Of a stretch of 64,000 bases of DNA, positions 1 to 64,000 are shown piece after piece (the first letter of the stretch is position 1; each line of letters begins with the position of its first letter). Both the position numbers and the translations under genes were made by a program. Origin of the DNA: Oceaniglobus trochenteri (GTDB taxonomy: Bacteria > Pseudomonadota > Alphaproteobacteria > Rhodobacterales > Rhodobacteraceae). The notes beneath the pieces are model-generated. The model did no database searches and had not been told where the DNA came from. It worked only from the letters and a program-made list of their open reading frames with translations. The stretch lies in assembly GCF_020529025.1 (NCBI RefSeq), contig NZ_JACNMM010000016.1:1-64000 (forward strand), written 5' to 3'.

Positions 1-78
1 TATCGCCGACGCGGCACATCCGCAGCAGAGAGGACTTCGATCTCGGGTCTGAACTTATGGTCGGCCATAAGGTCGGAC

Positions 79-480
79 TTAGCACCGACGCCGAAATCCC
101 GTCAGACGGCCTCCGCCGCAGGGATACAGATGAGGGGGCAAATCGGAAGTTCCCGCGTCTTCGCGTAGGCAGATAGGGCAGCCCTGGACGATGGTGCTCC
201 GGATTCCACGGGCATGATAAGGCTCGCCTCTGAAGACGTAACTTCGAGCGGCGATGTAATGGGGCGACCATGCGCGCAGATCATCGCTGTTAGTCCCCGA
301 CAAATCCGCCAGCTTCTGCAAGGCTTCGGGACCACCGTCTATGACCGACTTGAACGGTAGCCCCATATCCCGGCCGAATTCGGACACCTCAATGCCGTTC
401 CGTGCGGCGAGGCGCGACATCAGGGAGAACCCGGTTTCGCGTAAGTTCAAAGAAACCGTGAGTGGCAGGCGGCTGGTCAA
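79..480 (-). pseudogene. tniQ: TniQ-family transposition protein remnant
   Basis: The N-terminus resembles TniQ, the accessory protein of Tn5053/Tn7-like transposons: it has RLPLTVSLN, then SRLAARNGI and a CPICLRED zinc-ribbon pair. A TTG at 478-480 (TSRLPLTV) is the likely original start; the same frame stays open upstream to 576 through sequence that belongs to the neighbouring hsdS remnant. After about 117 residues the similarity stops near CGGGRL and the frame runs into a stop at 79, so the long C-terminal part of a normal TniQ (300 aa or more) is missing. No tniA, tniB or transposon end is visible. It is most likely a dead fragment left by transposition or deletion. Confidence 0.6.
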
Positions 481-511
481 CTGGCGCTCCGGAGCACTGG
501 GTGAATACAAC

Positions 512-1441
512 TCATCCAAATGATAACGTCGCCCGACATCGCGAGATAGCCTTGATTGGACCATATGATGGCACATTGCCCCGCAGCAGGAAGGTGTGCA
601 GCCCGGCTACCACATCGGCACGCCCTACGCCCCGAACCTCGATTGACTTGCCGACGTCCATGACGTCCTCGGATGCATCGGCAATCACCAAATCCCCATC
701 CTTCACGCGGGGAAGCGTAGCCACCTGTCCCGGCGTGATTTCGGGCAAGCGGCTTCTGGAAAGGTCCAGCAAGACGGATTTCATGCCATGAATATCACCA
801 TAATGAATGTAACCGACGCCGAGGTTGGTCCCAAGTTGAGAGCGCGATGCCGACCCGGTGCGCAGGAATTGGAAACACTGGCCAAACGTTGTTTCATTCC
901 ACTCCCCCGAGAACCCCGGCAGGCGGCGCTTGGCGGTCAGGAGGTCCTGCATCGCGCCCTGCTTGATGAGCCGCTTCTTGGCGATCAACCGCTCCAGCCC
1001 CTCAATCAGCGCATCCGCATCCGAAAGCGCCTCGGCGATGGCTTCTTGTTCCCCGGGATCGGTTATGGCCCACATCGGAACAGTGTGGAGATCATTGCGG
1101 TTTACGCCCGGGACACCCGTTTTTCCGCTGTGCTCGTGAAAATCCAATCGACTCAGGAGATAGTAGCAATATTTCTCGTTGTTCCCTTGGAAGTTCGACA
1201 CAAACAGCGTCGTGTTCAATGGCCAATAGGGACCTTCGGAATAATAGACCTTTCCGATGGTTCCATAGCGACCGGTAACAACACCTGGGCCGTGCTTGGC
1301 CGGAACTGCGTGGAAATCTTCGGCCCCTGACGATGAGATAATTGGGATCTGCCCTTCGCGTCGTTCCTTTTTGGGAAGGTCGAACCCACGTTGAAGCGTC
1401 ATAATCTCCCCGAGGGACTTCTCGGTCCAGCTTGATGTCAT
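512..1441 (-). pseudogene. hsdS: Type I restriction enzyme specificity subunit, C-terminally truncated
   Basis: HsdS sets the DNA target of type I restriction-modification complexes. The first target recognition domain (about residues 1-130) and the central helical spacer (GEQEAIAEALSDADALIEG, then LIAKKRLIKQGAMQDLLT, about 133-170) are intact. The second recognition domain begins at about 180 (WNETTFGQCFQFLRTG) and is lost after about LHTFLLRGN, where the frame enters the tniQ-remnant sequence; 309 aa compare with the usual 400 or so, and the C-terminal helical repeat is absent. Its start overlaps the hsdM stop by 4 nt (ATGA), the normal hsdMS arrangement. A half-HsdS can sometimes work as a dimer, but hsdM is also broken, so this is probably inactive. 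Confidence 0.75.
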
Positions 1442-1800
1442 TGCGCAAAACCCATGGCCTGAAGGTGTTCAGAGACTCTGGAGGATAAATTTTCCAGCGT
1501 GGCGGTAATTTCACACAACGTGTGCCCATACCGCTCCGTCAGCACCCGCACCCGGGCGGTCAATTGCTCCGTCCGGGCCTCGATCTCGGCCTCGATCAGC
1601 TCGGCGATGTCGGTCAGCCATTTGTCCTCCACGACCAGCGCGCGGATCTCCTCTTCGGTAAGATCAGGGTATTTCTTTAGCGTGGCCTCCCTCAGCGCCT
1701 CCTCGGCCTCCTTGACCGCCTTCTTCGCCGCCGTCTCCGCCGTCATCAACTTGGCCACCCGTTTCAGCAGCGGCGCCTCTTCGGCATCGGCCTCAGCGCC
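1438..1800 (-). pseudogene. hsdM: Type I restriction N6-adenine methyltransferase, C-terminal fragment
   Basis: Only the last 120 or so residues of HsdM are present: the C-terminal helical region with KRVAKLMTAETAAKKA, KYPDLTEEEIRALVVEDKW and LTERYGHTLCEITATLE. The catalytic domain (NPPF and SAM-binding motifs) is missing. The reading frame stays open upstream to 2100, but that part is antisense to an IS3 transposase fragment and is not HsdM. The junction lies at about 1795-1805. No hsdR is in the window. The 3' end is followed by hsdS with a 4-nt overlap. Confidence 0.75.
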
Positions 1801-2151
1801 GCGCTCGAGCATGCCCTGATCGCGAGGTTCGGCACTTTGGGCCGGGTCGAAGACGAGTTCCTGCTGCGCTCGGACAATGGCCTGGTCTTCACCAGCCACC
1901 ACTTCACGGCCATCGTCCGCAGCTACGGGCTGAAGCAGGAGTTCATCACCCCGCACTGTCCGCAGCAAAACGGCATGGTCGAGCGCTTCATTCGGACGCT
2001 CAAGGAGCAGTGCGTGCATCGCCACCGCTTCGAAAGCATCCAACATGCGATGCGCGTCATCGGTGACTGGATTGCCTTTTACAACAACCACCGCCCTCAC
2101 CAGGCGCTTGCCATGCGCACGCCTGCCGAGGCATTCAGATTAGCGGCTTAA
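1800..2151 (+). pseudogene. IS3-family transposase (OrfB) C-terminal fragment
   Basis: This is the end of the DDE integrase core of an IS3-type OrfB: LLRSDNGLVFTS carries the second catalytic Asp, and ITPHCPQQNGMVERFIRTLK carries the catalytic Glu. The ending (WIAFYNNHRPHQAL, then RTPAEAF) is typical. The recognisable frame starts at about 1800 (ALIARFGTLGRVEDEF), directly against the hsdM remnant, so the N-terminal two thirds, OrfA and the left inverted repeat are gone. The stop is at 2149-2151. Confidence 0.8.
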
Positions 2152-2170
2152 CCTGAGCAGATTCCGCTGG

Positions 2171-2686
2171 GTCAATACAGCCGAACTTTGGCGCCGGTTG
2201 CGAGCTGGCGGTTTCCAGGGCAGCCTTCGTGTCGTCGGAGAATGGGCAACACGCCAGCGCCGCGCAGAGCATGCTGTGCCATCGGGCACGGCAAAGTCGC
2301 CGCCCGCCCGCAGGATTGCGCGCTTGCTGACCATGGGCCAGGATCATCTTTGCAGGTCAGATGCCATCCAGGTCGCAAGGATCAAGGCCGCATTGCCGGC
2401 TCTTGCGACAGCCCGTCGGCTGACGGACCGCTTCACGGATATGGTGCGCAATGCTCGTGAAAACGCGTTGGAAATATGGTTGGATGAGGCGGAGGAGAGC
2501 CTGCTCGGCGCCTTCGCCCCCGGGCTTCGGCGAGATCAGGCTGCGGTCGCCGCAGCCCTGCGGGAACCATGGTCGAACAGACAGACCGAGGGACAGATCA
2601 ACCGCCTCAAGACCCTCAAGCGCCAGATGTATGGTCGGGCGAACATCGATCCGCTCAGGGCCCGGCTCGTTGAAGCGTCCTATTGA
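2171..2686 (+). pseudogene. ISL3-family transposase C-terminal fragment
   Basis: The frame reads ELWRRLRAGGFQGSLRVV (second HTH-like segment) and ends with the ISL3 signature WSNRQTEGQINRLKTLKRQ followed by MYGRA and LRARL. The catalytic Glu of the DDE triad lies in TEGQINRLK. Homologues exceed 400 aa; only about 170 remain, and there is no start codon before the conserved sequence begins near 2171. The fragment begins 20 bp after the IS3 remnant, so one element probably inserted into the other or both were trimmed by the same deletion. Confidence 0.75.
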
Positions 2687-2800
2687 GGAGGAGCGCCGAG
2701 CCTGCACCAAAACTGAGGCAGAGCCAGTTTTGCAGGCCGAAACACATTGGGGCGGGTATCGAAGATCAGGCCTGTGTTGCGGTTGGTACGGGTCTGTCGA

Positions 2801-3301
2801 TCAGTCAGAGTGCGGGGTGTCGGGGGCCTGGCTGCGGTGCAGTTCGCCCATGTCCAGCAGGGGCGAGGCATCCAGCGCCGAGGCGTTCAGCATCGAGACG
2901 ACACGTTCCAGCGCCGCGACGATCATCGCCTGTTCCCAGTCGGCCAGAGCCTCGAACTCCTCGACATACTTCTGCTGAAGAGGGTCCGGCGCGCCCTCGA
3001 CCGCATTGCGGCCCTTTTCGGTGAGCATGATGTTGGTCTGGCGCCGGTCGGTGTCAGAGCGGCGGCGTTCGATCAGCGCCTTGGCCGCCAGCCGGTCAAG
3101 CAGGGTTGAGACAGTCGCCTGGCTGACGCCCATCTGCAGGGAAATCTGCTTTGGGGTGATGCTGCCGCAGGTCAGCACGATCTGGAGAACCCGGATCTGT
3201 ACCGGGGTCAGGCCGGCCTCTTGTGCGAGGGTGCGACCGTAAAGCTCGGTGGCGCGCAGGATGCGGCGCAGGGCGACAAGGGAGGTATCGGTTCTGTCCA
3301 C
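2801..3301 (-). CDS. MarR-family regulator, probable ectoine operon regulator (EctR-like)
   Basis: A 166-aa MarR-type winged helix protein. The HTH lies around residues 45-90 (ITPKQISLQMGVSQATVST) and the wing contains RRRSDTDRRQTNIMLTEKG. It is transcribed divergently from ectA, the position of EctR in methanotrophs and of similar MarR regulators (EctR1, CosR) that repress ectoine genes at low salinity. I infer this role from position and family, not from any diagnostic residue. The 258-bp gap to ectA is A+T-rich and contains an 11-bp inverted repeat that could be its operator. A PadR or unrelated MarR role cannot be excluded. Confidence 0.8.
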   Translation of the reverse strand: MDRTDTSLVALRRILRATELYGRTLAQEAGLTPVQIRVLQIVLTCGSITPKQISLQMGVSQATVSTLLDRLAAKALIERRRSDTDRRQTNIMLTEKGRNAVEGAPDPLQQKYVEEFEALADWEQAMIVAALERVVSMLNASALDASPLLDMGELHRSQAPDTPHSD

Positions 3302-3374
3302 AAAGTGATCCCGGGCGGTTGCCGGATCAGTCTACAGGCCATGCTACGCTCCGCAACATTGAAGATATATCGGC

Positions 3375-3490
3375 AGGCTAAGTAAAAATGTGCCGATTGG
3401 GTGGCGGATTTGCGATATTCCGGAAAAAATTTCCCGTAAGACAATGATAATAAACGTAAAAAACGGCAAGCACATAAACTTACTTAGCCT
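3375..3490. promoter_or_regulatory. Candidate operator/promoter region between marR and ectA
   Basis: AGGCTAAGTAA (3375-3385) is repeated as its exact reverse complement TTACTTAGCCT (3480-3490), 94 bp apart. Between them lies an imperfect palindrome GGAAA-N3-TTTCC (3422-3434). The whole stretch is much richer in A+T than the flanking genes. The spaced arms could bind two MarR dimers and loop the divergent promoters. No unambiguous -35/-10 pair could be assigned. Confidence 0.45.
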
Positions 3491-3559
3491 AATTGATCTT
3501 CTTGAAAAGCACCGTATATCTAGGGGCGCCGACATCAACGAGAGAGTCCGAGGTATCCC

Positions 3560-4099
3560 GTGGTTGATATATGCCCCACCAAGTCGCGTCGTGACGACGT
3601 GCAGTTCCGCAAGCCCGAAGCCGAAGATGGCGCCGCCATCTGGGCGCTTGTCGCTGCCTGCAAGCCGCTCGACGAGAACTCCATGTATTGCAACCTGATC
3701 CAGTGCGACCATTTCCGCGATACCTGCATCCTGGCCGAACTGGACGGTGAGCCGGTGGGCTGGATTTCGGGCTATGTCCTGCCCAGCGACGCTGAATCCT
3801 TCTTCGTCTGGCAGGTTGCCGTGTCGCCCAGGGCGCGCGGGCTGGGCCTGGCCAAGCGGATGCTGGAAAAGCTTCTGGCGCGCGACGAATGCCGCGATGT
3901 CACCCGGATGCAGACCACGATCACCAAGGACAACGACGCCAGCTGGGCCCTGTTCCGCAGCTTTGCCGACGCACAGGACGCGGAACTGGACCACGAGGCC
4001 CACTTCGAAAGCGATACCCATTTCCAGGGCGAGCACGACACCGAACACATGGTGACGATCAGCCTGCCTGCCACCGACGAGCTTGACGCCGTGGCCTGA
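3560..4099 (+). CDS. ectA: L-2,4-diaminobutyrate acetyltransferase
   Basis: Second step of ectoine synthesis: it acetylates L-2,4-diaminobutyrate from acetyl-CoA to N4-acetyl-DABA in the cytoplasm. The 179-aa GNAT protein has the family core KPEAEDGAAIWALV, LDENSMYCNLIQCDHF (about 38-52) and the acetyl-CoA loop RARGLGLAKRML at 91-102. No ATG is available upstream in frame after a stop at 3521; GTG 3560 is preceded by a GAGG at 3549-3552 and gives the usual length, while GTG 3599 is a shorter alternative. ectB follows after 44 nt with its own ribosome site (AAAGGAAA). Confidence 0.95.
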   Translation: MVDICPTKSRRDDVQFRKPEAEDGAAIWALVAACKPLDENSMYCNLIQCDHFRDTCILAELDGEPVGWISGYVLPSDAESFFVWQVAVSPRARGLGLAKRMLEKLLARDECRDVTRMQTTITKDNDASWALFRSFADAQDAELDHEAHFESDTHFQGEHDTEHMVTISLPATDELDAVA

Positions 4100-4143
4100 A
4101 CGGCCCGCCAGCTCGCGATCCGATACCGAAAAAGGAAACTGCA

Positions 4144-5430
4144 ATGACGACTGATACTTCAGCCGACACGACCATCTTTTCGCGCCGCGAATCCCAGGTG
4201 CGCAGCTATTGCCGCAGCTTTGATGCGGTCTTCAACCGCGCCAGCGGTTCCACCCTGCATGATTCACAGGGCAACAGCTATACCGACTTCCTGTCGGGCT
4301 GTTCCTCGCTTAACTATGGCCACAACGACCCCGACATGAAGGCCGCATTGGTCGAGCATATCACCAATGACGGCATCGCCCATGCTCTGGACATGTACAC
4401 CGATCCCAAGGCCGCGTTCCTGGAAACCTTCGAGCGTCTGGTGCTGGCCCCGCGCGGGATGGACCACAAGGTGATGATGACCGGCCCGACCGGCGCCAAT
4501 GCCGTCGAGGCCGCGATCAAGCTGGCGCGCAAGGTGACGGGGCGCACCAACGTGATTTCCTTCACCAACGGTTTCCACGGCATGACCCTGGGCGCGCTGT
4601 CGCTGACCGGAAACTCCGGCAAGCGGGGCGGTGCCGGGGTGCCGCTGAACGGCGTGACGCATCTGCCCTACGAGGGGTCGCTTGGCGATGATGTCGATAC
4701 GCTGGCGCTGATCGAAACCATGCTGGACAACGATTCCAGCGGTATCGACGCCCCCGCGGCCTTCATCCTGGAGCTGGTGCAGGGCGAAGGCGGCCTGACC
4801 GCCGCATCGCCGGAATGGGTGCAGGGCATTGCCCGGCTGGCCAGGAAACACGGCGCCAAGCTGATCGTCGATGACATCCAGGCCGGGATCGGGCGTGCCG
4901 GAAGCTTCTTCAGCTTCGATGAGATGGATATCGAACCCGACATGGTTCCGATGGCCAAATCGCTCTCCGGCTTCGGCCTTCCCTTCGCGATGCTGCTGGT
5001 CAAGCCCGAGCTTGATGTCTGGAAACCGGCCGAGCACAACGGCACCTTCCGCGGCAACACCCACGCCTTCGTGACGGCCCGGGTCGCGCTTGAGAAATTC
5101 TGGTCGGACGATGCCTTCAAGACCGAGATCGCCGAAAAGGCGGTGGTGCTGCGCGACGGGTTGCAGCGCATTGCCGACCTGATCCCCGGTGCCCGCCTGA
5201 AGGGGCGCGGCATGATGCAGGGGGTCGATGTGGGCAGCGGCGCGCTGGCCGGTGCGATCTGCGCCGAGGCTTTCGCCCGCGGGCTGGTCATCGAAACCTC
5301 GGGCGCCGAGGACGAGGTGGTCAAGGTTCTTGCCCCGCTGACCACGCCGATGGAACAGTTCGCGCAGGGGCTTGAAACCCTTCTTGGCGCCGCCCGCGCC
5401 AGCACCGAAACCAAGATCGCAGCGGAGTGA
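4144..5430 (+). CDS. ectB: L-2,4-diaminobutyrate:2-oxoglutarate aminotransferase
   Basis: First step of ectoine synthesis: PLP-dependent transamination of aspartate beta-semialdehyde to L-2,4-diaminobutyrate with glutamate as amino donor. This is a class III aminotransferase of 428 aa, normal length. PLP-site elements are [16 protein letters not shown] (about 119-134), the Asp of [12 protein letters not shown], and the Schiff-base Lys272 in [10 protein letters not shown]. The conserved HNGTFRGN phosphate loop is present. It lies between ectA and ectC in one operon; ectC starts 4 nt after its stop. Confidence 0.97.
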
Positions 5431-5434
5431 CCCC

Positions 5435-5818
5435 ATGATCGTTCGTGACATCGAAGACCTGAAGAACACCGACAAGGATGTGAAGGACGCCCGCTGGACC
5501 TCGGTTCGCATGCTGCTGGCCGGGGACGGGATGGGCTTTTCCTTCCATATCACCACGCTTGAGGCGGGTTCGGAACATACGTTCCATTACAAGAACCACT
5601 TCGAAAGCGTCTATTGCATGTCCGGCAAGGGGTCGATCACCGACCTTGGCACGGGCAAGACCCACGCGATCCGCCCCGGCGTGATGTATGCGCTTGATCA
5701 GCACGACAAGCACATCCTGCGGGCCGAGGAAGAGCTGGTCATGGCCTGCTGCTTCAACCCGCCCGTCACCGGAACCGAGGTTCACCGCGCCGACGGCTCC
5801 TACGCAGCGGCCGAGTGA
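5435..5818 (+). CDS. ectC: L-ectoine synthase
   Basis: Closes N4-acetyl-diaminobutyrate to ectoine with loss of water, the last step of the pathway. The 127-aa single-domain cupin has the residues known to hold iron in EctC at exactly the expected positions: Glu57 (NHFESVYC), Tyr85 (RPGVMYALD) and His93 (DKHIL). The ATG at 5435 gives the canonical N-terminus MIVRDIEDL; the upstream in-frame extension overlaps ectB and is not used. No ectD (ectoine hydroxylase) follows, so this operon makes ectoine only. Confidence 0.97.
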
Positions 5819-5942
5819 TCCGAAGCGGCGGCGCGCCGCTTCTCAACGCCCCGGGGCCGCGCGACAGGCGTTTGCCCGGGCCCGGGGCGCCGAAATTTGC
5901 CAAGACAGAAAGAGGCGCCCCCGCCAGATGGGGCGAGCATCC

Positions 5943-7409
5943 ATGAGCAACGATACCCATACCGTCGAGAAGATCGGCGGCACATCGATGAGCCGTTCGC
6001 GCGAACTCCTGCAGCCGCTGCTGCTGAATGGCGGAGGTGAACCTTACGGCCGGGTCTTCGTCGTCTCAGCCTATGGCGGCATCACCGACCTGCTGCTGGA
6101 ACACAAGAAAACCCACGATCCGGGCGTCTATGCCCATTTCGCCAATGCCCAGAACGATCATGGCTGGTCAGATGCCCTGAACGGCGTGGCCCAGGCGATG
6201 TGCGAGGCCCACCGCCAGGTTCTGGACGCGCCGGGCGACATCCACGAGGCCGACGATTTCGTGCGCGAACGGATCGAAGGGGCGCGGTCGTGCCTGATCG
6301 ACCTGCAGCGGCTGTGTTCCTACGGGCATTTCCGCCTGCGCCAGCATATGGGCATCATCCGCGAGCTTCTGTCGGGGCTGGGCGAAAGCCACTCGGCCCA
6401 TGCGACCACGCTTCTGTTGCGCCGTGCCGGTGTGAACGCGCGTTTCGTCGATCTCAGCGGTTGGCGCGATGACCGCGAGGTCACGCTGGACGAGCGGATC
6501 GAACAGGCCTTCCGCGATGTCGATCTGTCCCGCGAACTTCCCATCGTCACCGGCTATGCGCAATGTTCCGAACATCTGATGTCGTCCTATGACAGGGGCT
6601 ATTCCGAAGCGACGTTCAGCCGTGTCGCCGCCCATACCGGCGCGGCCGAGGCGATCATCCACAAGGAATTTCACCTCTCGTCGGCCGATCCGAAACTGGT
6701 GGGGCTGAAGAACGTCAAGAAGCTGGGCCATACCAACTATGACGTGGCCGATCAGCTTTCGAACATGGGGATGGAGGCGATTCACCCCTCGGCGGCCAAG
6801 ACATTGCGTCAGGCGGGAATTCCACTGCGCGTCACCAATGCCTTCGATCCCTCCGACCCCGGCACCCTGATCGACGATGCCCCGGCCGAGCGCCCGCAGG
6901 TCGAGATCCTGACCGCGCTCGATGTCTTCGCCTTCGAGGTGTTCGAGCAGGACATGGTGGGGGTCAAGGGCTATGACGCCACGATCCTTCAGGCCCTGAC
7001 CCGTCACAAGGTCAGCATCGTTGCCAAGACATCCAACGCCAATTCCATCACCCATTACGTCGATACCTCGCCGAAACTGGTGAAGCGGGTGGAAAGCGAT
7101 CTGGTGGAGGAATATCCCACCGCCTCGGTCACGACGCGGGGCCTGACGGTGGTGGCGGCCATCGGGCGCGATCTGAAGGGGCTGAATGCCCTGGGGCAGG
7201 GGCTTGCCGCGCTTGAGAAGGCAGGGATCACGCCCATTGCCGTTCAGCAGGGGCCACGCAACGTGGATATCCAGTTCGTCACCCGCCGCGAGGACGGCGA
7301 AACCGCCGTGCGCGCCCTGCACGAGGCCCTGATCGAACGGGCCGCCGCCGAAACGACGAAGCCCAAGCGCGACAGCAGCGCCAAGGGCAAGGAGCCGCTG
7401 GCGGCCTGA
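5943..7409 (+). CDS. ask: Aspartate kinase, ectoine-specialised (Ask_ect)
   Basis: Phosphorylates aspartate, feeding aspartate semialdehyde to EctB. The 488-aa protein begins with the kinase signature EKIGGTSMS and has the ASK catalytic core, followed by ACT domains near the C-terminus (VGVKGYDATILQAL and LTVVAAIGRDLKGL). Its place as the fourth gene after ectABC is that of Ask_ect, a paralogue considered insensitive to normal feedback inhibition. It starts 124 nt after ectC at ATG 5943; the open frame extends further upstream but lacks kinase sequence. The tail (KPKRDSSAKGKEPLAA) is low complexity. A G+C-rich terminator follows. Confidence 0.93.
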   Translation: MSNDTHTVEKIGGTSMSRSRELLQPLLLNGGGEPYGRVFVVSAYGGITDLLLEHKKTHDPGVYAHFANAQNDHGWSDALNGVAQAMCEAHRQVLDAPGDIHEADDFVRERIEGARSCLIDLQRLCSYGHFRLRQHMGIIRELLSGLGESHSAHATTLLLRRAGVNARFVDLSGWRDDREVTLDERIEQAFRDVDLSRELPIVTGYAQCSEHLMSSYDRGYSEATFSRVAAHTGAAEAIIHKEFHLSSADPKLVGLKNVKKLGHTNYDVADQLSNMGMEAIHPSAAKTLRQAGIPLRVTNAFDPSDPGTLIDDAPAERPQVEILTALDVFAFEVFEQDMVGVKGYDATILQALTRHKVSIVAKTSNANSITHYVDTSPKLVKRVESDLVEEYPTASVTTRGLTVVAAIGRDLKGLNALGQGLAALEKAGITPIAVQQGPRNVDIQFVTRREDGETAVRALHEALIERAAAETTKPKRDSSAKGKEPLAA

Positions 7410-7437
7410 TATCAATTGCATTGAGCGAGTAGGGGGG

Positions 7438-7472
7438 GGGGGCGCTGCGCCGGCAGCGCCCCCGTTTCGTTT
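7438..7472 (+). terminator. Rho-independent terminator after ask
   Basis: Perfect 10-bp stem GGGGGCGCTG / CAGCGCCCCC (7438-7447 with 7454-7463), 6-nt loop, followed by GTTTCGTTT. It sits in the 109-bp gap between the convergent ask and lysR genes, immediately after an 11-G run (7432-7442). Confidence 0.8.
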
Positions 7473-7518
7473 CAGCGATATTCCCGGTGCAGCAGGCGGG
7501 CCTGTGGGCAAGGCCCGG

Positions 7519-8457
7519 TCAGAGGGCGGGCCGCGCGCTTTGAATGTCCCATCCCTTGCTTGCTTCCTTCAGGTACCGAAGAAAGCTCTGCACCTTCATG
7601 GTGCGGTGCAGGTCCACATGGGTGACAAGCCATAGCTCGGCCGTCCATTCGGGGCGGGGGGGCATCACTGGTATCGCCTCGGGGGTCAGCCGGGCCTCGT
7701 AGGTCGACATGAACCCCAGGCCAGCCCCGGCCAGCATCGCATCGCGCAGCACCCGCCCGTCGGTGGCGCGATAGGTGATGCAACTGGCCGGAACCGTGCG
7801 GAAAAGCCACTTGTAGAAAGGCGCGTTGGTTTCGGTGTTGTCTGCCGCGACGAAACGGTGGTTCGCCAGGTCGGCATCGGTGGCCGGTGTGCCATGCCGT
7901 TCAAGATAGGCGGCGCTGCCGTAGATGCCGAAGGTATCGCTCAGGAAAGGTTGCACCACGTTGTCGGCCTCGTCCGGGACGGCCCCGGCGCGGATTGCCA
8001 CGTGGGCCTCGCCATATTCCAGCCGGAACAGCCGTTCGTCGGTCAGGAACCGCACTACAAGGCCGGGGTGGTCGGCCTGGAACGCCGCCAGAACCGGGGT
8101 CAGCAGCCGCGACAGGGACGCGATCGAGGTCACGACAAGTTCGCCGGTCACCGAGGCGCCCTGTCCCCGGATGCGCCCGGCCAATTGCGTGAACTGATCG
8201 TCGGTGGCCTGTGCGACCTGAAGAAGGTCCGCCCCCGCCTCGGTTGCCGTATATCCGCGCGCGTGGCGTTGGAACAGCTTGACCCCCAACTGGCCCTCAA
8301 GCGCGTCGATGTGGCGGATCACGGTGGCATGGTGAACGCCCAATGCCTCGGCCGCGCCGCTGACCGTGCCAAGGCGGGCCACATGATAGGCGGTCCTGAT
8401 CTCGTCCCAGGTGTTGATCGTCATTATATCCGGTCCGTTCCTGCGTGTCGTTTCCAT
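7519..8457 (-). CDS. LysR-family transcriptional regulator
   Basis: A 312-aa LTTR. The winged HTH is at about residues 15-75 (GTVSGAAEALGVHHATVIRH, then IDALEGQLGVKLFQR), followed by a linker helix and an effector-binding domain from about 100. It converges on the ectoine operon and diverges from the secreted protein at 8885 across a 427-bp gap, so its target could be that gene or an unlinked one. ATG 8424 (MTINTWDEI) is an alternative, more compact start; the N-terminal METTRRNGPDI extension is not conserved in the family. The effector cannot be inferred. Confidence 0.85.
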   Translation of the reverse strand: METTRRNGPDIMTINTWDEIRTAYHVARLGTVSGAAEALGVHHATVIRHIDALEGQLGVKLFQRHARGYTATEAGADLLQVAQATDDQFTQLAGRIRGQGASVTGELVVTSIASLSRLLTPVLAAFQADHPGLVVRFLTDERLFRLEYGEAHVAIRAGAVPDEADNVVQPFLSDTFGIYGSAAYLERHGTPATDADLANHRFVAADNTETNAPFYKWLFRTVPASCITYRATDGRVLRDAMLAGAGLGFMSTYEARLTPEAIPVMPPRPEWTAELWLVTHVDLHRTMKVQSFLRYLKEASKGWDIQSARPAL

Positions 8458-8884
8458 CCAGACGGCATTTTCCTGCTGGTTACAAGGCCGTGGAACCGGT
8501 TGGAAAGCCCGCGCGATTTCACGGCGCCGTGAGGGCGGGTTTCAAGTGCAGATTGTTAGATGCCGGTTCGGAATGGCGATTGTAACATTCGGGCAGGCCC
8601 GCCGCTGTTGCGCGCAACATGGCCCCCTGATTCGGCTGGTTTTGGCCCCTACATGCCCTTGCTTTGCAGCCCTACGTTGGCGCGCAGAAATCCGTCGCTT
8701 CCTCCCCTTTATGTGATGTGCATTTGCGCACAGTGGTCCCGATAGTTTCGCCCCTACCGTTCCTTATCGCGCGGGTCCATCTGTCCATCACAGCAGGCGG
8801 ACAGCGAAACGAAGCACCGCCTCAACATCTCAACCGGGGCCTGGCATGACGCCATTCCCCACGTCAGTAAAAAGGACCAATATC
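8458..8884. other. 427-bp intergenic region with a 14-bp palindrome
   Basis: No gene is recognised here. It separates the divergent lysR and the secreted protein gene. It contains the perfect palindrome TGTTGCGCGCAACA (8606-8619) and an inverted pair TGTGC-N6-GCACA near 8717, either of which could be a regulator site. Short open frames in the region lack ribosome sites and family features. Confidence 0.5.
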
Positions 8885-9370
8885 ATGAAACTGAACGCAT
8901 TTGTCGCCGCCCTTGCCGTTGCCGCAACTTCGGTTGTCGCCGTTCCCGCCGTCGCCCAGACCTATTCGCAGGGCCACATCCAGCTGGCGCGCAGCGTTGG
9001 CGTTGCCCCCGGCACCCTGACCACCGCCCAGCTGATCGAACTGGACCAGGCCCAGAGTGAAGGTGGCGCCGCCGGTCGTGCCAAGGCCGAGTACATCCTC
9101 CAGTCGGCCGGTGCCGAGCGCATCTCGACCTCGAACGCCGAAGATCGTGGCCGCGCCATCCTGCTTGAGCGGGCTCAGCACGAGAACAATGAATTCCTCA
9201 TCGACCAGCTGAAGAAGGACGTTGCCAACAACACCGCTTCCGACCTGGGTTCGGTGTCGCCCGGCAAGGCCCAGCTGGCCGCCTCGCTGAACGTCGATCC
9301 GGCCGAGTTCACCACTGCCGAACTGGTTGCGCTGAAAACCCGCCTGGATTTCGCCGACAACTCGAAGTAA
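8885..9370 (+). CDS. Secreted hypothetical protein with an internal repeat
   Basis: The 161-aa product has a signal peptide (MKLNAFVAALAVAATSVVAV, likely cut after PAVAQ at about residue 25). The mature part contains two related segments: HIQLARSVGVAPGTLTTAQL (about 31-50) and KAQLAASLNVDPAEFTTAEL (about 127-146), each of the form QLA-S-V-P-TTA-L. I do not recognise the family. ATG 8885 follows AAAGGACC at the correct distance; an upstream in-frame ATG at 8846 would put non-signal residues first. A strong terminator closes the gene, so it is probably a single-gene transcript exported to the periplasm. Confidence 0.75.
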   Translation: MKLNAFVAALAVAATSVVAVPAVAQTYSQGHIQLARSVGVAPGTLTTAQLIELDQAQSEGGAAGRAKAEYILQSAGAERISTSNAEDRGRAILLERAQHENNEFLIDQLKKDVANNTASDLGSVSPGKAQLAASLNVDPAEFTTAELVALKTRLDFADNSK

Positions 9371-9392
9371 GCGGTCTTTCCTCGCTCTCCCC

Positions 9393-9424
9393 GACGGGCG
9401 CCGGTCACACGGCGCCCGTCTTGC
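9393..9424 (+). terminator. Rho-independent terminator after the secreted repeat protein
   Basis: Perfect 10-bp stem GACGGGCGCC / GGCGCCCGTC (9393-9402 with 9411-9420), 8-nt loop, then TTGCGTTT. Confidence 0.8.
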
Positions 9425-9688
9425 GTTTAGGGGGGGGCACGCACTTGGTTGACTCGCCCCGCGCGAACGGGTAATTCGCTTTCCAATTCCGGGAGTCTTT
9501 GTGTCTTCCGGTCCTTGCAGTGTGCAAGGATCGCCCCCCACCAGCGCGTTGCGCCCGTGGGGGCACATGTCGTTTGCCGAATGTCCCTTGGGGATGTGCG
9601 GCGCCCGGGCCAGGCCCGGATTTGAAAGTGACCCGGTTCGCGCCCACATGCGGACCATGTAGAAACCGCCCGCAAAGGACCGCGTGCC
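9425..9688. other. Untranslated region upstream of ffh
   Basis: With the preceding terminator this makes a 318-bp gap before ffh. It has a short G run near 9430 but no convincing gene. I checked it for an SRP RNA: the conserved GGTCAGG...GGAAGCAGC core is absent. It presumably holds the ffh promoter. Confidence 0.4.
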
Positions 9689-11191
9689 ATGTTTGAAAAT
9701 CTGTCCGAACGCCTGAGTGGCGTGTTCGACCGGCTCACCAAACAGGGTGCCCTGTCCGAGGATGACGTCAAGACCGCCCTGCGCGAAGTGCGCGTCGCCC
9801 TTCTTGAGGCGGATGTGTCGCTGCCCGTGGCGCGCGATTTCGTCAAGGCGGTCCAGGACAAGGCCACCGGCCAGGCGGTGACGAAATCGGTCACGCCGGG
9901 CCAGCAGGTGGTCAAGATCGTCCATGACGAACTGGTGCATGTGCTGGCGGGCGATGACGAAGACCCCGGCAAGCTGCGCATCGACAACCCGCCCGCCGCG
10001 ATCCTCATGGTGGGTCTGCAGGGTTCGGGCAAGACGACGACCACCGGCAAGCTGGCCAAGCGGTTGAAGGACCGCGAGGGCAAGCGCGTCCTCATGGCCT
10101 CGCTTGACGTGAACCGCCCCGCCGCCATGGAACAACTGGCGATTCTCGGCACGCAGATCGGTGTCGATACCCTGCCCATCGTCGCGGGCCAGCGCCCCAC
10201 CGACATCGCCAAGCGGGCGAAAACCCAGGCGGGTCTGGGCGGCTATGACGTGATCATGCTCGACTCTGCCGGGCGGTTGTCGATCGACGAAGAGCTGATG
10301 ACCGAGGTCGCGGCGGTACGCGACATCGCCCAGCCGCGCGAAACCCTGCTGGTGGTCGACGGCCTGACCGGCCAGGATGCGGTGCACACCGCCGAGAATT
10401 TCGACCAGCGCATCGGCATTTCCGGTGTCGTCCTCACCCGGATGGATGGTGACGGACGCGGCGGTGCCGCCCTGTCCATGCGCGCTGTCACCGGCAAGCC
10501 GATCAAATACGTCGGCACTGGCGAAAAGCTGGACGCGATCGAGGAATTCCACCCCGAACGCGTGGCCGGCCGCATTCTGGGCATGGGCGATATCGTCAGC
10601 CTTGTGGAAAAGGCGCAGCAGACCATCGAGGCCGAACAGGCCGAGCGGATGATGAAGCGCTTCCAGAAGGGTCAGTTCAACATGAACGACCTGAAGATGC
10701 AGCTTGAACAGATGCTGAAGATGGGCGGCATGGAAGGCGTCATGGGAATGATGCCCGGCATGGGCAAGATGCAGAAACAGGTGGCCGACGCCGGTTTCGA
10801 CGATTCCGTGCTGCGCCGCCAGATCGCCCTGATCCAGTCGATGACGAAGAAAGAGCGTGCCAACCCCGGCCTGCTTCAGGCCAGCCGCAAGAAACGCATC
10901 GCCAAGGGTGCGGGGCTTGAGGTCAGCGAGTTGAACAAGCTTCTGAAGATGCAGCGCCAGATGGGCGACATGATGAAGAAGATGGGCAAGATGGGCAAAG
11001 GCGGCATGCTGAAACAGGCCATGAAGGGCATGTTCGGCAAGGGTGGCATGCCCTCCGAGGCCGACATGCAGGCGGCGCAGGCCCAGATGGGCGGCAAGCT
11101 TCCGGGCGGTTTCCCGGGTATGGGCGGAATGCCCGGCATGGGTGGCGGCGCGCTGCCCCCCGGCCTGTCGGGTTTCGGCAAGAAGAAATGA
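9689..11191 (+). CDS. ffh: Signal recognition particle protein Ffh
   Basis: The SRP54 GTPase binds signal peptides on ribosomes through SRP RNA and delivers them to FtsY at the membrane. Its 500 aa show the N domain (1-90), the G domain with the P-loop GLQGSGKTTTTGKLA (about 109-123), DSAGR (G3) and LTRMDGDGRGG (G4 region), then the methionine-rich M domain from about 320, with a long Met/Gly/Lys tail rich in GGM repeats. The G3 Ser and the TRMD form of TKxD are small deviations from the commonest forms. The next gene overlaps its stop by 4 nt (ATGA). Confidence 0.97.
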   Translation: MFENLSERLSGVFDRLTKQGALSEDDVKTALREVRVALLEADVSLPVARDFVKAVQDKATGQAVTKSVTPGQQVVKIVHDELVHVLAGDDEDPGKLRIDNPPAAILMVGLQGSGKTTTTGKLAKRLKDREGKRVLMASLDVNRPAAMEQLAILGTQIGVDTLPIVAGQRPTDIAKRAKTQAGLGGYDVIMLDSAGRLSIDEELMTEVAAVRDIAQPRETLLVVDGLTGQDAVHTAENFDQRIGISGVVLTRMDGDGRGGAALSMRAVTGKPIKYVGTGEKLDAIEEFHPERVAGRILGMGDIVSLVEKAQQTIEAEQAERMMKRFQKGQFNMNDLKMQLEQMLKMGGMEGVMGMMPGMGKMQKQVADAGFDDSVLRRQIALIQSMTKKERANPGLLQASRKKRIAKGAGLEVSELNKLLKMQRQMGDMMKKMGKMGKGGMLKQAMKGMFGKGGMPSEADMQAAQAQMGGKLPGGFPGMGGMPGMGGGALPPGLSGFGKKK

Positions 11192-11727
11192 GCGACCGGA
11201 TGCAGCACACCACCATCGAGATTCCGACTCTCAGGACCGAGCGGCTGATCCTGCGCGCGCCCAAGGCCAGCGACCTGCCGGACTATACCGCCTTTCGCAT
11301 GTCCGACCGCACCGCCTTTCTGGGCGGCCCCTTCACCGAGGCGCAGGCCTTCGACCAACTGGGCGAGATCATCGGCCACTGGCACCTGCGCGGCATGGGC
11401 CGCTGGATCGTCGCCGATGGCGAAACCGACGCGCCCCTGGGCATTGTCGGGTTCTTCTTTCCGGTGTTCTGGCCGGAACCCGAACTGGCCTGGTCGGTCT
11501 TCGAAGCGGGCGAGGGGCGCGGCGTCGCTTACGAGGCGGCCCTTGCCGCCCGCGCCTTTGCCTATGACAGCCTTGGCCTGACCACGCTGATCAGCTGTGT
11601 CGATCCGCTGAACACCCGCTCGGTCGCGCTGGCCAAGCGCATGGGCGGCTGGCCCGAGGGCAGTTTCGAACACCCCGACAAGGGGACGATCCATGTCTGG
11701 CGTCATCCGGGGCCCGAGGCGTCATGA
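11188..11727 (+). CDS. GNAT-family N-acetyltransferase (RimJ/RimL type) 1
   Basis: A 179-aa Acetyltransf_3-type GNAT: TLRTERLILRAPKASDLPDY at the start, ELAWSVFEAGEGRGVAYEAA (acetyl-CoA loop, about 104-123) and CVDPLNTRSVALAKRMG near the end, as in the RimJ/RimL group. Substrate unknown; neighbours (ffh, ribosomal proteins) suggest protein N-terminal or small-molecule acetylation but do not prove it. It overlaps ffh by 4 nt and the next GNAT by 4 nt, so the genes are translationally coupled. Confidence 0.88.
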   Translation: MSDRMQHTTIEIPTLRTERLILRAPKASDLPDYTAFRMSDRTAFLGGPFTEAQAFDQLGEIIGHWHLRGMGRWIVADGETDAPLGIVGFFFPVFWPEPELAWSVFEAGEGRGVAYEAALAARAFAYDSLGLTTLISCVDPLNTRSVALAKRMGGWPEGSFEHPDKGTIHVWRHPGPEAS

Positions 11728-12236
11728 ACGCACCCACCCTCACCACCGACCGTCTGACCCTGCGCAGGCCGCAACCTGCGGATTTTCCTGCCTTCGCGGA
11801 CCATTGCGCCAGCGACAGGGCCGATTTTTCCACCGGGCGCCTTCATGCCCGGGCGGCCTGGCTGGAGTTCGCGGCGGCCGCCGGTTCCTGGGCGCTGCAC
11901 GGGTTCGGGGCCTGGTCGATCGAGGATCGCGCAAGCGGTGCCTACCTGGGCGAGGTGATGCTGCAACATCCGCCCCATTTCCCCGAGCGCGAGCTGGGCT
12001 GGACCCTGATGGCACCCGCCGAGGGCAGGGGTTATGCCGCCGAGGCCGCGACCGCCGTTCTTGACTGGGCGCGTGAGCGCGGCGACGGCGCACCGGTCAG
12101 CTATATCTCGCCCGGCAACGCGCGCTCCATCGCCCTGGCCAAACGGCTGGGCGCGGTTCACGACCCCGACGCCCCGCTGCCCGATGGCGAAACCCCCGCC
12201 GACACCACCGTCTATCGTCACAGGTTCACACAATGA
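11724..12236 (+). CDS. GNAT-family N-acetyltransferase (RimJ/RimL type) 2
   Basis: A 170-aa GNAT related to the gene just upstream: TLTTDRLTLRRPQPADFPAF, ELGWTLMAPAEGRGYAAEAA (acetyl-CoA loop) and SPGNARSIALAKRLGAV align in the same order. This suggests a tandem duplication that has diverged strongly. It overlaps the preceding gene by 4 nt and the chorismate mutase gene by 4 nt. Substrate unknown. Confidence 0.88.
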   Translation: MNAPTLTTDRLTLRRPQPADFPAFADHCASDRADFSTGRLHARAAWLEFAAAAGSWALHGFGAWSIEDRASGAYLGEVMLQHPPHFPERELGWTLMAPAEGRGYAAEAATAVLDWARERGDGAPVSYISPGNARSIALAKRLGAVHDPDAPLPDGETPADTTVYRHRFTQ

Positions 12237-12529
12237 CCGACAACATCCAACGCGCCGCCGACTTGCTGGCCGATCACCGCAAAAGCATCGACCGGCTTGA
12301 TGCCATCCTCGTCTATACCCTGGGCGAGCGGTTCAAGCATACCCAGGCGGTGGGCGCATTGAAGGCAAAGCACGATCTGCCGCCCTCGGACCCGACCCGC
12401 GAGGCGACACAGATCGCGCGGCTCGAAGCCCTTGCCAAGGATTCCGATCTCGACCCGGAATTCGCCAAGAAATTCCTGGCCTTCATCATCCAGGAAGTCA
12501 TCAAGCACCACGAAATCCACAAATCCTGA
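12233..12529 (+). CDS. aroQ: Chorismate mutase (AroQ class)
   Basis: A 98-aa all-helical chorismate mutase converting chorismate to prephenate for phenylalanine and tyrosine synthesis. Features: the N-terminal helix with [40 protein letters not shown] in the middle, and a C-terminal [19 protein letters not shown] helix. The length fits the monofunctional AroQ type. It sits between the GNAT pair and rpsP, as commonly in Rhodobacterales; its stop is 41 nt before rpsP. Confidence 0.9.
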
Positions 12530-12570
12530 GGGCCACGCGCCCGACCCAGCCATTCAAAGGAGAACACCAA

Positions 12571-12924
12571 ATGGCCATGAAGATCCGTCTCGCCCGTGGC
12601 GGCAGCAAGAAGCGCCCCCACTATTCCATCGTCGCCACCGACAGTCGCATGCCGCGCGACGGTCGCTTCCTGGAAAAGCTGGGCACCTACAACCCGCTGC
12701 TGGCCAAGGACGACGAGAACCGCGTGAAGATGGATGTCGAGCGCATCCAGTACTGGCTGTCCCAGGGCGCCCAGCCCACCGACCGCATCTCGCGCTTCCT
12801 GGAAGCGGCCGGTCTGCGTGACAAGAAGGTGCGCAACAACGCCAAGAAGGGCACCCCCGGCAAGGCCGCCGTCGCCCGCGCCGAGGAAAAGGCCGCCAAG
12901 GCTGCCGCCCCCGCCGAAGAGTGA
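12571..12924 (+). CDS. rpsP: 30S ribosomal protein S16
   Basis: The 117-aa product begins [20 protein letters not shown], the S16 signature, followed by [13 protein letters not shown]. The C-terminal Ala/Lys-rich extension (about 90-117) is typical of alphaproteobacterial S16. A strong AAAGGAGAA ribosome site precedes ATG 12571. It leads the rpsP-rimM-trmD-rplS block. Confidence 0.97.
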
Positions 12925-12979
12925 AGCCAATCGCCCCGCGCCCCCCGGCGCGGGGCTTTCCTGTTGGAATGTCAATGTG

Positions 12980-13492
12980 ATGCCCAAGGACGATCTGATC
13001 TGTGTCGGTGCTGTCGGTGGCGCCTTCGGCGTGCGCGGCGATGTCCGGCTGAAAAGCTTCTGCGCCGATCCTGCGGCCATCGCGGAATATGGCCCCCTCA
13101 CCACCGAGGATGGCACGCGCAGCTTCGACATCACCCTTACCGGCGCGATCAAGACGGGCTTTTCCGCCCGCCTGTCCGGGGTCGAAACCCGGGAAGAGGC
13201 CGACGCCCTGCGCAACATCCGGCTGTTCGCCCCGCGCGACCGCCTGCCGTCGCTTCCCGATGACGAATATTACCACGCCGACCTGATCGGCCTTCCGGTG
13301 CACGACACCGGCGGCGCGCTGATCGGCAAGGTGCAATCGGTCCAGAACCACGGCGCGGCCGATCTTCTGGAACTGAAACTTCCCGGCGTGGCCGAAACGG
13401 TTCTTCTGCCCTTCACGCTGGCCAATGTTCCCACGGTCGATCTGGGGGCAGGGCGCATCGTTGCCGATCCCCCCGAGGGTCTTCTTCCCTGA
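12980..13492 (+). CDS. rimM: 16S rRNA processing protein RimM
   Basis: RimM assists 30S head maturation and binds S19. The 170-aa protein has the N-terminal RimM barrel ([20 protein letters not shown]) and a C-terminal PRC-barrel ([20 protein letters not shown] to about 160). ATG 12980 matches the usual N-terminus; the longer open frame upstream overlaps rpsP in another frame. A short G+C-rich hairpin lies in the rpsP-rimM gap. It is in the conserved order with trmD and rplS. Confidence 0.95.
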
Positions 13493-13568
13493 GCATGGGA
13501 ACAGGCCGGGCCCGGGCGGCGTTGCTTCGTCAATACGGCGCCAATGCCGCTGACAAAGGGACAGACCC

Positions 13569-13730
13569 ATGCTTGAACTCATTCTTATCCTCATCGTTGT
13601 TGCCGCCGTCGCGGCGCTGCTTGGTTTCGGCCGCATCTCGGGTGCGGCGCTGACCGGTGCGAAATTCCTGATCGGCCTCGCGCTGGTTCTTTTCCTGCTG
13701 GTACTGCTGGGCATAATCGCCATCGCCTGA
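13569..13730 (+). CDS. DUF1328-type small membrane protein
   Basis: A 53-aa protein starting MLELILILIVVAAVAALLGF with a second hydrophobic helix (ALVLFLLVLLGIIAIA). The pattern LLGFGRISGAALTGAKFL between the helices matches the DUF1328/YtjA family of small inner-membrane proteins. A purine-rich stretch (AAAGGGACAGACCC) precedes ATG 13569. It is inserted between rimM and trmD, which are normally adjacent, so it may be co-transcribed with them. Function unknown. Confidence 0.75.
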   Translation: MLELILILIVVAAVAALLGFGRISGAALTGAKFLIGLALVLFLLVLLGIIAIA

Positions 13731-13811
13731 GCGGGGGCGGGCGGTTTCACGGGTTCCGTTCCCGCGCTCATATGCTAGGGCAGTGCGAAATTCCCGAACC
13801 GGTATGTTCCC

Positions 13812-14645
13812 ATGACCGAACCGCCCGCCAAATCCCACGGTCGCCTGTCCATCCAGGCCACGGCGCAACCGCGCGTCCTGATGACCGACAGGCCGGATCT
13901 GCACGGCGCCTGGTGCGCCCGCATCATCACCCTGTTCCCCGAGGTCTTCCCCGGGGTGCTGGGCGCTTCACTGACCGGAAAGGCGCTGCAAGAGGGGCTT
14001 TGGCGGCTTGACGCCATCGACCTGCGCACTTTCGGCGAGGGCAGGCATCGCAACGTCGATGACACGCCCGCGGGGGGCGGTGCGGGGATGGTGCTGCGGG
14101 CCGATGTGCTTGACCGTGCCATCCGGCATGCCGCGCGCGGAACGCCCGCCGACCGGGGCCGCTGGCCACTGGTCTACCTTTCCCCGCGCGGCAAGCCCTT
14201 CGATCAGCGGATGGCCGAACGGTTTTCCAGGGCCGACGGAATCACCCTCCTGTGCGGAAGGTTCGAAGGCGTGGACGAGCGGGTGATCGAACATCACGGC
14301 ATCGAGGAAGTGAGCCTTGGCGATTTCGTCATGACGGGGGGGGAGATCGCCGCTCAGGCCTTGATTGACGCCACCGTCCGGCTTATACCCCGCGTGCTCG
14401 GGAATCATGCATCCACGGAAGAGGAATCCTTTTCCACCGGTCTGCTGGAACATCCCCAGTATACGAAACCCGCCCATTGGGAAGGCCGCGACATCCCCGA
14501 CATTCTCCTGTCGGGCCATCACGGCAAGATCGCCCAATGGCGCCGGGACATGGCCGAAAGGCTGACAAAGGAACGCCGCCCTGATCTCTGGCGGGCATAT
14601 TGCGAAAGCCGCGGTATGGACCCGAAGGATGACCAAGAGCTCTGA
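13812..14645 (+). CDS. trmD: tRNA (guanine37-N1)-methyltransferase
   Basis: TrmD methylates G37 next to the anticodon of tRNAs to prevent frameshifting. It has the trefoil-knot SPOUT motifs: [34 protein letters not shown] and [14 protein letters not shown], and the C-terminal [20 protein letters not shown]. At 277 aa it carries about 40 extra N-terminal residues before the conserved [13 protein letters not shown], so a shorter start (for example ATG 13881, MTDRPDLHG) is possible. It is part of the rpsP-rimM-trmD-rplS group. Confidence 0.95.
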
Positions 14646-14696
14646 GGGCGCATCACACGTTGCGGGCAAACCCGTGCAAACATGAGGAGCCGTCAG

Positions 14697-15080
14697 ATGA
14701 ATCTGATCGCACAGCTGGAGGCCGAACAGGTCGCCGCACTGGGGAAAGAGATCCCCGATTTCAAGGCGGGTGACACCATCCGCGTCGGTTACAAGGTGAC
14801 CGAAGGCACCCGCACCCGGGTGCAGAACTATGAAGGCGTGTGCATTTCGCGCAAGCACGGCAAGGGCATTGCCGGTTCCTTCACCGTTCGCAAGATTTCC
14901 TTTGGCGAAGGCGTGGAGCGTGTGTTCCCGCTGCATTCGACCAACATCGACAGCATCACCGTGATCCGTCGCGGCAAGGTGCGTCGCGCCAAGCTGTACT
15001 ACCTGCGCGCCCGTCGCGGCAAATCGGCCCGTATCGCCGAAGTCACCAACTATCGGCCCCTCGCCGACAAGTCTGCCTGA
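14697..15080 (+). CDS. rplS: 50S ribosomal protein L19
   Basis: The 127-aa L19 lies at the 30S-50S interface. [19 protein letters not shown] is the family N-terminus, and [20 protein letters not shown] and [20 protein letters not shown] follow. ATG 14697 is chosen over 14682 because GAGGAGC (14684-14690) is then its ribosome site. Confidence 0.97.
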
Positions 15081-15091
15081 GGAGACGCGTC

Positions 15092-15313
15092 ATGAAAAAA
15101 GATACTCATCCCGACTACCACATGATCGACGTCAAGATGACCAATGGCGATGTCGTTCAGATGAAATCGACCTGGGGCAAGGAAGGCGACCAACTGGCGC
15201 TGGATATCGACCCCTCGGTTCACCCGGCCTGGACCGGCGGCAACACCCGCCTGATGGACACCGGCGGCCGCGTGTCGAAGTTCAAGAAGAAATACGAAGG
15301 CCTGGGCTTCTAA
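15092..15313 (+). CDS. rpmE: 50S ribosomal protein L31 (zinc-independent form)
   Basis: The 73-aa product starts [20 protein letters not shown] and ends [13 protein letters not shown], both typical of alphaproteobacterial L31. It has no cysteine, so it lacks the CxxC zinc site of the C+ form. It starts 11 nt after rplS with a GAGGAG ribosome site that overlaps the rplS stop, and is followed by a terminator. Confidence 0.95.
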
Positions 15314-15337
15314 GCCGGGTTTTCACCGCGAATTCGG

Positions 15338-15365
15338 AAGGCCGCCCCATGTGGGCGGCCTTTTT
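15338..15365 (+). terminator. Rho-independent terminator after rpmE
   Basis: Stem AGGCCGCCC / GGGCGGCCT around a short CATGT loop (about 15338-15361), followed by a T run. It ends the ribosomal block and separates it from the convergent GMC relic and AGE genes. Confidence 0.85.
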
Positions 15366-15396
15366 CGTTGGCCGGAACTGCGGTTGCGAAAACCTG

Positions 15397-15555
15397 CTAG
15401 ACCCTGTGCCAGCATTGCCCCAGATGCGCCCCCACGCGCAGGGCCTGGGCCGCGACGGTCAGCGCCGGGTTGACCGCCGCCGACGCGCCGTCGACGCCCG
15501 ACCCGATGATCACCACATCGGGGCAAGGCGCCGCCTGCTGCGCCTCGGTGGTCAT
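15397..15555 (-). pseudogene. 52-codon internally deleted GMC oxidoreductase relic
   Basis: The short frame encodes MTTEAQQAAPCPDVVIIGSG, then VDGASAA and VNPALTVAAQALRVGAHL, ending GQCWHRV. The first part is the FAD-binding GxGxxG N-terminus of a flavoprotein; the second resembles the C-terminal NPxLTxxAxALRxxxHL signature of GMC oxidoreductases. In a real GMC enzyme these lie about 450 residues apart, so the centre has apparently been deleted in frame. Its ATG is 3 nt after the stop of the AGE isomerase gene, so it was once the next gene in that operon. It cannot fold as an oxidoreductase. Confidence 0.65.
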
Positions 15556-15558
15556 CGC

Positions 15559-16806
15559 CTATTGCCCCGGGCGGGAAATCTGCAAGGTGATGCTGCCATC
15601 GGCGGGGTAGAGCGGAATCAGGCAGGCCTGAAGTGCGTGATAGATGTCGGGCTTGCCGGTAAAGACACGTTCGACCGGTTGCAGGTCGGTGTCGAGTTCG
15701 GGAAACCAGCCGCCGAAATCGGGGTCCATCAGGTGGCGGGCGGAAAAGCTCCAGATGCGGCGATACCAGGTTTCGAAAACGGGTTTGCCGGTCGAGCGCA
15801 GGAGGGCGCTGGCGGCGGCAATGCCTTCGCAGCAGGGCCACCAATAGCGATCGGGCACATCGGGCCGACCGTCCCAGCCAAGGGTGTAATAGAAGCCGCC
15901 CTTTTCAGCATCCCACCCGGTTTCACAGGCGGTCAGGAACATGGATTGCGCGGCTTCGGGCATCCAGTCGTGCGCCCGCCCGCCCAGTTCCCACAGCTGG
16001 ATCAGCAGCCGCGCCCACTCCAGCGCATGGCCCGGCGTCACGCCGCGCGGGCGCAGCATCGGATCGCCGGAATAGTCGCGATCAACCGTCCAGTCGGCGT
16101 GGAAATGTTCGGCCACGCGCCAGCCTTCGGCGCGGGCATGACGGTTGATGATCAGCTCCGCGATGCTGTTGGCCATCTGAAGATAGCTGGAGTCCTGCGT
16201 CGCCTCGAAGGCGGCCATCAGCGCCTCGGTCAGGTGCATGTTGGAATTCTGGCCCCGGTAGTCGCTGATCGCCGACCAGTCCGCCTTGTATTCCTCGGTG
16301 GTGGCACCTGCCTTTGCGTCCCAGAACCGGTCGTGCAGAACCTGCGTGATGTCGCCCAGAAGCCGGTCGGCATCGGGATGGCCGACAACCTTGGCCGACG
16401 AGGCCGCAAGCAGGACGAAGGCATGGCCATAGGCCTGCTTGCTGTCGTTCGACGGGCCGCCGTCGCCCATGGTCCAGAAATATCCGCCATGGGTTTCATC
16501 GCGGTGGCCGGACCAGAGAAACCGCATCCCGTGGTCGATGGCCGCATCCGCGCCGGGCAGCCCCTGAAGGTGGGCGATGGCCGCGCAATGCACCATCCGC
16601 GTGGTGATGTGCAGCTCGCGGTTGGGCGAGTCGAGCCGGGGTTCGCCCATGCGGTCGAGATCGTGAAAGCCGCCTTCGGGGTCGATCGAGACGGGCAGGA
16701 AGAAATCGACAAGCCCGCCTGCCTGGTCCAGCAACCACTGTCTGTGGGCCGGTCGGTCGATGAACCTGGGGCCTGTTGCGTTCGACCAAAGCGATGTGGT
16801 GGTCAT
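15559..16806 (-). CDS. AGE-family sugar isomerase/epimerase (mannose isomerase-like)
   Basis: A 415-aa (alpha/alpha)6-barrel protein of the N-acylglucosamine 2-epimerase superfamily. Family marks are RMVHCAAIAHLQG, DETHGGYFWTMGDGG, YGHAFVLLAASSAKVVGHPD, GVTPGHALEWARLLIQLWEL and GKPDIYHALQACLIPLYP, which carry the catalytic histidines. Similar proteins convert mannose to fructose (YihS/ManI type) or epimerise N-acyl-glucosamine; the substrate cannot be fixed from sequence. ATG 16806 has an AAAGGAGAAAC ribosome site; the longer open frame upstream is not conserved sequence. A GMC oxidoreductase relic follows after 3 nt. Confidence 0.85.
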   Translation of the reverse strand: MTTTSLWSNATGPRFIDRPAHRQWLLDQAGGLVDFFLPVSIDPEGGFHDLDRMGEPRLDSPNRELHITTRMVHCAAIAHLQGLPGADAAIDHGMRFLWSGHRDETHGGYFWTMGDGGPSNDSKQAYGHAFVLLAASSAKVVGHPDADRLLGDITQVLHDRFWDAKAGATTEEYKADWSAISDYRGQNSNMHLTEALMAAFEATQDSSYLQMANSIAELIINRHARAEGWRVAEHFHADWTVDRDYSGDPMLRPRGVTPGHALEWARLLIQLWELGGRAHDWMPEAAQSMFLTACETGWDAEKGGFYYTLGWDGRPDVPDRYWWPCCEGIAAASALLRSTGKPVFETWYRRIWSFSARHLMDPDFGGWFPELDTDLQPVERVFTGKPDIYHALQACLIPLYPADGSITLQISRPGQ

Positions 16807-17138
16807 TGCCGTTTCTCCTTTAGGCGCATTCCCTGCCGGTTTATCGGCGCCAATCGGCAGGGCTGCAATCGTCATCTTCGCACGGGCCTTCCGAGCGCCT
16901 TGCCTGCCGTTGGATCTTCCTCCATCCTCCGCCCGGCGGGTTGTTGCCCAGCCGCGGGCAGCGCCGCCATGACGGGCCGATATCGTTGCGATGGGCGGCG
17001 AATCGCCCATGAAACAAGCAGTGCGGCGCGAAAGCCACGAAAGTGGCTGGCGTCCCTTGGAGACTGCCATTAACCTGTGGTAGTTTTTCGCGTAACGTGA
17101 TTTACGAGGCTCAACTCGAGATTTTTGGTGAGGACCCA
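16807..17138. other. 332-bp divergent intergenic region with two hairpins
   Basis: No gene seen. It separates the AGE gene (minus) and the OmpA-like gene (plus). Two short perfect hairpins occur: ATGGGCG-N6-CGCCCAT (16991-17010) and AGCCAC-GAAA-GTGGCT (17033-17048), the latter with a GNRA-type loop. Their role is unknown. Confidence 0.4.
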
Positions 17139-17729
17139 ATGAAGATTTCAAATTTCATCCCGACAGCCGCCGCCGCCGTTTTTGCACTGGGTACATCGGC
17201 CAGCGTCGCCGCAGCCGAGACCTGCGTTATCGCCCTGCCGTTCGATTTCGGCAGCGCGGCCGTGTCGACCACGAACAAGGGCCTGCTGGATATTGTTCGC
17301 AGCAAATACAATGGCAAAACCGTCGATCTGGCGGGTTACACCGATGCCGTCGGTTCCGAAGCCGCGAACCTGGCACTGTCCAAGCGCCGTGCAGCAACGG
17401 TTTCCGACTATCTGACCAGTGGCACCTCGATCAAGGTGAACAACGCCACCGGCTTTGGTGAGAGCAACCTGAAGGTCGCCGATACCGGCCCGAATCAGCT
17501 GAACCGCCGCGTGGAAGTGACGGTTTCCGATTGTAAGGCCGAAGACTTTGACAACCTGCCTGCCGGTGCGGGCCTGCTGGGCGGTGCCGGTGCGGCAGCC
17601 GCTATCCTCGGCGCGATCGTGATCATCGGCGCCCTGGGCGACAACGGTGGCGGCGACGGCACCAGCGGATCGGGCTCGGGTTCGGGTTCGGGCAGCACCG
17701 GTGGTTCGGGCAGCGGTGGCGGCAACTAA
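17139..17729 (+). CDS. OmpA-domain periplasmic/envelope protein with Gly-Ser tail
   Basis: The 196-aa protein has a signal peptide (1-26), then an OmpA-like peptidoglycan-binding fold: IALPFDFGSAAVSTTNKGLL, VDLAGYTDAVGSEAANLALS, KRRAATVSDYL, and ATGFGESNLKVADTGPNQLN followed by RRVEVTV. After about residue 138 comes a hydrophobic helix (LLGGAGAAAAILGAIVIIGA) and a GSGSGSG-rich tail. A C-terminal membrane helix after the OmpA domain is unusual; the tail may extend from or into the envelope. ATG 17139 follows GGTGAGGA. A terminator follows the stop. Confidence 0.8.
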   Translation: MKISNFIPTAAAAVFALGTSASVAAAETCVIALPFDFGSAAVSTTNKGLLDIVRSKYNGKTVDLAGYTDAVGSEAANLALSKRRAATVSDYLTSGTSIKVNNATGFGESNLKVADTGPNQLNRRVEVTVSDCKAEDFDNLPAGAGLLGGAGAAAAILGAIVIIGALGDNGGGDGTSGSGSGSGSGSTGGSGSGGGN

Positions 17730-17760
17730 GCCGCTCCGACCCAAGACCACAGACTTTCGG

Positions 17761-17786
17761 AACGGCGCCTTCGGGCGCCGTTCTTC
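17761..17786 (+). terminator. Rho-independent terminator after the OmpA-domain gene
   Basis: Perfect 9-bp stem AACGGCGCC / GGCGCCGTT closed by a TTCG tetraloop (17761-17782), followed by CTTCG. Confidence 0.8.
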
Positions 17787-17855
17787 GTTTGCAGTCGGGC
17801 AAGGAACAATATCGGGCAGGGCGCGTTTTTCCTTCAACTTGAAAGGGAAAACACC

Positions 17856-17924
17856 ATGAACGGGATCATCTACCTAGTCGGACTTATCGTCATCGTCTTG
17901 GCGATCGTGCAGTTCGTCCTGTAA
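17856..17924 (+). CDS. 22-aa single-helix membrane peptide
   Basis: The frame encodes MNGIIYLVGLIVIVLAIVQF plus VL: one complete hydrophobic helix and nothing else. GAAAGGGAAA lies about 7 nt before the ATG. Very short MNGIIYLVGL-type proteins recur in alphaproteobacterial genomes, which is why I list it, but I cannot run the comparison here. Its last 51 nt overlap, on the opposite strand, the 3' end of the ArsR gene. Function unknown. Confidence 0.5.
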   Translation: MNGIIYLVGLIVIVLAIVQFVL

Positions 17925-18254
17925 CCCATCGCAACCGGCAAGTTCGGTTTCCAGAAAGCGTTCGAAGGCATCCAGATGGATGGCTTCGAACTGTCCGAAG
18001 GCCTGCATCCAGATCGAAGCATCGCGCAGGGCATCGGGCTCCAGCTTGCACCACTTCACCCGCCCGCGCTTTTCCTGCGTGATCAGGCCTGCCGTGGCCA
18101 GAACGCCAAGGTGCTTTGAAATGGCGGCAAGCGAGGTCGAGAAACCGTGCGCCACATCGGTCACGGCCATGTCGTCTTCCAGCAACATTGACAGGATCCG
18201 CCGCCTTGTGGGATCGGCCAGGGCGGCGAAAATGGTGTCGAGGTTCTGGCTCAT
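17874..18254 (-). CDS. ArsR-family transcriptional repressor
   Basis: A 126-aa winged HTH protein: MSQNLDTIFAALADPTRRRI, LEDDMAVTDVAHGFSTSLAA, ISKHLGVLATAGLI and KRGRVKWCKLEPDAL. It belongs to the SdpR-like ArsR group that usually controls SRPBCC or small-ligand genes; metal-binding CxC motifs are absent. ATG 18254 is chosen because the alternative TTG at 18290 would lie inside the palindrome at 18287-18302, which looks like its operator. The Asp-rich C-terminus overlaps the 22-aa peptide gene in antisense. Confidence 0.85.
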   Translation of the reverse strand: MSQNLDTIFAALADPTRRRILSMLLEDDMAVTDVAHGFSTSLAAISKHLGVLATAGLITQEKRGRVKWCKLEPDALRDASIWMQAFGQFEAIHLDAFERFLETELAGCDGLQDELHDRQDDDDKSD

Positions 18255-18286
18255 GGCCCGAGCAGTGGCACTGCCCTGAATGTTCG

Positions 18287-18302
18287 TCAACCGTATGGTT
18301 GA
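18287..18302. promoter_or_regulatory. ArsR-type operator palindrome
   Basis: TCAACC-GTAT-GGTTGA is a perfect inverted repeat (6-4-6) located 33 bp upstream of the arsR start codon. Sites of this shape bind SdpR-type ArsR dimers. The simplest reading is autoregulation. Confidence 0.65.
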
Positions 18303-18426
18303 ATATGGCTTTGGCGGGCATTCCAGCCTGAGGGTGAGGAGCGGCGCAGGATTGCCTTTGCTGACCGCAAGATAAAGCGAGTAATTTCAATGAATTATAC
18401 GGCCCGTTCTGCGTTGCAGCGACGGC

Positions 18427-18455
18427 TTGACTCGGGGCGCCGGCATTCATAGTGT
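18427..18455 (+). promoter_or_regulatory. Candidate sigma-70 promoter of the atp F0 operon
   Basis: TTGACT (18427-18432), 17-nt spacer, TAGTGT (18450-18455), 28 nt before the atpI start. The -35 is 5/6 and the -10 is 4/6 of consensus. Confidence 0.4.
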
Positions 18456-18483
18456 CCGCGCAGCCGTCCAGAGGGGGTGTGCC

Positions 18484-18825
18484 TTGGCCGATGATCCGCA
18501 GAGCGAGCGCATGAAGGCGCTGGACCGCAAGATCGCCGCTGCCAAACAGGCCAATGCCCCCAAGGCGCGGCAGGATGAACACTATTCCACGGCGAACATC
18601 GCCTGGCGAATGGTGATCGAGCTTGTGGCCGGTCTTGGGATCGGCTTTGGCATCGGGTACGGGCTGGATGTGCTGATGGGCACGCTGCCCATATTCATGC
18701 TGATATTCATAGGCCTGGGGCTGGCTGCCGGTGTGAAGACGATGATGCGCACCGCGAAAGAGCTTCAGGACGACGCGATACGCGCGGCGGGCGAAGACCC
18801 GCACGCGTCTGACAAAAGGGACTGA
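18484..18825 (+). CDS. atpI: ATP synthase accessory protein AtpI
   Basis: A 113-aa membrane protein, the assembly factor encoded first in atp operons, proposed to help c-ring assembly and cation handling. After a basic N-terminal helix (DPQSERMKALDRKIAAAKQ) come two membrane segments: NIAWRMVIELVAGLGIGFG and GTLPIFMLIFIGLGLAAGV. The start is a TTG at 18484 preceded by AGAGGGGG; no ATG gives a sensible N-terminus. atpB follows after 6 nt. Confidence 0.88.
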   Translation: MADDPQSERMKALDRKIAAAKQANAPKARQDEHYSTANIAWRMVIELVAGLGIGFGIGYGLDVLMGTLPIFMLIFIGLGLAAGVKTMMRTAKELQDDAIRAAGEDPHASDKRD

Positions 18826-18831
18826 GGGCAC

Positions 18832-19578
18832 ATGGCAGCCGAAGGCGGAAGCGGTCTGAGTATTCATCCGATGGACCAGTTCAAGGTTCAGCCCCTGTTC
18901 GGGGACGGACCGGTGGGCATGTTCACCATCACCAACGTCACCCTGTGGCTGGCGCTGGCCGTCGGTGCGGTTCTGCTTCTCATGGTGCTGGGCACCAAGG
19001 GGCGCGCCGTGATCCCCGGGCGGGCGCAGTCGGTGGCCGAACTGGCCTATGGCTTCGTGCACAAGATGGTCGAGGACGTGTCGGGCAAGGAGGGGCTCAA
19101 GTATTTCCCCTACATCATGACGCTGTTCCTCTTCATCGTATTCGCCAACTTCCTGGGCCTGATCCCCATGTCCTTCACCACGACCAGCCACATCGCCGTT
19201 ACCGCGGTGCTGGCTCTGGGCGTGTTCCTGACCGTCACCATCCTGGGTTTCGTGAAGAACGGATCGAAGTTCCTGGGCCTGTTCTGGGTGTCCAGCGCGC
19301 CCCTGGCCCTGCGCCCGATCCTGGCGATCATCGAGCTTATCTCGTACTTCGTGCGCCCGGTCAGCCACTCCATCCGTCTTGCGGGCAACATCATGGCCGG
19401 TCACGCCGTGCTGAAGGTGTTCGCCGGTTTCGCAGCCGTCACCGCCGTGGCGCCGATCGCCATCGCGGGCATGGTCGGGGTCTATGCCCTGGAAGTGCTG
19501 GTGGCCTTCATCCAGGCCTATGTTTTCACGATCCTGACCTGTGTGTACCTCAAGGATGCCCTGCATCCCGGTCACTGA
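18832..19578 (+). CDS. atpB: ATP synthase F0 subunit a
   Basis: The 248-aa stator membrane subunit forms the proton half-channels. It has five to six membrane helices; the essential arginine is Arg182 in [10 protein letters not shown], in the helix facing the c-ring, and the last helix contains [22 protein letters not shown] 18832 has GAGGG upstream. It is second in the atpI-B-E-b'-b operon. Confidence 0.97.
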
Positions 19579-19635
19579 CGGTCAGCCCGACACAACATCA
19601 CATCAATACCTAATTCCATCGTAAGGAGAGAAGAC

Positions 19636-19872
19636 ATGGAAGGCGATATCGCACAAATGGGTCAATTCATCGGTGCCGGCCTGGCCGCCATCGGTTCCGG
19701 CGCCGCCGCCATCGGTGTGGGCCACGTTGCAGGCAACTTCCTGGCGGGCGCCCTGCGCAACCCGTCGGCTGCCGCAGCCCAGACCGCGACCCTGTTCATC
19801 GGCATCGCATTCGCAGAAGCGCTGGGGATCTTCTCGTTCCTCGTCGCGCTGCTGCTGATGTTCGCTGTCTGA
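19636..19872 (+). CDS. atpE: ATP synthase F0 subunit c
   Basis: The 78-aa proteolipid of the rotor ring: two helices joined by the polar loop ALRNPSAAA, with the proton-carrying carboxylate Glu61 in [13 protein letters not shown]. GGxGxG-type packing residues occur in helix 1 ([15 protein letters not shown]). The ribosome site AAGGAGAG precedes the ATG, consistent with the high expression needed for c. The residues around Glu61 do not suggest sodium specificity. Confidence 0.97.
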
Positions 19873-19945
19873 TCCAGCTTGATCCTTACGGCCGGGTGGG
19901 CGGAAACGCCCGCCCGGTGGATTGCAAGGTTTCAAGGGGGACGAC

Positions 19946-20488
19946 ATGGCAACCGAAACAGCTGGGCACGGGGCCGATACGGTCGCCCATGAGATCGAGG
20001 CGGGGATGCCCCAGCTCGATTTCTCGACCTTCCCGAACCAGATATTCTGGCTGATCGTAGCGCTGTTTGCGATCTATTTCATTCTGTCCCGCATCGCTTT
20101 GCCGCGCATCGGGTCGGTTCTGGCCGAACGCCAGGGGACGATCACCAACGACATCGCCGCTGCCGAAGAGCTGAAGCTGAAGGCCGTCGAGGCCGAGAAG
20201 GCCTATGACAAGGCGCTGGCCGATGCCCGCGCCGAGGCAGGACGCATCGTGGCCGCCGCCAAGGCCGAGATTCAGGCCGATCTGGACGACGCGATCCAGA
20301 AGGCCGACGCCGAAATCGCAGCCAAATCCGCCGAGTCGGAAAAGGCGATCAACGAGATCCGCGCCGGTGCCATGGAAAGCGTCGAGGCCGTGGCCAAGGA
20401 TACGGCCGGGGCAATCGTTGCCGCACTGGGTGGGTCCACCGATCAGGGCGACATCGACGGTGCCGTTCAAAGCCGGTTGAAGGGGTGA
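19946..20488 (+). CDS. atpX: ATP synthase F0 subunit b'
   Basis: The 180-aa peripheral stalk subunit has an N-terminal membrane helix ([20 protein letters not shown], about 29-48) and a long Ala/Glu/Lys-rich coiled coil. It is one of two b-type subunits in tandem, the b/b' heterodimer of phototrophic and related alphaproteobacteria. ATG 19946 follows CAAGGGGG; the TTG-initiated extension at 19922 is not needed. Confidence 0.93.
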
Positions 20489-20493
20489 GAGAT

Positions 20494-21054
20494 ATGCGCA
20501 AGTTGACACTCGCCCTGACGGTCGCGCTGGCGGCAACGCCCGCACTTGCGGCATCGGGGCCGTTCTTTTCGCTGGGCAACACGGACTTCGTGGTCCTGAT
20601 CGCCTTCATCCTGTTCATCGCGGTGCTGATCTATTTCAAGGTTCCGCCGATGCTGACGGCGATGCTGGACAAGCGGTCGGACGAGATCAAGTCGAACCTG
20701 GACGAGGCCCGCAGCCTGCGTGAGGAGGCTCAGACCCTTCTGGCATCCTACGAGCGCAAGCAGGGCGAAGTTCAGGCCCAGGCCGACCGTATCGTCGCCG
20801 CCGCCAAGGAGGAGGCCGACAGTGCCGCCGCCAAGGCCAAGGCCGACCTCGAGGTTTCGATCCAGCGGCGTCTGCGTGCAGCGGAAGAGCAGATCGAATC
20901 GGCACAGAGCAACGCCGTGAAGGAAGTGCGCGACCGCGCGATCCAGGTGGCTGTCGCTGCTGCGGCCGATGTGCTGACCAAGCAGACCGATGGCAAGCGG
21001 GCATCGGCCCTGATCGACGATTCGATCAAGACGGTCGAGGCCAAGCTGCACTGA
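20494..21054 (+). CDS. atpF: ATP synthase F0 subunit b
   Basis: The 186-aa second peripheral stalk subunit has a membrane helix (FVVLIAFILFIAVLIYFKVP, about 31-50) preceded by a cleavable-looking N-terminal segment (MRKLTLALTVALAATPALAA). The coiled coil RSDEIKSNLDEARSLREEAQ follows. It starts 5 nt after the b' stop and ends the F0 operon; the F1 genes are not in this window, as in other Rhodobacterales with a split ATP synthase. Confidence 0.95.
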   Translation: MRKLTLALTVALAATPALAASGPFFSLGNTDFVVLIAFILFIAVLIYFKVPPMLTAMLDKRSDEIKSNLDEARSLREEAQTLLASYERKQGEVQAQADRIVAAAKEEADSAAAKAKADLEVSIQRRLRAAEEQIESAQSNAVKEVRDRAIQVAVAAAADVLTKQTDGKRASALIDDSIKTVEAKLH

Positions 21055-21079
21055 TCGCAGCGTCTGGTGTAGAATTTGG

Positions 21080-21112
21080 AAAAGGCCCGGGGCGGATGCT
21101 CCGGGCCTTTTT
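21080..21112 (+). terminator. Rho-independent terminator of the F0 operon
   Basis: Stem AAAGGCCCGG / CCGGGCCTTT (21081-21090 with 21101-21110), 10-nt loop, then TT. Confidence 0.85.
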
Positions 21113-21185
21113 CCTTGGGGCGCCTCTCTTGCCTGAGGTTGCGCCCTTGGTGGGCGCCGGACTGGGGCGCTGCCCCAGACCCCGG

Positions 21186-21206
21186 GATATTTCAGGACCA
21201 AAGATG
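21186..21206. repeat. Dispersed intergenic repeat, copy 1 (GATATTT...CCAAAGATG)
   Basis: GATATTTCAGGACCAAAGAT plus G is shared exactly with 60915-60935. Related shorter-core copies (GAGTATTT...CAAAGAAGAA) lie at 56467-56487 and, on the minus strand, at 62635-62663. This copy lies just downstream of the F0 terminator. Confidence 0.7.
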
Positions 21207-21213
21207 GGGGCAC

Positions 21214-21975
21214 CTAGCGGGCCTGTTCGTGTTCCAGCCTTTGGCGCGCGATGGTTTCGTTGCGTTCCGCTGCGTGCTGGTCGCTGAGGGCCGTGCGGAC
21301 ATAATCGAGATGGGTTTCGATGGCGGCCCGGGCGGCTGCCGGATCGCGGGCCTGGAGCGCGGCGTTGATGAGGCGGTGCTGGTCGAGCAGCATGGCGCGG
21401 GTGGTGCGTTGCTTGAACATCACCTGCCTGTTGTAGAAGACGCCCTGGCGCAGCAGGTCGTACATCGAGCGCATCATGTGCAGCATCACGACATTATGGC
21501 CGGCCTCGATGATGGCAAGGTGGAAGGCGGCGTCGAGCTGCGAGTCCTGTTCGGGGTCGCCGCTGCTGTGCTCCATCTTTTCCAGCAGGGTCTGGACCAG
21601 CCGCAGATCGGTTTCGGTGCCGTGGCGGGCGGCGCGTTCAGCGGCCAGCCCCTCCATGTCGCGGCGGAAGGCGATGTAGTCGAAGACTGCCTCGGGGTGG
21701 GCGGAGAAGAGTTGGGTCAGGGCCGGGGGGAAGGCGGCGCCCAGGCTGGCGGAAACGAAGATGCCTGCATTGGCCCGGCTTTCCAGCAGGCCGCGCGATT
21801 GCAGGGCGGCGATTGCCTCGCGCAGGGAGGGGCGGGAGACGCCCAGTTTCTCGGCAAGGTCGCGTTCGGAGGGAAGCCTTTCGCCGGGGCGCAGGATGCC
21901 GCGCAGGATCAGCAGTTCGATCTGGCGCACCACGGCGCCGGATAGCTTTTCGGGCTGCACCCTCTGAAACGGCAT
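21214..21975 (-). CDS. GntR-family regulator with FCD effector domain (PdhR/FadR type)
   Basis: A 253-aa protein: an N-terminal winged HTH (LLILRGILRPGERLPSERDL, AEKLGVSRPSLREAIAALQS; about 22-65) and an FCD helical domain from about 90 with the metal/ligand histidines in FHLAIIEAGHN and IETHLDYV. The HTH is closest in pattern to PdhR/LldR-like repressors of organic-acid genes. No target gene is adjacent. A TGGTCA...TGACCA inverted repeat 21 bp upstream of its start suggests autoregulation. Confidence 0.88.
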   Translation of the reverse strand: MPFQRVQPEKLSGAVVRQIELLILRGILRPGERLPSERDLAEKLGVSRPSLREAIAALQSRGLLESRANAGIFVSASLGAAFPPALTQLFSAHPEAVFDYIAFRRDMEGLAAERAARHGTETDLRLVQTLLEKMEHSSGDPEQDSQLDAAFHLAIIEAGHNVVMLHMMRSMYDLLRQGVFYNRQVMFKQRTTRAMLLDQHRLINAALQARDPAAARAAIETHLDYVRTALSDQHAAERNETIARQRLEHEQAR

Positions 21976-21996
21976 GGTCTGGGCCCCCGGTTGAAT

Positions 21997-22015
21997 TGGT
22001 CAAACGATATGACCA
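21997..22015. promoter_or_regulatory. Candidate GntR/FCD operator
   Basis: Perfect arms TGGTCA (21997-22002) and TGACCA (22010-22015), 7 nt apart, directly upstream of the GntR gene. FCD regulators typically bind TGGT-Nx-ACCA; the spacing here is longer than in PdhR sites. Confidence 0.5.
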
Positions 22016-22040
22016 GCGGCGAAAGGGGGCAAGGGCAACG

Positions 22041-22070
22041 AAAAAGGCCGGGCGCTGTGGCCCGGCCTTT
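22041..22070 (-). terminator. Rho-independent terminator after the OmpA-like lipoprotein
   Basis: Perfect stem AAAGGCCGGG / CCCGGCCTTT (22043-22052 with 22061-22070). On the minus strand it is followed by TTTC, ending the gene at 22091-22744. Confidence 0.8.
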
Positions 22071-22090
22071 CCCTGCATCTGCTGTCCCGA

Positions 22091-22744
22091 TCAGTTGGTC
22101 GGGCGGATGATGATGTCGACGCGGCGGTTCTGCGCCCGGCCATCGGGGGTGAGGTTCGAGGCGAGGGGGCTGTCTTCGCCCATGCCCACGGCGCGCAGGC
22201 GCGATGATGACACGCCGTTCGAGGCCAGGATCGCAGTGACGGCCTGGGCGCGGCGCTGGGATAGGTCCAGATTGTAGGCGCTGGAGCCGGTGTTGTCGGT
22301 GTGGCCCTGAACCTCGACCACCGAATTCGGGTAGCGGTTGAGGTTGGCGGCCAGCACACCAAGATCGCTGCGCAGCCCGCTGGCGACGGCTGTGCTGTCG
22401 GTGGCGAAGAGGATGTCCTGGGGCATGCGCACCAGAAGATCGTTGCCGCGGTTCACGACCTCGATCTGGCCATTGCCGAAGTCGCCACGCAGTTCCGCCG
22501 CCTGCTTGTCGAGGATGTTGCCGACAACGGCACCACCGGCGGCGCCGATGGCCGCGCCGATGGCGGCGTTCTTCAGGCGGTCGCTGCCGCTTTCCTTGGT
22601 GCCGCCCAGAACGGCGCCGATGGCGGCACCGGTCAGCGCGCCGGTGCGGGTGCGGTTGGGATCGCCTGTCATCGGGTCGGTACAGGCCGTCAGGGCAAAG
22701 GTGCCTGCGGTCGCGGCCAGAAGGGCATATCGTTTAGAAATCAT
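22091..22744 (-). CDS. OmpA-family outer-membrane lipoprotein
   Basis: The 217-aa protein has a lipoprotein signal ending in FALTAC (Cys21), then a Gly-zipper region (GALTGAAIGAVLGG and AAIGAAIGAAGGAVVG, about 35-75) and a C-terminal OmpA/peptidoglycan-binding domain (VVEVQGHTDNTGSSAYNLDL, SQRRAQAV, VGMGEDSPLASN, NRRVDIIIRP). The layout is that of YiaD-type lipoproteins. It likely anchors the outer membrane to peptidoglycan. ATG 22744 is chosen because the signal peptide begins there; the upstream frame adds unrelated residues. Confidence 0.88.
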   Translation of the reverse strand: MISKRYALLAATAGTFALTACTDPMTGDPNRTRTGALTGAAIGAVLGGTKESGSDRLKNAAIGAAIGAAGGAVVGNILDKQAAELRGDFGNGQIEVVNRGNDLLVRMPQDILFATDSTAVASGLRSDLGVLAANLNRYPNSVVEVQGHTDNTGSSAYNLDLSQRRAQAVTAILASNGVSSSRLRAVGMGEDSPLASNLTPDGRAQNRRVDIIIRPTN

Positions 22745-22860
22745 TTTGTCCTCGCTCGAATTTCGACACATCTCCAACGTGTGATATAGGCCATCGGGTT
22801 CCATACCTGACAGGAAGAAATGCGCCGTCGGCGGATGATCGCCGCACGTTTGCGTGTGGT

Positions 22861-23706
22861 TCAGAGATCGGTGACGGCCGATTCATGGGCCAGCATGGCG
22901 CGTTTCACCGGCAGGCCCCAGTGATAGCCCCCCAATCCGCCGGATTTGCGCAGGGCCCGGTGGCAGGGAATCAGCCAGCTTACGGGGTTGCGGCCCACGG
23001 CGGTGCCCACGGCGCGTACGGCCTTGGGGTTGCCGATGCTCTGGGCGATGTCGCCATAGGTGGTGACATGGCCGGTGGGCACGGTCAGCAGCGCTTCCCA
23101 GACCTGCAACTGGAAGGGCGCCCCGATCAGGTAAAGCGGCGTGGGGTCATCGCCCGCCGCCGCCCCGAAGGCCGAACGCACCCAGGGGCGCAGCATTCCC
23201 GCGTCTTCGCGAAAGGTGGCGCGGGGCCAGCGCGCCATCAGGTCGTCGCGGGCTGCCGCTTCGCCGGTTTCCGCGGTGAAGGCCATGCCGCAGATGCCCC
23301 TTTCGGTGCCCAAGACAAGGGCAGGGCCGAAGGGGCTGTCGAAGAGACCATGGCGGATGGTCAGCTCCGCGCCCTGGCGGGCGAAATCGCCCGGCGACAT
23401 GGATTCCCAGCGCAGGAAAAGATCGTGCAGCCGTGCATTGCCCGAAAGCCCCACGGCATCGGCGGTGGCCAGCGTCGTGTGCCTGTCGCGCAGCAGGGTC
23501 TTGGCATGGCCCAGCCGCAGGTATTGCTGAAACCGCTTGGGCGAAATTCCGACCCAGCGCGAGAAGACCCGCTGGAAATGTGCCGGCGACAGGTTCATGT
23601 CACGGGCGATATCCTCAAGCGTCAGGTCGCGGCCTTCGGGGGCGTCCAGGCGTTCGATGGCGCGGCGCATCAGCGGCCAGTAATAACTTTGCTCGATATC
23701 TGACAT
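22861..23706 (-). CDS. AraC-type regulator fused to O6-methylguanine-DNA methyltransferase
   Basis: A 281-aa fusion: an AraC HTH pair at about 10-110 (LTLEDIARDMNLSPAHFQRV, RLGHAKTLL) and a C-terminal MGMT domain (about 115-281) with the alkyl-acceptor Cys248 in LIPCHRALRKSGGLGGYHWG and the DNA-reading helix VGTAVGRNP. The N-terminal Ada zinc domain with its Cys triad is missing, so it can repair O6-alkylguanine and may bind DNA but is not a full Ada phosphotriester sensor. It is divergent from nth, placing two repair genes back to back 132 bp apart. Confidence 0.92.
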   Translation of the reverse strand: MSDIEQSYYWPLMRRAIERLDAPEGRDLTLEDIARDMNLSPAHFQRVFSRWVGISPKRFQQYLRLGHAKTLLRDRHTTLATADAVGLSGNARLHDLFLRWESMSPGDFARQGAELTIRHGLFDSPFGPALVLGTERGICGMAFTAETGEAAARDDLMARWPRATFREDAGMLRPWVRSAFGAAAGDDPTPLYLIGAPFQLQVWEALLTVPTGHVTTYGDIAQSIGNPKAVRAVGTAVGRNPVSWLIPCHRALRKSGGLGGYHWGLPVKRAMLAHESAVTDL

Positions 23707-23838
23707 GGGGTGCCTTTCTGTCGTTGCGGTCAGAATAGGCGCGCCATGCCCGCTGCGCGATCCGGTTTTTGCGCATTGGCGCCCGGTTCGGGGCAATCCG
23801 GGCTTGTTTGGTCCCGGGCGCTTGGGCATTAGGGGGGC

Positions 23839-24483
23839 ATGGCGAAACAGCTTTCCTATCGCACGATCCACGAGATCTTTGCCCGGTTCCAGGCCGCCGA
23901 GCCGGAGCCCAAGGGCGAGCTTGAGCATGTGAACCTGTTCACGCTGGTGGTGGCCGTCGCGCTGAGCGCGCAGGCCACCGATGCCGGGGTGAACAAGGCG
24001 ACGCGCAAGTTGTTCGCCCTGGCCGACACGCCCGAAAAGATGCTGGAGCTGGGCGAGGAAGGCGTGACCGAGCATATCAAGACCATTGGCCTGTTTCGCA
24101 ACAAGGCGAAGAACGTCATCAAGCTCAGCCGCCTTCTGGTGGATGAATACGACGGTCAGGTGCCGTCGTCGCGCGCCGCGCTGCAATCGCTGCCCGGCGT
24201 CGGGCGCAAGACAGCCAACGTGGTGCTGAACATGTGGTTCGGCATTCCGGCGCAGGCGGTCGATACCCACATCTTCCGCCTTGGCAACCGCAGCGGAATC
24301 GCGCCGGGGCGCAATGTCGACGTGGTGGAACGCGCCATCGAAGACAACATCCCCGCCGAGTTCCAGCAGCACGCCCACCACTGGATGATCTTGCACGGAC
24401 GCTATGTCTGCCTGGCGCGCAAACCCAAATGCGCCGCCTGCCTGATCCGCGATCTCTGCGCCTACGAGGATAAGAACCTATGA
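23839..24483 (+). CDS. nth: Endonuclease III (DNA glycosylase/AP lyase)
   Basis: The 214-aa base-excision repair enzyme removes oxidised pyrimidines. It has the HhH motif with the catalytic lysine (LPGVGRKTANVVLN), the catalytic Asp in VDTHIFRLGNR, and a complete 4Fe-4S site C191-x6-C198-x2-C201-x5-C207. The stop overlaps the start of the next gene by 4 nt (ATGA). Confidence 0.96.
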   Translation: MAKQLSYRTIHEIFARFQAAEPEPKGELEHVNLFTLVVAVALSAQATDAGVNKATRKLFALADTPEKMLELGEEGVTEHIKTIGLFRNKAKNVIKLSRLLVDEYDGQVPSSRAALQSLPGVGRKTANVVLNMWFGIPAQAVDTHIFRLGNRSGIAPGRNVDVVERAIEDNIPAEFQQHAHHWMILHGRYVCLARKPKCAACLIRDLCAYEDKNL

Positions 24484-25472
24484 AGAAGTTTCAGGTTGTC
24501 GGTATCGGCAACGCAATGGTCGATGTGCTGGCCTCGTGCGACGATGCCTTCCTGGCCGAAAACGGTGTCGAGAAGGGCATCATGCAGCTGACCGACATGG
24601 CGCGCGGGGTCGAGCTTTACGGCAAGATCGGCCCGGCCAAGGAGATCAGCGGCGGTTCGGCGGCCAATACCATCGCGGGGATCGCGCATCTTGGCGGGCG
24701 GGCCGCCTATGTGGGCAAGGTGAAGGACGATCAACTGGGCGCGATCTTTGCCCATGACCTGCGCGCGCAGGGGGTCAGCTATGAAACCGCCATGGCCGGC
24801 CCCGAGGCCGATGGCGAAACCGGGCGCTGCATCGTTCTGGTGACGCCGGATGGCGAGCGGTCGATGAACACCTACCTTGGCGTGACCGAGTTTCTGGCGC
24901 CAAGCGACATCGACGAGGCCCGGATGGCCGAGGCCGAGTGGATCTACCTTGAAGGCTATCGCTTTGACGGGCCCGACAGCCACGCCGCCTTTGCCAAGGC
25001 CATCGCGGCCTGCAAGGGGGCGGGGGGCAAGGTTTCGCTTACGCTGTCCGATCCCTTCTGCGTGTCGCGCCACCGTGAGGCCTTCCGCGCCTTGATCCGC
25101 GATCACGCCGACCTGCTGTTCTGCAACCGCGCGGAAATGCTGTCGATGTACGAGACCGAGGATTTCGACGCCGCGCTGGCAAAGGCCGCGTCCGAGGTGG
25201 CCATGGTCGCCTGTACCGACAGCGAGAACGGCGCCCACATCCTGACGGGCGGGCAGCGTTGGCACGTTCCGGCGACGAAGGTGAAGGTGGTCGATGCCAC
25301 GGGCGCGGGCGATCTGTTCGCCGGGGCGTTCCTCTGGGCGCTGTGCGAAGGCATGTCCCCCGAGGATTGCGGGCGCGCCGGTTGCATCGCGGCGGGCGAG
25401 GTGATTTCCCATATCGGAGCCCGGGCCGAAACCGATCTGACCGCCCTGTTCAAGCGGCACGGGCTGGGCTGA
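24480..25472 (+). CDS. PfkB-family carbohydrate/nucleoside kinase
   Basis: A 330-aa ribokinase-type kinase with the N-terminal substrate motif ISGGSAANTIAGIAHLGGRA (about 58-77) and the C-terminal ATP/catalytic motif DATGAGDLFAGAFL (catalytic Asp in GAGD). Its layout is that of the adenosine kinase-like sub-group common next to nth in alphaproteobacteria; adenosine or a sugar is the likely substrate. It is translationally coupled to nth. Confidence 0.9.
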   Translation: MKKFQVVGIGNAMVDVLASCDDAFLAENGVEKGIMQLTDMARGVELYGKIGPAKEISGGSAANTIAGIAHLGGRAAYVGKVKDDQLGAIFAHDLRAQGVSYETAMAGPEADGETGRCIVLVTPDGERSMNTYLGVTEFLAPSDIDEARMAEAEWIYLEGYRFDGPDSHAAFAKAIAACKGAGGKVSLTLSDPFCVSRHREAFRALIRDHADLLFCNRAEMLSMYETEDFDAALAKAASEVAMVACTDSENGAHILTGGQRWHVPATKVKVVDATGAGDLFAGAFLWALCEGMSPEDCGRAGCIAAGEVISHIGARAETDLTALFKRHGLG

Positions 25473-25568
25473 CCCTTCCGGCGAACGGCATTTGTCATGC
25501 AGTTTTCGTTGCGCGGTGAAAAACTGTCGCTACTCTGATCCCATTGTTTACCGGGATTGGAGGATGTC

Positions 25569-26432
25569 ATGGCTTTTCGAAGTGCGTCTTTTTTCACATC
25601 CGCCCTCTGCATCGCCGTGATGCTGATCGGCGGGCCCGGCGCGGCACAATTGGCCCGCCCGGCAGAGGGTGTCGGCATAGCGGTTGACGGGGCCACCCCG
25701 ACGCCCGCGCCCACCCCGGCCCCTGCGCCAGCGCCAAACCCGGCCCCGGCGCCAAACCCGAACCCGGCACCCGCACCCGCGCCGAACCCGGTGCCGCCGC
25801 CGGTGCCCGCCCCCAACCCCGGCCCGCCGCCGGTGCCGCCACCCCCCGAACCCGAACCGGTGAAGGAACTGGCCTATCACATCGTGATCAACGGACAGCC
25901 GCAGGGGCCGTTCAACGCCGAACAGCTCAAGGCCAAGGTGGCCAGCGGCGATCTGGTGCGCAGTTCACTGGTCTGGACGGCGGGCATGACCGATTGGGAG
26001 GAAGCGGCAAAGGTGCCCGACCTCGTGGGCATCCTTGCCTCGGTCCCGCCCAAGCCGAAGTTCGATGCCGCCGCCTTCATCGCCGGGGTCTGGGTGGCCG
26101 ACCCACAGCAGACGCAGATCCCCAACATCGGGCCGGCCACGGTGAACGCGCGCACGACCTATAACCGCGATGGCACCTATTCCTTCCTTGGCACCGTCGA
26201 CGCGATGATACAGGGCTATCCGACCCGTCAGACCATCACCAGCGACGGCACCTATACCGCGAAGGAACAGGGGCCCGGCAAGATCCTGATCACGCCCAAC
26301 GGCATGATCACCTACAGCATGGCGGGTCAGCAGCCGCGGACGGATTCCAACAACACGCCCTTCGTCGTGACGATCGCGGATCAGGACACCCTGGTCAGCG
26401 ACGATGGAACCCGGTCGCGCCGGCTTCGCTGA
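25569..26432 (+). CDS. Secreted proline-rich protein with GYF_2 domain
   Basis: A 287-aa protein with a signal peptide (1 to about 28), a Pro/Ala/Asn tract of repeated PAPNP units (about 45-105), then a GYF_2-type domain (AYHIVINGQPQGPFNAEQLK, SLVWTAGMTDWEEA; about 103-155) and a C-terminal lipocalin-like region (FIAGVWVADPQQ, YNRDGTYSFLGT, TITSDGTYTA). GYF_2 modules often bind peptides or sit in envelope proteins. The tract probably acts as a spacer through the cell wall. ATG 25569 follows TGGAGGATG. Function unknown. Confidence 0.75.
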   Translation: MAFRSASFFTSALCIAVMLIGGPGAAQLARPAEGVGIAVDGATPTPAPTPAPAPAPNPAPAPNPNPAPAPAPNPVPPPVPAPNPGPPPVPPPPEPEPVKELAYHIVINGQPQGPFNAEQLKAKVASGDLVRSSLVWTAGMTDWEEAAKVPDLVGILASVPPKPKFDAAAFIAGVWVADPQQTQIPNIGPATVNARTTYNRDGTYSFLGTVDAMIQGYPTRQTITSDGTYTAKEQGPGKILITPNGMITYSMAGQQPRTDSNNTPFVVTIADQDTLVSDDGTRSRRLR

Positions 26433-26438
26433 CCGGTT

Positions 26439-26461
26439 GCGCCGCGCGGTCTGCGCGGCGC
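26439..26461 (+). terminator. G+C-rich hairpin after the GYF_2 protein gene
   Basis: GCGCCGCGCG / (C)GCGCGGCGC around a GTCT loop (26439-26461), without a T run. It lies between convergent genes and may be a weak or Rho-assisted terminator. Confidence 0.45.
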
Positions 26462-26471
26462 TGCCGGGCCG

Positions 26472-27290
26472 TCAATCGCCCAGCTTGGCGTGCACCTCGT
26501 CCAGGTCGATTTCGCCGATGGGCATCTTGTTGGCCGGATTGTCGAAATCATAACGGAACAGTTCGAAGTCGCGTTTGTAGATCTCGCGCACCAGGTGCAT
26601 CGACAGGTCGTCGAAGTAATCCTCGACCGGGTGCGCCCGCTTGGGGCCGTGGCCCTCGGATTCGTTGAACCGGGGAATGTCGGACAGCACCACGGGATGC
26701 GGCGTTTCGATCCGGTTCAGGACGTCCTGCATCCCGTCGTTGAACCTCTCGGTCCAGAAGATGCTGTCATACCGCCCGCCGTTGACGATGAATGTCGAAA
26801 CATGGCCGGACATGGCCGACCAGTGAATGTCGGGGTCCATGGGTTTGCGCCAACGGATGGTATCGCGCACGAACAGAAGGAAACGGCGGAACGAACGGAT
26901 CTGGTCGAAATCGTCCTGCCCGTCGTCGCCGCCCACCTCGATCCCGTATTTCTGGATCAGCAGCGGCACGAGGTTGCCGCGATAGCGTTTGCCGTTGCGC
27001 TGTATGCCGCAGATCTTGTCGAAAAAGCTGGACAGGACGCGGGTATAGGGGTTGCGCACGCAGGTGAAGGCGGGGGCGCTGTGGTTCTGCACGGCGCGGG
27101 TGATCAGGGGCTGGCTTTCGTCGATGGCCCATTTGTGCAGCCCCGAGGTGGCATCATGGATGTCGCCGTCGAAGAACCGACCGTGATCGGAATAATAGAG
27201 GATCTGCCCGATCGTCGAACAGGCACATTTCGGGACGACGCGATAGACAACGCTTTCGCTTGTCGTCATCCAGGTTCCGGGAAACCCCAT
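26472..27290 (-). CDS. Sulfotransferase family 2-type protein
   Basis: The 272-aa protein is predicted to transfer sulfate from PAPS to a carbohydrate. The 5'-phosphosulfate loop is YRVVPKCACSTIGQILYY (about 16-33) and the 3'-phosphate site is CVRNPYTRVLSSFFDKICG (about 79-97), both diagnostic. No membrane helix is seen, so it is likely cytoplasmic. ATG 27290 has AAGGAGAT upstream; a GTG/ATG further out would add basic residues. It is divergent from a GT14-type glycosyltransferase 145 bp away, suggesting joint work on a surface glycan. Confidence 0.85.
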   Translation of the reverse strand: MGFPGTWMTTSESVVYRVVPKCACSTIGQILYYSDHGRFFDGDIHDATSGLHKWAIDESQPLITRAVQNHSAPAFTCVRNPYTRVLSSFFDKICGIQRNGKRYRGNLVPLLIQKYGIEVGGDDGQDDFDQIRSFRRFLLFVRDTIRWRKPMDPDIHWSAMSGHVSTFIVNGGRYDSIFWTERFNDGMQDVLNRIETPHPVVLSDIPRFNESEGHGPKRAHPVEDYFDDLSMHLVREIYKRDFELFRYDFDNPANKMPIGEIDLDEVHAKLGD

Positions 27291-27435
27291 GGCAATTCCA
27301 TCTCCTTGCTTGCCCCGTTTATGTGACAACGCCGCGCGAATGCACAGAAAAATCCCGCTGTTGCGGTCGTCAGGCTGACTTTTCCCCGTTAGGGGTTAAA
27401 ACAATACCAGCAAGAATGGCAGTACCGTCGCTCGA

Positions 27436-29013
27436 ATGGCAAGAATCGCTTTCATCCTGTTGTGCCACAAAGACCCGGAGGCCATCATCCAGCAGGCCCG
27501 CCGCCTGACGGCCGTGGGCGATTTCATGGCGATCCACTTTGACGCCCGCGCCAGCCGCGCCGATTTCGACAGGATTCGCGCGGCCCTGCGCGACAACCCC
27601 AGGGTGACCTTCGCGCGCAAGCGGATCAAATGCGGCTGGGGCGCCTGGAGCCTTGTGGAAGCCACCCTTCTGGCGGTACGCGCGGCCGTCGATGCCTTTC
27701 CGCGGGCCACCCATTTTTACATGGTGTCGGGCGATTGCATGGCGATCAAATCGGCCGAATACGCGCATCAGTATCTGGATCAGGACGATGCGGATTTCAT
27801 CGAAAGCGTCGATTGTTTCGAAAGCAACTGGATCAAGACCGGCTTCAAGGAAGAGCGGCTGATCTATCGCCATTTCTTCAATGAACGTACGCGGAAATGG
27901 CTGTTCTACCGGTCATACGAATTGCAGAAGTGGCTGGGGCTGACACGGGCGGTTCCGGGTGATCTGCAAATGATGATCGGTTCGCAGTGGTGGTGCCTGC
28001 GGCGGCGCACGGTCGAATCGGTGCTGGCCTTCTGCCGGTCGCGCCCCGATGTCATGCGGTTCTTCCGCACCACCTGGATTCCGGACGAGACCTTCTTCCA
28101 GACCATCGTGCGCCATATCGTACCCGAGGTTGAAATCCGGTCGCGCACGCTGACCTTCCTGATCTTCTCGGACTACGGCATGCCCACGGTGTTCTACAAC
28201 GACCACTACGATCTGCTGCTGGCCCAGGATTACCTTTTCGCGCGCAAGATCAGCCCCGAGGCCACCGCGCTGAAGACCAAGCTGGGCGCGCTTTACGCGG
28301 CAAAGGGCGCGCGTTTCCAGATCAGCCGGGAAGGGCGCAGCCAGCATGCCTTCCTGACCGGGCGGGGCCGCCAGGGGCGCCGCTTTGCCCCCCGGTTCTG
28401 GGAAACCGAATCGACCCTGGGGCGCGAGCGCGAGCTGATGATCCTGATCTGCAAGAAATGGCACGTCGCCAAGCGGCTGCTGGACAGGATCGCCGCGACA
28501 ACGGGCATGCCAGCGGTGGATTTCCTGTTCGACGAGGAGAACGCCCGCCTGCCCGATCTGGGCGGCATCCAGCGCACGCTGGAAAAACGCACGCGCCACC
28601 GTCGGGCGCTGATGCGGATGCTGTTCGACTACCACGAAACCGACCGGCTGATCATCTGTCTCGATCCCGACAACATGGACCTGCTGCGCGATTTCCAGAC
28701 CGACCGTTCGACAACGCGGCTGCTTGAGATCAAGTGCGAGTTCAGCGACGACTATCTTCTGGGGCATGCCCAGAGGGTGGGGCTGGCCGGGGCGGGCACC
28801 CCGCAAGAGACGCTGGACACCCTGTTGCCGACGATCCGCGCCGATGTGGCCTATGAAAGCGATATCCTGCGCGATGCGGATTTCGACGATTTCCACCGCA
28901 TCGAGGAAACCGGAGACACGGGCCGCAACGCGGTTGTGCTGGCGGCCTTCCTGTCGATCACGATGGACAAGGCGCTGGAACTTGCCCAGACTCCGGGGCT
29001 GTTCGATGACTGA
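27436..29013 (+). CDS. GT14-type beta-1,6-N-acetylglucosaminyltransferase with C-terminal DUF5928-like domain
   Basis: The 525-aa protein begins with the core-2/I-branching glycosyltransferase fold: MARIAFILLCHKDPEAIIQQ, FARKRIKCGWGAWSLVEATL, HFYMVSGDCMAIKS, then GSQWWCLRRRTVESVLAF and WIPDETFFQTIV (acceptor/catalytic region, about 170-230). The last 250 residues form a separate domain, which I assign tentatively to the DUF5928 type found on alphaproteobacterial members. It has no signal or membrane helix. Together with the divergent sulfotransferase it likely builds or decorates an extracellular polysaccharide. Confidence 0.8.
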   Translation: MARIAFILLCHKDPEAIIQQARRLTAVGDFMAIHFDARASRADFDRIRAALRDNPRVTFARKRIKCGWGAWSLVEATLLAVRAAVDAFPRATHFYMVSGDCMAIKSAEYAHQYLDQDDADFIESVDCFESNWIKTGFKEERLIYRHFFNERTRKWLFYRSYELQKWLGLTRAVPGDLQMMIGSQWWCLRRRTVESVLAFCRSRPDVMRFFRTTWIPDETFFQTIVRHIVPEVEIRSRTLTFLIFSDYGMPTVFYNDHYDLLLAQDYLFARKISPEATALKTKLGALYAAKGARFQISREGRSQHAFLTGRGRQGRRFAPRFWETESTLGRERELMILICKKWHVAKRLLDRIAATTGMPAVDFLFDEENARLPDLGGIQRTLEKRTRHRRALMRMLFDYHETDRLIICLDPDNMDLLRDFQTDRSTTRLLEIKCEFSDDYLLGHAQRVGLAGAGTPQETLDTLLPTIRADVAYESDILRDADFDDFHRIEETGDTGRNAVVLAAFLSITMDKALELAQTPGLFDD

Positions 29014-29036
29014 CGACCCCGACAACGGAGCCCGCT

Positions 29037-29417
29037 ATGGCCTATGACTATGACGACCAGAACATCTTTGCCAGGATCCTGCGCGGAGAGATACCGAACT
29101 CCACGGTGATGGAGACCGACCACACCCTGGCCTTCCGCGACATCCAGCCCCAGGCGCCCGAACATATCCTGGTGATCCCCAAGGGGCCCTATGTCTGCCA
29201 CGATCACTTCGCCCTCGCGGCAAGCGAGGCGGAGCTGGTGGATTTCATGCGGGTGAGTGGCCGGATCTGCGCCGAACTGGGCGTGCAACCGGGCGAGGGC
29301 GGGGCAGGGTACCGCACGATCAGCAATGCCGGCGGGCACGGCGTTCAGGAGGTGCCCCATTACCACCTGCACATCCTGGCAGGCCGCCCCCTGGGCCGGA
29401 TGCTCGAACAGGCCTGA
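29037..29417 (+). CDS. HIT-family (HinT-like) nucleotide hydrolase
   Basis: The 126-aa histidine-triad protein hydrolyses nucleoside phosphoramidates or related compounds. The triad is H108-Y-H110-L-H112-I-L. N-terminal NIFARILRGEIPN and the AGxHGVQEVPHYHLH block match HinT. It starts 23 nt after the glycosyltransferase stop and may share its transcript. A mobile patch follows. Confidence 0.93.
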   Translation: MAYDYDDQNIFARILRGEIPNSTVMETDHTLAFRDIQPQAPEHILVIPKGPYVCHDHFALAASEAELVDFMRVSGRICAELGVQPGEGGAGYRTISNAGGHGVQEVPHYHLHILAGRPLGRMLEQA

Positions 29418-29646
29418 CCTGGCGGAGTCGCGCAGGGCGCGCCATGCTATTTTTACGGCAGCGCCCGGCGCACCCGCCCCGCGCCGGTTCAGGGGCTTGC
29501 GCGGGGTGCGACCGGGTGTTCTTGGCCGTGATAAAGCCATGTGTGCAGCTGGGGCTCCGTTCGGAGTGGCTCTGATGATGTGACCGCCCCCCGACGGCAT
29601 CGATGTGCCAAGGTGGGTCTGCGATGATCCACAAAGGAGGACGGTC

Positions 29647-30675
29647 ATGTCGGAGATTATCACGGTCGGGCTCGATCTGGCGAAGAATGTGTTTCAGGTC
29701 CACGGGGCAGATGGAGCGGGGCAACCTGTTCTGCGCAAGAAGTTGCGGCGAGCGCAGGTTCTGGAGTTTTTCAGTCAGCTGCCGTCCTGCGTTGTAGCGA
29801 TGGAAGCATGTGGCGGCGCACATTACTGGGGCCGCGAGATCGGTAAGCTGGGCCATGAAGTGCGGCTGATCCCGCCAGCCTACGTGAAGCCCTTCGTTAA
29901 GCGCCAGAAGAATGATGCGGCCGATGCCGAGGCGATCTGCGAAGCGGCGCTGCGCCCAACGATGCGCTTCGTGCCAGTGAAGAGTGGCGAGACCCAGGGC
30001 GCGGCGATGGTGTTCCGGGTTCGCGAGCTTCTGATCCGTCAGCGCACCCAGGCGATCAATGCGCTGCGCGGTCACCTGGCCGAGTTCGGGCAGGTCGTGC
30101 CACAAGGAGCGGCCAACGCCTCGAAGCTGATTGTTATCATCGAAGACCCGGAGAGCGGCTTGCCTGCTGAGGCGACGGCCACCCTGCAAGTTCTGATAGG
30201 TACCCTGGCACAGCTCGAGGCGCAAATCAGGAAGCTCGATGCCGAGATCGCCCGCTGCGCCAAGGACAACGAGGTGGCGCGGCGCCTGATGACAGTCCCG
30301 GGCATCGGCCCGCTGATCGCTACGGCCATCGCGACCCTCGCGCCTCCGCCCGAAACATTCCGCAAGGGTCGGGATTTTGCGGCCTGGCTCGGTCTTGTCC
30401 CGCGGCAGCATTCGACCGGCGGCAAGCAACGGCTCGGAGCGACGACGAAGATGGGGGAGCGGTCGCTTCGCCGTCTGCTGATCATTGGCGCCAACAGCGT
30501 TATCATCAAGCGGCACGTCCATCGCGAGGCACAACCCGGCACATGGCTGGGTAATCTGCTGACACGCAAGCCACCGATGCTGGCGCGCGTCGCCCTTGCG
30601 AACAAGATGGCGCGCATCGTCTGGGCCTTGATGGCCCGGGGAGGTGTCTATCGATCTCCGGTCGGCGCGGTGTAG
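29647..30675 (+). CDS. IS110-family (IS1111-like) transposase
   Basis: An intact 342-aa DEDD transposase: the RuvC-like N-terminal domain begins TVGLDLAKNVFQVHG, with MEACGGAHYWGREIG and QKNDAADAEAICEAAL carrying acidic catalytic residues; the C-terminal Transposase_20 domain has VPGIGPLIATAIATLAP and AAWLGLVPRQHSTGG with the catalytic Ser region. AAAGGAGG precedes the ATG. Members insert without long terminal repeats and often target special sites. The element ends could not be fixed; conserved-looking flank extends from about 29540 to 30740. It lies between the HIT gene and an IS5 relic. Confidence 0.92.
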   Translation: MSEIITVGLDLAKNVFQVHGADGAGQPVLRKKLRRAQVLEFFSQLPSCVVAMEACGGAHYWGREIGKLGHEVRLIPPAYVKPFVKRQKNDAADAEAICEAALRPTMRFVPVKSGETQGAAMVFRVRELLIRQRTQAINALRGHLAEFGQVVPQGAANASKLIVIIEDPESGLPAEATATLQVLIGTLAQLEAQIRKLDAEIARCAKDNEVARRLMTVPGIGPLIATAIATLAPPPETFRKGRDFAAWLGLVPRQHSTGGKQRLGATTKMGERSLRRLLIIGANSVIIKRHVHREAQPGTWLGNLLTRKPPMLARVALANKMARIVWALMARGGVYRSPVGAV

Positions 30676-30991
30676 AACTAACGTCGGTCGCGAGGACGTC
30701 GGAGCGTAAGAGGGCAAGGAGCAGTTTGGCGCTATAGTCGTGAGACGGGATCGGGAGAACCAGTGCGCAACAGAGTGCCATCGAGCACGCGGCTTTGATC
30801 TGGATCCGATCTTCGAACACCATACGGGCCCGCGGCATGATTGCGCCGCATACGAGGCCGGATACATGTCAGCACCCGGTGACGCGTCAGCAACAACTCC
30901 GAAATTACCTCTTGCGCAAGGGGCGGTTATACATGTTGCGCAAATCGGGTGATGGATTCATCTCGTGAATCCAGCGTGATAGCTGGATGGA
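30676..30991. other. 316-bp non-coding gap between two insertion sequences
   Basis: Contains the right flank of the IS110 element and the left flank of the IS5 element. A perfect inverted repeat TGGATTCA-TCTCG-TGAATCCA (30953-30973) lies just upstream of the IS5 frame and may be part of its terminal region. No gene seen. Confidence 0.5.
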
Positions 30992-31975
30992 ATGAGCAGA
31001 CGAATACCTCCGACTTATAAGATCAAGAACTGGCGGACCCATAACGAAGCGCTGAAGCGCCGTGGCTCGCTGACGATCTGGTTCGATCCCGAGATGACTT
31101 GGGAGGCCGAGCCGACCGGCAAGCGGGGCCAACAGCCCATCTATGGCGACGCCGCGATCAAAACCTGCCTGACGATGAAGGTACTGTTGGGCACGGCGCT
31201 CAGGCAGACGTATGGCTTCGTGGAAAGTCTCCTGCGATTGAGTGGATCGGACTGGTCGGTGCCGGATTTCAGCACGCTTTCACGCCGCTGGAAATCTTTC
31301 GCCGTGAACATTCCTTATCGTGGTTCTGAGGGGCCGCTACATCTGCTGATCCCTCTCGGGCAGCGGACAGCACTGGGATAAAGGTAGAGGGCGAAGGCGA
31401 GTGGAGTGAGGAGGATCAGAAAGCAGTCTGGGGGACTGTTTTCCCGACAAACGCGCAAGCACGGTGGCTCGAAACGCCGCGTGTGGCGCAAGGTTCACCT
31501 TGGTATCGACGAAAAGACACTGGAAATCCGAGCAGTCGGGTTCACCAGCAGCGACATTGGCGATGCGCCGATGCTGCCAGAACTGCTGGATCAGATCCCG
31601 CCCAAGCAGGAGATCGCCAGCGTCACGGCAGATGGCGCCTACGATACGCGCAAGTGCCACGATGCCATCCACTGCCCGGCAGTGCATGTTCATATGCACG
31701 AGAGGGGCCGACCGAGATGCCAATGCCGTCGTCCCGCCCGGCAAGAACGCCAAGCCCTGGAAACCCGACACCGCAGGCGCGATTGCCCGCAACGAAGCGC
31801 TGCGGGCGTCGAAATACCTGGGCCGGGCGCTTTGGCGGAAATGGAGTGGATACCACCGCCGAAGTCGTGCCGAAACCAAGATGCACTGAATGAAACCGCT
31901 GCGGCAAAAGTTGATGGCACGGGACCCTGACCGTCAGGTTGCCGAGCTTCAGCTGCGTGTTGCCCTCATGAACGG
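30992..31975 (+). pseudogene. IS5-family transposase, broken by several insertions and a stop
   Basis: The N-terminal part is good IS5 (IS427-like) sequence: YKIKNWRTHNEALKRRGSLT, IWFDPEMTWEAEPTGKRGQQ, LLGTALRQTYGFVESLL. After GPLHLLI a 14-nt block (31352-31365) precedes the expected DSTGIKVEGEGEW; after that Trp a second block of about 43 nt interrupts before TRKHGGSKRRVWRKVHLGID. The two together are 57 nt, so the frame is regained. A third block near 31677-31705 shifts the frame again before ADRDANAVVPPGKNAKPWKP, and a TGA stands where family members have Cys after ETKMH. It cannot make a functional transposase. Confidence 0.8.
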
Positions 31976-32202
31976 ATCCCCCTCACAGAGGCCGTGGAAC
32001 AGGTGTGTCTGGGGCAAGGGGAACCTTGGCCGTCACCCGATTTCCGCAACAGAGTCGCGTGGATCAACACTTTGCCGACATGGACAGGCCGGACCGGGCG
32101 CTGTGTCGCCGTTCCCGCGGTGACGAAAGTAGTCGCCCGGAAGCGGCCTGGGAGAACCGCATCCGGTGGGAAGTCATGCCGGAACCTGTCTTGGTTCCCC
32201 GA
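31976..32202. other. Unassigned sequence between the IS5 relic and copCD
   Basis: The IS5 similarity ends near a GGATCC at 31974. A short open frame (31994-32206) shows no family I recognise. The right end of the IS5 element probably lies here, and the last residues of the CopCD protein may be encoded by element-derived DNA. Confidence 0.35.
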
Positions 32203-33768
32203 CTAGGGATGGTCCCCGTTTGGTGGTGTGAGGGTTCCGTTCAGTGTGGCTTGTTTGAAATCGGTAATAAGTACGCCAATCCTTATGTCCCACGGCCCAG
32301 CGGTGGGAAGGGTTACGGGGCCGGCCTGCCACATCCCGTCAGCCAGCAGATGCGCGCTTGTCCTGATCGGGCCGATGCCGTTCTCCGGGTCGTTGAAGGT
32401 AAGGCTGACCTCCTTCGGCCGCAAAGGGCCAAAGTCCGTATCAGCAAACGTGAGCGACAGGGAAACGGCGGCCGGTGGAGCGGCGGAAACCTCAAGGTCA
32501 GCCATGATCTCTGAGCCGTGCAGGTGCAGATAGATGGGGCCGCTTGCCGTTTCGCTGCCCGGTGGAGGTGTCAGCCGGAAACACATTGCAACCAGCAGAA
32601 CCAGGGCGCCAAGCATGATTTCCGCCCCGATGCTGCGGCGCAGTCTGATTTGCGCAGTGTCCGGTGACATGGCCATGGCGGGGGTAAGCCGCGTCTTGTT
32701 CCAAAGCGCCAGCCCCAACATGCAAGCCACCAGCACCAGTTTCAGCGCAAGGAGTTTCCCCCAGTCCGATGCGATCAGCGCGGATGGTCCTGCGCCACGG
32801 ATCAGCACCAGACCAATCCCCGATGCCACAAGAACGATCACCGCAGGCAGTGCGACATGCGAGAACCGGCGCAGGGCGGTCAGGCCATCCGGCCTGGAAA
32901 GACCGGCCAGCAACGGTGGCAATCCTCCGATCCAGAAAATCAGAGCGGTTGCGTGAAATGCCATCAAGGGCTGACCGATCCAGCGGGCACCCCCGCTGCT
33001 GGCGTGGCCGGAAACCGCGAGCGACACAGCCCCGAGTGCGAGCGCCAGGAACGCAACCGGCGTGCGGTTGCGCCAATGGCACCCTGCAACCAGGGCCGCT
33101 ATCCCCCCGAGAAGAAGCCCCCAGCCACGCGGCGTAGTGACAGCCGCCAGCCAGGGGGACAGCGACAGCAGATCCCGTGACCCCCGCCCCAGCAAGTCAA
33201 GCCCGTATGCCCCAAGGGCAATCAGCGCCAGCGGCATTGCGGCCAGCGCTGCACCCTGACCACGGCGGGCAGCACCGGGGGACAGGGGGGCAACGACGGC
33301 TGCGTAAAGGGTCGCTCCGAGTGCGAGAATCATGCTCATGATGGCGAGGAACCGCGCGATGATGGCGGGCACGGCAGAGCTTGGAGTGTCGGGCGGTGCC
33401 ATGCCCGTCGCCTCGCCCAGTGAAAACACGAGGGCCCCGCCGATGGGATGCCCGTCAGCCGAGACGACCCGCCAGTTCAGCACATAGGTTCCGCGCCCGG
33501 AGGCAGGCGGCGCAGACAGCGACAATCCGTCAGGACCTGCCGTCGCCGTTGCATCACGGCGCGTTCCGTCTGGCAAGAGCCAGTCCGTCGCAAGGGCGCC
33601 GACAGGTTCGCTGAACCGAAGGATCACTTCGGTCGGCAAATCGTCAAGCAAGGCATTTGCTGGCGGGGTGCTGCCCTGAAATTCGGCGTGAGCAAAGGCG
33701 GACAACGGGGCCGCCGCCAGCAGAAGAAACATGAATATCGGGCAAAGAACCCTTGGTAGATTTTTCAT
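32203..33768 (-). CDS. CopC-CopD copper-binding/import fusion protein
   Basis: A 521-aa fusion. After a signal peptide, HAEFQGSTPPANALLDDLPT starts a CopC domain whose N-terminal His and DGHPIGGALVFSLG histidine are copper(II) ligands. From about residue 135 a CopD-type eight-helix membrane domain follows (ARFLAIMSMILALGATLYAA, HASSGGARWIGQPLMAFHAT, HVALPAVIVLVASGIGLVLI). A soluble beta-rich tail follows the last helix. It moves or buffers periplasmic copper. ATG 33768 (MKNLPRVL) is preferred; ATG 33792 and 33780 are possible. YcnI lies just upstream, in the same direction; the C-terminus abuts IS debris. Confidence 0.88.
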   Translation of the reverse strand: MKNLPRVLCPIFMFLLLAAAPLSAFAHAEFQGSTPPANALLDDLPTEVILRFSEPVGALATDWLLPDGTRRDATATAGPDGLSLSAPPASGRGTYVLNWRVVSADGHPIGGALVFSLGEATGMAPPDTPSSAVPAIIARFLAIMSMILALGATLYAAVVAPLSPGAARRGQGAALAAMPLALIALGAYGLDLLGRGSRDLLSLSPWLAAVTTPRGWGLLLGGIAALVAGCHWRNRTPVAFLALALGAVSLAVSGHASSGGARWIGQPLMAFHATALIFWIGGLPPLLAGLSRPDGLTALRRFSHVALPAVIVLVASGIGLVLIRGAGPSALIASDWGKLLALKLVLVACMLGLALWNKTRLTPAMAMSPDTAQIRLRRSIGAEIMLGALVLLVAMCFRLTPPPGSETASGPIYLHLHGSEIMADLEVSAAPPAAVSLSLTFADTDFGPLRPKEVSLTFNDPENGIGPIRTSAHLLADGMWQAGPVTLPTAGPWDIRIGVLITDFKQATLNGTLTPPNGDHP

Positions 33769-33887
33769 CGCGATACCCATCAGTCGCCTCATTCCTGTTG
33801 TTCGGAAATGCGCCCTGCCGGATGTTGCACCAGATCCGGCAGGGGGTGGGGCCGCCCGAAGGGGGCGCCCCTGTTCGCCTTGCGGGG

Positions 33888-34412
33888 CTAGTGGCCGCCG
33901 TGGCCCGGTTCGGTGATCTTGATGCCCGGTGCCGGGTCTTCGAGATCGTGGGGGTCCTGCCCTTCGGCGGGGATTTCAATCCAGCGCTCGGCACCGTTTG
34001 CACATTCCTGAACGACGGGGAAATAGACGGTTGTGCCTGCCGCAAGGCGATCGGTCAGTTTGCCGCGGAAGGCGAACTGGTCGAAATAGGCATCCGGCAG
34101 TTCACCCGTCCAGATCAGCTCCTTGACGCCTTCGGTCAGTTGCGTGCCGTAGTAGTCATAGGATTGCTCATAGGCGCCGGTGACAACCTCAAGTGTCCAA
34201 CCGGCTTTCGGAACCGGTTTGACGGCAATCACGCCTTCGGGAATCTGCACACGCACTTTCAGCGTCGGCTCTCCGGCGCAGCCATGGCCGATGCCGATCT
34301 TGCCCAGATAGGTGGAACCCTGCTGGGCCTGCGGGGTTTCGAAGCTGGAATGCGCGAATGCCGCCGAAGTCGACAGAGCAAGCGCGGTCAGCGTGGTGAG
34401 GGTGGTCTTCAT
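33888..34412 (-). CDS. YcnI-family (DUF1775) copper-associated protein
   Basis: The 174-aa exported protein has a signal peptide (MKTTLTTLTALALSTSAAFA), and the mature form begins HSSFETPQAQQGSTYLGKIG, so its N-terminal His can bind copper as shown for Bacillus YcnI. Further marks are IGHGCAGEPTLKVRVQIPEG, KAGWTLEV and the PDAYFDQFAFRGKL segment. It is followed 119 nt later by the CopC-CopD gene; the pair is a usual copper-acquisition combination. ATG 34412 has TTGGAGAAA upstream. Confidence 0.9.
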   Translation of the reverse strand: MKTTLTTLTALALSTSAAFAHSSFETPQAQQGSTYLGKIGIGHGCAGEPTLKVRVQIPEGVIAVKPVPKAGWTLEVVTGAYEQSYDYYGTQLTEGVKELIWTGELPDAYFDQFAFRGKLTDRLAAGTTVYFPVVQECANGAERWIEIPAEGQDPHDLEDPAPGIKITEPGHGGH

Positions 34413-34656
34413 GGTTTTCTCCAATGGACAGATGATTGACAAGGCGGCCGGGCTGCCCACCCGACCTTTCACCGCCGCCGGGTGACGGGATGAATTTCGA
34501 GGTTCAGGAACAAGGCGAAGGGGCAGGCACGGACCGGCCGCAGGCACGGCGAAGTCGGTCGTCTGGCCTTATGAAACGTGCAGTACGGTCAGAACGGCAT
34601 CGCGGAGGATGCCCCCTGAAAGCCGATCACGGTGGGCCCCTGCGCCCCGGAATATG

Positions 34657-35097
34657 TCAGGAAAACAGTGGGGGTGCGCGCGGTTGGTGTGGCGTGGCAT
34701 CCGACACAAGGGCGTGGCGCCGATCGACAAGCACGGTCCGGAACATGCCGAACTCGGCCGGAGTGGCGAGCGTGACGAGCCATGCCTGCACCAGCACAAG
34801 CGACAAGGTGATGGCAAGACAACCCGAGGTCTCGGACGGGGCATGGTCTGCAGGCTGCTCATCAAGCGTGCGGCCGTCTTCAGTCAACCAGACCTCGGTG
34901 GGGCCTTCCGGTGTGCAAAGCACCACCGCCATGCCATCATCGCCCGCAACCCGCATGAAGCCTTGCGCAACAGTGCCCGAGAGGACGAGAGACACCAGAA
35001 GAAGGGTTCTGAGCACAATGCCGAGGCCCGGCAGGCGCAACCCGCCGCCCGTTCGACCCGCAAGAGAATGCGGAAGTTTTGCGCTACAGTCTGGCAC
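34657..35097 (-). CDS. DUF2946-like small exported protein of the copper cluster
   Basis: A 146-aa protein with a hydrophobic segment near the N-terminus (GIVLRTLLLVSLVLSGTVAQ), then MAVVLCTPEGPTEVWLTEDG and a second hydrophobic stretch (CLAITLSLVLVQAWLVTLA). The VLCT-x-G-x-V-L-DG pattern resembles DUF2946 proteins, often found next to CopC/YcnI genes; the assignment is tentative. The true start is uncertain (ATG 35097 or inside). It lies 244 bp upstream of ycnI on the same strand. Confidence 0.5.
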   Translation of the reverse strand: MPDCSAKLPHSLAGRTGGGLRLPGLGIVLRTLLLVSLVLSGTVAQGFMRVAGDDGMAVVLCTPEGPTEVWLTEDGRTLDEQPADHAPSETSGCLAITLSLVLVQAWLVTLATPAEFGMFRTVLVDRRHALVSDATPHQPRAPPLFS

Positions 35098-35305
35098 GTT
35101 CGGTGTTCTCCACGGCGCAATCGGTAACGGCAGGGTCGGGTTTTATCAATAGCGAGAATGACCGCTCGCCCTTGCAACCCCGCATTTGCAAAGCAGGAAA
35201 TGCGGTGCGGCAGATTGACCCCGGCGCACAAATGGCCTTGAGAGGATCAAAACCCCCCGGTTTCGCAAGGCTGCGCGTCCCCCCATTCAACGCCCGACGT
35301 GCGGC

Positions 35306-35668
35306 TCAGACCTTGCTGTCGGCGTCAGCCCGCGCCGGTGATGCGTCGGGTTCGCCCAGCCTCTCCATACCCTCAAGCATCGCGATCGCATGCGCGGCGT
35401 ATGGCCCGATCCAGCGCTTCTGAACGTCATGGATCGGAAGGGCATCGAGATGGTTCCAGCGTTCGCGGCCGCGCCGTTCGACAACCACCAGCCCGGCCTT
35501 CTCCAGAACCGCGAGGTGCTGCATCACCGTGCAGCGGTCAAGTGCCGTCAGGGCCGCGCACAAGGCGCCCGTCGTTTGCGGGCCGTCCTTGATCAGGTCC
35601 AGGATTCGCCGCCGCACCCGGTGGCCGAGCGCCTTGAACAGGACGTCATATGCATCTTCCGTTGACAT
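35306..35668 (-). CDS. ArsR-family repressor paired with an SRPBCC gene
   Basis: A 120-aa winged HTH: DVLFKALGHRVRRRILDLIK, TTGALCAALTALDRCTVMQH, LAVLEKAGLVVVERRGRERW, then HLDALPIHDVQKRWIG. It belongs to the SdpR-like group that controls adjacent AHSA1/SRPBCC genes. It is divergent from such a gene with only 49 bp between the start codons; an inverted repeat there covers its own start codon. Confidence 0.88.
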   Translation of the reverse strand: MSTEDAYDVLFKALGHRVRRRILDLIKDGPQTTGALCAALTALDRCTVMQHLAVLEKAGLVVVERRGRERWNHLDALPIHDVQKRWIGPYAAHAIAMLEGMERLGEPDASPARADADSKV

Positions 35669-35687
35669 GTTGTCGTTTTATAACATG
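35666..35687. promoter_or_regulatory. Candidate ArsR operator in the 49-bp divergent gap
   Basis: CATGTT (35666-35671) and AACATG (35682-35687) are perfect inverted arms 10 nt apart. The site overlaps the arsR start codon and lies 31 bp before the SRPBCC start, so one bound dimer could shut both genes. Confidence 0.5.
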
Positions 35688-35717
35688 ATTGAAGGGAAAG
35701 CAAAGAGGAGTCGCATC

Positions 35718-36164
35718 ATGGAACTGAAATTCACCGTGGCGGGGCGCATATCCAGACCGGTCGACGAGGTGTTCGAAGCCGTGGTTTCACCTGACCGCCT
35801 TTCAAAATATTTCACCACCGGCGGGGCGCGGGGGCGGCTGGAAACCGGGGCCGAGGTCACCTGGGACTTTCACGATTTTCCCGGCGCCTTCCCTGTCATG
35901 GTGCAGGAGGTCGTCCCGAACGAAAGGATCGTGCTGCAATGGGAGGCGGATCATGCAACCGCCACCTGGACGACCGTGACCATGGAGTTCAGCCCGCTGG
36001 ACGACAACCGCACCCTGGTTCGCATCAGCGAATTCGGCTGGCCCGAAACACAGGCCGGGCTGACCTCCTCTTTCGGGAATTGCGAAGGCTGGACGGGGAT
36101 GCTCTGCGCCATGAAGGCCTGGCTGGAGCATGGGATCAACCTGCGGGACGGATTTTACAAATAG
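35718..36164 (+). CDS. SRPBCC (AHSA1-type) domain protein
   Basis: A 148-aa START-like fold: MELKFTVAGRISRPVDEVFE, SPDRLSKYFTTGGARGRLET, VTWDFHDFPGAFPVMV, EVVPNERIVLQWEA and GWTGMLCAMKAWLEHG. Such proteins bind hydrophobic ligands in a deep pocket; function here unknown. ATG 35718 has AGAGGAG in front; the frame upstream crosses the divergent regulator and is not coding. A VOC gene follows after 29 nt. Confidence 0.88.
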   Translation: MELKFTVAGRISRPVDEVFEAVVSPDRLSKYFTTGGARGRLETGAEVTWDFHDFPGAFPVMVQEVVPNERIVLQWEADHATATWTTVTMEFSPLDDNRTLVRISEFGWPETQAGLTSSFGNCEGWTGMLCAMKAWLEHGINLRDGFYK

Positions 36165-36193
36165 CCCGGGTGGGCAAGAAGGAGTGACATGAC

Positions 36194-36532
36194 ATGGAAG
36201 CCGGAAAGAACATCGCCATCAAGGTGCCGCTGCATCGCTGGGAGGAAACGGTGGCCTTCTATCGCGACAAGGTGGGGCTGCCGGTCGCCCGAGAGCTGGA
36301 GAACAGCACCGGGTTTGCCTTCGGCAGCCTGACCCTCTGGATCGACCGCGTTGCGCATCAAAGCCAGGTGGATGTGTGGATCGAACTGTTCGACGACGAC
36401 CCCGACGCCGCGCTGAGACGCCTTGGCAGCCCCTGCCGCGACGAGTTGGAGCCCCTGACCGACGTGACCGGCCACTGGACATCGGACCCGGCGGGAACGG
36501 TGATCCTGTTGCGGAAAGAGAAGATGGGATGA
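36194..36532 (+). CDS. VOC-superfamily (glyoxalase/dioxygenase-like) protein
   Basis: A 112-aa single beta-alpha-beta-beta-beta module pair: KNIAIKVPLHRWEETVAFYR, DKVGLPVARELENSTGFAFG, LTLWIDRVAHQSQVDVWIEL, and DPAGTVILLRKEKM at the end. Metal ligands of glyoxalase I are only partly present (His14), so it may be a binding protein rather than an enzyme. It is co-oriented with the SRPBCC gene and probably co-regulated by the ArsR protein. Confidence 0.8.
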   Translation: MEAGKNIAIKVPLHRWEETVAFYRDKVGLPVARELENSTGFAFGSLTLWIDRVAHQSQVDVWIELFDDDPDAALRRLGSPCRDELEPLTDVTGHWTSDPAGTVILLRKEKMG

Positions 36533-36621
36533 GGGCGTAACAAAACCTTAACCGAACCTTCGTTTTCCCAACACGTTGGGCTCGCAGAGAGAGGGGCAGA
36601 TTCTCAACCACAGGACAGAAT

Positions 36622-37437
36622 ATGACCCTTCCCGTCATCGGTGCGGCGCTTGGAACCGCAGACCTTGAAACCTATCGCGACTGGATCCTCGAAAAGCAAC
36701 GCGACCTCGAACTTCAGTCCTTCCATGCTCCGGATGTGCTGGGTGGCGACTGGCAGCCCGAAGCAGACCGGATCAAAGCGCTTCTGGATGGCTATACCGG
36801 GCGGCTGGGCATCCATGGGCCCTTCTGGGGGTTCACCATCCATTCCATCGACCCCGAGGTCCGCGCGGTCGCAACCAGGCGCATCAACCAGGGGCTTGAT
36901 GTCTGCCAGGCGGTCGGGGCCACGCAGATGGTGATTCATTCGCCCTATTCCGCCTGGGATTACAACAACTTCGACAACCTGGAACATGCCCGCGAGATGG
37001 TAATCCGCAACACCCACGCGACGCTTGCGGGGGCCGTGAAGCGGGCCGAGGATCAGGGCGTCACGCTGGTCATCGAGAATATCGAGGACATCGCCCCCCA
37101 AGACCGGCGGGTGCTGGTCGAGAGTTTCGACTCTCACGCGCTGCGCCTTTCGATCGACACGGGCCACGCCCATTACGCCAATGGCACCAATGGTGCCCCG
37201 CCGGTCGATTACTATGTCCGCGCCGCGGCGGGGCTTCTGGATCATGTCCACCTGCAAGACGCCGATGGCTATGCCGACCGGCACTGGGCGATCGGCGAAG
37301 GCACGATCTGTTGGCACGCGGTCTTCCGCGCCCTCGCCAGGCTGGACGAAAAGCCCCGCCTGATAATGGAATTGCGCGACAAGGCCGGCATACCGGCGTC
37401 GATGGATTTCCTGACGCGCGAGGGGTTGGGCCAATGA
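36622..37437 (+). CDS. Sugar phosphate isomerase/epimerase-type TIM barrel protein
   Basis: The 271-aa xylose-isomerase-like (AP_endonuc_2) fold carries the usual metal/catalytic positions: VIHSPYSAWDYNNF (His), VTLVIENIEDIAP (Glu), LSIDTGHAHYANG (Asp/His) and LLDHVHLQDADGYADRHWAI followed by GEGTICWH (His, Glu). Substrate unknown. The stop overlaps the start of the metallophosphoesterase gene by 4 nt (ATGA), so the two act in the same pathway, possibly breakdown of a phosphorylated or glycerophospho-type sugar. Confidence 0.85.
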   Translation: MTLPVIGAALGTADLETYRDWILEKQRDLELQSFHAPDVLGGDWQPEADRIKALLDGYTGRLGIHGPFWGFTIHSIDPEVRAVATRRINQGLDVCQAVGATQMVIHSPYSAWDYNNFDNLEHAREMVIRNTHATLAGAVKRAEDQGVTLVIENIEDIAPQDRRVLVESFDSHALRLSIDTGHAHYANGTNGAPPVDYYVRAAAGLLDHVHLQDADGYADRHWAIGEGTICWHAVFRALARLDEKPRLIMELRDKAGIPASMDFLTREGLGQ

Positions 37438-38219
37438 CACTGAAAATCGTCGTTCTGAGCGACCTGCACATCGTGCGCGAAGGGGAACTGACCCATACGC
37501 TGGATACTGCCGACCGGCTGGCGCGCGGCGTGGCGGCCATCAATGCGCGCCATGGGGATGCGGATTTCTGCGTTCTGGCGGGGGATCTGGCCGACCTGGG
37601 CGAAGCCGAGGCCTATGTCCGGCTGAAATCGATCCTCTCGGCGCTTGCGGTGCCCTGCCATATCACCCTGGGCAACCACGACAACCGGCCTGTCTTCCTG
37701 GACATCTTCGGCAAGGATCACGAGGCCGAGACAGGCTGTATCGACAAGGTCATCGATCACAAGGGGTATCGGACGATCCTGCTGGATTCCTCCGAGCCGG
37801 GCATCCATCCGGGGGTGCTGACCGACGCGCAGTACGACTGGTTGGAGGACCGGCTGCTGGAGGCGGCGGACAAGCCCGTCATCGTGATCCTGCACCATCA
37901 CGCCAACCCGCTATTCACCCGGGTCGACCGGATCATTCTGCGCGACGGGGCGCGGTTGGCCAATATGCTGGCGGCCCATGGCGATGTTCGGCAAGTGATT
38001 GCGGGGCATGTTCACTACAATTCCACGGCGCTGTGGCGGGGCATTCCCTTTACCACGATGTCGGGGAACCACTACAACGTCACCCCCAACCTCGACGACG
38101 GCCCGATCGAGGAGCTGGACGGTCCGGCGCAGATGGCGGTGATCCTGGCCGATGCCGACCAGACACTGGTGCATTTCGACAGCTATATCGACAGCAGCGG
38201 CGTGATCGTCACACGCTGA
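37434..38219 (+). CDS. Metallophosphoesterase (CpdA/GpdQ-like phosphodiesterase)
   Basis: The 261-aa calcineurin-like phosphoesterase has all metal motifs: VLSDLHIV (about 7-14), VLAGDLADLG, ITLGNHDNRPVF, VILHHHANPLF and VIAGHVHYNSTALWRG. The layout is that of class III cyclic-nucleotide or glycerophosphodiester phosphodiesterases. It is coupled to the upstream TIM-barrel gene, and a terminator follows. A peptide-type ABC importer operon converges on the pair; the importer could supply its substrate, but this is only suggested by position. Confidence 0.88.
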   Translation: MTLKIVVLSDLHIVREGELTHTLDTADRLARGVAAINARHGDADFCVLAGDLADLGEAEAYVRLKSILSALAVPCHITLGNHDNRPVFLDIFGKDHEAETGCIDKVIDHKGYRTILLDSSEPGIHPGVLTDAQYDWLEDRLLEAADKPVIVILHHHANPLFTRVDRIILRDGARLANMLAAHGDVRQVIAGHVHYNSTALWRGIPFTTMSGNHYNVTPNLDDGPIEELDGPAQMAVILADADQTLVHFDSYIDSSGVIVTR

Positions 38220-38221
38220 CG

Positions 38222-38253
38222 AAAAAGGGCGGCCTGCGGGCCGCCCTTTTTTT
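38222..38253. terminator. Bidirectional Rho-independent terminator
   Basis: AAAAAGGGCGGCC-TGC-GGGCCGCCCTTTTTTT (arms about 38222-38234 and 38238-38250), with A and T runs on both sides, between the convergent phosphoesterase and ABC permease genes. Confidence 0.9.
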
Positions 38254-38298
38254 GGAACGTCGGAGTTTCCGACGACAATCGGCCCGTCGGGGCCCGGT

Positions 38299-39153
38299 TC
38301 AGAGTGTCGGGTCCAGCCGGTCGCGCAGCCAATCTCCGGCCAGCGAGATCGCCAGGGTCGTCAGCACGATCACCACCGCCGGCGACAGCATGATCCAGGG
38401 CGCAGTGGTCAGGTATTCGCGGCCGAAACCCACCATGTTGCCAAGGCTGGTATCCGGCGGCTGCACCCCGAGGCCAAGAAACGAAAGGCTGGATTCCATG
38501 AGGATGATCTCGGGGAAGGTCAGCGTCATGGAAACGATCAGGGTCGAGGCGACATTGGGCAGGATGTGGCGCAGATAGACCCGCGCGGGTTTCGCCCCAA
38601 GCTGCACCACCGCCGCCGCATAGCCCTGCGCGCTTGCCGAAATGGCAAGCCCCCGGGTGATGCGGGCATAACGCTCCCAGCCGTAAAAGCCCATCAGGCA
38701 GACCAGCAACAGCATCGAAGAGCCGAAGAAGGCCAGCACCGCCAGCGACATGATGAGAAAGGGCAGCGCGGCCTGAAAATCGGCCAGCATCACCACCACA
38801 TGTTCAACCACTCCGCGGAACTTGGCCGCCATGAAGCCCAGCAGCGTGCCGAAGAAGGCCGAAATCAGCGTGGCCCCGAAGGCGATTACCAGCGAGGAGC
38901 GGACCGACTGGATCAGTCGGGACAGCACGTCGCGGCCCAACTCGTCCGTTCCCAGCCAGTGGCTCGGCGTCCCCGGCGCGGCCAGCCTTGTGCCAAGGTT
39001 CATCTGGGTGATCGGATAGGGCCGCAGCACATCCACGAAGAGCGCGCAGAGCACCATTGCCAGCAGCCAGAACAGTGACAGTTGCACCGTCAGGGGCATC
39101 CGCGCCTTGCGGCGTTCGGCAGGGAGGGGGGGATTGAGGTTTGTGACAGCCAT
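38299..39153 (-). CDS. Peptide/nickel-type ABC transporter permease (DppC-like)
   Basis: The 284-aa inner-membrane permease has an N-terminal helix (LSLFWLLAMVLCALFVDVLR), the periplasmic LGTDELGRDVLSRLI signature of OppC/DppC proteins, and the EAA loop GAKPARVYLRHILPNVASTL (about 187-206) for coupling to the ATPases. Start ATG 39153 (MAVTNLNPP). Last gene of the operon; it starts 10 nt after the partner permease ends. Confidence 0.92.
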   Translation of the reverse strand: MAVTNLNPPLPAERRKARMPLTVQLSLFWLLAMVLCALFVDVLRPYPITQMNLGTRLAAPGTPSHWLGTDELGRDVLSRLIQSVRSSLVIAFGATLISAFFGTLLGFMAAKFRGVVEHVVVMLADFQAALPFLIMSLAVLAFFGSSMLLLVCLMGFYGWERYARITRGLAISASAQGYAAAVVQLGAKPARVYLRHILPNVASTLIVSMTLTFPEIILMESSLSFLGLGVQPPDTSLGNMVGFGREYLTTAPWIMLSPAVVIVLTTLAISLAGDWLRDRLDPTL

Positions 39154-39163
39154 GTCCGTTTCC

Positions 39164-40093
39164 TTAGTGTGCCGGGGCGGTCTGGCGCAGGCGCGGGTCA
39201 AGCCAGCCGTAGAGAAGATCGACCGTCAGGTTCGATACCACCATGACGGCTGCGACCAGCAGCAGGATGCACTGCACCACCGCCAGATCGCGGTTGGTGA
39301 CCGACACGATCAGCAGTCGCCCCATGCCGGGCCAGCTGAAGATCGTCTCGACGATGATGGCTCCGGCGATCAGTGACCCCACCATGAAGCCGACGATGGT
39401 GACAATCGGCACCGCTGCATTCGGCAGCGCATGGTTGCGGACGACATCGCCCCAGCTGACCCCCTTGGCCGATGCCGTGCGGATATAGGGCTGGCCCATC
39501 ACCTCGATCATCGCCGAGCGTGAGAAGCGGGCCAGAACGCCGATGCCCCCGATGCTCATGGTCAGCACGGGCAGGATCGCGTGTTGCCAGCTGCTGGCCC
39601 CGCCCGATGGCAGGATGCCCAGGGTGACCGCGAAGATCAGCACCAGCAGCAGGCCCAGCACGAAGGAGGGGACGGTGAAACCGACGATCGCCGTGACGAT
39701 CACCCCCCGATCCGCCAGCGTGCCGCGTTTCAGCGCCGCATAGATGCCCGCCGGGATGCCGAAGGCCAATTGCAGGATCAGGGCGGGGATCGTCAGTTGC
39801 AGCGTGGCGGGAATGCGCTGCATCACCAGGTCGATGGCCGGTGAACGGTCGCGCATGGACAGGCCGAAGTCGCCGTGCAGCATGGCGCGGAGATAGGACA
39901 GGTACTGTTGCCAGATCGGATCATCCAGCCCCCAGCGGTCGCGGAAATCCTGCACCACGTTCTGTGGTACATCCGGGCCCAGCAGCACCTGCGCCGGATC
40001 GCCCGACATCCGCAGGACCACGAAGGCAAAAGTCATCACCGACAAGACCGTCAGTCCTGCCCGGAAAAGGCGGGAGGTTACGAAACGTATCAC
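39164..40093 (-). CDS. Peptide/nickel-type ABC transporter permease (DppB-like)
   Basis: The 309-aa permease of the OppB/DppB type: VTSRLFRAGLTVLSVMTFAF at the start, the DPAQVLLGPDVPQNVVQDF periplasmic loop, GIPAGIYAALKRGTLADRGV, and an EAA-like SWGDVVRNHALPNAAVPIV loop near 220. It begins with GTG (40091-40093), preceded by GGAG; an ATG 2 nt further upstream is out of frame. It pairs with the DppC-like permease. Confidence 0.92.
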   Translation of the reverse strand: MIRFVTSRLFRAGLTVLSVMTFAFVVLRMSGDPAQVLLGPDVPQNVVQDFRDRWGLDDPIWQQYLSYLRAMLHGDFGLSMRDRSPAIDLVMQRIPATLQLTIPALILQLAFGIPAGIYAALKRGTLADRGVIVTAIVGFTVPSFVLGLLLVLIFAVTLGILPSGGASSWQHAILPVLTMSIGGIGVLARFSRSAMIEVMGQPYIRTASAKGVSWGDVVRNHALPNAAVPIVTIVGFMVGSLIAGAIIVETIFSWPGMGRLLIVSVTNRDLAVVQCILLLVAAVMVVSNLTVDLLYGWLDPRLRQTAPAH

Positions 40094-40106
40094 ATGAGGC
40101 TCCAGT

Positions 40107-41090
40107 TCAGGCCGGTTCGGTCAGGGCGGCGGGGGCGACGAGATGGCAGGCTGCGCTGCGCGCGCCGCCCACGGCCCGGGTCTCGGGAATGGCACGGCGG
40201 CAGCTGTCTTCGGCCATGGGGCAGCGGGGATGAAAGGCACAGCCGGGCGGACGGTTGCCGGGGTCGGGCGGCTCTCCCTGGAGGATGATGCGGCTGTTGG
40301 CTGCGCGGCCGGGTTGGGGCACCGACGAAATCAGGGCCTGCGTATAGGGGTGGCGGGGATCGGCGAACACCGCCTCGGCGGGGCCTTCCTCGACGATGCG
40401 CCCCAGGTACATGACCGCGACACGATCGCAGAGATTGCGCACCACCTTCAGGTCGTGGCTGATGAAGACCATGCCAAGGCCCCGATCGCGCTGCAGGTCG
40501 GCCAGAAGGTTCACCACCTGCGCCTGAATGGAAACGTCAAGCGCCGAAACCGGTTCGTCACAGACCAGCAACTCGGGTTCGGTCATCAGCGCCCGCGCGA
40601 TGACCACGCGCTGGCGCTGGCCACCCGAAAGCTCGTGGGGGAATTTCCCGGCCTGGTCGGGGCGCAGGCCGACCGACTGCATCACCTCGCTGATGCGCGC
40701 GCTGCGGCTTTCCCCATCCCCGAGGTGGTGGATGTCCAGCGGTTCGCGCAACTGATGTGCGACACTCAGCCGCCGGTCCAGCGCGGCCAGCGGGTCTTGA
40801 TAGACCATCTGGATGCGCGCCCGCAGGGCGCGCCAGCCCGGGGTGCCGAAGGCTGGCATGGGGGCGCCGTCGATGTGGACGGTACCCTTCTGTGCCGCGT
40901 CGATACCCAGCAGCACCCGACCCAGCGTCGACTTGCCCGAGCCGCTTTCGCCGACGATGCCCAGAGTCTCGCCACGTTTCACCCGAAGGCTGACGCCATC
41001 AACCGCCCGCACCCGGGCAGGGCGCCCCAAAAGGCCGCGGCGGGCCGTATAGACACGCACAAGACCGCGGGCATCAAGAAGCTGGCTCAT
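40107..41090 (-). CDS. Oligopeptide-type ABC transporter ATP-binding protein (DppF-like)
   Basis: The 327-aa ATPase: Walker A GESGSGKST, Q-loop MVYQDPLAALD, signature LSGGQRQRV, Walker B LLVCDEP, H-loop ISHDL. The C-terminal oligo_HPY extension has PPGCAFHPRCPMAEDSCRR, whose cysteines may hold an Fe-S cluster or metal as in Dpp/Opp ATPases. ATG 41090 overlaps the stop of the partner ATPase by 4 nt. Confidence 0.93.
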   Translation of the reverse strand: MSQLLDARGLVRVYTARRGLLGRPARVRAVDGVSLRVKRGETLGIVGESGSGKSTLGRVLLGIDAAQKGTVHIDGAPMPAFGTPGWRALRARIQMVYQDPLAALDRRLSVAHQLREPLDIHHLGDGESRSARISEVMQSVGLRPDQAGKFPHELSGGQRQRVVIARALMTEPELLVCDEPVSALDVSIQAQVVNLLADLQRDRGLGMVFISHDLKVVRNLCDRVAVMYLGRIVEEGPAEAVFADPRHPYTQALISSVPQPGRAANSRIILQGEPPDPGNRPPGCAFHPRCPMAEDSCRRAIPETRAVGGARSAACHLVAPAALTEPA

Positions 41091-42076
41091 TGGTATTCTT
41101 CCTGCCGATGGACGATGTCCTGCGTGATCGGCACCGGAAAGGCGCAGGCCAGCTGCCGCCCTTCCGGCTGGGGCAGCAACTCGGGTCTGTGCTGACTGCA
41201 AAAGGCGCGCGCCCGGTTGCAGCGCGGCGCAAAGGCGCAGCCCGGCGGCAGTTCGCGCGGGTCCGGCACGGTGCCGGGGATCGGGACCAACCGCCGCAGC
41301 GGGCCGCTGAGCGTGGGAATCGCGTCGAACAGCCCCCGGGTATAGGGGTGGCGCGGGGTCTCGAAAAGCTGACCGACATGGCCTTCTTCGATGATCTTCC
41401 CCGCATACATCACGCAGACCCGCTCACAGACCTGCGCCACCGCCGCAAGGTCATGGCTGATGAAGACTGTCGCCATCGACATTTCCCGGCGCAGGGTGAC
41501 AAGCAGATCAAGGATCTGCGCCTGTATCGTGGCATCAAGCGCCGTGGTCGGTTCGTCCGCGATCAAAAGGTCGGGTTCGCCCGCCAGCGCCATGGCGATC
41601 ATCAACCGCTGGGCCTGCCCGCCGGAAAATTCGTGGGTGTAAAGGCTGAAGCGGTTGCGCGCATCTGGGATGCCGACAAGATCCATAAGCCGCAGCGCCT
41701 CGGCCCTGGCGGCGGCCCCGGTCAGGCCACGGTGCAGGCGCAGGGCTTCGATGATCTGCTGGCCGACACGGATCACAGGGTTCAGCGCGCTGGATGGGTC
41801 CTGGAAGATCATCGCGATCCGTCCCCCCCGCACGCGTTCCAGTGTCCGGCGCGGCGCGGTGGCCAGATCCTGCCCCTGCAGGCGGACCGAACCGCTGACC
41901 GTTGCCTTTCCGGGCAGCAGGCCAAGGGCGGCCAGCCATGTCACCGACTTGCCGCAGCCGCTTTCCCCGACAAGGCCCAGGGCCTCGCCCGGCGCCACGT
42001 CAAGGTCGATGCCATGCAGTACCGGAACGCCGTCGAAGGCAACCCGCAGGTTCCTGATCTCAACCAGATTGTCCAT
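41087..42076 (-). CDS. Oligopeptide-type ABC transporter ATP-binding protein (DppD-like)
   Basis: The 329-aa ATPase: Walker A GESGCGKSV (Ser-Val instead of Ser-Thr), Q-loop MIFQDPSSALN, signature FSGGQAQRL, Walker B LLIADEP, H-loop ISHDL, and a C-terminal PPGCAFAPRCNRARAFCSQH motif. The operon order is binding protein, DppD, DppF, DppB, DppC. ATG 42076 (MDNLVEIRN) follows the binding-protein gene by 67 nt. Confidence 0.93.
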   Translation of the reverse strand: MDNLVEIRNLRVAFDGVPVLHGIDLDVAPGEALGLVGESGCGKSVTWLAALGLLPGKATVSGSVRLQGQDLATAPRRTLERVRGGRIAMIFQDPSSALNPVIRVGQQIIEALRLHRGLTGAAARAEALRLMDLVGIPDARNRFSLYTHEFSGGQAQRLMIAMALAGEPDLLIADEPTTALDATIQAQILDLLVTLRREMSMATVFISHDLAAVAQVCERVCVMYAGKIIEEGHVGQLFETPRHPYTRGLFDAIPTLSGPLRRLVPIPGTVPDPRELPPGCAFAPRCNRARAFCSQHRPELLPQPEGRQLACAFPVPITQDIVHRQEEYQ

Positions 42077-42143
42077 GTTGAACGGTCCTTGGAAAAACGC
42101 GAAAAAGGCGCGCCCCCGGAACCGGGAGCGCGCCAGCAGGGGG

Positions 42144-43781
42144 TCAGGATTGGCCGGGCCAGTTCGAGGCGCGGAAATCCATGGCAAAGGCGGGGGCTGC
42201 CTTCCAGTTCAGGCTTGACCGCATGCCCGTGAAGACGGCGTTCTGATGCAGGATGTTATAGGCCGGGTCCTCGCGCTCGGCGATCGTCAACATCCGTGCG
42301 ATGGCCTGCTTGCGTCTGGCGTGGTCGGTCGACGTTTCCATCACCTGGCAAAGATCGTTGAACTCGGCATTGGTCCATTCGCGGTTCTGCTGGGCCGAGC
42401 CATTGGGCCCGAACTGCACCACCATCGGCGAGATCGGATCGTTGATCGTGTTGGAGGCCGACCAGTCGCGCACCCCGCGCGGGGTATCCTGTGCAAGGAT
42501 CTGGCCCCAGTTCTCTTTCATCTCGATCTCGACGTTGAGACCGACCTGGTTCCACATCTCGGTCAGGATCTGTCCGTTGGGCACCTGATTGATGTAGTAG
42601 TTGTTCAGCAGGCGGAAGGGGATCGGATCGCCCTTGTAGCCGGCGTCCTTCAGCATCTGGCGCGCCAGTTCTGGGTCGTACTCGGGGGCGGCCCAGCCTT
42701 CGATGAACATGTCCGAGGTGCGGAAGCTTTCGAACTGAAGACCGGCGGGCACTTCGGTCTGATTGGCCCAAAGCGCCTCGACGATGGTCTTGCGGTCGAT
42801 CGCATGGGTCATGGCGCGGCGCACCAGCGGGTTCTGAAGTTGTTCATGGTCCTGCGTGAAGACGTTCACGCGGTGGTTCCAGATGGTGGAGTTCTGCACT
42901 TCCAGACCCGGCGCGTTCATCACCGTTCCCAACTGGTCGGGCGGCAGGTCGCAGGCGAAGTCATATTCGCCGGACAGAAGGCCGTTCACGCGGCTTGCAA
43001 CTTCCGGCACTTCCACGAAGGTGATCGTTTCCAGGGGCGGGCGGCCACCCCAGTAATCATCATGGGCCCGCAGCGTCAGCGACACGTCGGGCTGAAAATC
43101 CTCGACGTAGTAGGGGCCGGTGGTGACCGGCTTCTTCGCCCAGTCATCGTAGGACGATGCTTCGTCCCAGGCCCGGCGGTTGGCAACGATGCTGCCGCCG
43201 GCGTAGAGGCGCCCTTCCATCGTCACATCCGGCGTCGCGTTGTGGAAGCGCACAGTATACTTGTCGACGGCCTCGACCCCGGCCAGCGAGGGCCACTTGC
43301 GGCGCGCGATGCCCGGCAGGGCGGCGGGAATATCCTTGCCCGTCGTGCGCGTATAGTTCTCGGCATAGATGGTCTTGCCGCCCGCCGGCTGCGTCTCGCC
43401 GAAAAGCCGTTCGGGGGAAAGCGAAAAGACCACATCCTCGGCTGTCATCTCGTCGCCGTTGTGGAATTTCACGCCCTTGCGCAGCTTCAGTTCGACGGTC
43501 TTTTCATCCAGCCGCTTCCATTCGGTCGCCAGGCCCGGCACCGGGCCCTGGTTGCCCATCCAGTCGCGCAGCAGCAGCCCTTCCCAGAGGTTCGGGAAAA
43601 GCGCCCGCTCGCCGACATTCGACTGTTCGTTCCACGGGTCGAGCGTGTTGTTGATCACGACTTGCTGTACCGCAATCCTGATCGAGGGACGGTTTTGCTG
43701 GGCGCGCAGATGGCTCGGCAGGAAAAGCCCGGAGGCGGTCGCCCCCATCAGGCCCATGACGTGACGTCGGTTCATATTCAT
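42144..43781 (-). CDS. Extracellular solute-binding protein, peptide/oligosaccharide ABC type
   Basis: The 545-aa SBP_bac_5 protein starts MNMNRRHVMGLMGATASGLF: a twin-arginine-like leader (NRRHVMGL), with probable cleavage after LRAQQ, so it may be Tat-exported to the periplasm. Family marks: LRKGVKFHNGDEMTAEDVVF (about 98-117) and ARQMLKDAGYKG. Members bind peptides, glycosides or opines; the ligand is not predictable here. The frame extends upstream to 43841 but begins before the signal. First gene of the five-gene operon. Confidence 0.9.
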   Translation of the reverse strand: MNMNRRHVMGLMGATASGLFLPSHLRAQQNRPSIRIAVQQVVINNTLDPWNEQSNVGERALFPNLWEGLLLRDWMGNQGPVPGLATEWKRLDEKTVELKLRKGVKFHNGDEMTAEDVVFSLSPERLFGETQPAGGKTIYAENYTRTTGKDIPAALPGIARRKWPSLAGVEAVDKYTVRFHNATPDVTMEGRLYAGGSIVANRRAWDEASSYDDWAKKPVTTGPYYVEDFQPDVSLTLRAHDDYWGGRPPLETITFVEVPEVASRVNGLLSGEYDFACDLPPDQLGTVMNAPGLEVQNSTIWNHRVNVFTQDHEQLQNPLVRRAMTHAIDRKTIVEALWANQTEVPAGLQFESFRTSDMFIEGWAAPEYDPELARQMLKDAGYKGDPIPFRLLNNYYINQVPNGQILTEMWNQVGLNVEIEMKENWGQILAQDTPRGVRDWSASNTINDPISPMVVQFGPNGSAQQNREWTNAEFNDLCQVMETSTDHARRKQAIARMLTIAEREDPAYNILHQNAVFTGMRSSLNWKAAPAFAMDFRASNWPGQS

Positions 43782-44117
43782 CGTGAAGCTCTCCGGTCGG
43801 TTCGCTTTTGCGAGGCAAATGTTGATCAGCGGGCGGCGCATCGGCCCGCCCGGCGTGTCTTCGTAGACCGCAGAACCGCTACAGCTATGTGATGCTCGGA
43901 TGACATCTGCATGAAACGCCGTCCCCCTCCGGCGGCCTTTGCCGCGCCTGGGCTGAAAAGGGGGTGCTGCGCGAAACAGATGGGGTTCCTTTGCGCCCCG
44001 GCTGTGTCAGACCCCGCCCCAAAGAAAGAGGAGGCGGGCGCACGCGGGGTGTGGCCTTGCCCGGGCGGGGGCGATAGGTATCATGACGCCTGACCCGACC
44101 GATTTGAAAAGAGACAG
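43782..44117. other. 336-bp divergent intergenic region
   Basis: Lies between the ABC operon (minus) and the zf-CHCC gene (plus). No gene or clear promoter pair is recognised. A short GGGCGG...CCGCCC hairpin occurs near 43843-43857 (approximate positions). Confidence 0.4.
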
Positions 44118-44120
44118 ATG

Positions 44121-44300
44121 ATGAACAGCCAAGCGCCTGAAACCGAAATCGTTCACAGCCGCCGTGTCGCCTGCGATGGCGGCGAAGGGGCGCTGGGACA
44201 TCCGCGTGTCTGGTTGCAGATCCCGGTCGATACCGGTTGGGTCGAATGCGGCTATTGCGACAAGCGCTATGTGCTGGAAGGCGACGGAGACGACCATTAA
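44121..44300 (+). CDS. zf-CHCC zinc-finger domain protein
   Basis: A 59-aa protein with [19 protein letters not shown] and [12 protein letters not shown]: the C...H...CxxC zinc site of the zf-CHCC family, which includes the mitochondrial complex I subunit NDUFS6. Alphaproteobacterial members are single-domain proteins thought to associate with complex I. An ATG at 44118 directly precedes the chosen one. polA follows 130 bp downstream. Confidence 0.82.
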
Positions 44301-44430
44301 GAGGGCGCCGTCCGGCCGAGGCCGGGCGCCAGCGGGACCCGTGCCCGCCTGAAAGGCGGGGATGGGGATGTGAATTGGCGCCTCTGGCGCCTCCTTTGGA
44401 TCGGGTGCGGTCCGGGGCAGGAGGAATGAT

Positions 44431-47232
44431 ATGGGCGACACGTTCGGCAAAGGCCATCACCTGAGCCTGGTGGATGGCTCGGCCTTCATATTCCGGGCTT
44501 ATCACGCGCTGCCGCCGCTGACGCGCAAGTCCGACGGCTTGCCCGTGGGGGCGGTCAGCGGTTTCGTCAACATGCTGTGGAAGATGATCGAGGACAATCG
44601 CGGCCCCGATGCCCCGACCCATGCTGCCGTCGTCTTCGACAAGGGCAGCCACACCTTCCGCAACGAGATGTACGATCTCTACAAGGCCAACCGCGATGAG
44701 ATGCCCCAGGATCTGCGCCCGCAGATTCCGCTGACCCGCGATGCCACCCGCGCCTTCAACATCGCCTGTCTGGAACAGGAGGGGTTCGAGGCCGACGACA
44801 TCATCGCCACGCTGGCCTGTCGTGCCCGCGAGGCGGGGGGGCGCGTGACCATCATCAGTTCCGACAAGGACCTGATGCAGCTGGTGGGCGGCGGTGTGGA
44901 AATGTTCGACGCCATGAAGAACGCCCGCATCGATGCCGAGGGCGTTCATGCCAAGTTCGGGGTCGGCCCTGACCGCGTGGTCGACGTGCAGGCCCTGGCC
45001 GGGGATTCGGTGGACAACGTGCCCGGCGCGCCGGGAATCGGGATCAAGACCGCAGCCCTGCTGATCAACGAGTTCGGCGATCTGGACACGCTGCTGGAGC
45101 GGGCGGGCGAGATCAAGCAGCCCAAGCGCCGCCAGACCCTGATCGACCATGCCGACCAGATCCGCCTGTCGCGCCGGCTGGTGCAACTGGATTGCGACAT
45201 GGAGCTGGATTACAGCCTCGAATCGCTTGAGGTGAAGCCGCCGGTTGCCGACGATCTGCTGGGCTTTCTGGCCGAGATGGAGTTCCGCACCGTCACCAAG
45301 CGGGTGGCCGAGGCGCTGGGCACCAAGGCCCCGACCATTGACGACACGCCCCCCGCCCCCGAGGATGCGCCGACACCCGATGCCGTGCCCTTCGACGCCG
45401 ATGCCTACGAGCATGTGAGGGATGCCGAGGCCCTGAAGGCCTGGATCGCCCGGGCCCATGCGCGGGGCTGGGTGGCCGTCGATACCGAAACCACGGCGCT
45501 TGATGAAATGCGCGCCGATCTGGTGGGCATATCCCTGGCGGTCGAACCGGGGCAGGCCTGCTATATCCCGCTGACCCACCGCGCCGAGGCGACGGACGAC
45601 CTTTTCGGCAGCGAGGACCTGGCCGAGGGACAGATGGACCCGGACGAGGCGCTGGTCCTTCTGAAGCCGCTTCTGGAAGACCCGGCGGTGATGAAGATCG
45701 GCCAGAACATGAAATACGACGCCAAGATCTTCGCGCGGCACGGCATTTCCATCGCGCCGATCGACGACACAATGCTGATGTCCTATGCCATGCATGCCGG
45801 GTTGCACAATCACGGCATGGACGGGCTGGCCGACCGTTATCTCGGGCACACGCCCATTGCCATCAAGTCGCTTCTGGGCACGGGCAAGTCGGCAAAGACC
45901 TTCGACCGGGTGCCACTGCCGGATGCGGTGAAATACGCGGCCGAGGATGCCGATATCACCCTGCGCCTCTGGCAGTTGTTCAAGCCGCAATTGCACCGCG
46001 CGCGGGTGACGACGGTCTATGAAACCCTTGAACGGCCGCTGGTGCCGGTCCTCGCGCAGATGGAGATGCACGGGATCGAGGTGAGCCGCGACACGCTCTC
46101 GCGCATGTCCAACGCCTTTGCCCAGAAGATGGCGGGGCTCGAGGCCGAGATTCACGAACTGGCCGGGCGCAGCTTCAACGTCGGTTCCCCCAAGCAGCTG
46201 GGCGAAATCCTGTTCGACGAGATGGGCCTTGAGGGTGGCAAGAAGGGCAAAACCGGCGCCTATGCCACCGGCGCCGACGTGCTGGAGGACCTGGCGACAG
46301 AGCATGACCTGCCGGGCCGGGTTCTGGACTGGCGCCAGCTTTCCAAGCTGAAGTCGACCTATACCGACGCGCTTCAGGAACACATCAACCCCGATACGGG
46401 GCGGGTGCATACGTCTTACTCCATCGCCGGCGCGAACACCGGGCGGCTGGCCTCGACGGATCCGAACCTGCAGAATATCCCCGTGCGTTCCGAGGAGGGC
46501 AGGCGGATCCGCGAGGCCTTTGTCGCGCCTGAGGGCAAGCGGCTGGTGTCACTGGATTATTCCCAGATCGAATTGCGCATTCTGGCCCATGTCGCCGGGA
46601 TCGACGCGCTGAAGCAGGCCTTCCGCGACGGGCAGGATATTCACGCCATGACGGCGGCGGAAATGTTCGGCGTGCCGCTCGAGGGGATGGACCCCATGGT
46701 GCGCCGTCAGGCCAAGGCGATCAACTTTGGCGTGATCTACGGGATTTCGGGCTTTGGCCTTGCGCGCAATCTGCGGATTCCGCGTGCGGAGGCTCAGGGC
46801 TTCATCGACCGTTATTTCGAGCGTTTCCCCGGCATCCGCGATTACATGGACGAAACCATCGCCTTCGCCAAGGAGCACGGATATGTCCAGACGCTGTTCG
46901 GGCGCAAGATCAACACGCCCGAAATCAACGCCCGCGGCCCCGGTGCCGGTTTCGCCAAGCGGGCGGCCATCAACGCGCCGATCCAGGGCAGCGCGGCCGA
47001 TGTGATCCGGCGGGCCATGGTGCGGATGCCACAGGCCATCGCGGGGCTGCCCGCAAAGATGCTGTTGCAGGTGCACGACGAACTTCTGTTCGAGGTCGAG
47101 GAGGGTGCGGTTGACGATCTGATCGCCGCCGCCCGTGATGTGATGGAGGGGGCGGCGGCCCCGGCGGTGCATCTGGACGTTTCCCTGAGCGTGGAGGCCG
47201 GGCAGGGCGCCAATTGGGCCGAGGCCCACTGA
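44431..47232 (+). CDS. polA: DNA polymerase I
   Basis: The 933-aa replication/repair polymerase has three domains. The 5'-3' exonuclease runs 1-300 (LSLVDGSAFIFRAYHALPPL; DDIIATLACRAREAG; GDSVDNVPGAPGIGIKTA). The 3'-5' proofreading domain keeps its acidic residues (VAVDTETTALDEM, MKIGQNMKYDAKIF). The polymerase domain from about 520 has VSLDYSQIELRILAHVAG (motif A), RRQAKAINFGVIYGISGFGL (motif B) and LLQVHDELLFEV (motif C). AGGAGG precedes ATG 44431. Confidence 0.97.
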   Translation: MGDTFGKGHHLSLVDGSAFIFRAYHALPPLTRKSDGLPVGAVSGFVNMLWKMIEDNRGPDAPTHAAVVFDKGSHTFRNEMYDLYKANRDEMPQDLRPQIPLTRDATRAFNIACLEQEGFEADDIIATLACRAREAGGRVTIISSDKDLMQLVGGGVEMFDAMKNARIDAEGVHAKFGVGPDRVVDVQALAGDSVDNVPGAPGIGIKTAALLINEFGDLDTLLERAGEIKQPKRRQTLIDHADQIRLSRRLVQLDCDMELDYSLESLEVKPPVADDLLGFLAEMEFRTVTKRVAEALGTKAPTIDDTPPAPEDAPTPDAVPFDADAYEHVRDAEALKAWIARAHARGWVAVDTETTALDEMRADLVGISLAVEPGQACYIPLTHRAEATDDLFGSEDLAEGQMDPDEALVLLKPLLEDPAVMKIGQNMKYDAKIFARHGISIAPIDDTMLMSYAMHAGLHNHGMDGLADRYLGHTPIAIKSLLGTGKSAKTFDRVPLPDAVKYAAEDADITLRLWQLFKPQLHRARVTTVYETLERPLVPVLAQMEMHGIEVSRDTLSRMSNAFAQKMAGLEAEIHELAGRSFNVGSPKQLGEILFDEMGLEGGKKGKTGAYATGADVLEDLATEHDLPGRVLDWRQLSKLKSTYTDALQEHINPDTGRVHTSYSIAGANTGRLASTDPNLQNIPVRSEEGRRIREAFVAPEGKRLVSLDYSQIELRILAHVAGIDALKQAFRDGQDIHAMTAAEMFGVPLEGMDPMVRRQAKAINFGVIYGISGFGLARNLRIPRAEAQGFIDRYFERFPGIRDYMDETIAFAKEHGYVQTLFGRKINTPEINARGPGAGFAKRAAINAPIQGSAADVIRRAMVRMPQAIAGLPAKMLLQVHDELLFEVEEGAVDDLIAAARDVMEGAAAPAVHLDVSLSVEAGQGANWAEAH

Positions 47233-47247
47233 GGCCAGTACCCGGGG

Positions 47248-47304
47248 CAGGATTGCCCCGGCACGCCGCCCACCCGCTCGCCCCGGCGCGCCGGGGCAAT
47301 CCTG
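47248..47304. terminator. Long inverted repeat between polA and galM
   Basis: CAGGATTGCCCCGGC (47248-47262) and its exact reverse complement GCCGGGGCAATCCTG (47290-47304) enclose a 27-nt G+C-rich loop. It lies between two convergent genes, so it likely acts as a bidirectional terminator or mRNA end stabiliser. No T run follows. Confidence 0.6.
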
Positions 47305-47324
47305 ATAAACCGGTGGCCGGCCGC

Positions 47325-48313
47325 TTAGCCCCGGGTGAAGCGGAAGGTTGTCACCTGGTGATAGGTTGCACCGGGGGACAGGGTGATGGAGGGAAACCCG
47401 GCATGGTTCGGGGCATCGGGCCAGGCCTGGGGTTCGATGGCGATTCCGCAGTGGCGCCCGTAGGAATGGCCGTGAAGCGAGGGCGTATCGCCGGTGTCGA
47501 TGGTGCCGGCGCCGAAGATCTGCACGCCGGGTTCGGTGGTGGAAATCTCCATCGTCACGCCGCCGCTCCCCGTCAGGGCCAGAACCGGCGTCAGCCCGCG
47601 CCGGGCGGGGGCGAGGCAGAAGTTGTGATCGAGTTCGGGAATATCGCCGGGGGCGATGCGACGGGCCTCGCGGAAATCGAAGGGGTGGTCGTCCAGCGGA
47701 ACAAGATCGCCCGTGGGCAAGATCACCTCGGGGTCGACGGCCAGCACGTTGTCGGCATCAAGGCGCAGGCTGTGGTCGGCCCAGGTTTCGGTGCCGTCAA
47801 GATTCCAGTACCCGTGATGGGCAATGTTCATCAGGGTTTCACGATCGCTTGTCGCCATGATGTCGAGGTGCAGCGTGTCGCCCTTCAGCCGATAGGTGAC
47901 CGACAGGTGGCGGTTGCCGGGAAAGCCGCCGCGCCCATCGGCAAGGTCCAGCGTCAGGGTCACGAAATCGGGCCCGTGATCGCCCAGCGTCCAGACGTCA
48001 TGCTGGCTGCTGGTGGGGCCGCTGTGCAGGGTCACGCCCTTGATATCCTGCGAGAAGTGGCAGGTTTCACCGTCGATGACCGCCTGTGCGCCGCCGATGC
48101 GGTTGGCGACCGGCGCAATGACCGAGCCGAAATGCGGGAACTTTCCGTCATACGAGGCAAGGTCGGGAAACCCCAGGGTCAGGTTATGCGCGACATCCTT
48201 CAGGCGCAGCGATTGCAGCACCGCGCCATGGGTCAGGACGGTGGCGCGCAGGGTGCCGTTGTCCAGCGTGATCGCCTGCACCTCGCGGCCGTCGCGCCGG
48301 GTGCCGAAGGGTT

Positions 48314-48329
<16 letters not shown>
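47325..48329 (-). CDS. galM: Aldose 1-epimerase (galactose mutarotase)
   Basis: The 334-aa enzyme interconverts the alpha and beta anomers of galactose. It has FGSVIAPVANRIGGAQAVID, LHSGPTSSQHDVWTLGDHG (catalytic His), IAHHGYWNLDGTETWADHSL (second His) and the base Glu in IPELDHNFCLAP. It is the last gene of the galactoside operon and its start lies inside the end of the GH42 gene (16-nt overlap). It helps galactose dehydrogenase by supplying the right anomer. Confidence 0.93.
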
Positions 48330-50224
<1,895 letters not shown>

Positions 50225-50235
50225 CGTCGCTGCGC

Positions 50236-51078
50236 TCAGAGCTTCACCTGATGTTCCGCCTGGCCCTTCACGTCGGTTTCGATCGCGAAGGTCTGACCTG
50301 CGGCGGGGCCGTCATCGTTGACCGCGGCCGAGGTGCAGAACAGCGTCGTCATGTCGGGGCCGCCGAAGGCCGGGCAGGTGATCTGCGCGGCGGGCAGGGG
50401 GAAATGCGCCTTTTCCTGGCCATCGGGGCCATAGCACCCCACGCGCGCGGCGCCGAAGAAGGCGATCCACAGGTTGCCGGCGGCATCGAACACGGCACCG
50501 TCGGGGCGCAGTTCGGTTTCGCGCAGATCGACATGCACTTCCGGTTCGCCCGCGGGCCAGCCATCGGCGTCCAGGGCGACGCGGTGCACGACCTGGGTCT
50601 TGGTGTCGGTGAAGCAGGCGGTCTTGCCGTCGGGGGCAAAGCTGATGGCGTTGCTGATGGTGATCGGATCGAAAAGCTTGCGCACTTCGCCCTTGTAAAA
50701 GCGATAGATCGCGCCGCCGTCCTGGCCGGCGTCAACGCGCATGGTGCCGATCCAGAAGCCGCCGTAGGGGTCGGCGCGGCCATCGTTCGACCGGGTGTCG
50801 GGGTTGTCGGCGTCCAGGGCACAGATGGTTTCCTGCGCGGCGGTTTCCAGGTTGAAACGGAACAACCGCGTGGCCGAGGCGATCAGCAGGTTCTCGTCAT
50901 CCAGCCAGCCGGCGGCCGAGACATATTCGTCGAACTGCCACTGGCGGGTCTGGCCGTCGCGGTTCTGGAACAGCTTCTTTCCCAGGATGTCGAACCAGAA
51001 CAGGCAGTTCAGGCCCGGATGCCACAGGGGGCCTTCGCCCAGGGTGCAGGGTGTCGGATCGAATACGGAGATGTTCAT
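50236..51078 (-). CDS. SMP-30/gluconolactonase-family sugar lactonase
   Basis: The 280-aa six-bladed propeller shows [20 protein letters not shown] (metal Glu), [18 protein letters not shown] (Asn/Asp), [13 protein letters not shown] (Asp) and [20 protein letters not shown]. In this operon it most probably opens galactono-1,4-lactone to galactonate, step two of the De Ley-Doudoroff route. The stop overlaps nothing; its start overlaps the dgoA stop by 4 nt. Confidence 0.88.
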
Positions 51079-51680
51079 GCTACTGCCTCATCATATGCTT
51101 TTACCATGGTCGCGGCGCGTGCGGCCACGTCGGACACGCTGTCGCCGGGGCGATAGAGGGCGGTGCCGATGCCAAAGCCCTCGGCGCCCGCGCTCAGCCA
51201 GTCGCGGAAGTTGTCGGGCCCCACGCCGCCCACCATGAACACCTTGGTGTCCACGGGCAGAACGGCGCGCAGGGCCTTCAGCCCCTCGATGCCCATCTGG
51301 AACGCCGGGAAGACCTTGACGCCATCGGCGCCATGCTTCAGCGCGGCAAAGCATTCGGTGGGGGTCAGGATGCCCGGAAAGCTTTGCATTTCCAGAACCT
51401 TGGTGGCGCGGATCACCTCGGGGTCGCAGTTGGGCGACACGATCAGACGGCCGCCCACGCGATAGACGTTTGCCACCTGCTCGGGCGAAAGAACGGTGCC
51501 CGCGCCAATCAGCGCGTCCTCTCCATGGGCCTGCACCATCGCCTCGATGCTGTCATAGGGCGAGGGCGAGTTCAAAGGCACCTCGATCCGGGTGATCCCG
51601 GCCTCGATCAGGGCGGCGGCAACGGGGGCGGCTTCGGTGGGGTCGATTCCGCGCAGGATGGCGATCAGGGGGCGGCTCAT
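51075..51680 (-). CDS. dgoA: 2-dehydro-3-deoxy-6-phosphogalactonate aldolase
   Basis: The 201-aa class I aldolase splits KDPGal into pyruvate and glyceraldehyde 3-phosphate. The KDPG/KDPGal-aldolase motifs are [32 protein letters not shown] (Glu catalytic, Asn-Ser-Pro typical of the galactose-type enzyme), [12 protein letters not shown] and [10 protein letters not shown] with the Schiff-base Lys. The ALIEAGI and VGGVGPDN loops are also present. It is coupled to dgoK by a 4-nt overlap. Confidence 0.93.
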
Positions 51681-52609
51681 GTCGTGGGCTCCTTCGTGAG
51701 GGAATGGGCGGCGATCAGGCCGGCCCGTGTAAGGGCATCGCCATCGGTGCGTTTCGCGGTGATGCCCTGGGCGGCCAGGGCCGTGGCGTAATGGGCGCAA
51801 AGCGTGTCGGCGCCGATCAGCGCCACCTGCTGGCCCAGCCAATAGGGCCGGGTCGCGGCCAGTTCGGCCCCGATCAGCAGGCCCGACAGGCGGGCGCGGG
51901 CCGAGGCGTTGGGCAGGCCATGCAACAGGCCCTCGGCGCGCAGGGCAAACAGGCGGGCGGCCAGGGATTCAGGCTTGGCCAGGCCGTCCGAGAGGGCCGC
52001 GTCAAAGGCGTCATCATCCCAGCCATCGACGGACACGGAGTGGCGCAGCACGCTGTGGCCCGAAATCGCGGCAAAGAGATCGCCGGTCATGGCGGTCTGA
52101 AAGCTGACCACCTCGCCGGCGCTGATGTGCACCCATTTGGTGTGGGTGCCGGGCTGGCACAGCACGCCGTCGAAATTGGGGTTCAGGGCGATGAAACCTG
52201 CGATCTGGGTTTCCTCGCCGCGCATCACGTCGGCAGGCTTCTGCTGTTTCAGGCCGGGCACGATGCGCACGTCAAGGCGCGCATCGGTCGTCGGGGCGCG
52301 GGTCAGGTCGGGCGACAGGGGCGGGCAGGGCACGGCGCAATAGGCCGCCTCGATCCAGCCCTGGCGCGCGCCCACCATGCCGCAGCAGATGATGCGCATG
52401 GGATTTTCGCCGTCGCGCCCGCCAAGCCAGGCGCCCACCATGTCCAGCAGGGCGGGTTCGTAACCCTCGCGCTCAAGCGTGCCCATGCCGGCCGACGACC
52501 GGGCATCGGCCAGGATTTCACCATCTGCGCCCATGGCCCAGGCGCGGCAATGCGTCGTGCCCCAGTCGACGGCGATCCATTCGGGGGTGATAGCCTTGGT
52601 CATCTTCAT
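51677..52609 (-). CDS. dgoK: 2-dehydro-3-deoxygalactonokinase
   Basis: The 310-aa DgoK phosphorylates KDGal for DgoA. It has [20 protein letters not shown] (ATP phosphate loop of the actin-like fold), [36 protein letters not shown] and [23 protein letters not shown] 52609 (MKMTK) or 52603 (MTK) may start it. Overlaps dgoA and the SDR gene by 4 nt each. Confidence 0.93.
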
Positions 52610-53370
52610 CCTGTCGTTACAAAGCCGCCATCGACGACAAGGGCCTGCCCCGTCACCATACGCGAAGCATCCGAGGCCAGAAAGAGGGCCGGGCCAACCA
52701 TGTCTTCGGGGCCGATGCGCACCGGAAGGGCCTGGCGGGCGATATGGGTGGAAATGTCGTCTTCGCTGACCACTTCGCGCAACTGGCGTTCGGTCAGGAC
52801 CATGCCGGGCGTCAGGGTGTTGACCCTGATTCCATCGCGCCCGAATTCATGGGCATGGGCGCGTGTCATGGCGTTGATGCCCGATTTCGAGGTCGTATAG
52901 ACCGGCATTCCCGCATGTCCCATCATGTAGGAGATCGACGACAGGTTCACCACCGCCCCGCCACCGGCCGCGCGCATGCCCGGCACCACCGCCTGAAGCG
53001 CAAAGAGGAAGGGGCGCAGGTTGATGGCGATCAGGTTATCCCATTCCTCGGGGGTGACATCCATGGTCGCATGGCGCCTGTCGTTGGCGGCATTGTTCAG
53101 CAGAACCGTGATTGGCCCGTTGGCCCGGGCGGCTTCGGCGATGGCACCCTGCAGGGCGGCGATATCGGTGACGTCGCAGGGTTGGAACCAGGGGCGCTGG
53201 CCGTGCTTGCGCTCCATCTCGTCCTGGAAGGCGCTGGCATCGCTGCGCTGCACGAAGGCCACCTTCGCCCCCTGCGCCAGGAAGCCGTCGGTCAGCGCGG
53301 CGCCGATGCCCGAGCCGCCGCCGGTGATGAACACCGATTTTCCGCGCAAATCGGGGAATGTTGCTGTCAT
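52606..53370 (-). CDS. SDR oxidoreductase, probable D-galactose 1-dehydrogenase
   Basis: The 254-aa classical short-chain dehydrogenase has the cofactor motif SVFITGGGSGIGAALTDGF (TGxxxGIG), NNAANDR, the catalytic Ser in LSSISYMMGHAG, and YTTSK (Tyr-Lys). Because its neighbours are lactonase, dgoK and dgoA, oxidation of galactose to galactonolactone is the most likely role; arabinose or fucose dehydrogenase activity is possible. ATG 53370 overlaps the GH36 stop by 4 nt. Confidence 0.85.
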   Translation of the reverse strand: MTATFPDLRGKSVFITGGGSGIGAALTDGFLAQGAKVAFVQRSDASAFQDEMERKHGQRPWFQPCDVTDIAALQGAIAEAARANGPITVLLNNAANDRRHATMDVTPEEWDNLIAINLRPFLFALQAVVPGMRAAGGGAVVNLSSISYMMGHAGMPVYTTSKSGINAMTRAHAHEFGRDGIRVNTLTPGMVLTERQLREVVSEDDISTHIARQALPVRIGPEDMVGPALFLASDASRMVTGQALVVDGGFVTTG

Positions 53371-55559
53371 AGTCGCGTTCCTTCGATCACCCACATGGAT
53401 TGTGGAAAGGCCCAGGGCAGGGTCAGGCCGTGTTGCATCAGGTACTGGCCCGAAACCTCGATATCTCCGGATTTCAGCGCGGGATCGCCGCGCGACAGGC
53501 CAACCGCATCAGCGCGGTTGGCAAGGTGCATACGATATCTTGCCCCAGCGTCAAGGCCGGTCAGGCGCAAGGGGCGCGGCGCGATCTGGGCGCTGGTTTC
53601 CGCCTCCCCCGCGAAGACGACGAAACGCGCGCCGTCGCGTGACAGCTGCTGTTCCGCGATCACCGAGGGATCGGCACTGTCGAGCCGCAGGATATCGCCC
53701 CGGCACATCCAGCCGCGGTTGGCCTTCCACCAGGCGGTGACCTCTTGCAGGACGCGCGCCTCGTCCTCGGTCAGTTCCCGTGGGTCCATCTCGAACCCCA
53801 TGTGGCGCTGCGCGGCCACCCAGGCGCGGAACCGGATGTCCAGAACCCGCCCCGAGGTGTGGCACTGGCGCGGGCCGACATGGCTGCCGGTGACGGCCAT
53901 GGGCAGGAACAGGGCGGCGTCGTGCTGGATGCGCAGGCGTTCCAGCGCATCGTTGCTGTCGGAAAGCCAGACGCGCGCGGTGCGCTTCAGGATGCCGAAG
54001 TCGATCCGCCCACCGCCGCTGGCGCAACTTTCCAGTTCGACATGCGGAAAATCGGCGCGCAGCCGGTCGAACAGGGCATAGGTGCCGCGCGTCTGGGCCG
54101 CATCGGGGGCGGGCAAAACGCGGTTGTGATCCCATTTGACGTAATCGACATCATGGGCCGACAGCACCGCCGCGATATGGTTGTAGAGGTATTCGCGCAC
54201 CTCGGGCAGGGCGATGTTCAGCACGAATTGCTGGCGCCCCGGGATCTGGTCGGCGGGGCCGAGGATCCAGTCGGGGTGGGCGCGGGCCAGGTCGCTGTCG
54301 CGGTTCACCATCTCGGGTTCGAACCAGATGCCGAAACCCATGCCCTCGGCCTTCACATGGTCGATCAGCGGGGTCAGGCCACCTGGGTACTTGCGCGGAT
54401 CAATCACCCAGTCGCCCAGCGAGGTCGTGTCATCATCACGCCGCCCGAACCAGCCATCGTCCAGCACGAAGCGTTCAGCGCCCAGGGCGGCGGCGCGGCT
54501 GGCGATGTCCTTCAGCTCGGCCAGGTCGTGGTTGAAATAGACCGCCTCCCAGCAGTTGTAATGCACGGGGCGCGGGCGGTCCGGGTGCGGCCATGTCACG
54601 ATCCGGTCGCGGGCGTGGCGCTGATGGGCGGTGGCGATGCCGTTCAGGCCGGTTGTGGAATGGGTGAGGTAGATCTTGGCCGTCTCGAACCGCGTGCCCG
54701 GTTCGGTTTCGCTCTGCGCGGCATGGCCGAACTGCACCTGGCGGCGGCCATCGGGCAGTTCCTCGGCAATCATGCGGTGTCCGCCCGACCAGCCATAGTG
54801 CAGCCCGAACGCCTGGCCCTGCGTGTTCGTGGTGCCCCGGCAGGGTAGGATCAGGCCGGGGAAATGTTCGTGCCCGCTGCGCCCTGTGCGGCTTTCGCGC
54901 ATGTGGATGCCGGGGGTCCAGGGGGTTCGGTTCAACCGGAATTCGCCGATCCACCGGCCCGAAACGTCGATCACCTCATCGGCAAGTTGCGGCGCGGGCA
55001 AGACGGGGGCGGCCAGCCAGTCGAGGTGGATGGGGTGTCCGCAGGTGAGTGTGGCCCGTGCGGTTATGAGATCGTCGTGGGCGGTGAAGGTGGCGGTGTA
55101 GGTGAGGGCGTTTCGCGCATCTTCGCAGGTGAAGCGCAGCACATCACCATCCGTTCCGCCCGGCGGCAGGCCGGGCATCCCCCGACCGCCCCCCCGGGCG
55201 GGGGCTTCTCCCCCACCCGCGACCGGGGGATGCCCTTCGTTTATTGTATCGGACGTTGTCACATCTCTGAGCGCAAATGTGGGAAGAATTATCGCCCCCC
55301 CACCATCCCGCAGCATCATCCCCGGCTGGCCGGGAAAGCTGCGCCGCGCCTCGGGGGACAGCGACAGGGGCGGGCTGGCATCCAGCATCCCGCCCGTCAC
55401 GTCCATCACCGCCGCCGATGCCAGCGTTTCCAGGTCTTCGTCTTCCGGCAGGGGCGCGCCCCAATAGATGCATTCGGGCAGGGCGTCGTCGCGGCTGACC
55501 AGGACAAGGGTCTGGTCGCGGGTATCCATCCGCCAGGCGCGGATCGTTTCGTCGGTCAT
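53367..55559 (-). CDS. Alpha-galactosidase, GH36, carrying an in-frame palindromic insert
   Basis: The 730-aa cytoplasmic enzyme releases galactose from melibiose/raffinose-type sugars. It has WEAVYFNHDLAELKDIASRA, FVLDDGWFGRRDDDTTSLGD, WFEPEMVNRDSDLARAHPDW, the nucleophile Asp in VDYVKWDHNR, and the acid/base region ESCASGGGRIDFGILKRT. In the N-terminal domain, residues about 107-135 read as EGHPPVAGGGEAPARGGGRG plus MPGLPPGG: low-complexity and encoded by nested inverted repeats, unlike the family. The frame is kept, so the enzyme may still work. ATG 55559 (MTDETIRAWR). Confidence 0.92.
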   Translation of the reverse strand: MTDETIRAWRMDTRDQTLVLVSRDDALPECIYWGAPLPEDEDLETLASAAVMDVTGGMLDASPPLSLSPEARRSFPGQPGMMLRDGGGAIILPTFALRDVTTSDTINEGHPPVAGGGEAPARGGGRGMPGLPPGGTDGDVLRFTCEDARNALTYTATFTAHDDLITARATLTCGHPIHLDWLAAPVLPAPQLADEVIDVSGRWIGEFRLNRTPWTPGIHMRESRTGRSGHEHFPGLILPCRGTTNTQGQAFGLHYGWSGGHRMIAEELPDGRRQVQFGHAAQSETEPGTRFETAKIYLTHSTTGLNGIATAHQRHARDRIVTWPHPDRPRPVHYNCWEAVYFNHDLAELKDIASRAAALGAERFVLDDGWFGRRDDDTTSLGDWVIDPRKYPGGLTPLIDHVKAEGMGFGIWFEPEMVNRDSDLARAHPDWILGPADQIPGRQQFVLNIALPEVREYLYNHIAAVLSAHDVDYVKWDHNRVLPAPDAAQTRGTYALFDRLRADFPHVELESCASGGGRIDFGILKRTARVWLSDSNDALERLRIQHDAALFLPMAVTGSHVGPRQCHTSGRVLDIRFRAWVAAQRHMGFEMDPRELTEDEARVLQEVTAWWKANRGWMCRGDILRLDSADPSVIAEQQLSRDGARFVVFAGEAETSAQIAPRPLRLTGLDAGARYRMHLANRADAVGLSRGDPALKSGDIEVSGQYLMQHGLTLPWAFPQSMWVIEGTRL
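55158..55235. repeat. Palindromic element inside the alpha-galactosidase gene
   Basis: Outer arms GGGCATCCCCC (55173-55183) and GGGGGATGCCC (55225-55235) are perfect reverse complements. Inside them, near 55195-55219, CGGGCGGGGG and CCCCCACCCG can form a second hairpin. Directly beside the left arm GCCCGG (55158-55163) pairs with CCGGGC (55171-55176). The cluster sits wholly in coding sequence and keeps the frame. Confidence 0.7.
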
Positions 55560-55567
55560 GGTGGTCC

Positions 55568-56416
55568 TTATTTCACGGCGCCAAGGGTCAGGCCCGCGAT
55601 GAAGTGTTTCTGCATCAGGAAGAACATCGCCACCGGCGGCAGGGCGGCGACGATGCTGCCCGCGCTCATCAGGTGATAGGCCGCGCGGTACTGGGCGTTG
55701 AAGCTGGTGATGCCCGCCGTTACCGGCTGGCTTTCGACGCCCTGGGTCAGCACGACGGCCCAGAAGTAGTCGTTCCAGATGAAGGTGAAGATCAGAACCG
55801 CCATGGCGGCAAGCGCCGGTTTCATCAGCGGCAGGACGACGTACCAGAAGATGCGCCATTCGGCCACGCCCTCGACCCGGGCCGCCTCGATCAGTTCATA
55901 GGGCAGGGCGCGGATGAAATTGCGCATGAAAAGGGTGCAGAACCCGGTCTGAAATGCGATATGAAACAGCACGAGGCCGGTCTTCGTATTGTAAAGCCCC
56001 ATGTCGAGCGTGAGATCGCGCACCGGCACCATCAGGATCTGGAACGGCACGAAGTTGCCCGCCACGAACATGAAGAAGATCCAGAGGTTCGCCTTGAACC
56101 TGTAGATCCCCAGCGCGAACCCCGTCATCGAAGACAGGATGATGCAACCCACCACCGTGGGCACGGTGATGAAAACCGAGTTCAGCAGGTAGCGCGGCAT
56201 GTCGGATTCGAAGAAGACCTTGCCATAGTTGGTGAGGCCTTCGAAGCTGGAGGGCCAGCCCCAGTAGTTGCCGGTGGTGAAATCGGCGTCGGGCTTGATG
56301 CTGAACACCATGATCGAGATCAGCGGCAGCAGCCAGAGCACAAGGGCCACGGGCAGCAGCGACTGGTAGGTCAGCTGCCATGCGCGGGGGGTCTTTTCGA
56401 CGGGGGTGGGGAACAT
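55568..56416 (-). CDS. Carbohydrate ABC transporter permease (MalG-like)
   Basis: The 282-aa permease begins with LPVALVLWLLPLISIMVFSI, has NYWGWPSSFEGLTNYGKVFF in the periplasmic loop, and the EAA motif ELIEAARVEGVAEWRIFWYV (about 178-197), which contacts the ATPase, followed by PLMKPALAAMAVLIFTFIWN. It is the second permease of the galactoside importer. GH36 starts 8 nt after its stop. Confidence 0.93.
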   Translation of the reverse strand: MFPTPVEKTPRAWQLTYQSLLPVALVLWLLPLISIMVFSIKPDADFTTGNYWGWPSSFEGLTNYGKVFFESDMPRYLLNSVFITVPTVVGCIILSSMTGFALGIYRFKANLWIFFMFVAGNFVPFQILMVPVRDLTLDMGLYNTKTGLVLFHIAFQTGFCTLFMRNFIRALPYELIEAARVEGVAEWRIFWYVVLPLMKPALAAMAVLIFTFIWNDYFWAVVLTQGVESQPVTAGITSFNAQYRAAYHLMSAGSIVAALPPVAMFFLMQKHFIAGLTLGAVK

Positions 56417-56466
56417 GGCTTAGCCGTCCTTTCGCTGAATGGCCCTGCGGGCCATGCCTGCGGCGC

Positions 56467-56487
56467 GAGTATTTGGACAAAGAAGAA
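56467..56487. repeat. Dispersed repeat, copy 2 (GAGTATTTGGACAAAGAAGAA)
   Basis: Lies in the 80-bp gap between the two permease genes, inside an operon. The core is GAGTATTT-GG-ACAAAGAAGAA. It resembles the minus-strand copy at 62635-62663. Confidence 0.6.
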
Positions 56488-56496
56488 ACTGGGCGG

Positions 56497-57426
56497 TCAT
56501 CTTGCCTTGTCCTCCTGGTACATCGACCACAGGAAATAGGCGATGAAGCAGAGCATGATCAGGAACAGCACCACGGCGATGGCCGCGCCGTATCCCATGC
56601 GGAAGCCGTATTCCGACAGCGCCACTTCGAACATGTAGAAGGACAGCACGCGGGATTCGCCGAAGGGGCCGCCGTTGGTCATGATCGAGATCAGGTCGAA
56701 ACTGCGCAGCGCGCCGATGATGGTGACGACGAAGGCGATGAAGGTGGCGGGCTTGAGCTGCGGGATGATGATGTACCAGAGCATCTTCCAGCCCTTGGCA
56801 TTGTCCAGCCGCCCGGCCTCGATCTGTTCGGGGTTCACGCCGTTCAGACCGGTGAGATAGAGGATCATGCAATAGGCCGTCTGCGGCCACAGCCCCGCGG
56901 CGATGATGCCGTAGGTCACATAGGTCGGATCGCCCAGCACGTTGATCGGGCCGAGGCCGACCCAGCCGAGGATGATGTTCAGCAAGCCGAAGGTGGGATC
57001 GTAGAACCAGGTGAAGACCAGGCCGACGACGACCTGCGAGATCACGAAGGGAAAGAAGAACAGGGATTTGTAGAGGCGGATGCCGGTGACCGTCTGGTTC
57101 AGGAACAGCGCGATGAACAGGCCCGCCGGAATGGCCAGCAGGTAGAGCACCAGCCAGATCAGGTTGTTCCTGAGCGAGGTATAGAAGGCATCGTCATAGT
57201 AGAGCTCTTCGTAGTTCTGAAGGCCGATGAATTCGGGCGCGCCCAGGCCATCCCAGCGCAGCGTCGAGATCTGGAACGACTGGAAGATCGGGAAGATCAC
57301 GTAGAAGGCAAAGAAGATCATCCCCGGCGCAAGGAAGAGCCAGGGCGAGATCGCGATCTGGTTGCGGTGCCACCAGTTGCGTTTCGGCCCCTGGGGATGG
57401 GTGTCGGGCAGGGTTGCGTGGGTCAT
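56497..57426 (-). CDS. Carbohydrate ABC transporter permease (MalF-like)
   Basis: The 309-aa permease has helices starting at about 28 (AISPWLFLAPGMIFFAFYVI), the loop FIGLQNYEELYYDDAFYTSL, and the coupling motif EQIEAGRLDNAKGWKMLWYI with IIPQLKPATFIAFVVTIIGA. It pairs with the MalG-like permease. ATG 57426 (MTHATLPDT) fits; further open frame upstream is the 117-bp gap to the binding protein. Confidence 0.93.
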   Translation of the reverse strand: MTHATLPDTHPQGPKRNWWHRNQIAISPWLFLAPGMIFFAFYVIFPIFQSFQISTLRWDGLGAPEFIGLQNYEELYYDDAFYTSLRNNLIWLVLYLLAIPAGLFIALFLNQTVTGIRLYKSLFFFPFVISQVVVGLVFTWFYDPTFGLLNIILGWVGLGPINVLGDPTYVTYGIIAAGLWPQTAYCMILYLTGLNGVNPEQIEAGRLDNAKGWKMLWYIIIPQLKPATFIAFVVTIIGALRSFDLISIMTNGGPFGESRVLSFYMFEVALSEYGFRMGYGAAIAVVLFLIMLCFIAYFLWSMYQEDKAR

Positions 57427-57543
57427 GGGGCCACCTGGTCTTGGGTGTGGGGCGGACCGGGTCTGCGCCGCGCGGTCCGGGTGTGGGGTGGGGCGGCACC
57501 ATTGGCCGCCCGCAACCCGTTTCATGCCGTAACTTGGCGTGGA

Positions 57544-58809
57544 TCAGTAGATCCGGCCGCGGGCCCGCTCGAGCCGGTCGAGGATCTTGTCGATGTTGTC
57601 GGGGCGGACCATGAATTCCTGGAAGCCCTCCATCGCGACCTTGGCCATCTCGGCGGGGGCGTCACGGTCGAAGAACTGCGCGATGCCGCCCGGTGCCTTG
57701 TTGGACAGGACATCGAAGCCTTCCTTCAGGAACTTGTCGTCATCCACCGAGGAGTTCGAGTTGACCGGAAGCTGACCCAGCGCGTTGCCCGCGTTGATCA
57801 GGGTCTGGTTGTCGGCCGAAACGACCCATTTCAGGAAGGCCTTGGCGTTGTCCTTGTTGGCCGCACCGCTGGGGATGTGGAAGGTGTCGGTCGGGGCGTC
57901 TTCGCCCAGTTCGACATCGGCGTTGATCGCGGGGAACTGGAAGTAATCCAGCTGATCGTCGCTCAGGCCCGCTTCGCGCAGGGGGGCCACGGCGAAGTTG
58001 CCCATCAGGTAGGCGGCAGCATCGCCACCGGTCATGAAGGGCAGGGCCTCTTGCCAGCTATAGGCGGTGTGGTTGTCGATGAAGGCGCCCATGTCGATCA
58101 GCTCGCGCCAGTTGGCGAAGGTCGCCTTGACGCCGTCGTCGGTCCAGGGAATCTCGCCCGCCGTCAGCTTCATGTGATAGTCGAAGCCGTTGGTGCGCAT
58201 GTTCAGGTAGTCGAACCAGCCACCGGCGGTCCACAGGAACTTGGTCCCGATGGTGAAGCACTTCACGCCGTTGTCGAGCAGGGTCTGGCAGTTGGACTTG
58301 AAGGTGTCCCAGTCCTGCGGTTCGCTCAGGCCGTACTGGTCGTAGATATCCTTACGATAGTAAACGCCCCACTGGTAGTAGGTATAGGGCACGCCCCACT
58401 GCTTGCCATCCATGGTCATCGCGCCCTTGGTGCTGGCGAGTTCCTCGGACAGGGTGCCTTCCCAGATGTCCGACACGTCCTCGAACAGGCCGGCGTCCAC
58501 ATAGGGGGCCATGCGGTTGCCCGCGTACCAGTTGGCCACGTCCGGCGAATTGGCGGTCAGGAAGTTGCGGATCTGGGTCTTGTAGGCTTCGCGGTCGATC
58601 ACCGTCAGTTCGATGTTCAGATCGGGGTGCATTTCCCCGAACCGCTCCACCATGCCTTCCATCACCGCGCGGGGCGCAGGGTTGGACATGTCGGAAAAGA
58701 TGATCAGATCCCCGGACAGGTTCTGCGAATGGGCATCGGCAAGGGCGCCCGTTGCCATCACGGCAGAGACGCCAAGCGCCGCGGCGGACGCTGTGAGTTT
58801 GCACACCAT
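57544..58809 (-). CDS. Sugar ABC transporter substrate-binding protein (family 1)
   Basis: The 421-aa periplasmic protein has a signal peptide (MVCKLTASAAALGVSAVMAT, cut near GALADAHS). Family marks: GDLIIFSDMSNPAPRAVMEG and TANSPDVANWYAGNRMAPYV in the N-lobe, WGVPYTYYQWGVYYRKDIYD, and MTGGDAAAYLMGNFAVAPLR. It is the first gene of the operon, and the cluster content points to alpha/beta-galactosides as ligands. ATG 58809 follows GGGAGCAA. The divergent IclR gene lies 176 bp away. Confidence 0.92.
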   Translation of the reverse strand: MVCKLTASAAALGVSAVMATGALADAHSQNLSGDLIIFSDMSNPAPRAVMEGMVERFGEMHPDLNIELTVIDREAYKTQIRNFLTANSPDVANWYAGNRMAPYVDAGLFEDVSDIWEGTLSEELASTKGAMTMDGKQWGVPYTYYQWGVYYRKDIYDQYGLSEPQDWDTFKSNCQTLLDNGVKCFTIGTKFLWTAGGWFDYLNMRTNGFDYHMKLTAGEIPWTDDGVKATFANWRELIDMGAFIDNHTAYSWQEALPFMTGGDAAAYLMGNFAVAPLREAGLSDDQLDYFQFPAINADVELGEDAPTDTFHIPSGAANKDNAKAFLKWVVSADNQTLINAGNALGQLPVNSNSSVDDDKFLKEGFDVLSNKAPGGIAQFFDRDAPAEMAKVAMEGFQEFMVRPDNIDKILDRLERARGRIY

Positions 58810-58826
58810 AAGTTGCTCCCTAGATG

Positions 58827-58843
58827 GTTCCATTATGTGAAAC
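58827..58843. promoter_or_regulatory. Candidate IclR operator in the galactoside promoter
   Basis: GTTCCA-TTATG-TGAAAC: 6-bp arms with one mismatch. It lies just downstream of a minus-strand promoter candidate, TTGACA (58892-58887) and TATCAT (58867-58862) with a 19-nt spacer, and 18 bp before the binding-protein start. A repressor there would block elongation. Confidence 0.45.
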
Positions 58844-58985
58844 TTGGTTTTAGATATTGAAATGATAACCGCATTGGCGCTATGGATGTCAACAGTTTCC
58901 TGCCCCCGGAAGGCTGACCTTGCGTCAGAGCAGCGGGCGTTTTGCCCGCAGGGCAAGGGCAGAAACAGGCGAGAGGATGGATGGC

Positions 58986-59819
58986 ATGCCGGACCGGTCA
59001 GGGCGACCGTCAGCAGGTGAGGCGCGGGGTGCGGGCACCGTGGGCAAGGCGCTTGCCGTGCTTGACCAGGTGGCCGGTTATGGCCGTCCGGTGCGCTTTG
59101 CCGAGGTGCAGCGCGACAGCCCCTTTCCCAAGGCCACGCTCTATCGGCTGATCCAGACGCTGACCTCGCAGGGGATGCTGCGGCTTGACCCCGAAAGCGG
59201 CACCTATGCGCTGGGGGTGCGGCTGGTGCGGCTGGCCCATGCGGCCTGGCACACCACCTCGCTTGCGCCGATCGCGCGGCCCCATATCGATGCGCTGTCC
59301 GCCGAACTGGGCGAAACGGTTCACCTGGCGCAGCTGGACCATGGCCAGGTTCTGTATGTCGACAAGCGCAACGCAACGGTCCCGGTCAGGATGTATTCGC
59401 AGGCGGGCAAGGTGGGCCCGGCCTATTGCACCGGGGTGGGCAAGGCGATGATGGCATTCCTGCCCGCCCCCGACCTTGAAGATACCATCGCGCAGCAGTC
59501 GTTTCACCGGTTCACGCCCAATACGCTGACCGACCGCGCAAGCCTCTTGCGCGATCTTGCGGCGATCCGCGACCGTGGCCATGCCTTCGACGACGAAGAG
59601 CATGAGGCCGGCATCATTTGCCTGGCCGTGCCGATCCTGACCGATGGTCGCCAGGTTCTTGGTGCGATCTCGGTCACGGCCACCAGCGCGCGGCGCAGCC
59701 TTGACGAACTGGGCGAACTGGCCCCCGCCCTGCGCGCCGCGGCCCGGAAGATCGCCACCGAGGCATCGGCATGGCGGTTCCCCGACCGTGCCGCAGAACC
59801 CCTTGCAACAACAGGATGA
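58986..59819 (+). CDS. IclR-family regulator of the galactoside locus
   Basis: The 277-aa protein has an N-terminal winged HTH (AGTVGKALAVLDQVAGYGRP, PFPKATLYRLIQTLTSQG; about 17-70) and a C-terminal GAF-like effector domain (GETVHLAQLDHGQVLYVDKR, PAYCTGVGKAMMAFL, AGIICLAVPILTDGRQVLGA). Its place, divergent from the transport and catabolic operon, marks it as the likely galactoside/galactonate-responsive repressor. ATG 58986 is preferred, with GAGAGG 9 nt upstream; ATG 58977 directly follows that site. The ATPase gene starts 4 nt after its stop. Confidence 0.9.
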   Translation: MPDRSGRPSAGEARGAGTVGKALAVLDQVAGYGRPVRFAEVQRDSPFPKATLYRLIQTLTSQGMLRLDPESGTYALGVRLVRLAHAAWHTTSLAPIARPHIDALSAELGETVHLAQLDHGQVLYVDKRNATVPVRMYSQAGKVGPAYCTGVGKAMMAFLPAPDLEDTIAQQSFHRFTPNTLTDRASLLRDLAAIRDRGHAFDDEEHEAGIICLAVPILTDGRQVLGAISVTATSARRSLDELGELAPALRAAARKIATEASAWRFPDRAAEPLATTG

Positions 59820-59823
59820 ATCC

Positions 59824-60882
59824 ATGTCAGGTGTGACACTTTCCAATGTTATGAAGCGCTACGGCGACGTGCAGGTGATCCACGGTGTGGATCTGGAAGT
59901 CGCCGATGGCGAATTCTGCGTTTTCGTCGGGCCTTCGGGTTGTGGCAAGTCCACGCTCTTGCGGATGTTCGCGGGGCTGGAGGAAACGACGGGCGGCAAG
60001 ATCGCCATCGGCAGCCGCGACGTGACCCGCGACGACCCGGCCGAGCGGGGCGTGGCGATGGTTTTCCAGACCTATGCCCTCTATCCGCACATGACGGTGG
60101 CCGAGAACATGGGCTTCGGGCTGAAGATGAACAAGCATCCCCGCGCCGAGATCGACAAGAAGGTGGCCGAGGCCTCGCGCATCCTGAAGCTGGACGATTA
60201 CCTGAAACGCAAGCCGGCGGCCCTTTCGGGCGGGCAGCGGCAGCGGGTGGCCATCGGGCGGGCCATCGTGCGCGGCCCCGAGGTGTTCCTGTTCGACGAG
60301 CCGCTGTCGAACCTCGATGCGGAACTGCGGGTCGAGATGCGGGTGGAAATCGCCCGCCTGCACAAGGAAATCGGCGCGACGATGATCTATGTCACCCACG
60401 ACCAGGTCGAGGCGATGACCCTGGCTGACAAGATCGTGGTGCTGCGGGCCGGTGTGATCGAACAGGTGGGGGCGCCGCTCGATCTTTACCGCGATCCCGA
60501 CAACCGCTTCGTGGCCGGTTTCATCGGCTCACCGGCGATGAACTTTCTCGAAGGCAAGGTGACCGATGGGCGGCAGGTGGCGGTGTCGTCGCTGGACAAG
60601 GCGCTGCCGGTGCAGGTGCAGGTGCCCGCCGAGGGCACGGCAGTGACCCTGGGCATCCGCCCCGAACATATCGAGATCACCGAGGGCAGCACCCACACCG
60701 TGGAACTGACCGAGGCGCTGGGGGGCGTGTCCTATGCCTATCTGGCGGGTGCGGATGGCGAGCGGATGATCGTGGAGGAACGCGGCGATCTGCGCTCGAA
60801 GGCGGGCGACAAGGTTGGCATCGCCTTCGATCCGGCGCGCGCGATGCTGTTCGATGCCAAGAGCGAAGCGCGCATCCGATAG
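59824..60882 (+). CDS. Sugar ABC transporter ATP-binding protein (UgpC/MsmK-like)
   Basis: The 352-aa ATPase energises the importer: Walker A GPSGCGKST, Q-loop MVFQTYALYPHMTV, signature LSGGQRQRV, Walker B VFLFDEP, H-loop VTHDQ. It also has a C-terminal TOBE domain (from about 250; LGIRPEHIEITEG) as in MalK-type ATPases. It is encoded opposite to the rest of the transporter, with the IclR gene, so transporter and regulator are split over two divergent transcripts. A palindromic repeat follows. Confidence 0.94.
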   Translation: MSGVTLSNVMKRYGDVQVIHGVDLEVADGEFCVFVGPSGCGKSTLLRMFAGLEETTGGKIAIGSRDVTRDDPAERGVAMVFQTYALYPHMTVAENMGFGLKMNKHPRAEIDKKVAEASRILKLDDYLKRKPAALSGGQRQRVAIGRAIVRGPEVFLFDEPLSNLDAELRVEMRVEIARLHKEIGATMIYVTHDQVEAMTLADKIVVLRAGVIEQVGAPLDLYRDPDNRFVAGFIGSPAMNFLEGKVTDGRQVAVSSLDKALPVQVQVPAEGTAVTLGIRPEHIEITEGSTHTVELTEALGGVSYAYLAGADGERMIVEERGDLRSKAGDKVGIAFDPARAMLFDAKSEARIR

Positions 60883-60902
60883 CGCGCAAAGGAACTTTCA
60901 AT

Positions 60903-60987
60903 GCCTCCGGCGGGGATATTTCAGGACCAAAGATGAAGACAGGATGGTCTTTGCGATCATAGGTCTTCAAATATCCCCGCCGGAGGC
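60903..60987. repeat. Inverted pair of the dispersed repeat between convergent genes
   Basis: GCCTCCGGCGGGGATATTT (60903-60921) recurs as its exact reverse complement at 60969-60987, 47 nt apart. The left unit continues CAGGACCAAAGATGAAG, the copy shared with 21186-21206. It lies between the ABC ATPase gene and soeC and can form a long hairpin, probably a bidirectional terminator. Confidence 0.75.
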
Positions 60988-60999
60988 TCCGACGGCTGA

Positions 61000-61878
61000 C
61001 TAGGCCGCCGTCCGCCCGTAGTACAGCGAAACGGTATGCTCGGCCTCGGCGAAGAACAGCCAGCGGGTGATCAGCACGCCGCAGAGGTGCGACAGCACGG
61101 CCAGCGCCGCCATGACGTGGTGGAAGGGCAGCAGCAGAAGCGCGACAGGCGCCGCAAAGGCCAGCACCAGCGCGATGGAGCGCAGCTTCGTGGCATGTTT
61201 GCGGGCGATGACGAAGACCATCTCCTTCGTGAGGTAGTTGCCCTCGGAGTGGGACGATTCGAACAGGCGCACCTTGCCGATGCCGCCCAGCCCGGTCGCG
61301 GTTCCGGCGGTGCTTCCCGCGGCGGCGAACCGGGCATCCCCCGCTTTCCAGGCGGCGAACTGGCCGATGCCGGTCAGGACCAGGAAGGCGATGGCCACCG
61401 TAACCTGACCCGACAGAAGCGCACCGCCCGACAGCGCATAGGCGATGAACATCGCGCTGGTGGACCAGTGATGCCAGCGCGGCACGCTGCGGATCGAGGC
61501 ATAGATCATCGATGTGATGTAGACGGTTCCGATCGATGCCAGCGCGCCAAGCCAGCCGATGGGCGCGAGGCGCAGGCCGAAGAACACCAGTGGCGCTGCG
61601 AAAATCGCCATAACCACCAGCGTGAGGACCGAGGCCCAGCCTTCGCGCGAGAGCCAGGAGGTGCGCCACTGGGTGAAGGCCTTCAGCGCCCGTTCGGGGT
61701 GGCCCAGGTGGAAGGTGGAAAACACCAGCCCGCCGACCGCCAGCAAGTAGGCGATGGCGAAGAAGGCGAAGGCCGACATCCCTTCGACCCGCGGAAAGCC
61801 GAGACCCAGGAAAGCCAGCAGACCGAAGCCGATGCCCGACAGCGTGGTGAAGGCGATGATGGAGGCGGCGGGGTGCAT
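61000..61878 (-). CDS. soeC: Sulfite dehydrogenase membrane anchor SoeC (DmsC-like)
   Basis: The 292-aa membrane protein has about eight helices (SIIAFTTLSGIGFGLLAFLG, AFFAIAYLLAVGGLVFSTFH, GWASVLTLVVMAIFAAPLVF and others). The short motif FHLGHPERALKAFTQWRTSW is typical of DmsC/SoeC anchors. It transfers electrons to quinone. The SoeB stop overlaps its start (TGATG, 1 nt). Confidence 0.85.
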   Translation of the reverse strand: MHPAASIIAFTTLSGIGFGLLAFLGLGFPRVEGMSAFAFFAIAYLLAVGGLVFSTFHLGHPERALKAFTQWRTSWLSREGWASVLTLVVMAIFAAPLVFFGLRLAPIGWLGALASIGTVYITSMIYASIRSVPRWHHWSTSAMFIAYALSGGALLSGQVTVAIAFLVLTGIGQFAAWKAGDARFAAAGSTAGTATGLGGIGKVRLFESSHSEGNYLTKEMVFVIARKHATKLRSIALVLAFAAPVALLLLPFHHVMAALAVLSHLCGVLITRWLFFAEAEHTVSLYYGRTAA

Positions 61879-62618
61879 CAGAGTTTCTCCAGCGCGCGGT
61901 CAAGCCAGCCCAGGAACCCCGAGGGCGTCTCGGCCACGGGTTGCAGGAAGGGGGCAAGCACGTCGATGTCTTCGTCGCGGGGGCGGGGGGGCAGGTACTT
62001 GTTCACCGGTTTCGTCCCCTGTTCGGGCATCAGATCGAAGCCGCCGCGTTCTGCCACAAGGCGGCTGACATCGCTGTCGGGGTCGGCCAGGTCGCCGAAG
62101 TGGCGCGCGCCGGCCGGACAGGTGCGCACGCAGGCGGGCTGGCGGTCTTCCTCGGGCAGGTTCTCGTTATAGATCCGGTCGACGCAGAGGGTGCATTTCT
62201 TCATCACCTGTTCGACCGGGTCCATTTCCCGCGCGCCGTAGGGGCAGGCCCAGGCGCAAAGCCCGCAACCGATGCAGTCGGACTCGTTCACCAGGACGAT
62301 CCCGTCTTCCACCCGCTTGTAGCTGGCGCCGGTGGGGCAGACGGTGACGCAGGGGGCATCGTCGCAATGCAGGCAGGATTTCGGGAAATGCACCGTTTGG
62401 GCGGGGCCGCTTTCGGGCTGCACCTCGAAGGAATGGACGCGGTTCAGGAAGCTGCCCACGGGTTCGGCACCATAGGCATCCTTGTCGGCCAGGGGCGCGC
62501 CGTAGTTTTCGGTGTTCCAGCCCTTGCAGGCGGTGACGCAGGCATGACAGCCGACGCAGGTGTCAAGGTCGATCACCAGGCCCAGCTTGCGTTGCGTGGA
62601 TGCGGGAAGCTCGGTCAT
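61878..62618 (-). CDS. soeB: Sulfite dehydrogenase iron-sulfur subunit SoeB
   Basis: The 246-aa ferredoxin-type subunit carries four 4Fe-4S clusters: CVGCHACVTACKGWN (first Cys at about 20), CLHCDDAPCVTVCPTGA, CIGCGLCAWACPYGA, and CTLC with a later ACVRTCPAGA. It links the molybdenum subunit to the anchor. SoeABC oxidises sulfite on the cytoplasmic side; the lack of a signal peptide agrees. ATG 62618 (MTELPAST). Confidence 0.88.
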   Translation of the reverse strand: MTELPASTQRKLGLVIDLDTCVGCHACVTACKGWNTENYGAPLADKDAYGAEPVGSFLNRVHSFEVQPESGPAQTVHFPKSCLHCDDAPCVTVCPTGASYKRVEDGIVLVNESDCIGCGLCAWACPYGAREMDPVEQVMKKCTLCVDRIYNENLPEEDRQPACVRTCPAGARHFGDLADPDSDVSRLVAERGGFDLMPEQGTKPVNKYLPPRPRDEDIDVLAPFLQPVAETPSGFLGWLDRALEKL

Positions 62619-62634
62619 GGGTTCAGCCCCCTGT

Positions 62635-62663
62635 CTTCTTCTTTGCAAAAATACTCAAATTCC
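62635..62663 (-). repeat. Dispersed repeat, copy 4, between soeA and soeB
   Basis: On the minus strand it reads GAGTATTTTTGCAAAGAAGA, in the 58-bp gap of an operon. It shares GAGTATTT and CAAAGAAGA with the copy at 56467-56487. Confidence 0.6.
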
Positions 62664-62676
62664 ACAATGGCCCCCA

Positions 62677-64000
62677 TCACGACCCGACCTTCCGGGTCAC
62701 GTTGGCCGGCGCCGGGGGCACCGGCGACGCCTGCGCCGGGATGTCGGGATAGCTGCGGCTGGGGGCGCGCACCTTCTCGATCCTGACGCGCAGGTCGAAC
62801 CAGGCGGCCTGGCCGGTCACCGGGTCGGAGTTGGACCAGCGCAGCCCGTCGCCCTTGGGGGGCAGCAGCTCGTGGATCAGGTGGTTCAGAAGGAACCCCT
62901 TCTTCGCCTCGGGGGCGTCGTCGTCCAGCGCCCAGGCGCCCTTGCGCTTGCCTATGGCGTTCCAGGTCCAGACGGTATTTTCGTTCAGCGCCGCCATCAG
63001 TGCCACGGGCACGGTGATTTCGCCATGCATCGAACTGACGCGCGCCCAGTCGCCGTCGCGGAACTTCTGTTCTTCCCATATCTTCGTCGGAACATAGAGC
63101 GGATTGTGCCCGTGGATCTGGCGCAGCCAGGCGTTCTGTCCGCCCCAGGAGTGATACATGGCCATGGGCCGCTGGGTCAGGGCATGGACCGGGTACTCCA
63201 CCGGGTCGGCATGGCCATCCTCAAGCGGGGGATACCAGATCGGCAGCGGGGTGAGGGTGGCCTTGATGCGTTCGCGCAGGTGGTCGGGGGGCTGGCGGGT
63301 GCCGTGGCCTTCGGCGGCCAGCTGGAACCGACGCAGGGGTTCGGACCAGAGCGAGAAGATATAGGGCGCGGGCTTGTCAAAAAGGCCGATCTTTACCGCC
63401 CAGTCCTGGTAGGCGCGGTTCCAAGGCTTGTAATACAGTCCTTCTTCGGGGATATGCCCGATCCAGAATCCGCCGTGTTTGATGTATTCGTCGATCTGCG
63501 CGCCGTTCGGGTGGCCCCGGCCGTGTTGCATGGTGGTCTCGGCTGCGCCATCGCCCACCCGCCAACCCGCCAGGGGGCCGACACCGGGGCGGCGTTCGTG
63601 GTTCACGATGTAGTCGGCGTAATCCTTGAACTTCTGTTCGCCCGTGTCGGTGACGAAGCCGGGCAGGTTCAGCCGCGCGCCCAGGTCGATCAGCGCCGAC
63701 TGGAAGCCCTTCACGTTGCGGTCGGGTTCGACCACGGGCCAGCGGATGGCATCGGCGGCGGCATCGGCCTCGCAAATGGGACGGTCAAGCAGCGAGATGC
63801 AGTCGTGGCGTTCAAGATAGGTGGTATCGGGAAGGATGAGGTCGGCATAGGCGACCATTTCCGACGAATAGGCATCGGAATAGATGATGTGCGGGATGAC
63901 ATATTCGCCGGTGTCGTCCTTGTCGGTCAGCATCTTCATGACGCCCGAGGTGTTCATCGACGAATTCCAGGCCATGTTGGCCATGTACATGAACAACGTG
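62677..64000 (-). CDS. soeA: Sulfite dehydrogenase molybdopterin subunit SoeA (C-terminal part, cut by window edge)
   Basis: About 441 residues of a DMSO-reductase-family molybdoenzyme: NMAWNSSMNTSGVMKML, YADLILPDTTYLERHDCISL, LLDRPICEADAAADAIRWPV, and the molydop-binding C-terminal domain with HALTQRPMAMYHSWGGQNAW and GDWARVSSMHGEITVPVALM. The N-terminal half with the 4Fe-4S and Mo-ligand regions lies beyond base 64000. Order soeA-soeB-soeC matches the SoeABC locus of sulfur-oxidising alphaproteobacteria; polysulfide or thiosulfate reductase homology is the main alternative. Confidence 0.85.
   Translation of the reverse strand, partial: TLFMYMANMAWNSSMNTSGVMKMLTDKDDTGEYVIPHIIYSDAYSSEMVAYADLILPDTTYLERHDCISLLDRPICEADAAADAIRWPVVEPDRNVKGFQSALIDLGARLNLPGFVTDTGEQKFKDYADYIVNHERRPGVGPLAGWRVGDGAAETTMQHGRGHPNGAQIDEYIKHGGFWIGHIPEEGLYYKPWNRAYQDWAVKIGLFDKPAPYIFSLWSEPLRRFQLAAEGHGTRQPPDHLRERIKATLTPLPIWYPPLEDGHADPVEYPVHALTQRPMAMYHSWGGQNAWLRQIHGHNPLYVPTKIWEEQKFRDGDWARVSSMHGEITVPVALMAALNENTVWTWNAIGKRKGAWALDDDAPEAKKGFLLNHLIHELLPPKGDGLRWSNSDPVTGQAAWFDLRVRIEKVRAPSRSYPDIPAQASPVPPAPANVTRKVGS

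Follow-up and report, generated by a model that had tools for sequence, protein, structure and literature searches.

Most discussion of palindromic repeats that lie in frame within protein-coding genes has concerned Rickettsia, a genus restricted to growth within host cells. As far as the cited parts of the literature go, the RPE repeats of these bacteria occur both outside genes and in frame inside unrelated genes, have sites common to orthologues, and encode segments in solvent-exposed regions; whether the common sites reflect a hotspot or a common origin is left undecided there (PMC3767692; PMC10969869). GTAG and CGTC REPs are described, in the sections of the source used here, as palindromes near gene 3′ ends, between convergent genes, and in some cases within genes, and Y1 transposases are proposed as the movers of the GTAG REPs (PMC3733652). 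Enterobacterial repeats of the RU/ERIC type are given in the cited excerpt as about 100 to 170 bp long and mostly intergenic, with open frames and with in-gene copies (PMC2759123). MITEs appear in the corresponding excerpt as short, non-autonomous, dispersed repeats that are able to form gene fusions (PMC10969869).

A habit similar to that of RPE is found here in other bacteria. The window (i.e., the whole 64,000-nucleotide stretch of Oceaniglobus trochenteri DNA analysed) contains a palindromic element in a GH36 α-galactosidase gene, which very probably belongs to a dispersed family of non-autonomous palindromes, about 85 bp in length, that are placed in trans and tolerated in protein loops. 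Like RPE, it is a repeated palindrome within open reading frames that leaves the frame intact, at sites common to orthologues. Unlike RPE, it is about 85 bp long, 80% GC, and three-part, compared with the 100 to 150 bp usually given for RPE in the cited parts of the sources; length is a weak sole distinction because one RPE-4 of 84 bp is tabulated (PMC3767692, in the portion cited). All listed genomes that match the element belong to its own family and not to Rickettsiales, and it is set apart from RPE by the descriptions of the latter. Its behaviour is like that of RPE, and membership fails on host and usual length. The RU/ERIC-type repeats, which have different hosts, are likened to it by description and not by sequence.

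Structure and conservation of the element in the GH36 gene

The GH36 gene (53367..55559, minus strand) encodes a protein of 730 residues, in which a profile search identifies PF16875 Glyco_hydro_36N, PF02065 Melibiase, and PF16874 36C. These domains and a frame that stays open through the element confirm the position in frame within an α-galactosidase gene that was claimed in the original prediction. The element corresponds to residues 108 to 136, which are located in the N-terminal domain in a loop between two β-strands. The AlphaFold model of the protein, calculated from 32 sequences, has a mean pLDDT of 85 and superimposes on solved GH36 structures with a TM-score of about 0.85. Values of pLDDT below 50 are confined to residues 108 to 136 and four residues at 227 to 230, and the element segment is the sole long unordered stretch (more than 4 residues) of the predicted model. 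An AT-rich stretch (55238..55290, minus strand; 43% GC versus 67% in the gene) adjoins the element on its upstream side with respect to the coding direction. The flanks of other copies are likewise slightly AT-richer close to the element.

The element is 84 bp long (55154..55237, minus strand), as delimited by covariance-model matches (E = 6e-13 and 4e-14, values that are rough by the tool's own statement), by an alignment of 32 copies with sharp edges, and by residue mapping. The limits originally given, 55158-55235, were nearly right; the covariance model places the edges at 55154-55237. On the coding strand, a 16-bp main stem encloses a 10-bp inner hairpin and is followed by a second hairpin that has 4 bases in common with it. 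The fold, the alignment of copies, and covariation define the 5′ arm of the main stem at element positions 3 to 18 (55220..55235, minus strand) and the 3′ arm at positions 50 to 65 (55173..55188, minus strand). The perfect 11-bp outer arms that had been noticed, GGGCATCCCCC and GGGGGATGCCC, are found at 55173-55183 and 55225-55235, and the stem exceeds them, with 17-nt arms of 88% complementarity. Two more hairpins had also been proposed, and the fold contains both: the inner hairpin CGGGTGGGGG-AGAAG-CCCCCGCCCG (55195..55219, minus strand), which is also seen in the copy alignment and in covariation, and the 3′ hairpin GCCCGGC-CTGCC-GCCGGGC (55158..55176, minus strand). The GCCC sequence is common to the 3′ hairpin and the end of the main stem, so the full forms of both are mutually exclusive. 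The calculated RNA fold of the coding strand has an energy of -60.3 kcal/mol, compared with -50.1 ± 3.6 kcal/mol for shuffled sequences (1 of 200 equally good; for the other strand, 3 of 200), and the GC content is 82% versus 67% in the GH36 gene.

The 11-mer arm alone is unremarkable in the window (7 matches with at most one mismatch versus 5.3 expected), unlike the whole element, which stands out in its own genome with the E value of 6e-13. This value needs caution because the training set of the first covariance model, which consisted of 13 copies from a congener (G003) and 2 from the own genome, included the GH36 copy. Independently of the model, a second own-genome copy is found by plain BLAST at 88%.

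The hairpin structure is conserved through compensatory changes. Among 32 distinct copies from 29 genomes, 96% of the cells pair, and 13 of the 29 pairs (34 cells) have both partners replaced in one or more copies; slides of one strand give 0 to 4 pairs and 0 to 6 cells, and values as high as those observed never occurred in 500 shuffles. Such double changes affect 9 of 16 pairs of the main stem and 3 of 7 pairs of the 3′ hairpin, the latter with 10 cells versus 1 to 4 in the slid controls. Little covariation (2 pairs) was present in a first alignment dominated by G003. Covariation of this strength could mean that the hairpin has a function, and it counts against the reading as a plain mobile repeat. 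Classical MITEs are defined by terminal inverted repeats and target-site duplication. The element differs from them because its 5′ end opens the main stem and its 3′ end is a separate hairpin, so that terminal inverted repeats are absent.

Distribution and genomic context of the repeat family

The genome of O. trochenteri contains three copies, i.e., that in the GH36 gene, one between two ABC-transporter genes that resemble livF and livG as judged by eye, and one on contig C27. In congener G003, 34 matches at E ≤ 0.01 correspond to 29 distinct places after removal of opposite-strand readings; of the other four congeneric genomes, one (G001) has a single match and three have none. At the family level, 138 of 295 genomes (294 genera) match the first covariance model. 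The original prediction had made a palindrome family conditional on similar elements elsewhere in this genome, and such copies exist. A second model, built from 32 copies, matches 104 of 196 genomes of an order-wide sample, and all genomes among the matches listed are from the same family (72 non-matching genomes are unlisted). In a class-wide sample of 289 genomes, all 3 matches are family members, which represent 3 of the 4 family members listed; the 266 non-matching genomes of this sample were not individually listed or assigned to families one by one. In one other genus, the element is present in 21 of 40 species, with 1 to 21 matches each. Copy numbers in the large scans are lower bounds, since 15 or 23 candidates were scored per genome; besides G003, the copy-rich genomes include G600, G678, and G710. 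As far as sampled, the repeat is confined to Rhodobacteraceae in the broad sense.

The length is 81 to 90 bp, with a mode of 85 bp, in 169 copies from a set preselected to 78 to 92 bp. A rarer long form (about 112 bp; range, about 108 to 113 nt) with an additional arm (CGTGCCGGAGGCACGCCTTCGGCGTGACGG or similar) after the inner hairpin is found in G003 (L130, L132, L133, L135, and L141). The element of G003 often lies within a larger repeat (L113-L141, L180-L208), with CCGCTCCGCACA ahead and CATCTCCGC behind, and with a further palindrome, CCGGAGTTTCCCAAACTCCGG, in several copies. A search of Rfam 15 with two copies and their flanks (L001 and L002) gave five matches up to E = 10, all of which were far below the gathering cutoffs, and annotators gain a model for a repeat that Rfam 15 does not match. 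Phage records gave no match at E = 1e-5. An exact 18-mer has one match in viral contigs, and this copy is in L179 (about 3911-3991), a contig classed as viral in IMG/VR. No description of this repeat family was found in the open-access literature, a search that subscription papers mostly fall outside.

The neighbours of 178 copies were assigned by a gene caller with a codon model trained on GH36 genes, which, on its own training set, accepts all 76 sense sequences, none of the 76 antisense ones, and 72 of 76 pieces of 100 codons. These copies are a non-random set, taken mostly from the tops of the lists of model matches (1 to 26 per genome). Outside G003 (152 copies), 39 are between convergent genes, 75 between codirectional genes, and 9 between divergent genes, while 17 are in a called ORF and 12 are incomplete. 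For 95 of the 123 copies flanked by two neighbours, the closest gene end is a 3′ end, at a median of 20 bp. Convergent pairs exceed divergent pairs (p = 2e-5), and in codirectional pairs 56 copies are nearer the 3′ end of the upstream gene, 18 are nearer the 5′ end, and 1 is a tie (p = 1e-5). These codirectional copies have no orientation bias (37 sense and 38 antisense). The 26 copies of G003 comprise 14 in convergent and 1 in divergent pairs, and those in codirectional pairs have no end preference (4 to 5). Within 10 bases past the 3′ end, 5 of 169 copies have a TTTT sequence, and 7 of 169 have one beyond the opposite end; the bases that flank the element show a slight excess of T (25% past the 3′ end and 28% past the other end, read outwards, versus 21% farther away). 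Nearly all of the 169 copies are thus without the T-run directly past the stem that characterizes an intrinsic terminator.

In-frame copies in genes of other families

Eleven of the 178 copies lie in frame within genes of seven families, a fraction that is only indicative because the set is non-random and includes some truncated and long-form copies. Besides GH36, the hosts are BchD (L222), ribonucleotide reductase (L303), an FG-GAP protein (L305), acetate kinase (L320), a ThiF-like protein (L315), and the NAD(P)H-hydrate repair enzyme Nnr in five genera (L308, L316, L327, L345, and L368). The six further families agree with the tolerance by proteins that had been predicted. Family models span or flank the element on both sides in ten of these copies and on one side in the eleventh, that of the ThiF-like protein. 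The 11 copies were counted from 19 spanning ORFs with a score over 20, and L187, L196, L297, L321, L333, L384, L386, and the broken L311 were left uncounted. In L311 (around 1000-1090), another ribonucleotide reductase copy, the frame changes within the element as sequenced, through either an assembly error or a real break, and this case counts against the main reading. Unusual Gly/Pro/Ala stretches that interrupt the alignments of certain BchD, Nnr, and GH36 proteins are explained by the element.

The in-gene copies are read in at least four of the six frames, on both strands. At a GC content of 0.80, a mean of 4.81 of 6 frames are open in the element, compared with 4.68 in shuffled copies and 2.33 in the flanks. 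Open reading frames as a special property of the element were therefore rejected: protein tolerance follows from base composition, since the open frames are about as many as in shuffled copies and twice the flank value.

Among 22 aligned BchD proteins of one genus, the full segment is shared by 3 species, a fourth retains it in a shortened form that is still in frame, and the remaining 18 proteins are without it (the 22 come from 26 loci; three partial loci were set aside, and another is missing from the alignment). The pattern in these sequences fits an inherited insert that is wearing away. The Nnr alignment comprises 24 proteins, namely those of 23 out of 30 loci (for the other 7, no ORF was recovered) plus L368. 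Seven of them have a well-preserved copy, located in the linker that joins the two enzyme domains, and short sequences in some others are possible remnants. Two diverged copies, L396 and L398 (G209 and G208, respectively), have other stem sequences and a similar three-part architecture, one of them on the opposite strand; they may be sister subfamilies that the models miss. Among the seven copies, the identity of the element (0.76 to 0.96) exceeds that of the adjacent nnr coding DNA (0.65 to 0.77) in all 21 pairs, and this excess suggests repeated insertion or conversion, with the figure being inflated by high GC and by the counting of aligned columns only. The Nnr tree needs at least 3 changes, a number equally low in 72 of 500 shuffles, and one old gain with many losses also fits.

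Origin of the GH36 segment and probable movement of the family

The segment of the GH36 protein represents an insertion. Its 29 alignment columns are empty in 79 of the 80 GH36 homologues taken from genome contigs, and together with the unordered state in the AlphaFold model this agrees with the proposal that about 29 residues are foreign to the GH36 N-terminal fold. The sole exception is a distant homologue from a Lautropia MAG (L110), with 27 residues at the same place. Its candidacy as a relative of the element was rejected, as 111 of 422 stretches drawn from that locus reach an equal score, and the unrelated insert suggests that the loop tolerates insertions. A GH36 match is present in four of the five other congeneric genomes, all four without the segment. 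One of the four, G004, instead has about 9 extra residues there, and their interpretation as a remnant, based on one 8-base match, was dropped because 68 of 675 same-locus stretches score as well. The nearest homologues have about 74 to 78% identity to the window copy, and an empty site with near-identical sequence was not found among the homologues compared. The original prediction named two findings that would speak against it, i.e., homologues from distant genera with the same segment lacking inverted repeats and the lack of a second genomic copy; both were looked at, neither refutes it, and its interpretation is supported.

The presence of extra residues at the same place in the distant Lautropia homologue is what would be expected if the segment were an old part of the GH36 gene that other lineages have lost. 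The DNA of that insert is unlike the element, and copies at other places in the same genome and in that of a congener match the window segment at 84 to 94%; the reading is extremely improbable and is refuted by the copies elsewhere. A family of REP/BIME type, i.e., tagged single hairpins moved by a RAYT (Y1) transposase, would likewise be palindromic and scattered and would prefer gene 3′ ends and convergent pairs, as the cited part of the literature describes for REPs (PMC3733652). Such REPs are single hairpins of 20 to 40 bp with an unpaired tag, and CGTC REPs have stems of 8 to 9 bp (PMC3733652, in the section cited), whereas the element is far longer at 85 bp, has three hairpins, and ends without an unpaired GTAG or CGTC tag. 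Unlike GTAG REPs with their RAYT, it is also without a link to Y1 transposases: Y1_Tnp (RAYT type) was found in none of six congeneric genomes, including G003 with its 29 places, and across the family it occurs in 13 of the 138 genomes with the element and in 17 of the 157 without it (Fisher p = 0.71). Mobilization by RAYT/Y1 is thus unsupported at both the genus and family scales, and the REP/RAYT interpretation, already disfavoured, is highly unlikely.

Selection for an RNA element in the 3′ regions of mRNAs (a terminator, RNase barrier, or stabilizer), with the in-gene copies as accidents, would account for the compensatory changes in the main stem and 3′ hairpin, for the excess of convergent pairs and of 3′-end proximity among the 152 copies outside G003, for the weak enrichment of T just outside the element, and for copies between same-strand neighbours such as the ABC-transporter genes and TRAP transporter genes. 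Against it stand the equal numbers of sense and antisense copies (37 versus 38), the rarity of T-runs, and terminator-like matches that in the window are solely on the strand antisense to the GH36 gene; roughly half of the family genomes also gave no match to the element. This explanation of the family is rather unlikely. For Nnr, a single ancient insertion kept for function, and not repeated insertion, would explain the same linker, strand, and starting phase in seven genera as well as the possible remnants in other genera. The identity excess in 21 of 21 pairs, inflated as noted by GC and aligned columns, argues in the other direction, as do the diverged opposite-strand copy in another genus and one copy that is displaced by about 7 residues, and we regard the single insertion as doubtful. 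We tentatively propose, with somewhat less than even confidence, that a mobile palindrome of the whole family has repeatedly supplied coding linkers, and that different genera independently gained the same 28-residue, hairpin-coded segment in the Nnr linker and in loops of other metabolic enzymes, through an enzyme that places hairpins without target duplication. If this is true, protein-coding palindromes would be a general route to protein insertions and not a peculiarity of Rickettsiales.

The copies are more scattered, alike, and structured than chance would explain; they are also gene-free, and about half of the family genomes gave no match. They are most simply read as a non-autonomous element that is moved in trans. 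Under this reading, an enzyme acting in trans would place copies at new sites, and most of the lasting copies would be near the 3′ ends of genes, since a stable hairpin is nearly harmless there. In-frame survival would be possible because an element of about 80% GC seldom has stop codons in any frame, and a copy whose net length is a multiple of three, once inserted in a loop or linker that tolerates it, would become a disordered, Gly/Pro/Ala-rich segment of the protein, as would be the case in GH36. Such copies are presumably translated, probably with a near-neutral effect on the enzyme. The scatter, presence or absence, and divergence of the copies point to transposition as the route of spreading. 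Neither the longest common substring nor a fixed offset gave a signal of target-site duplication in the 48 copies from outside G003 (mean common substring of 3.98 versus 3.87 in the null; 45 of 200 shuffles as high), and 23 copies of G003, the flanks of which are themselves repeats, have a weak excess (reached by 8 of 200 shuffles); the test covered 71 of 78 copies. A 9-bp repeat beside the third own-genome copy (L185) is an isolated case and may be due to chance.

Presence and absence of the element between relatives are seen on Leisingera plasmids. Five L. aquaemixtae records have a copy between two TRAP transporter genes, and the same interval is without a copy in four other Leisingera records (of 12 with shorter matches there). 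The surrounding intergenic DNA differs as well, so the junction is not clean. In two of the five L. aquaemixtae copies, about 25 bp are lost between short direct repeats within the element. Hosts such as Leisingera species, with their complete plasmids, would allow direct tests of the movement of the repeat, the uptake of a 28-residue disordered insert, and the seeding of linkers. In another interval of Leisingera plasmids, between an oxidoreductase gene and a death-on-curing toxin gene, the element is found in L262, L263, and L265, and another G+C-rich stretch is found in its place in L177, L261, and L264.
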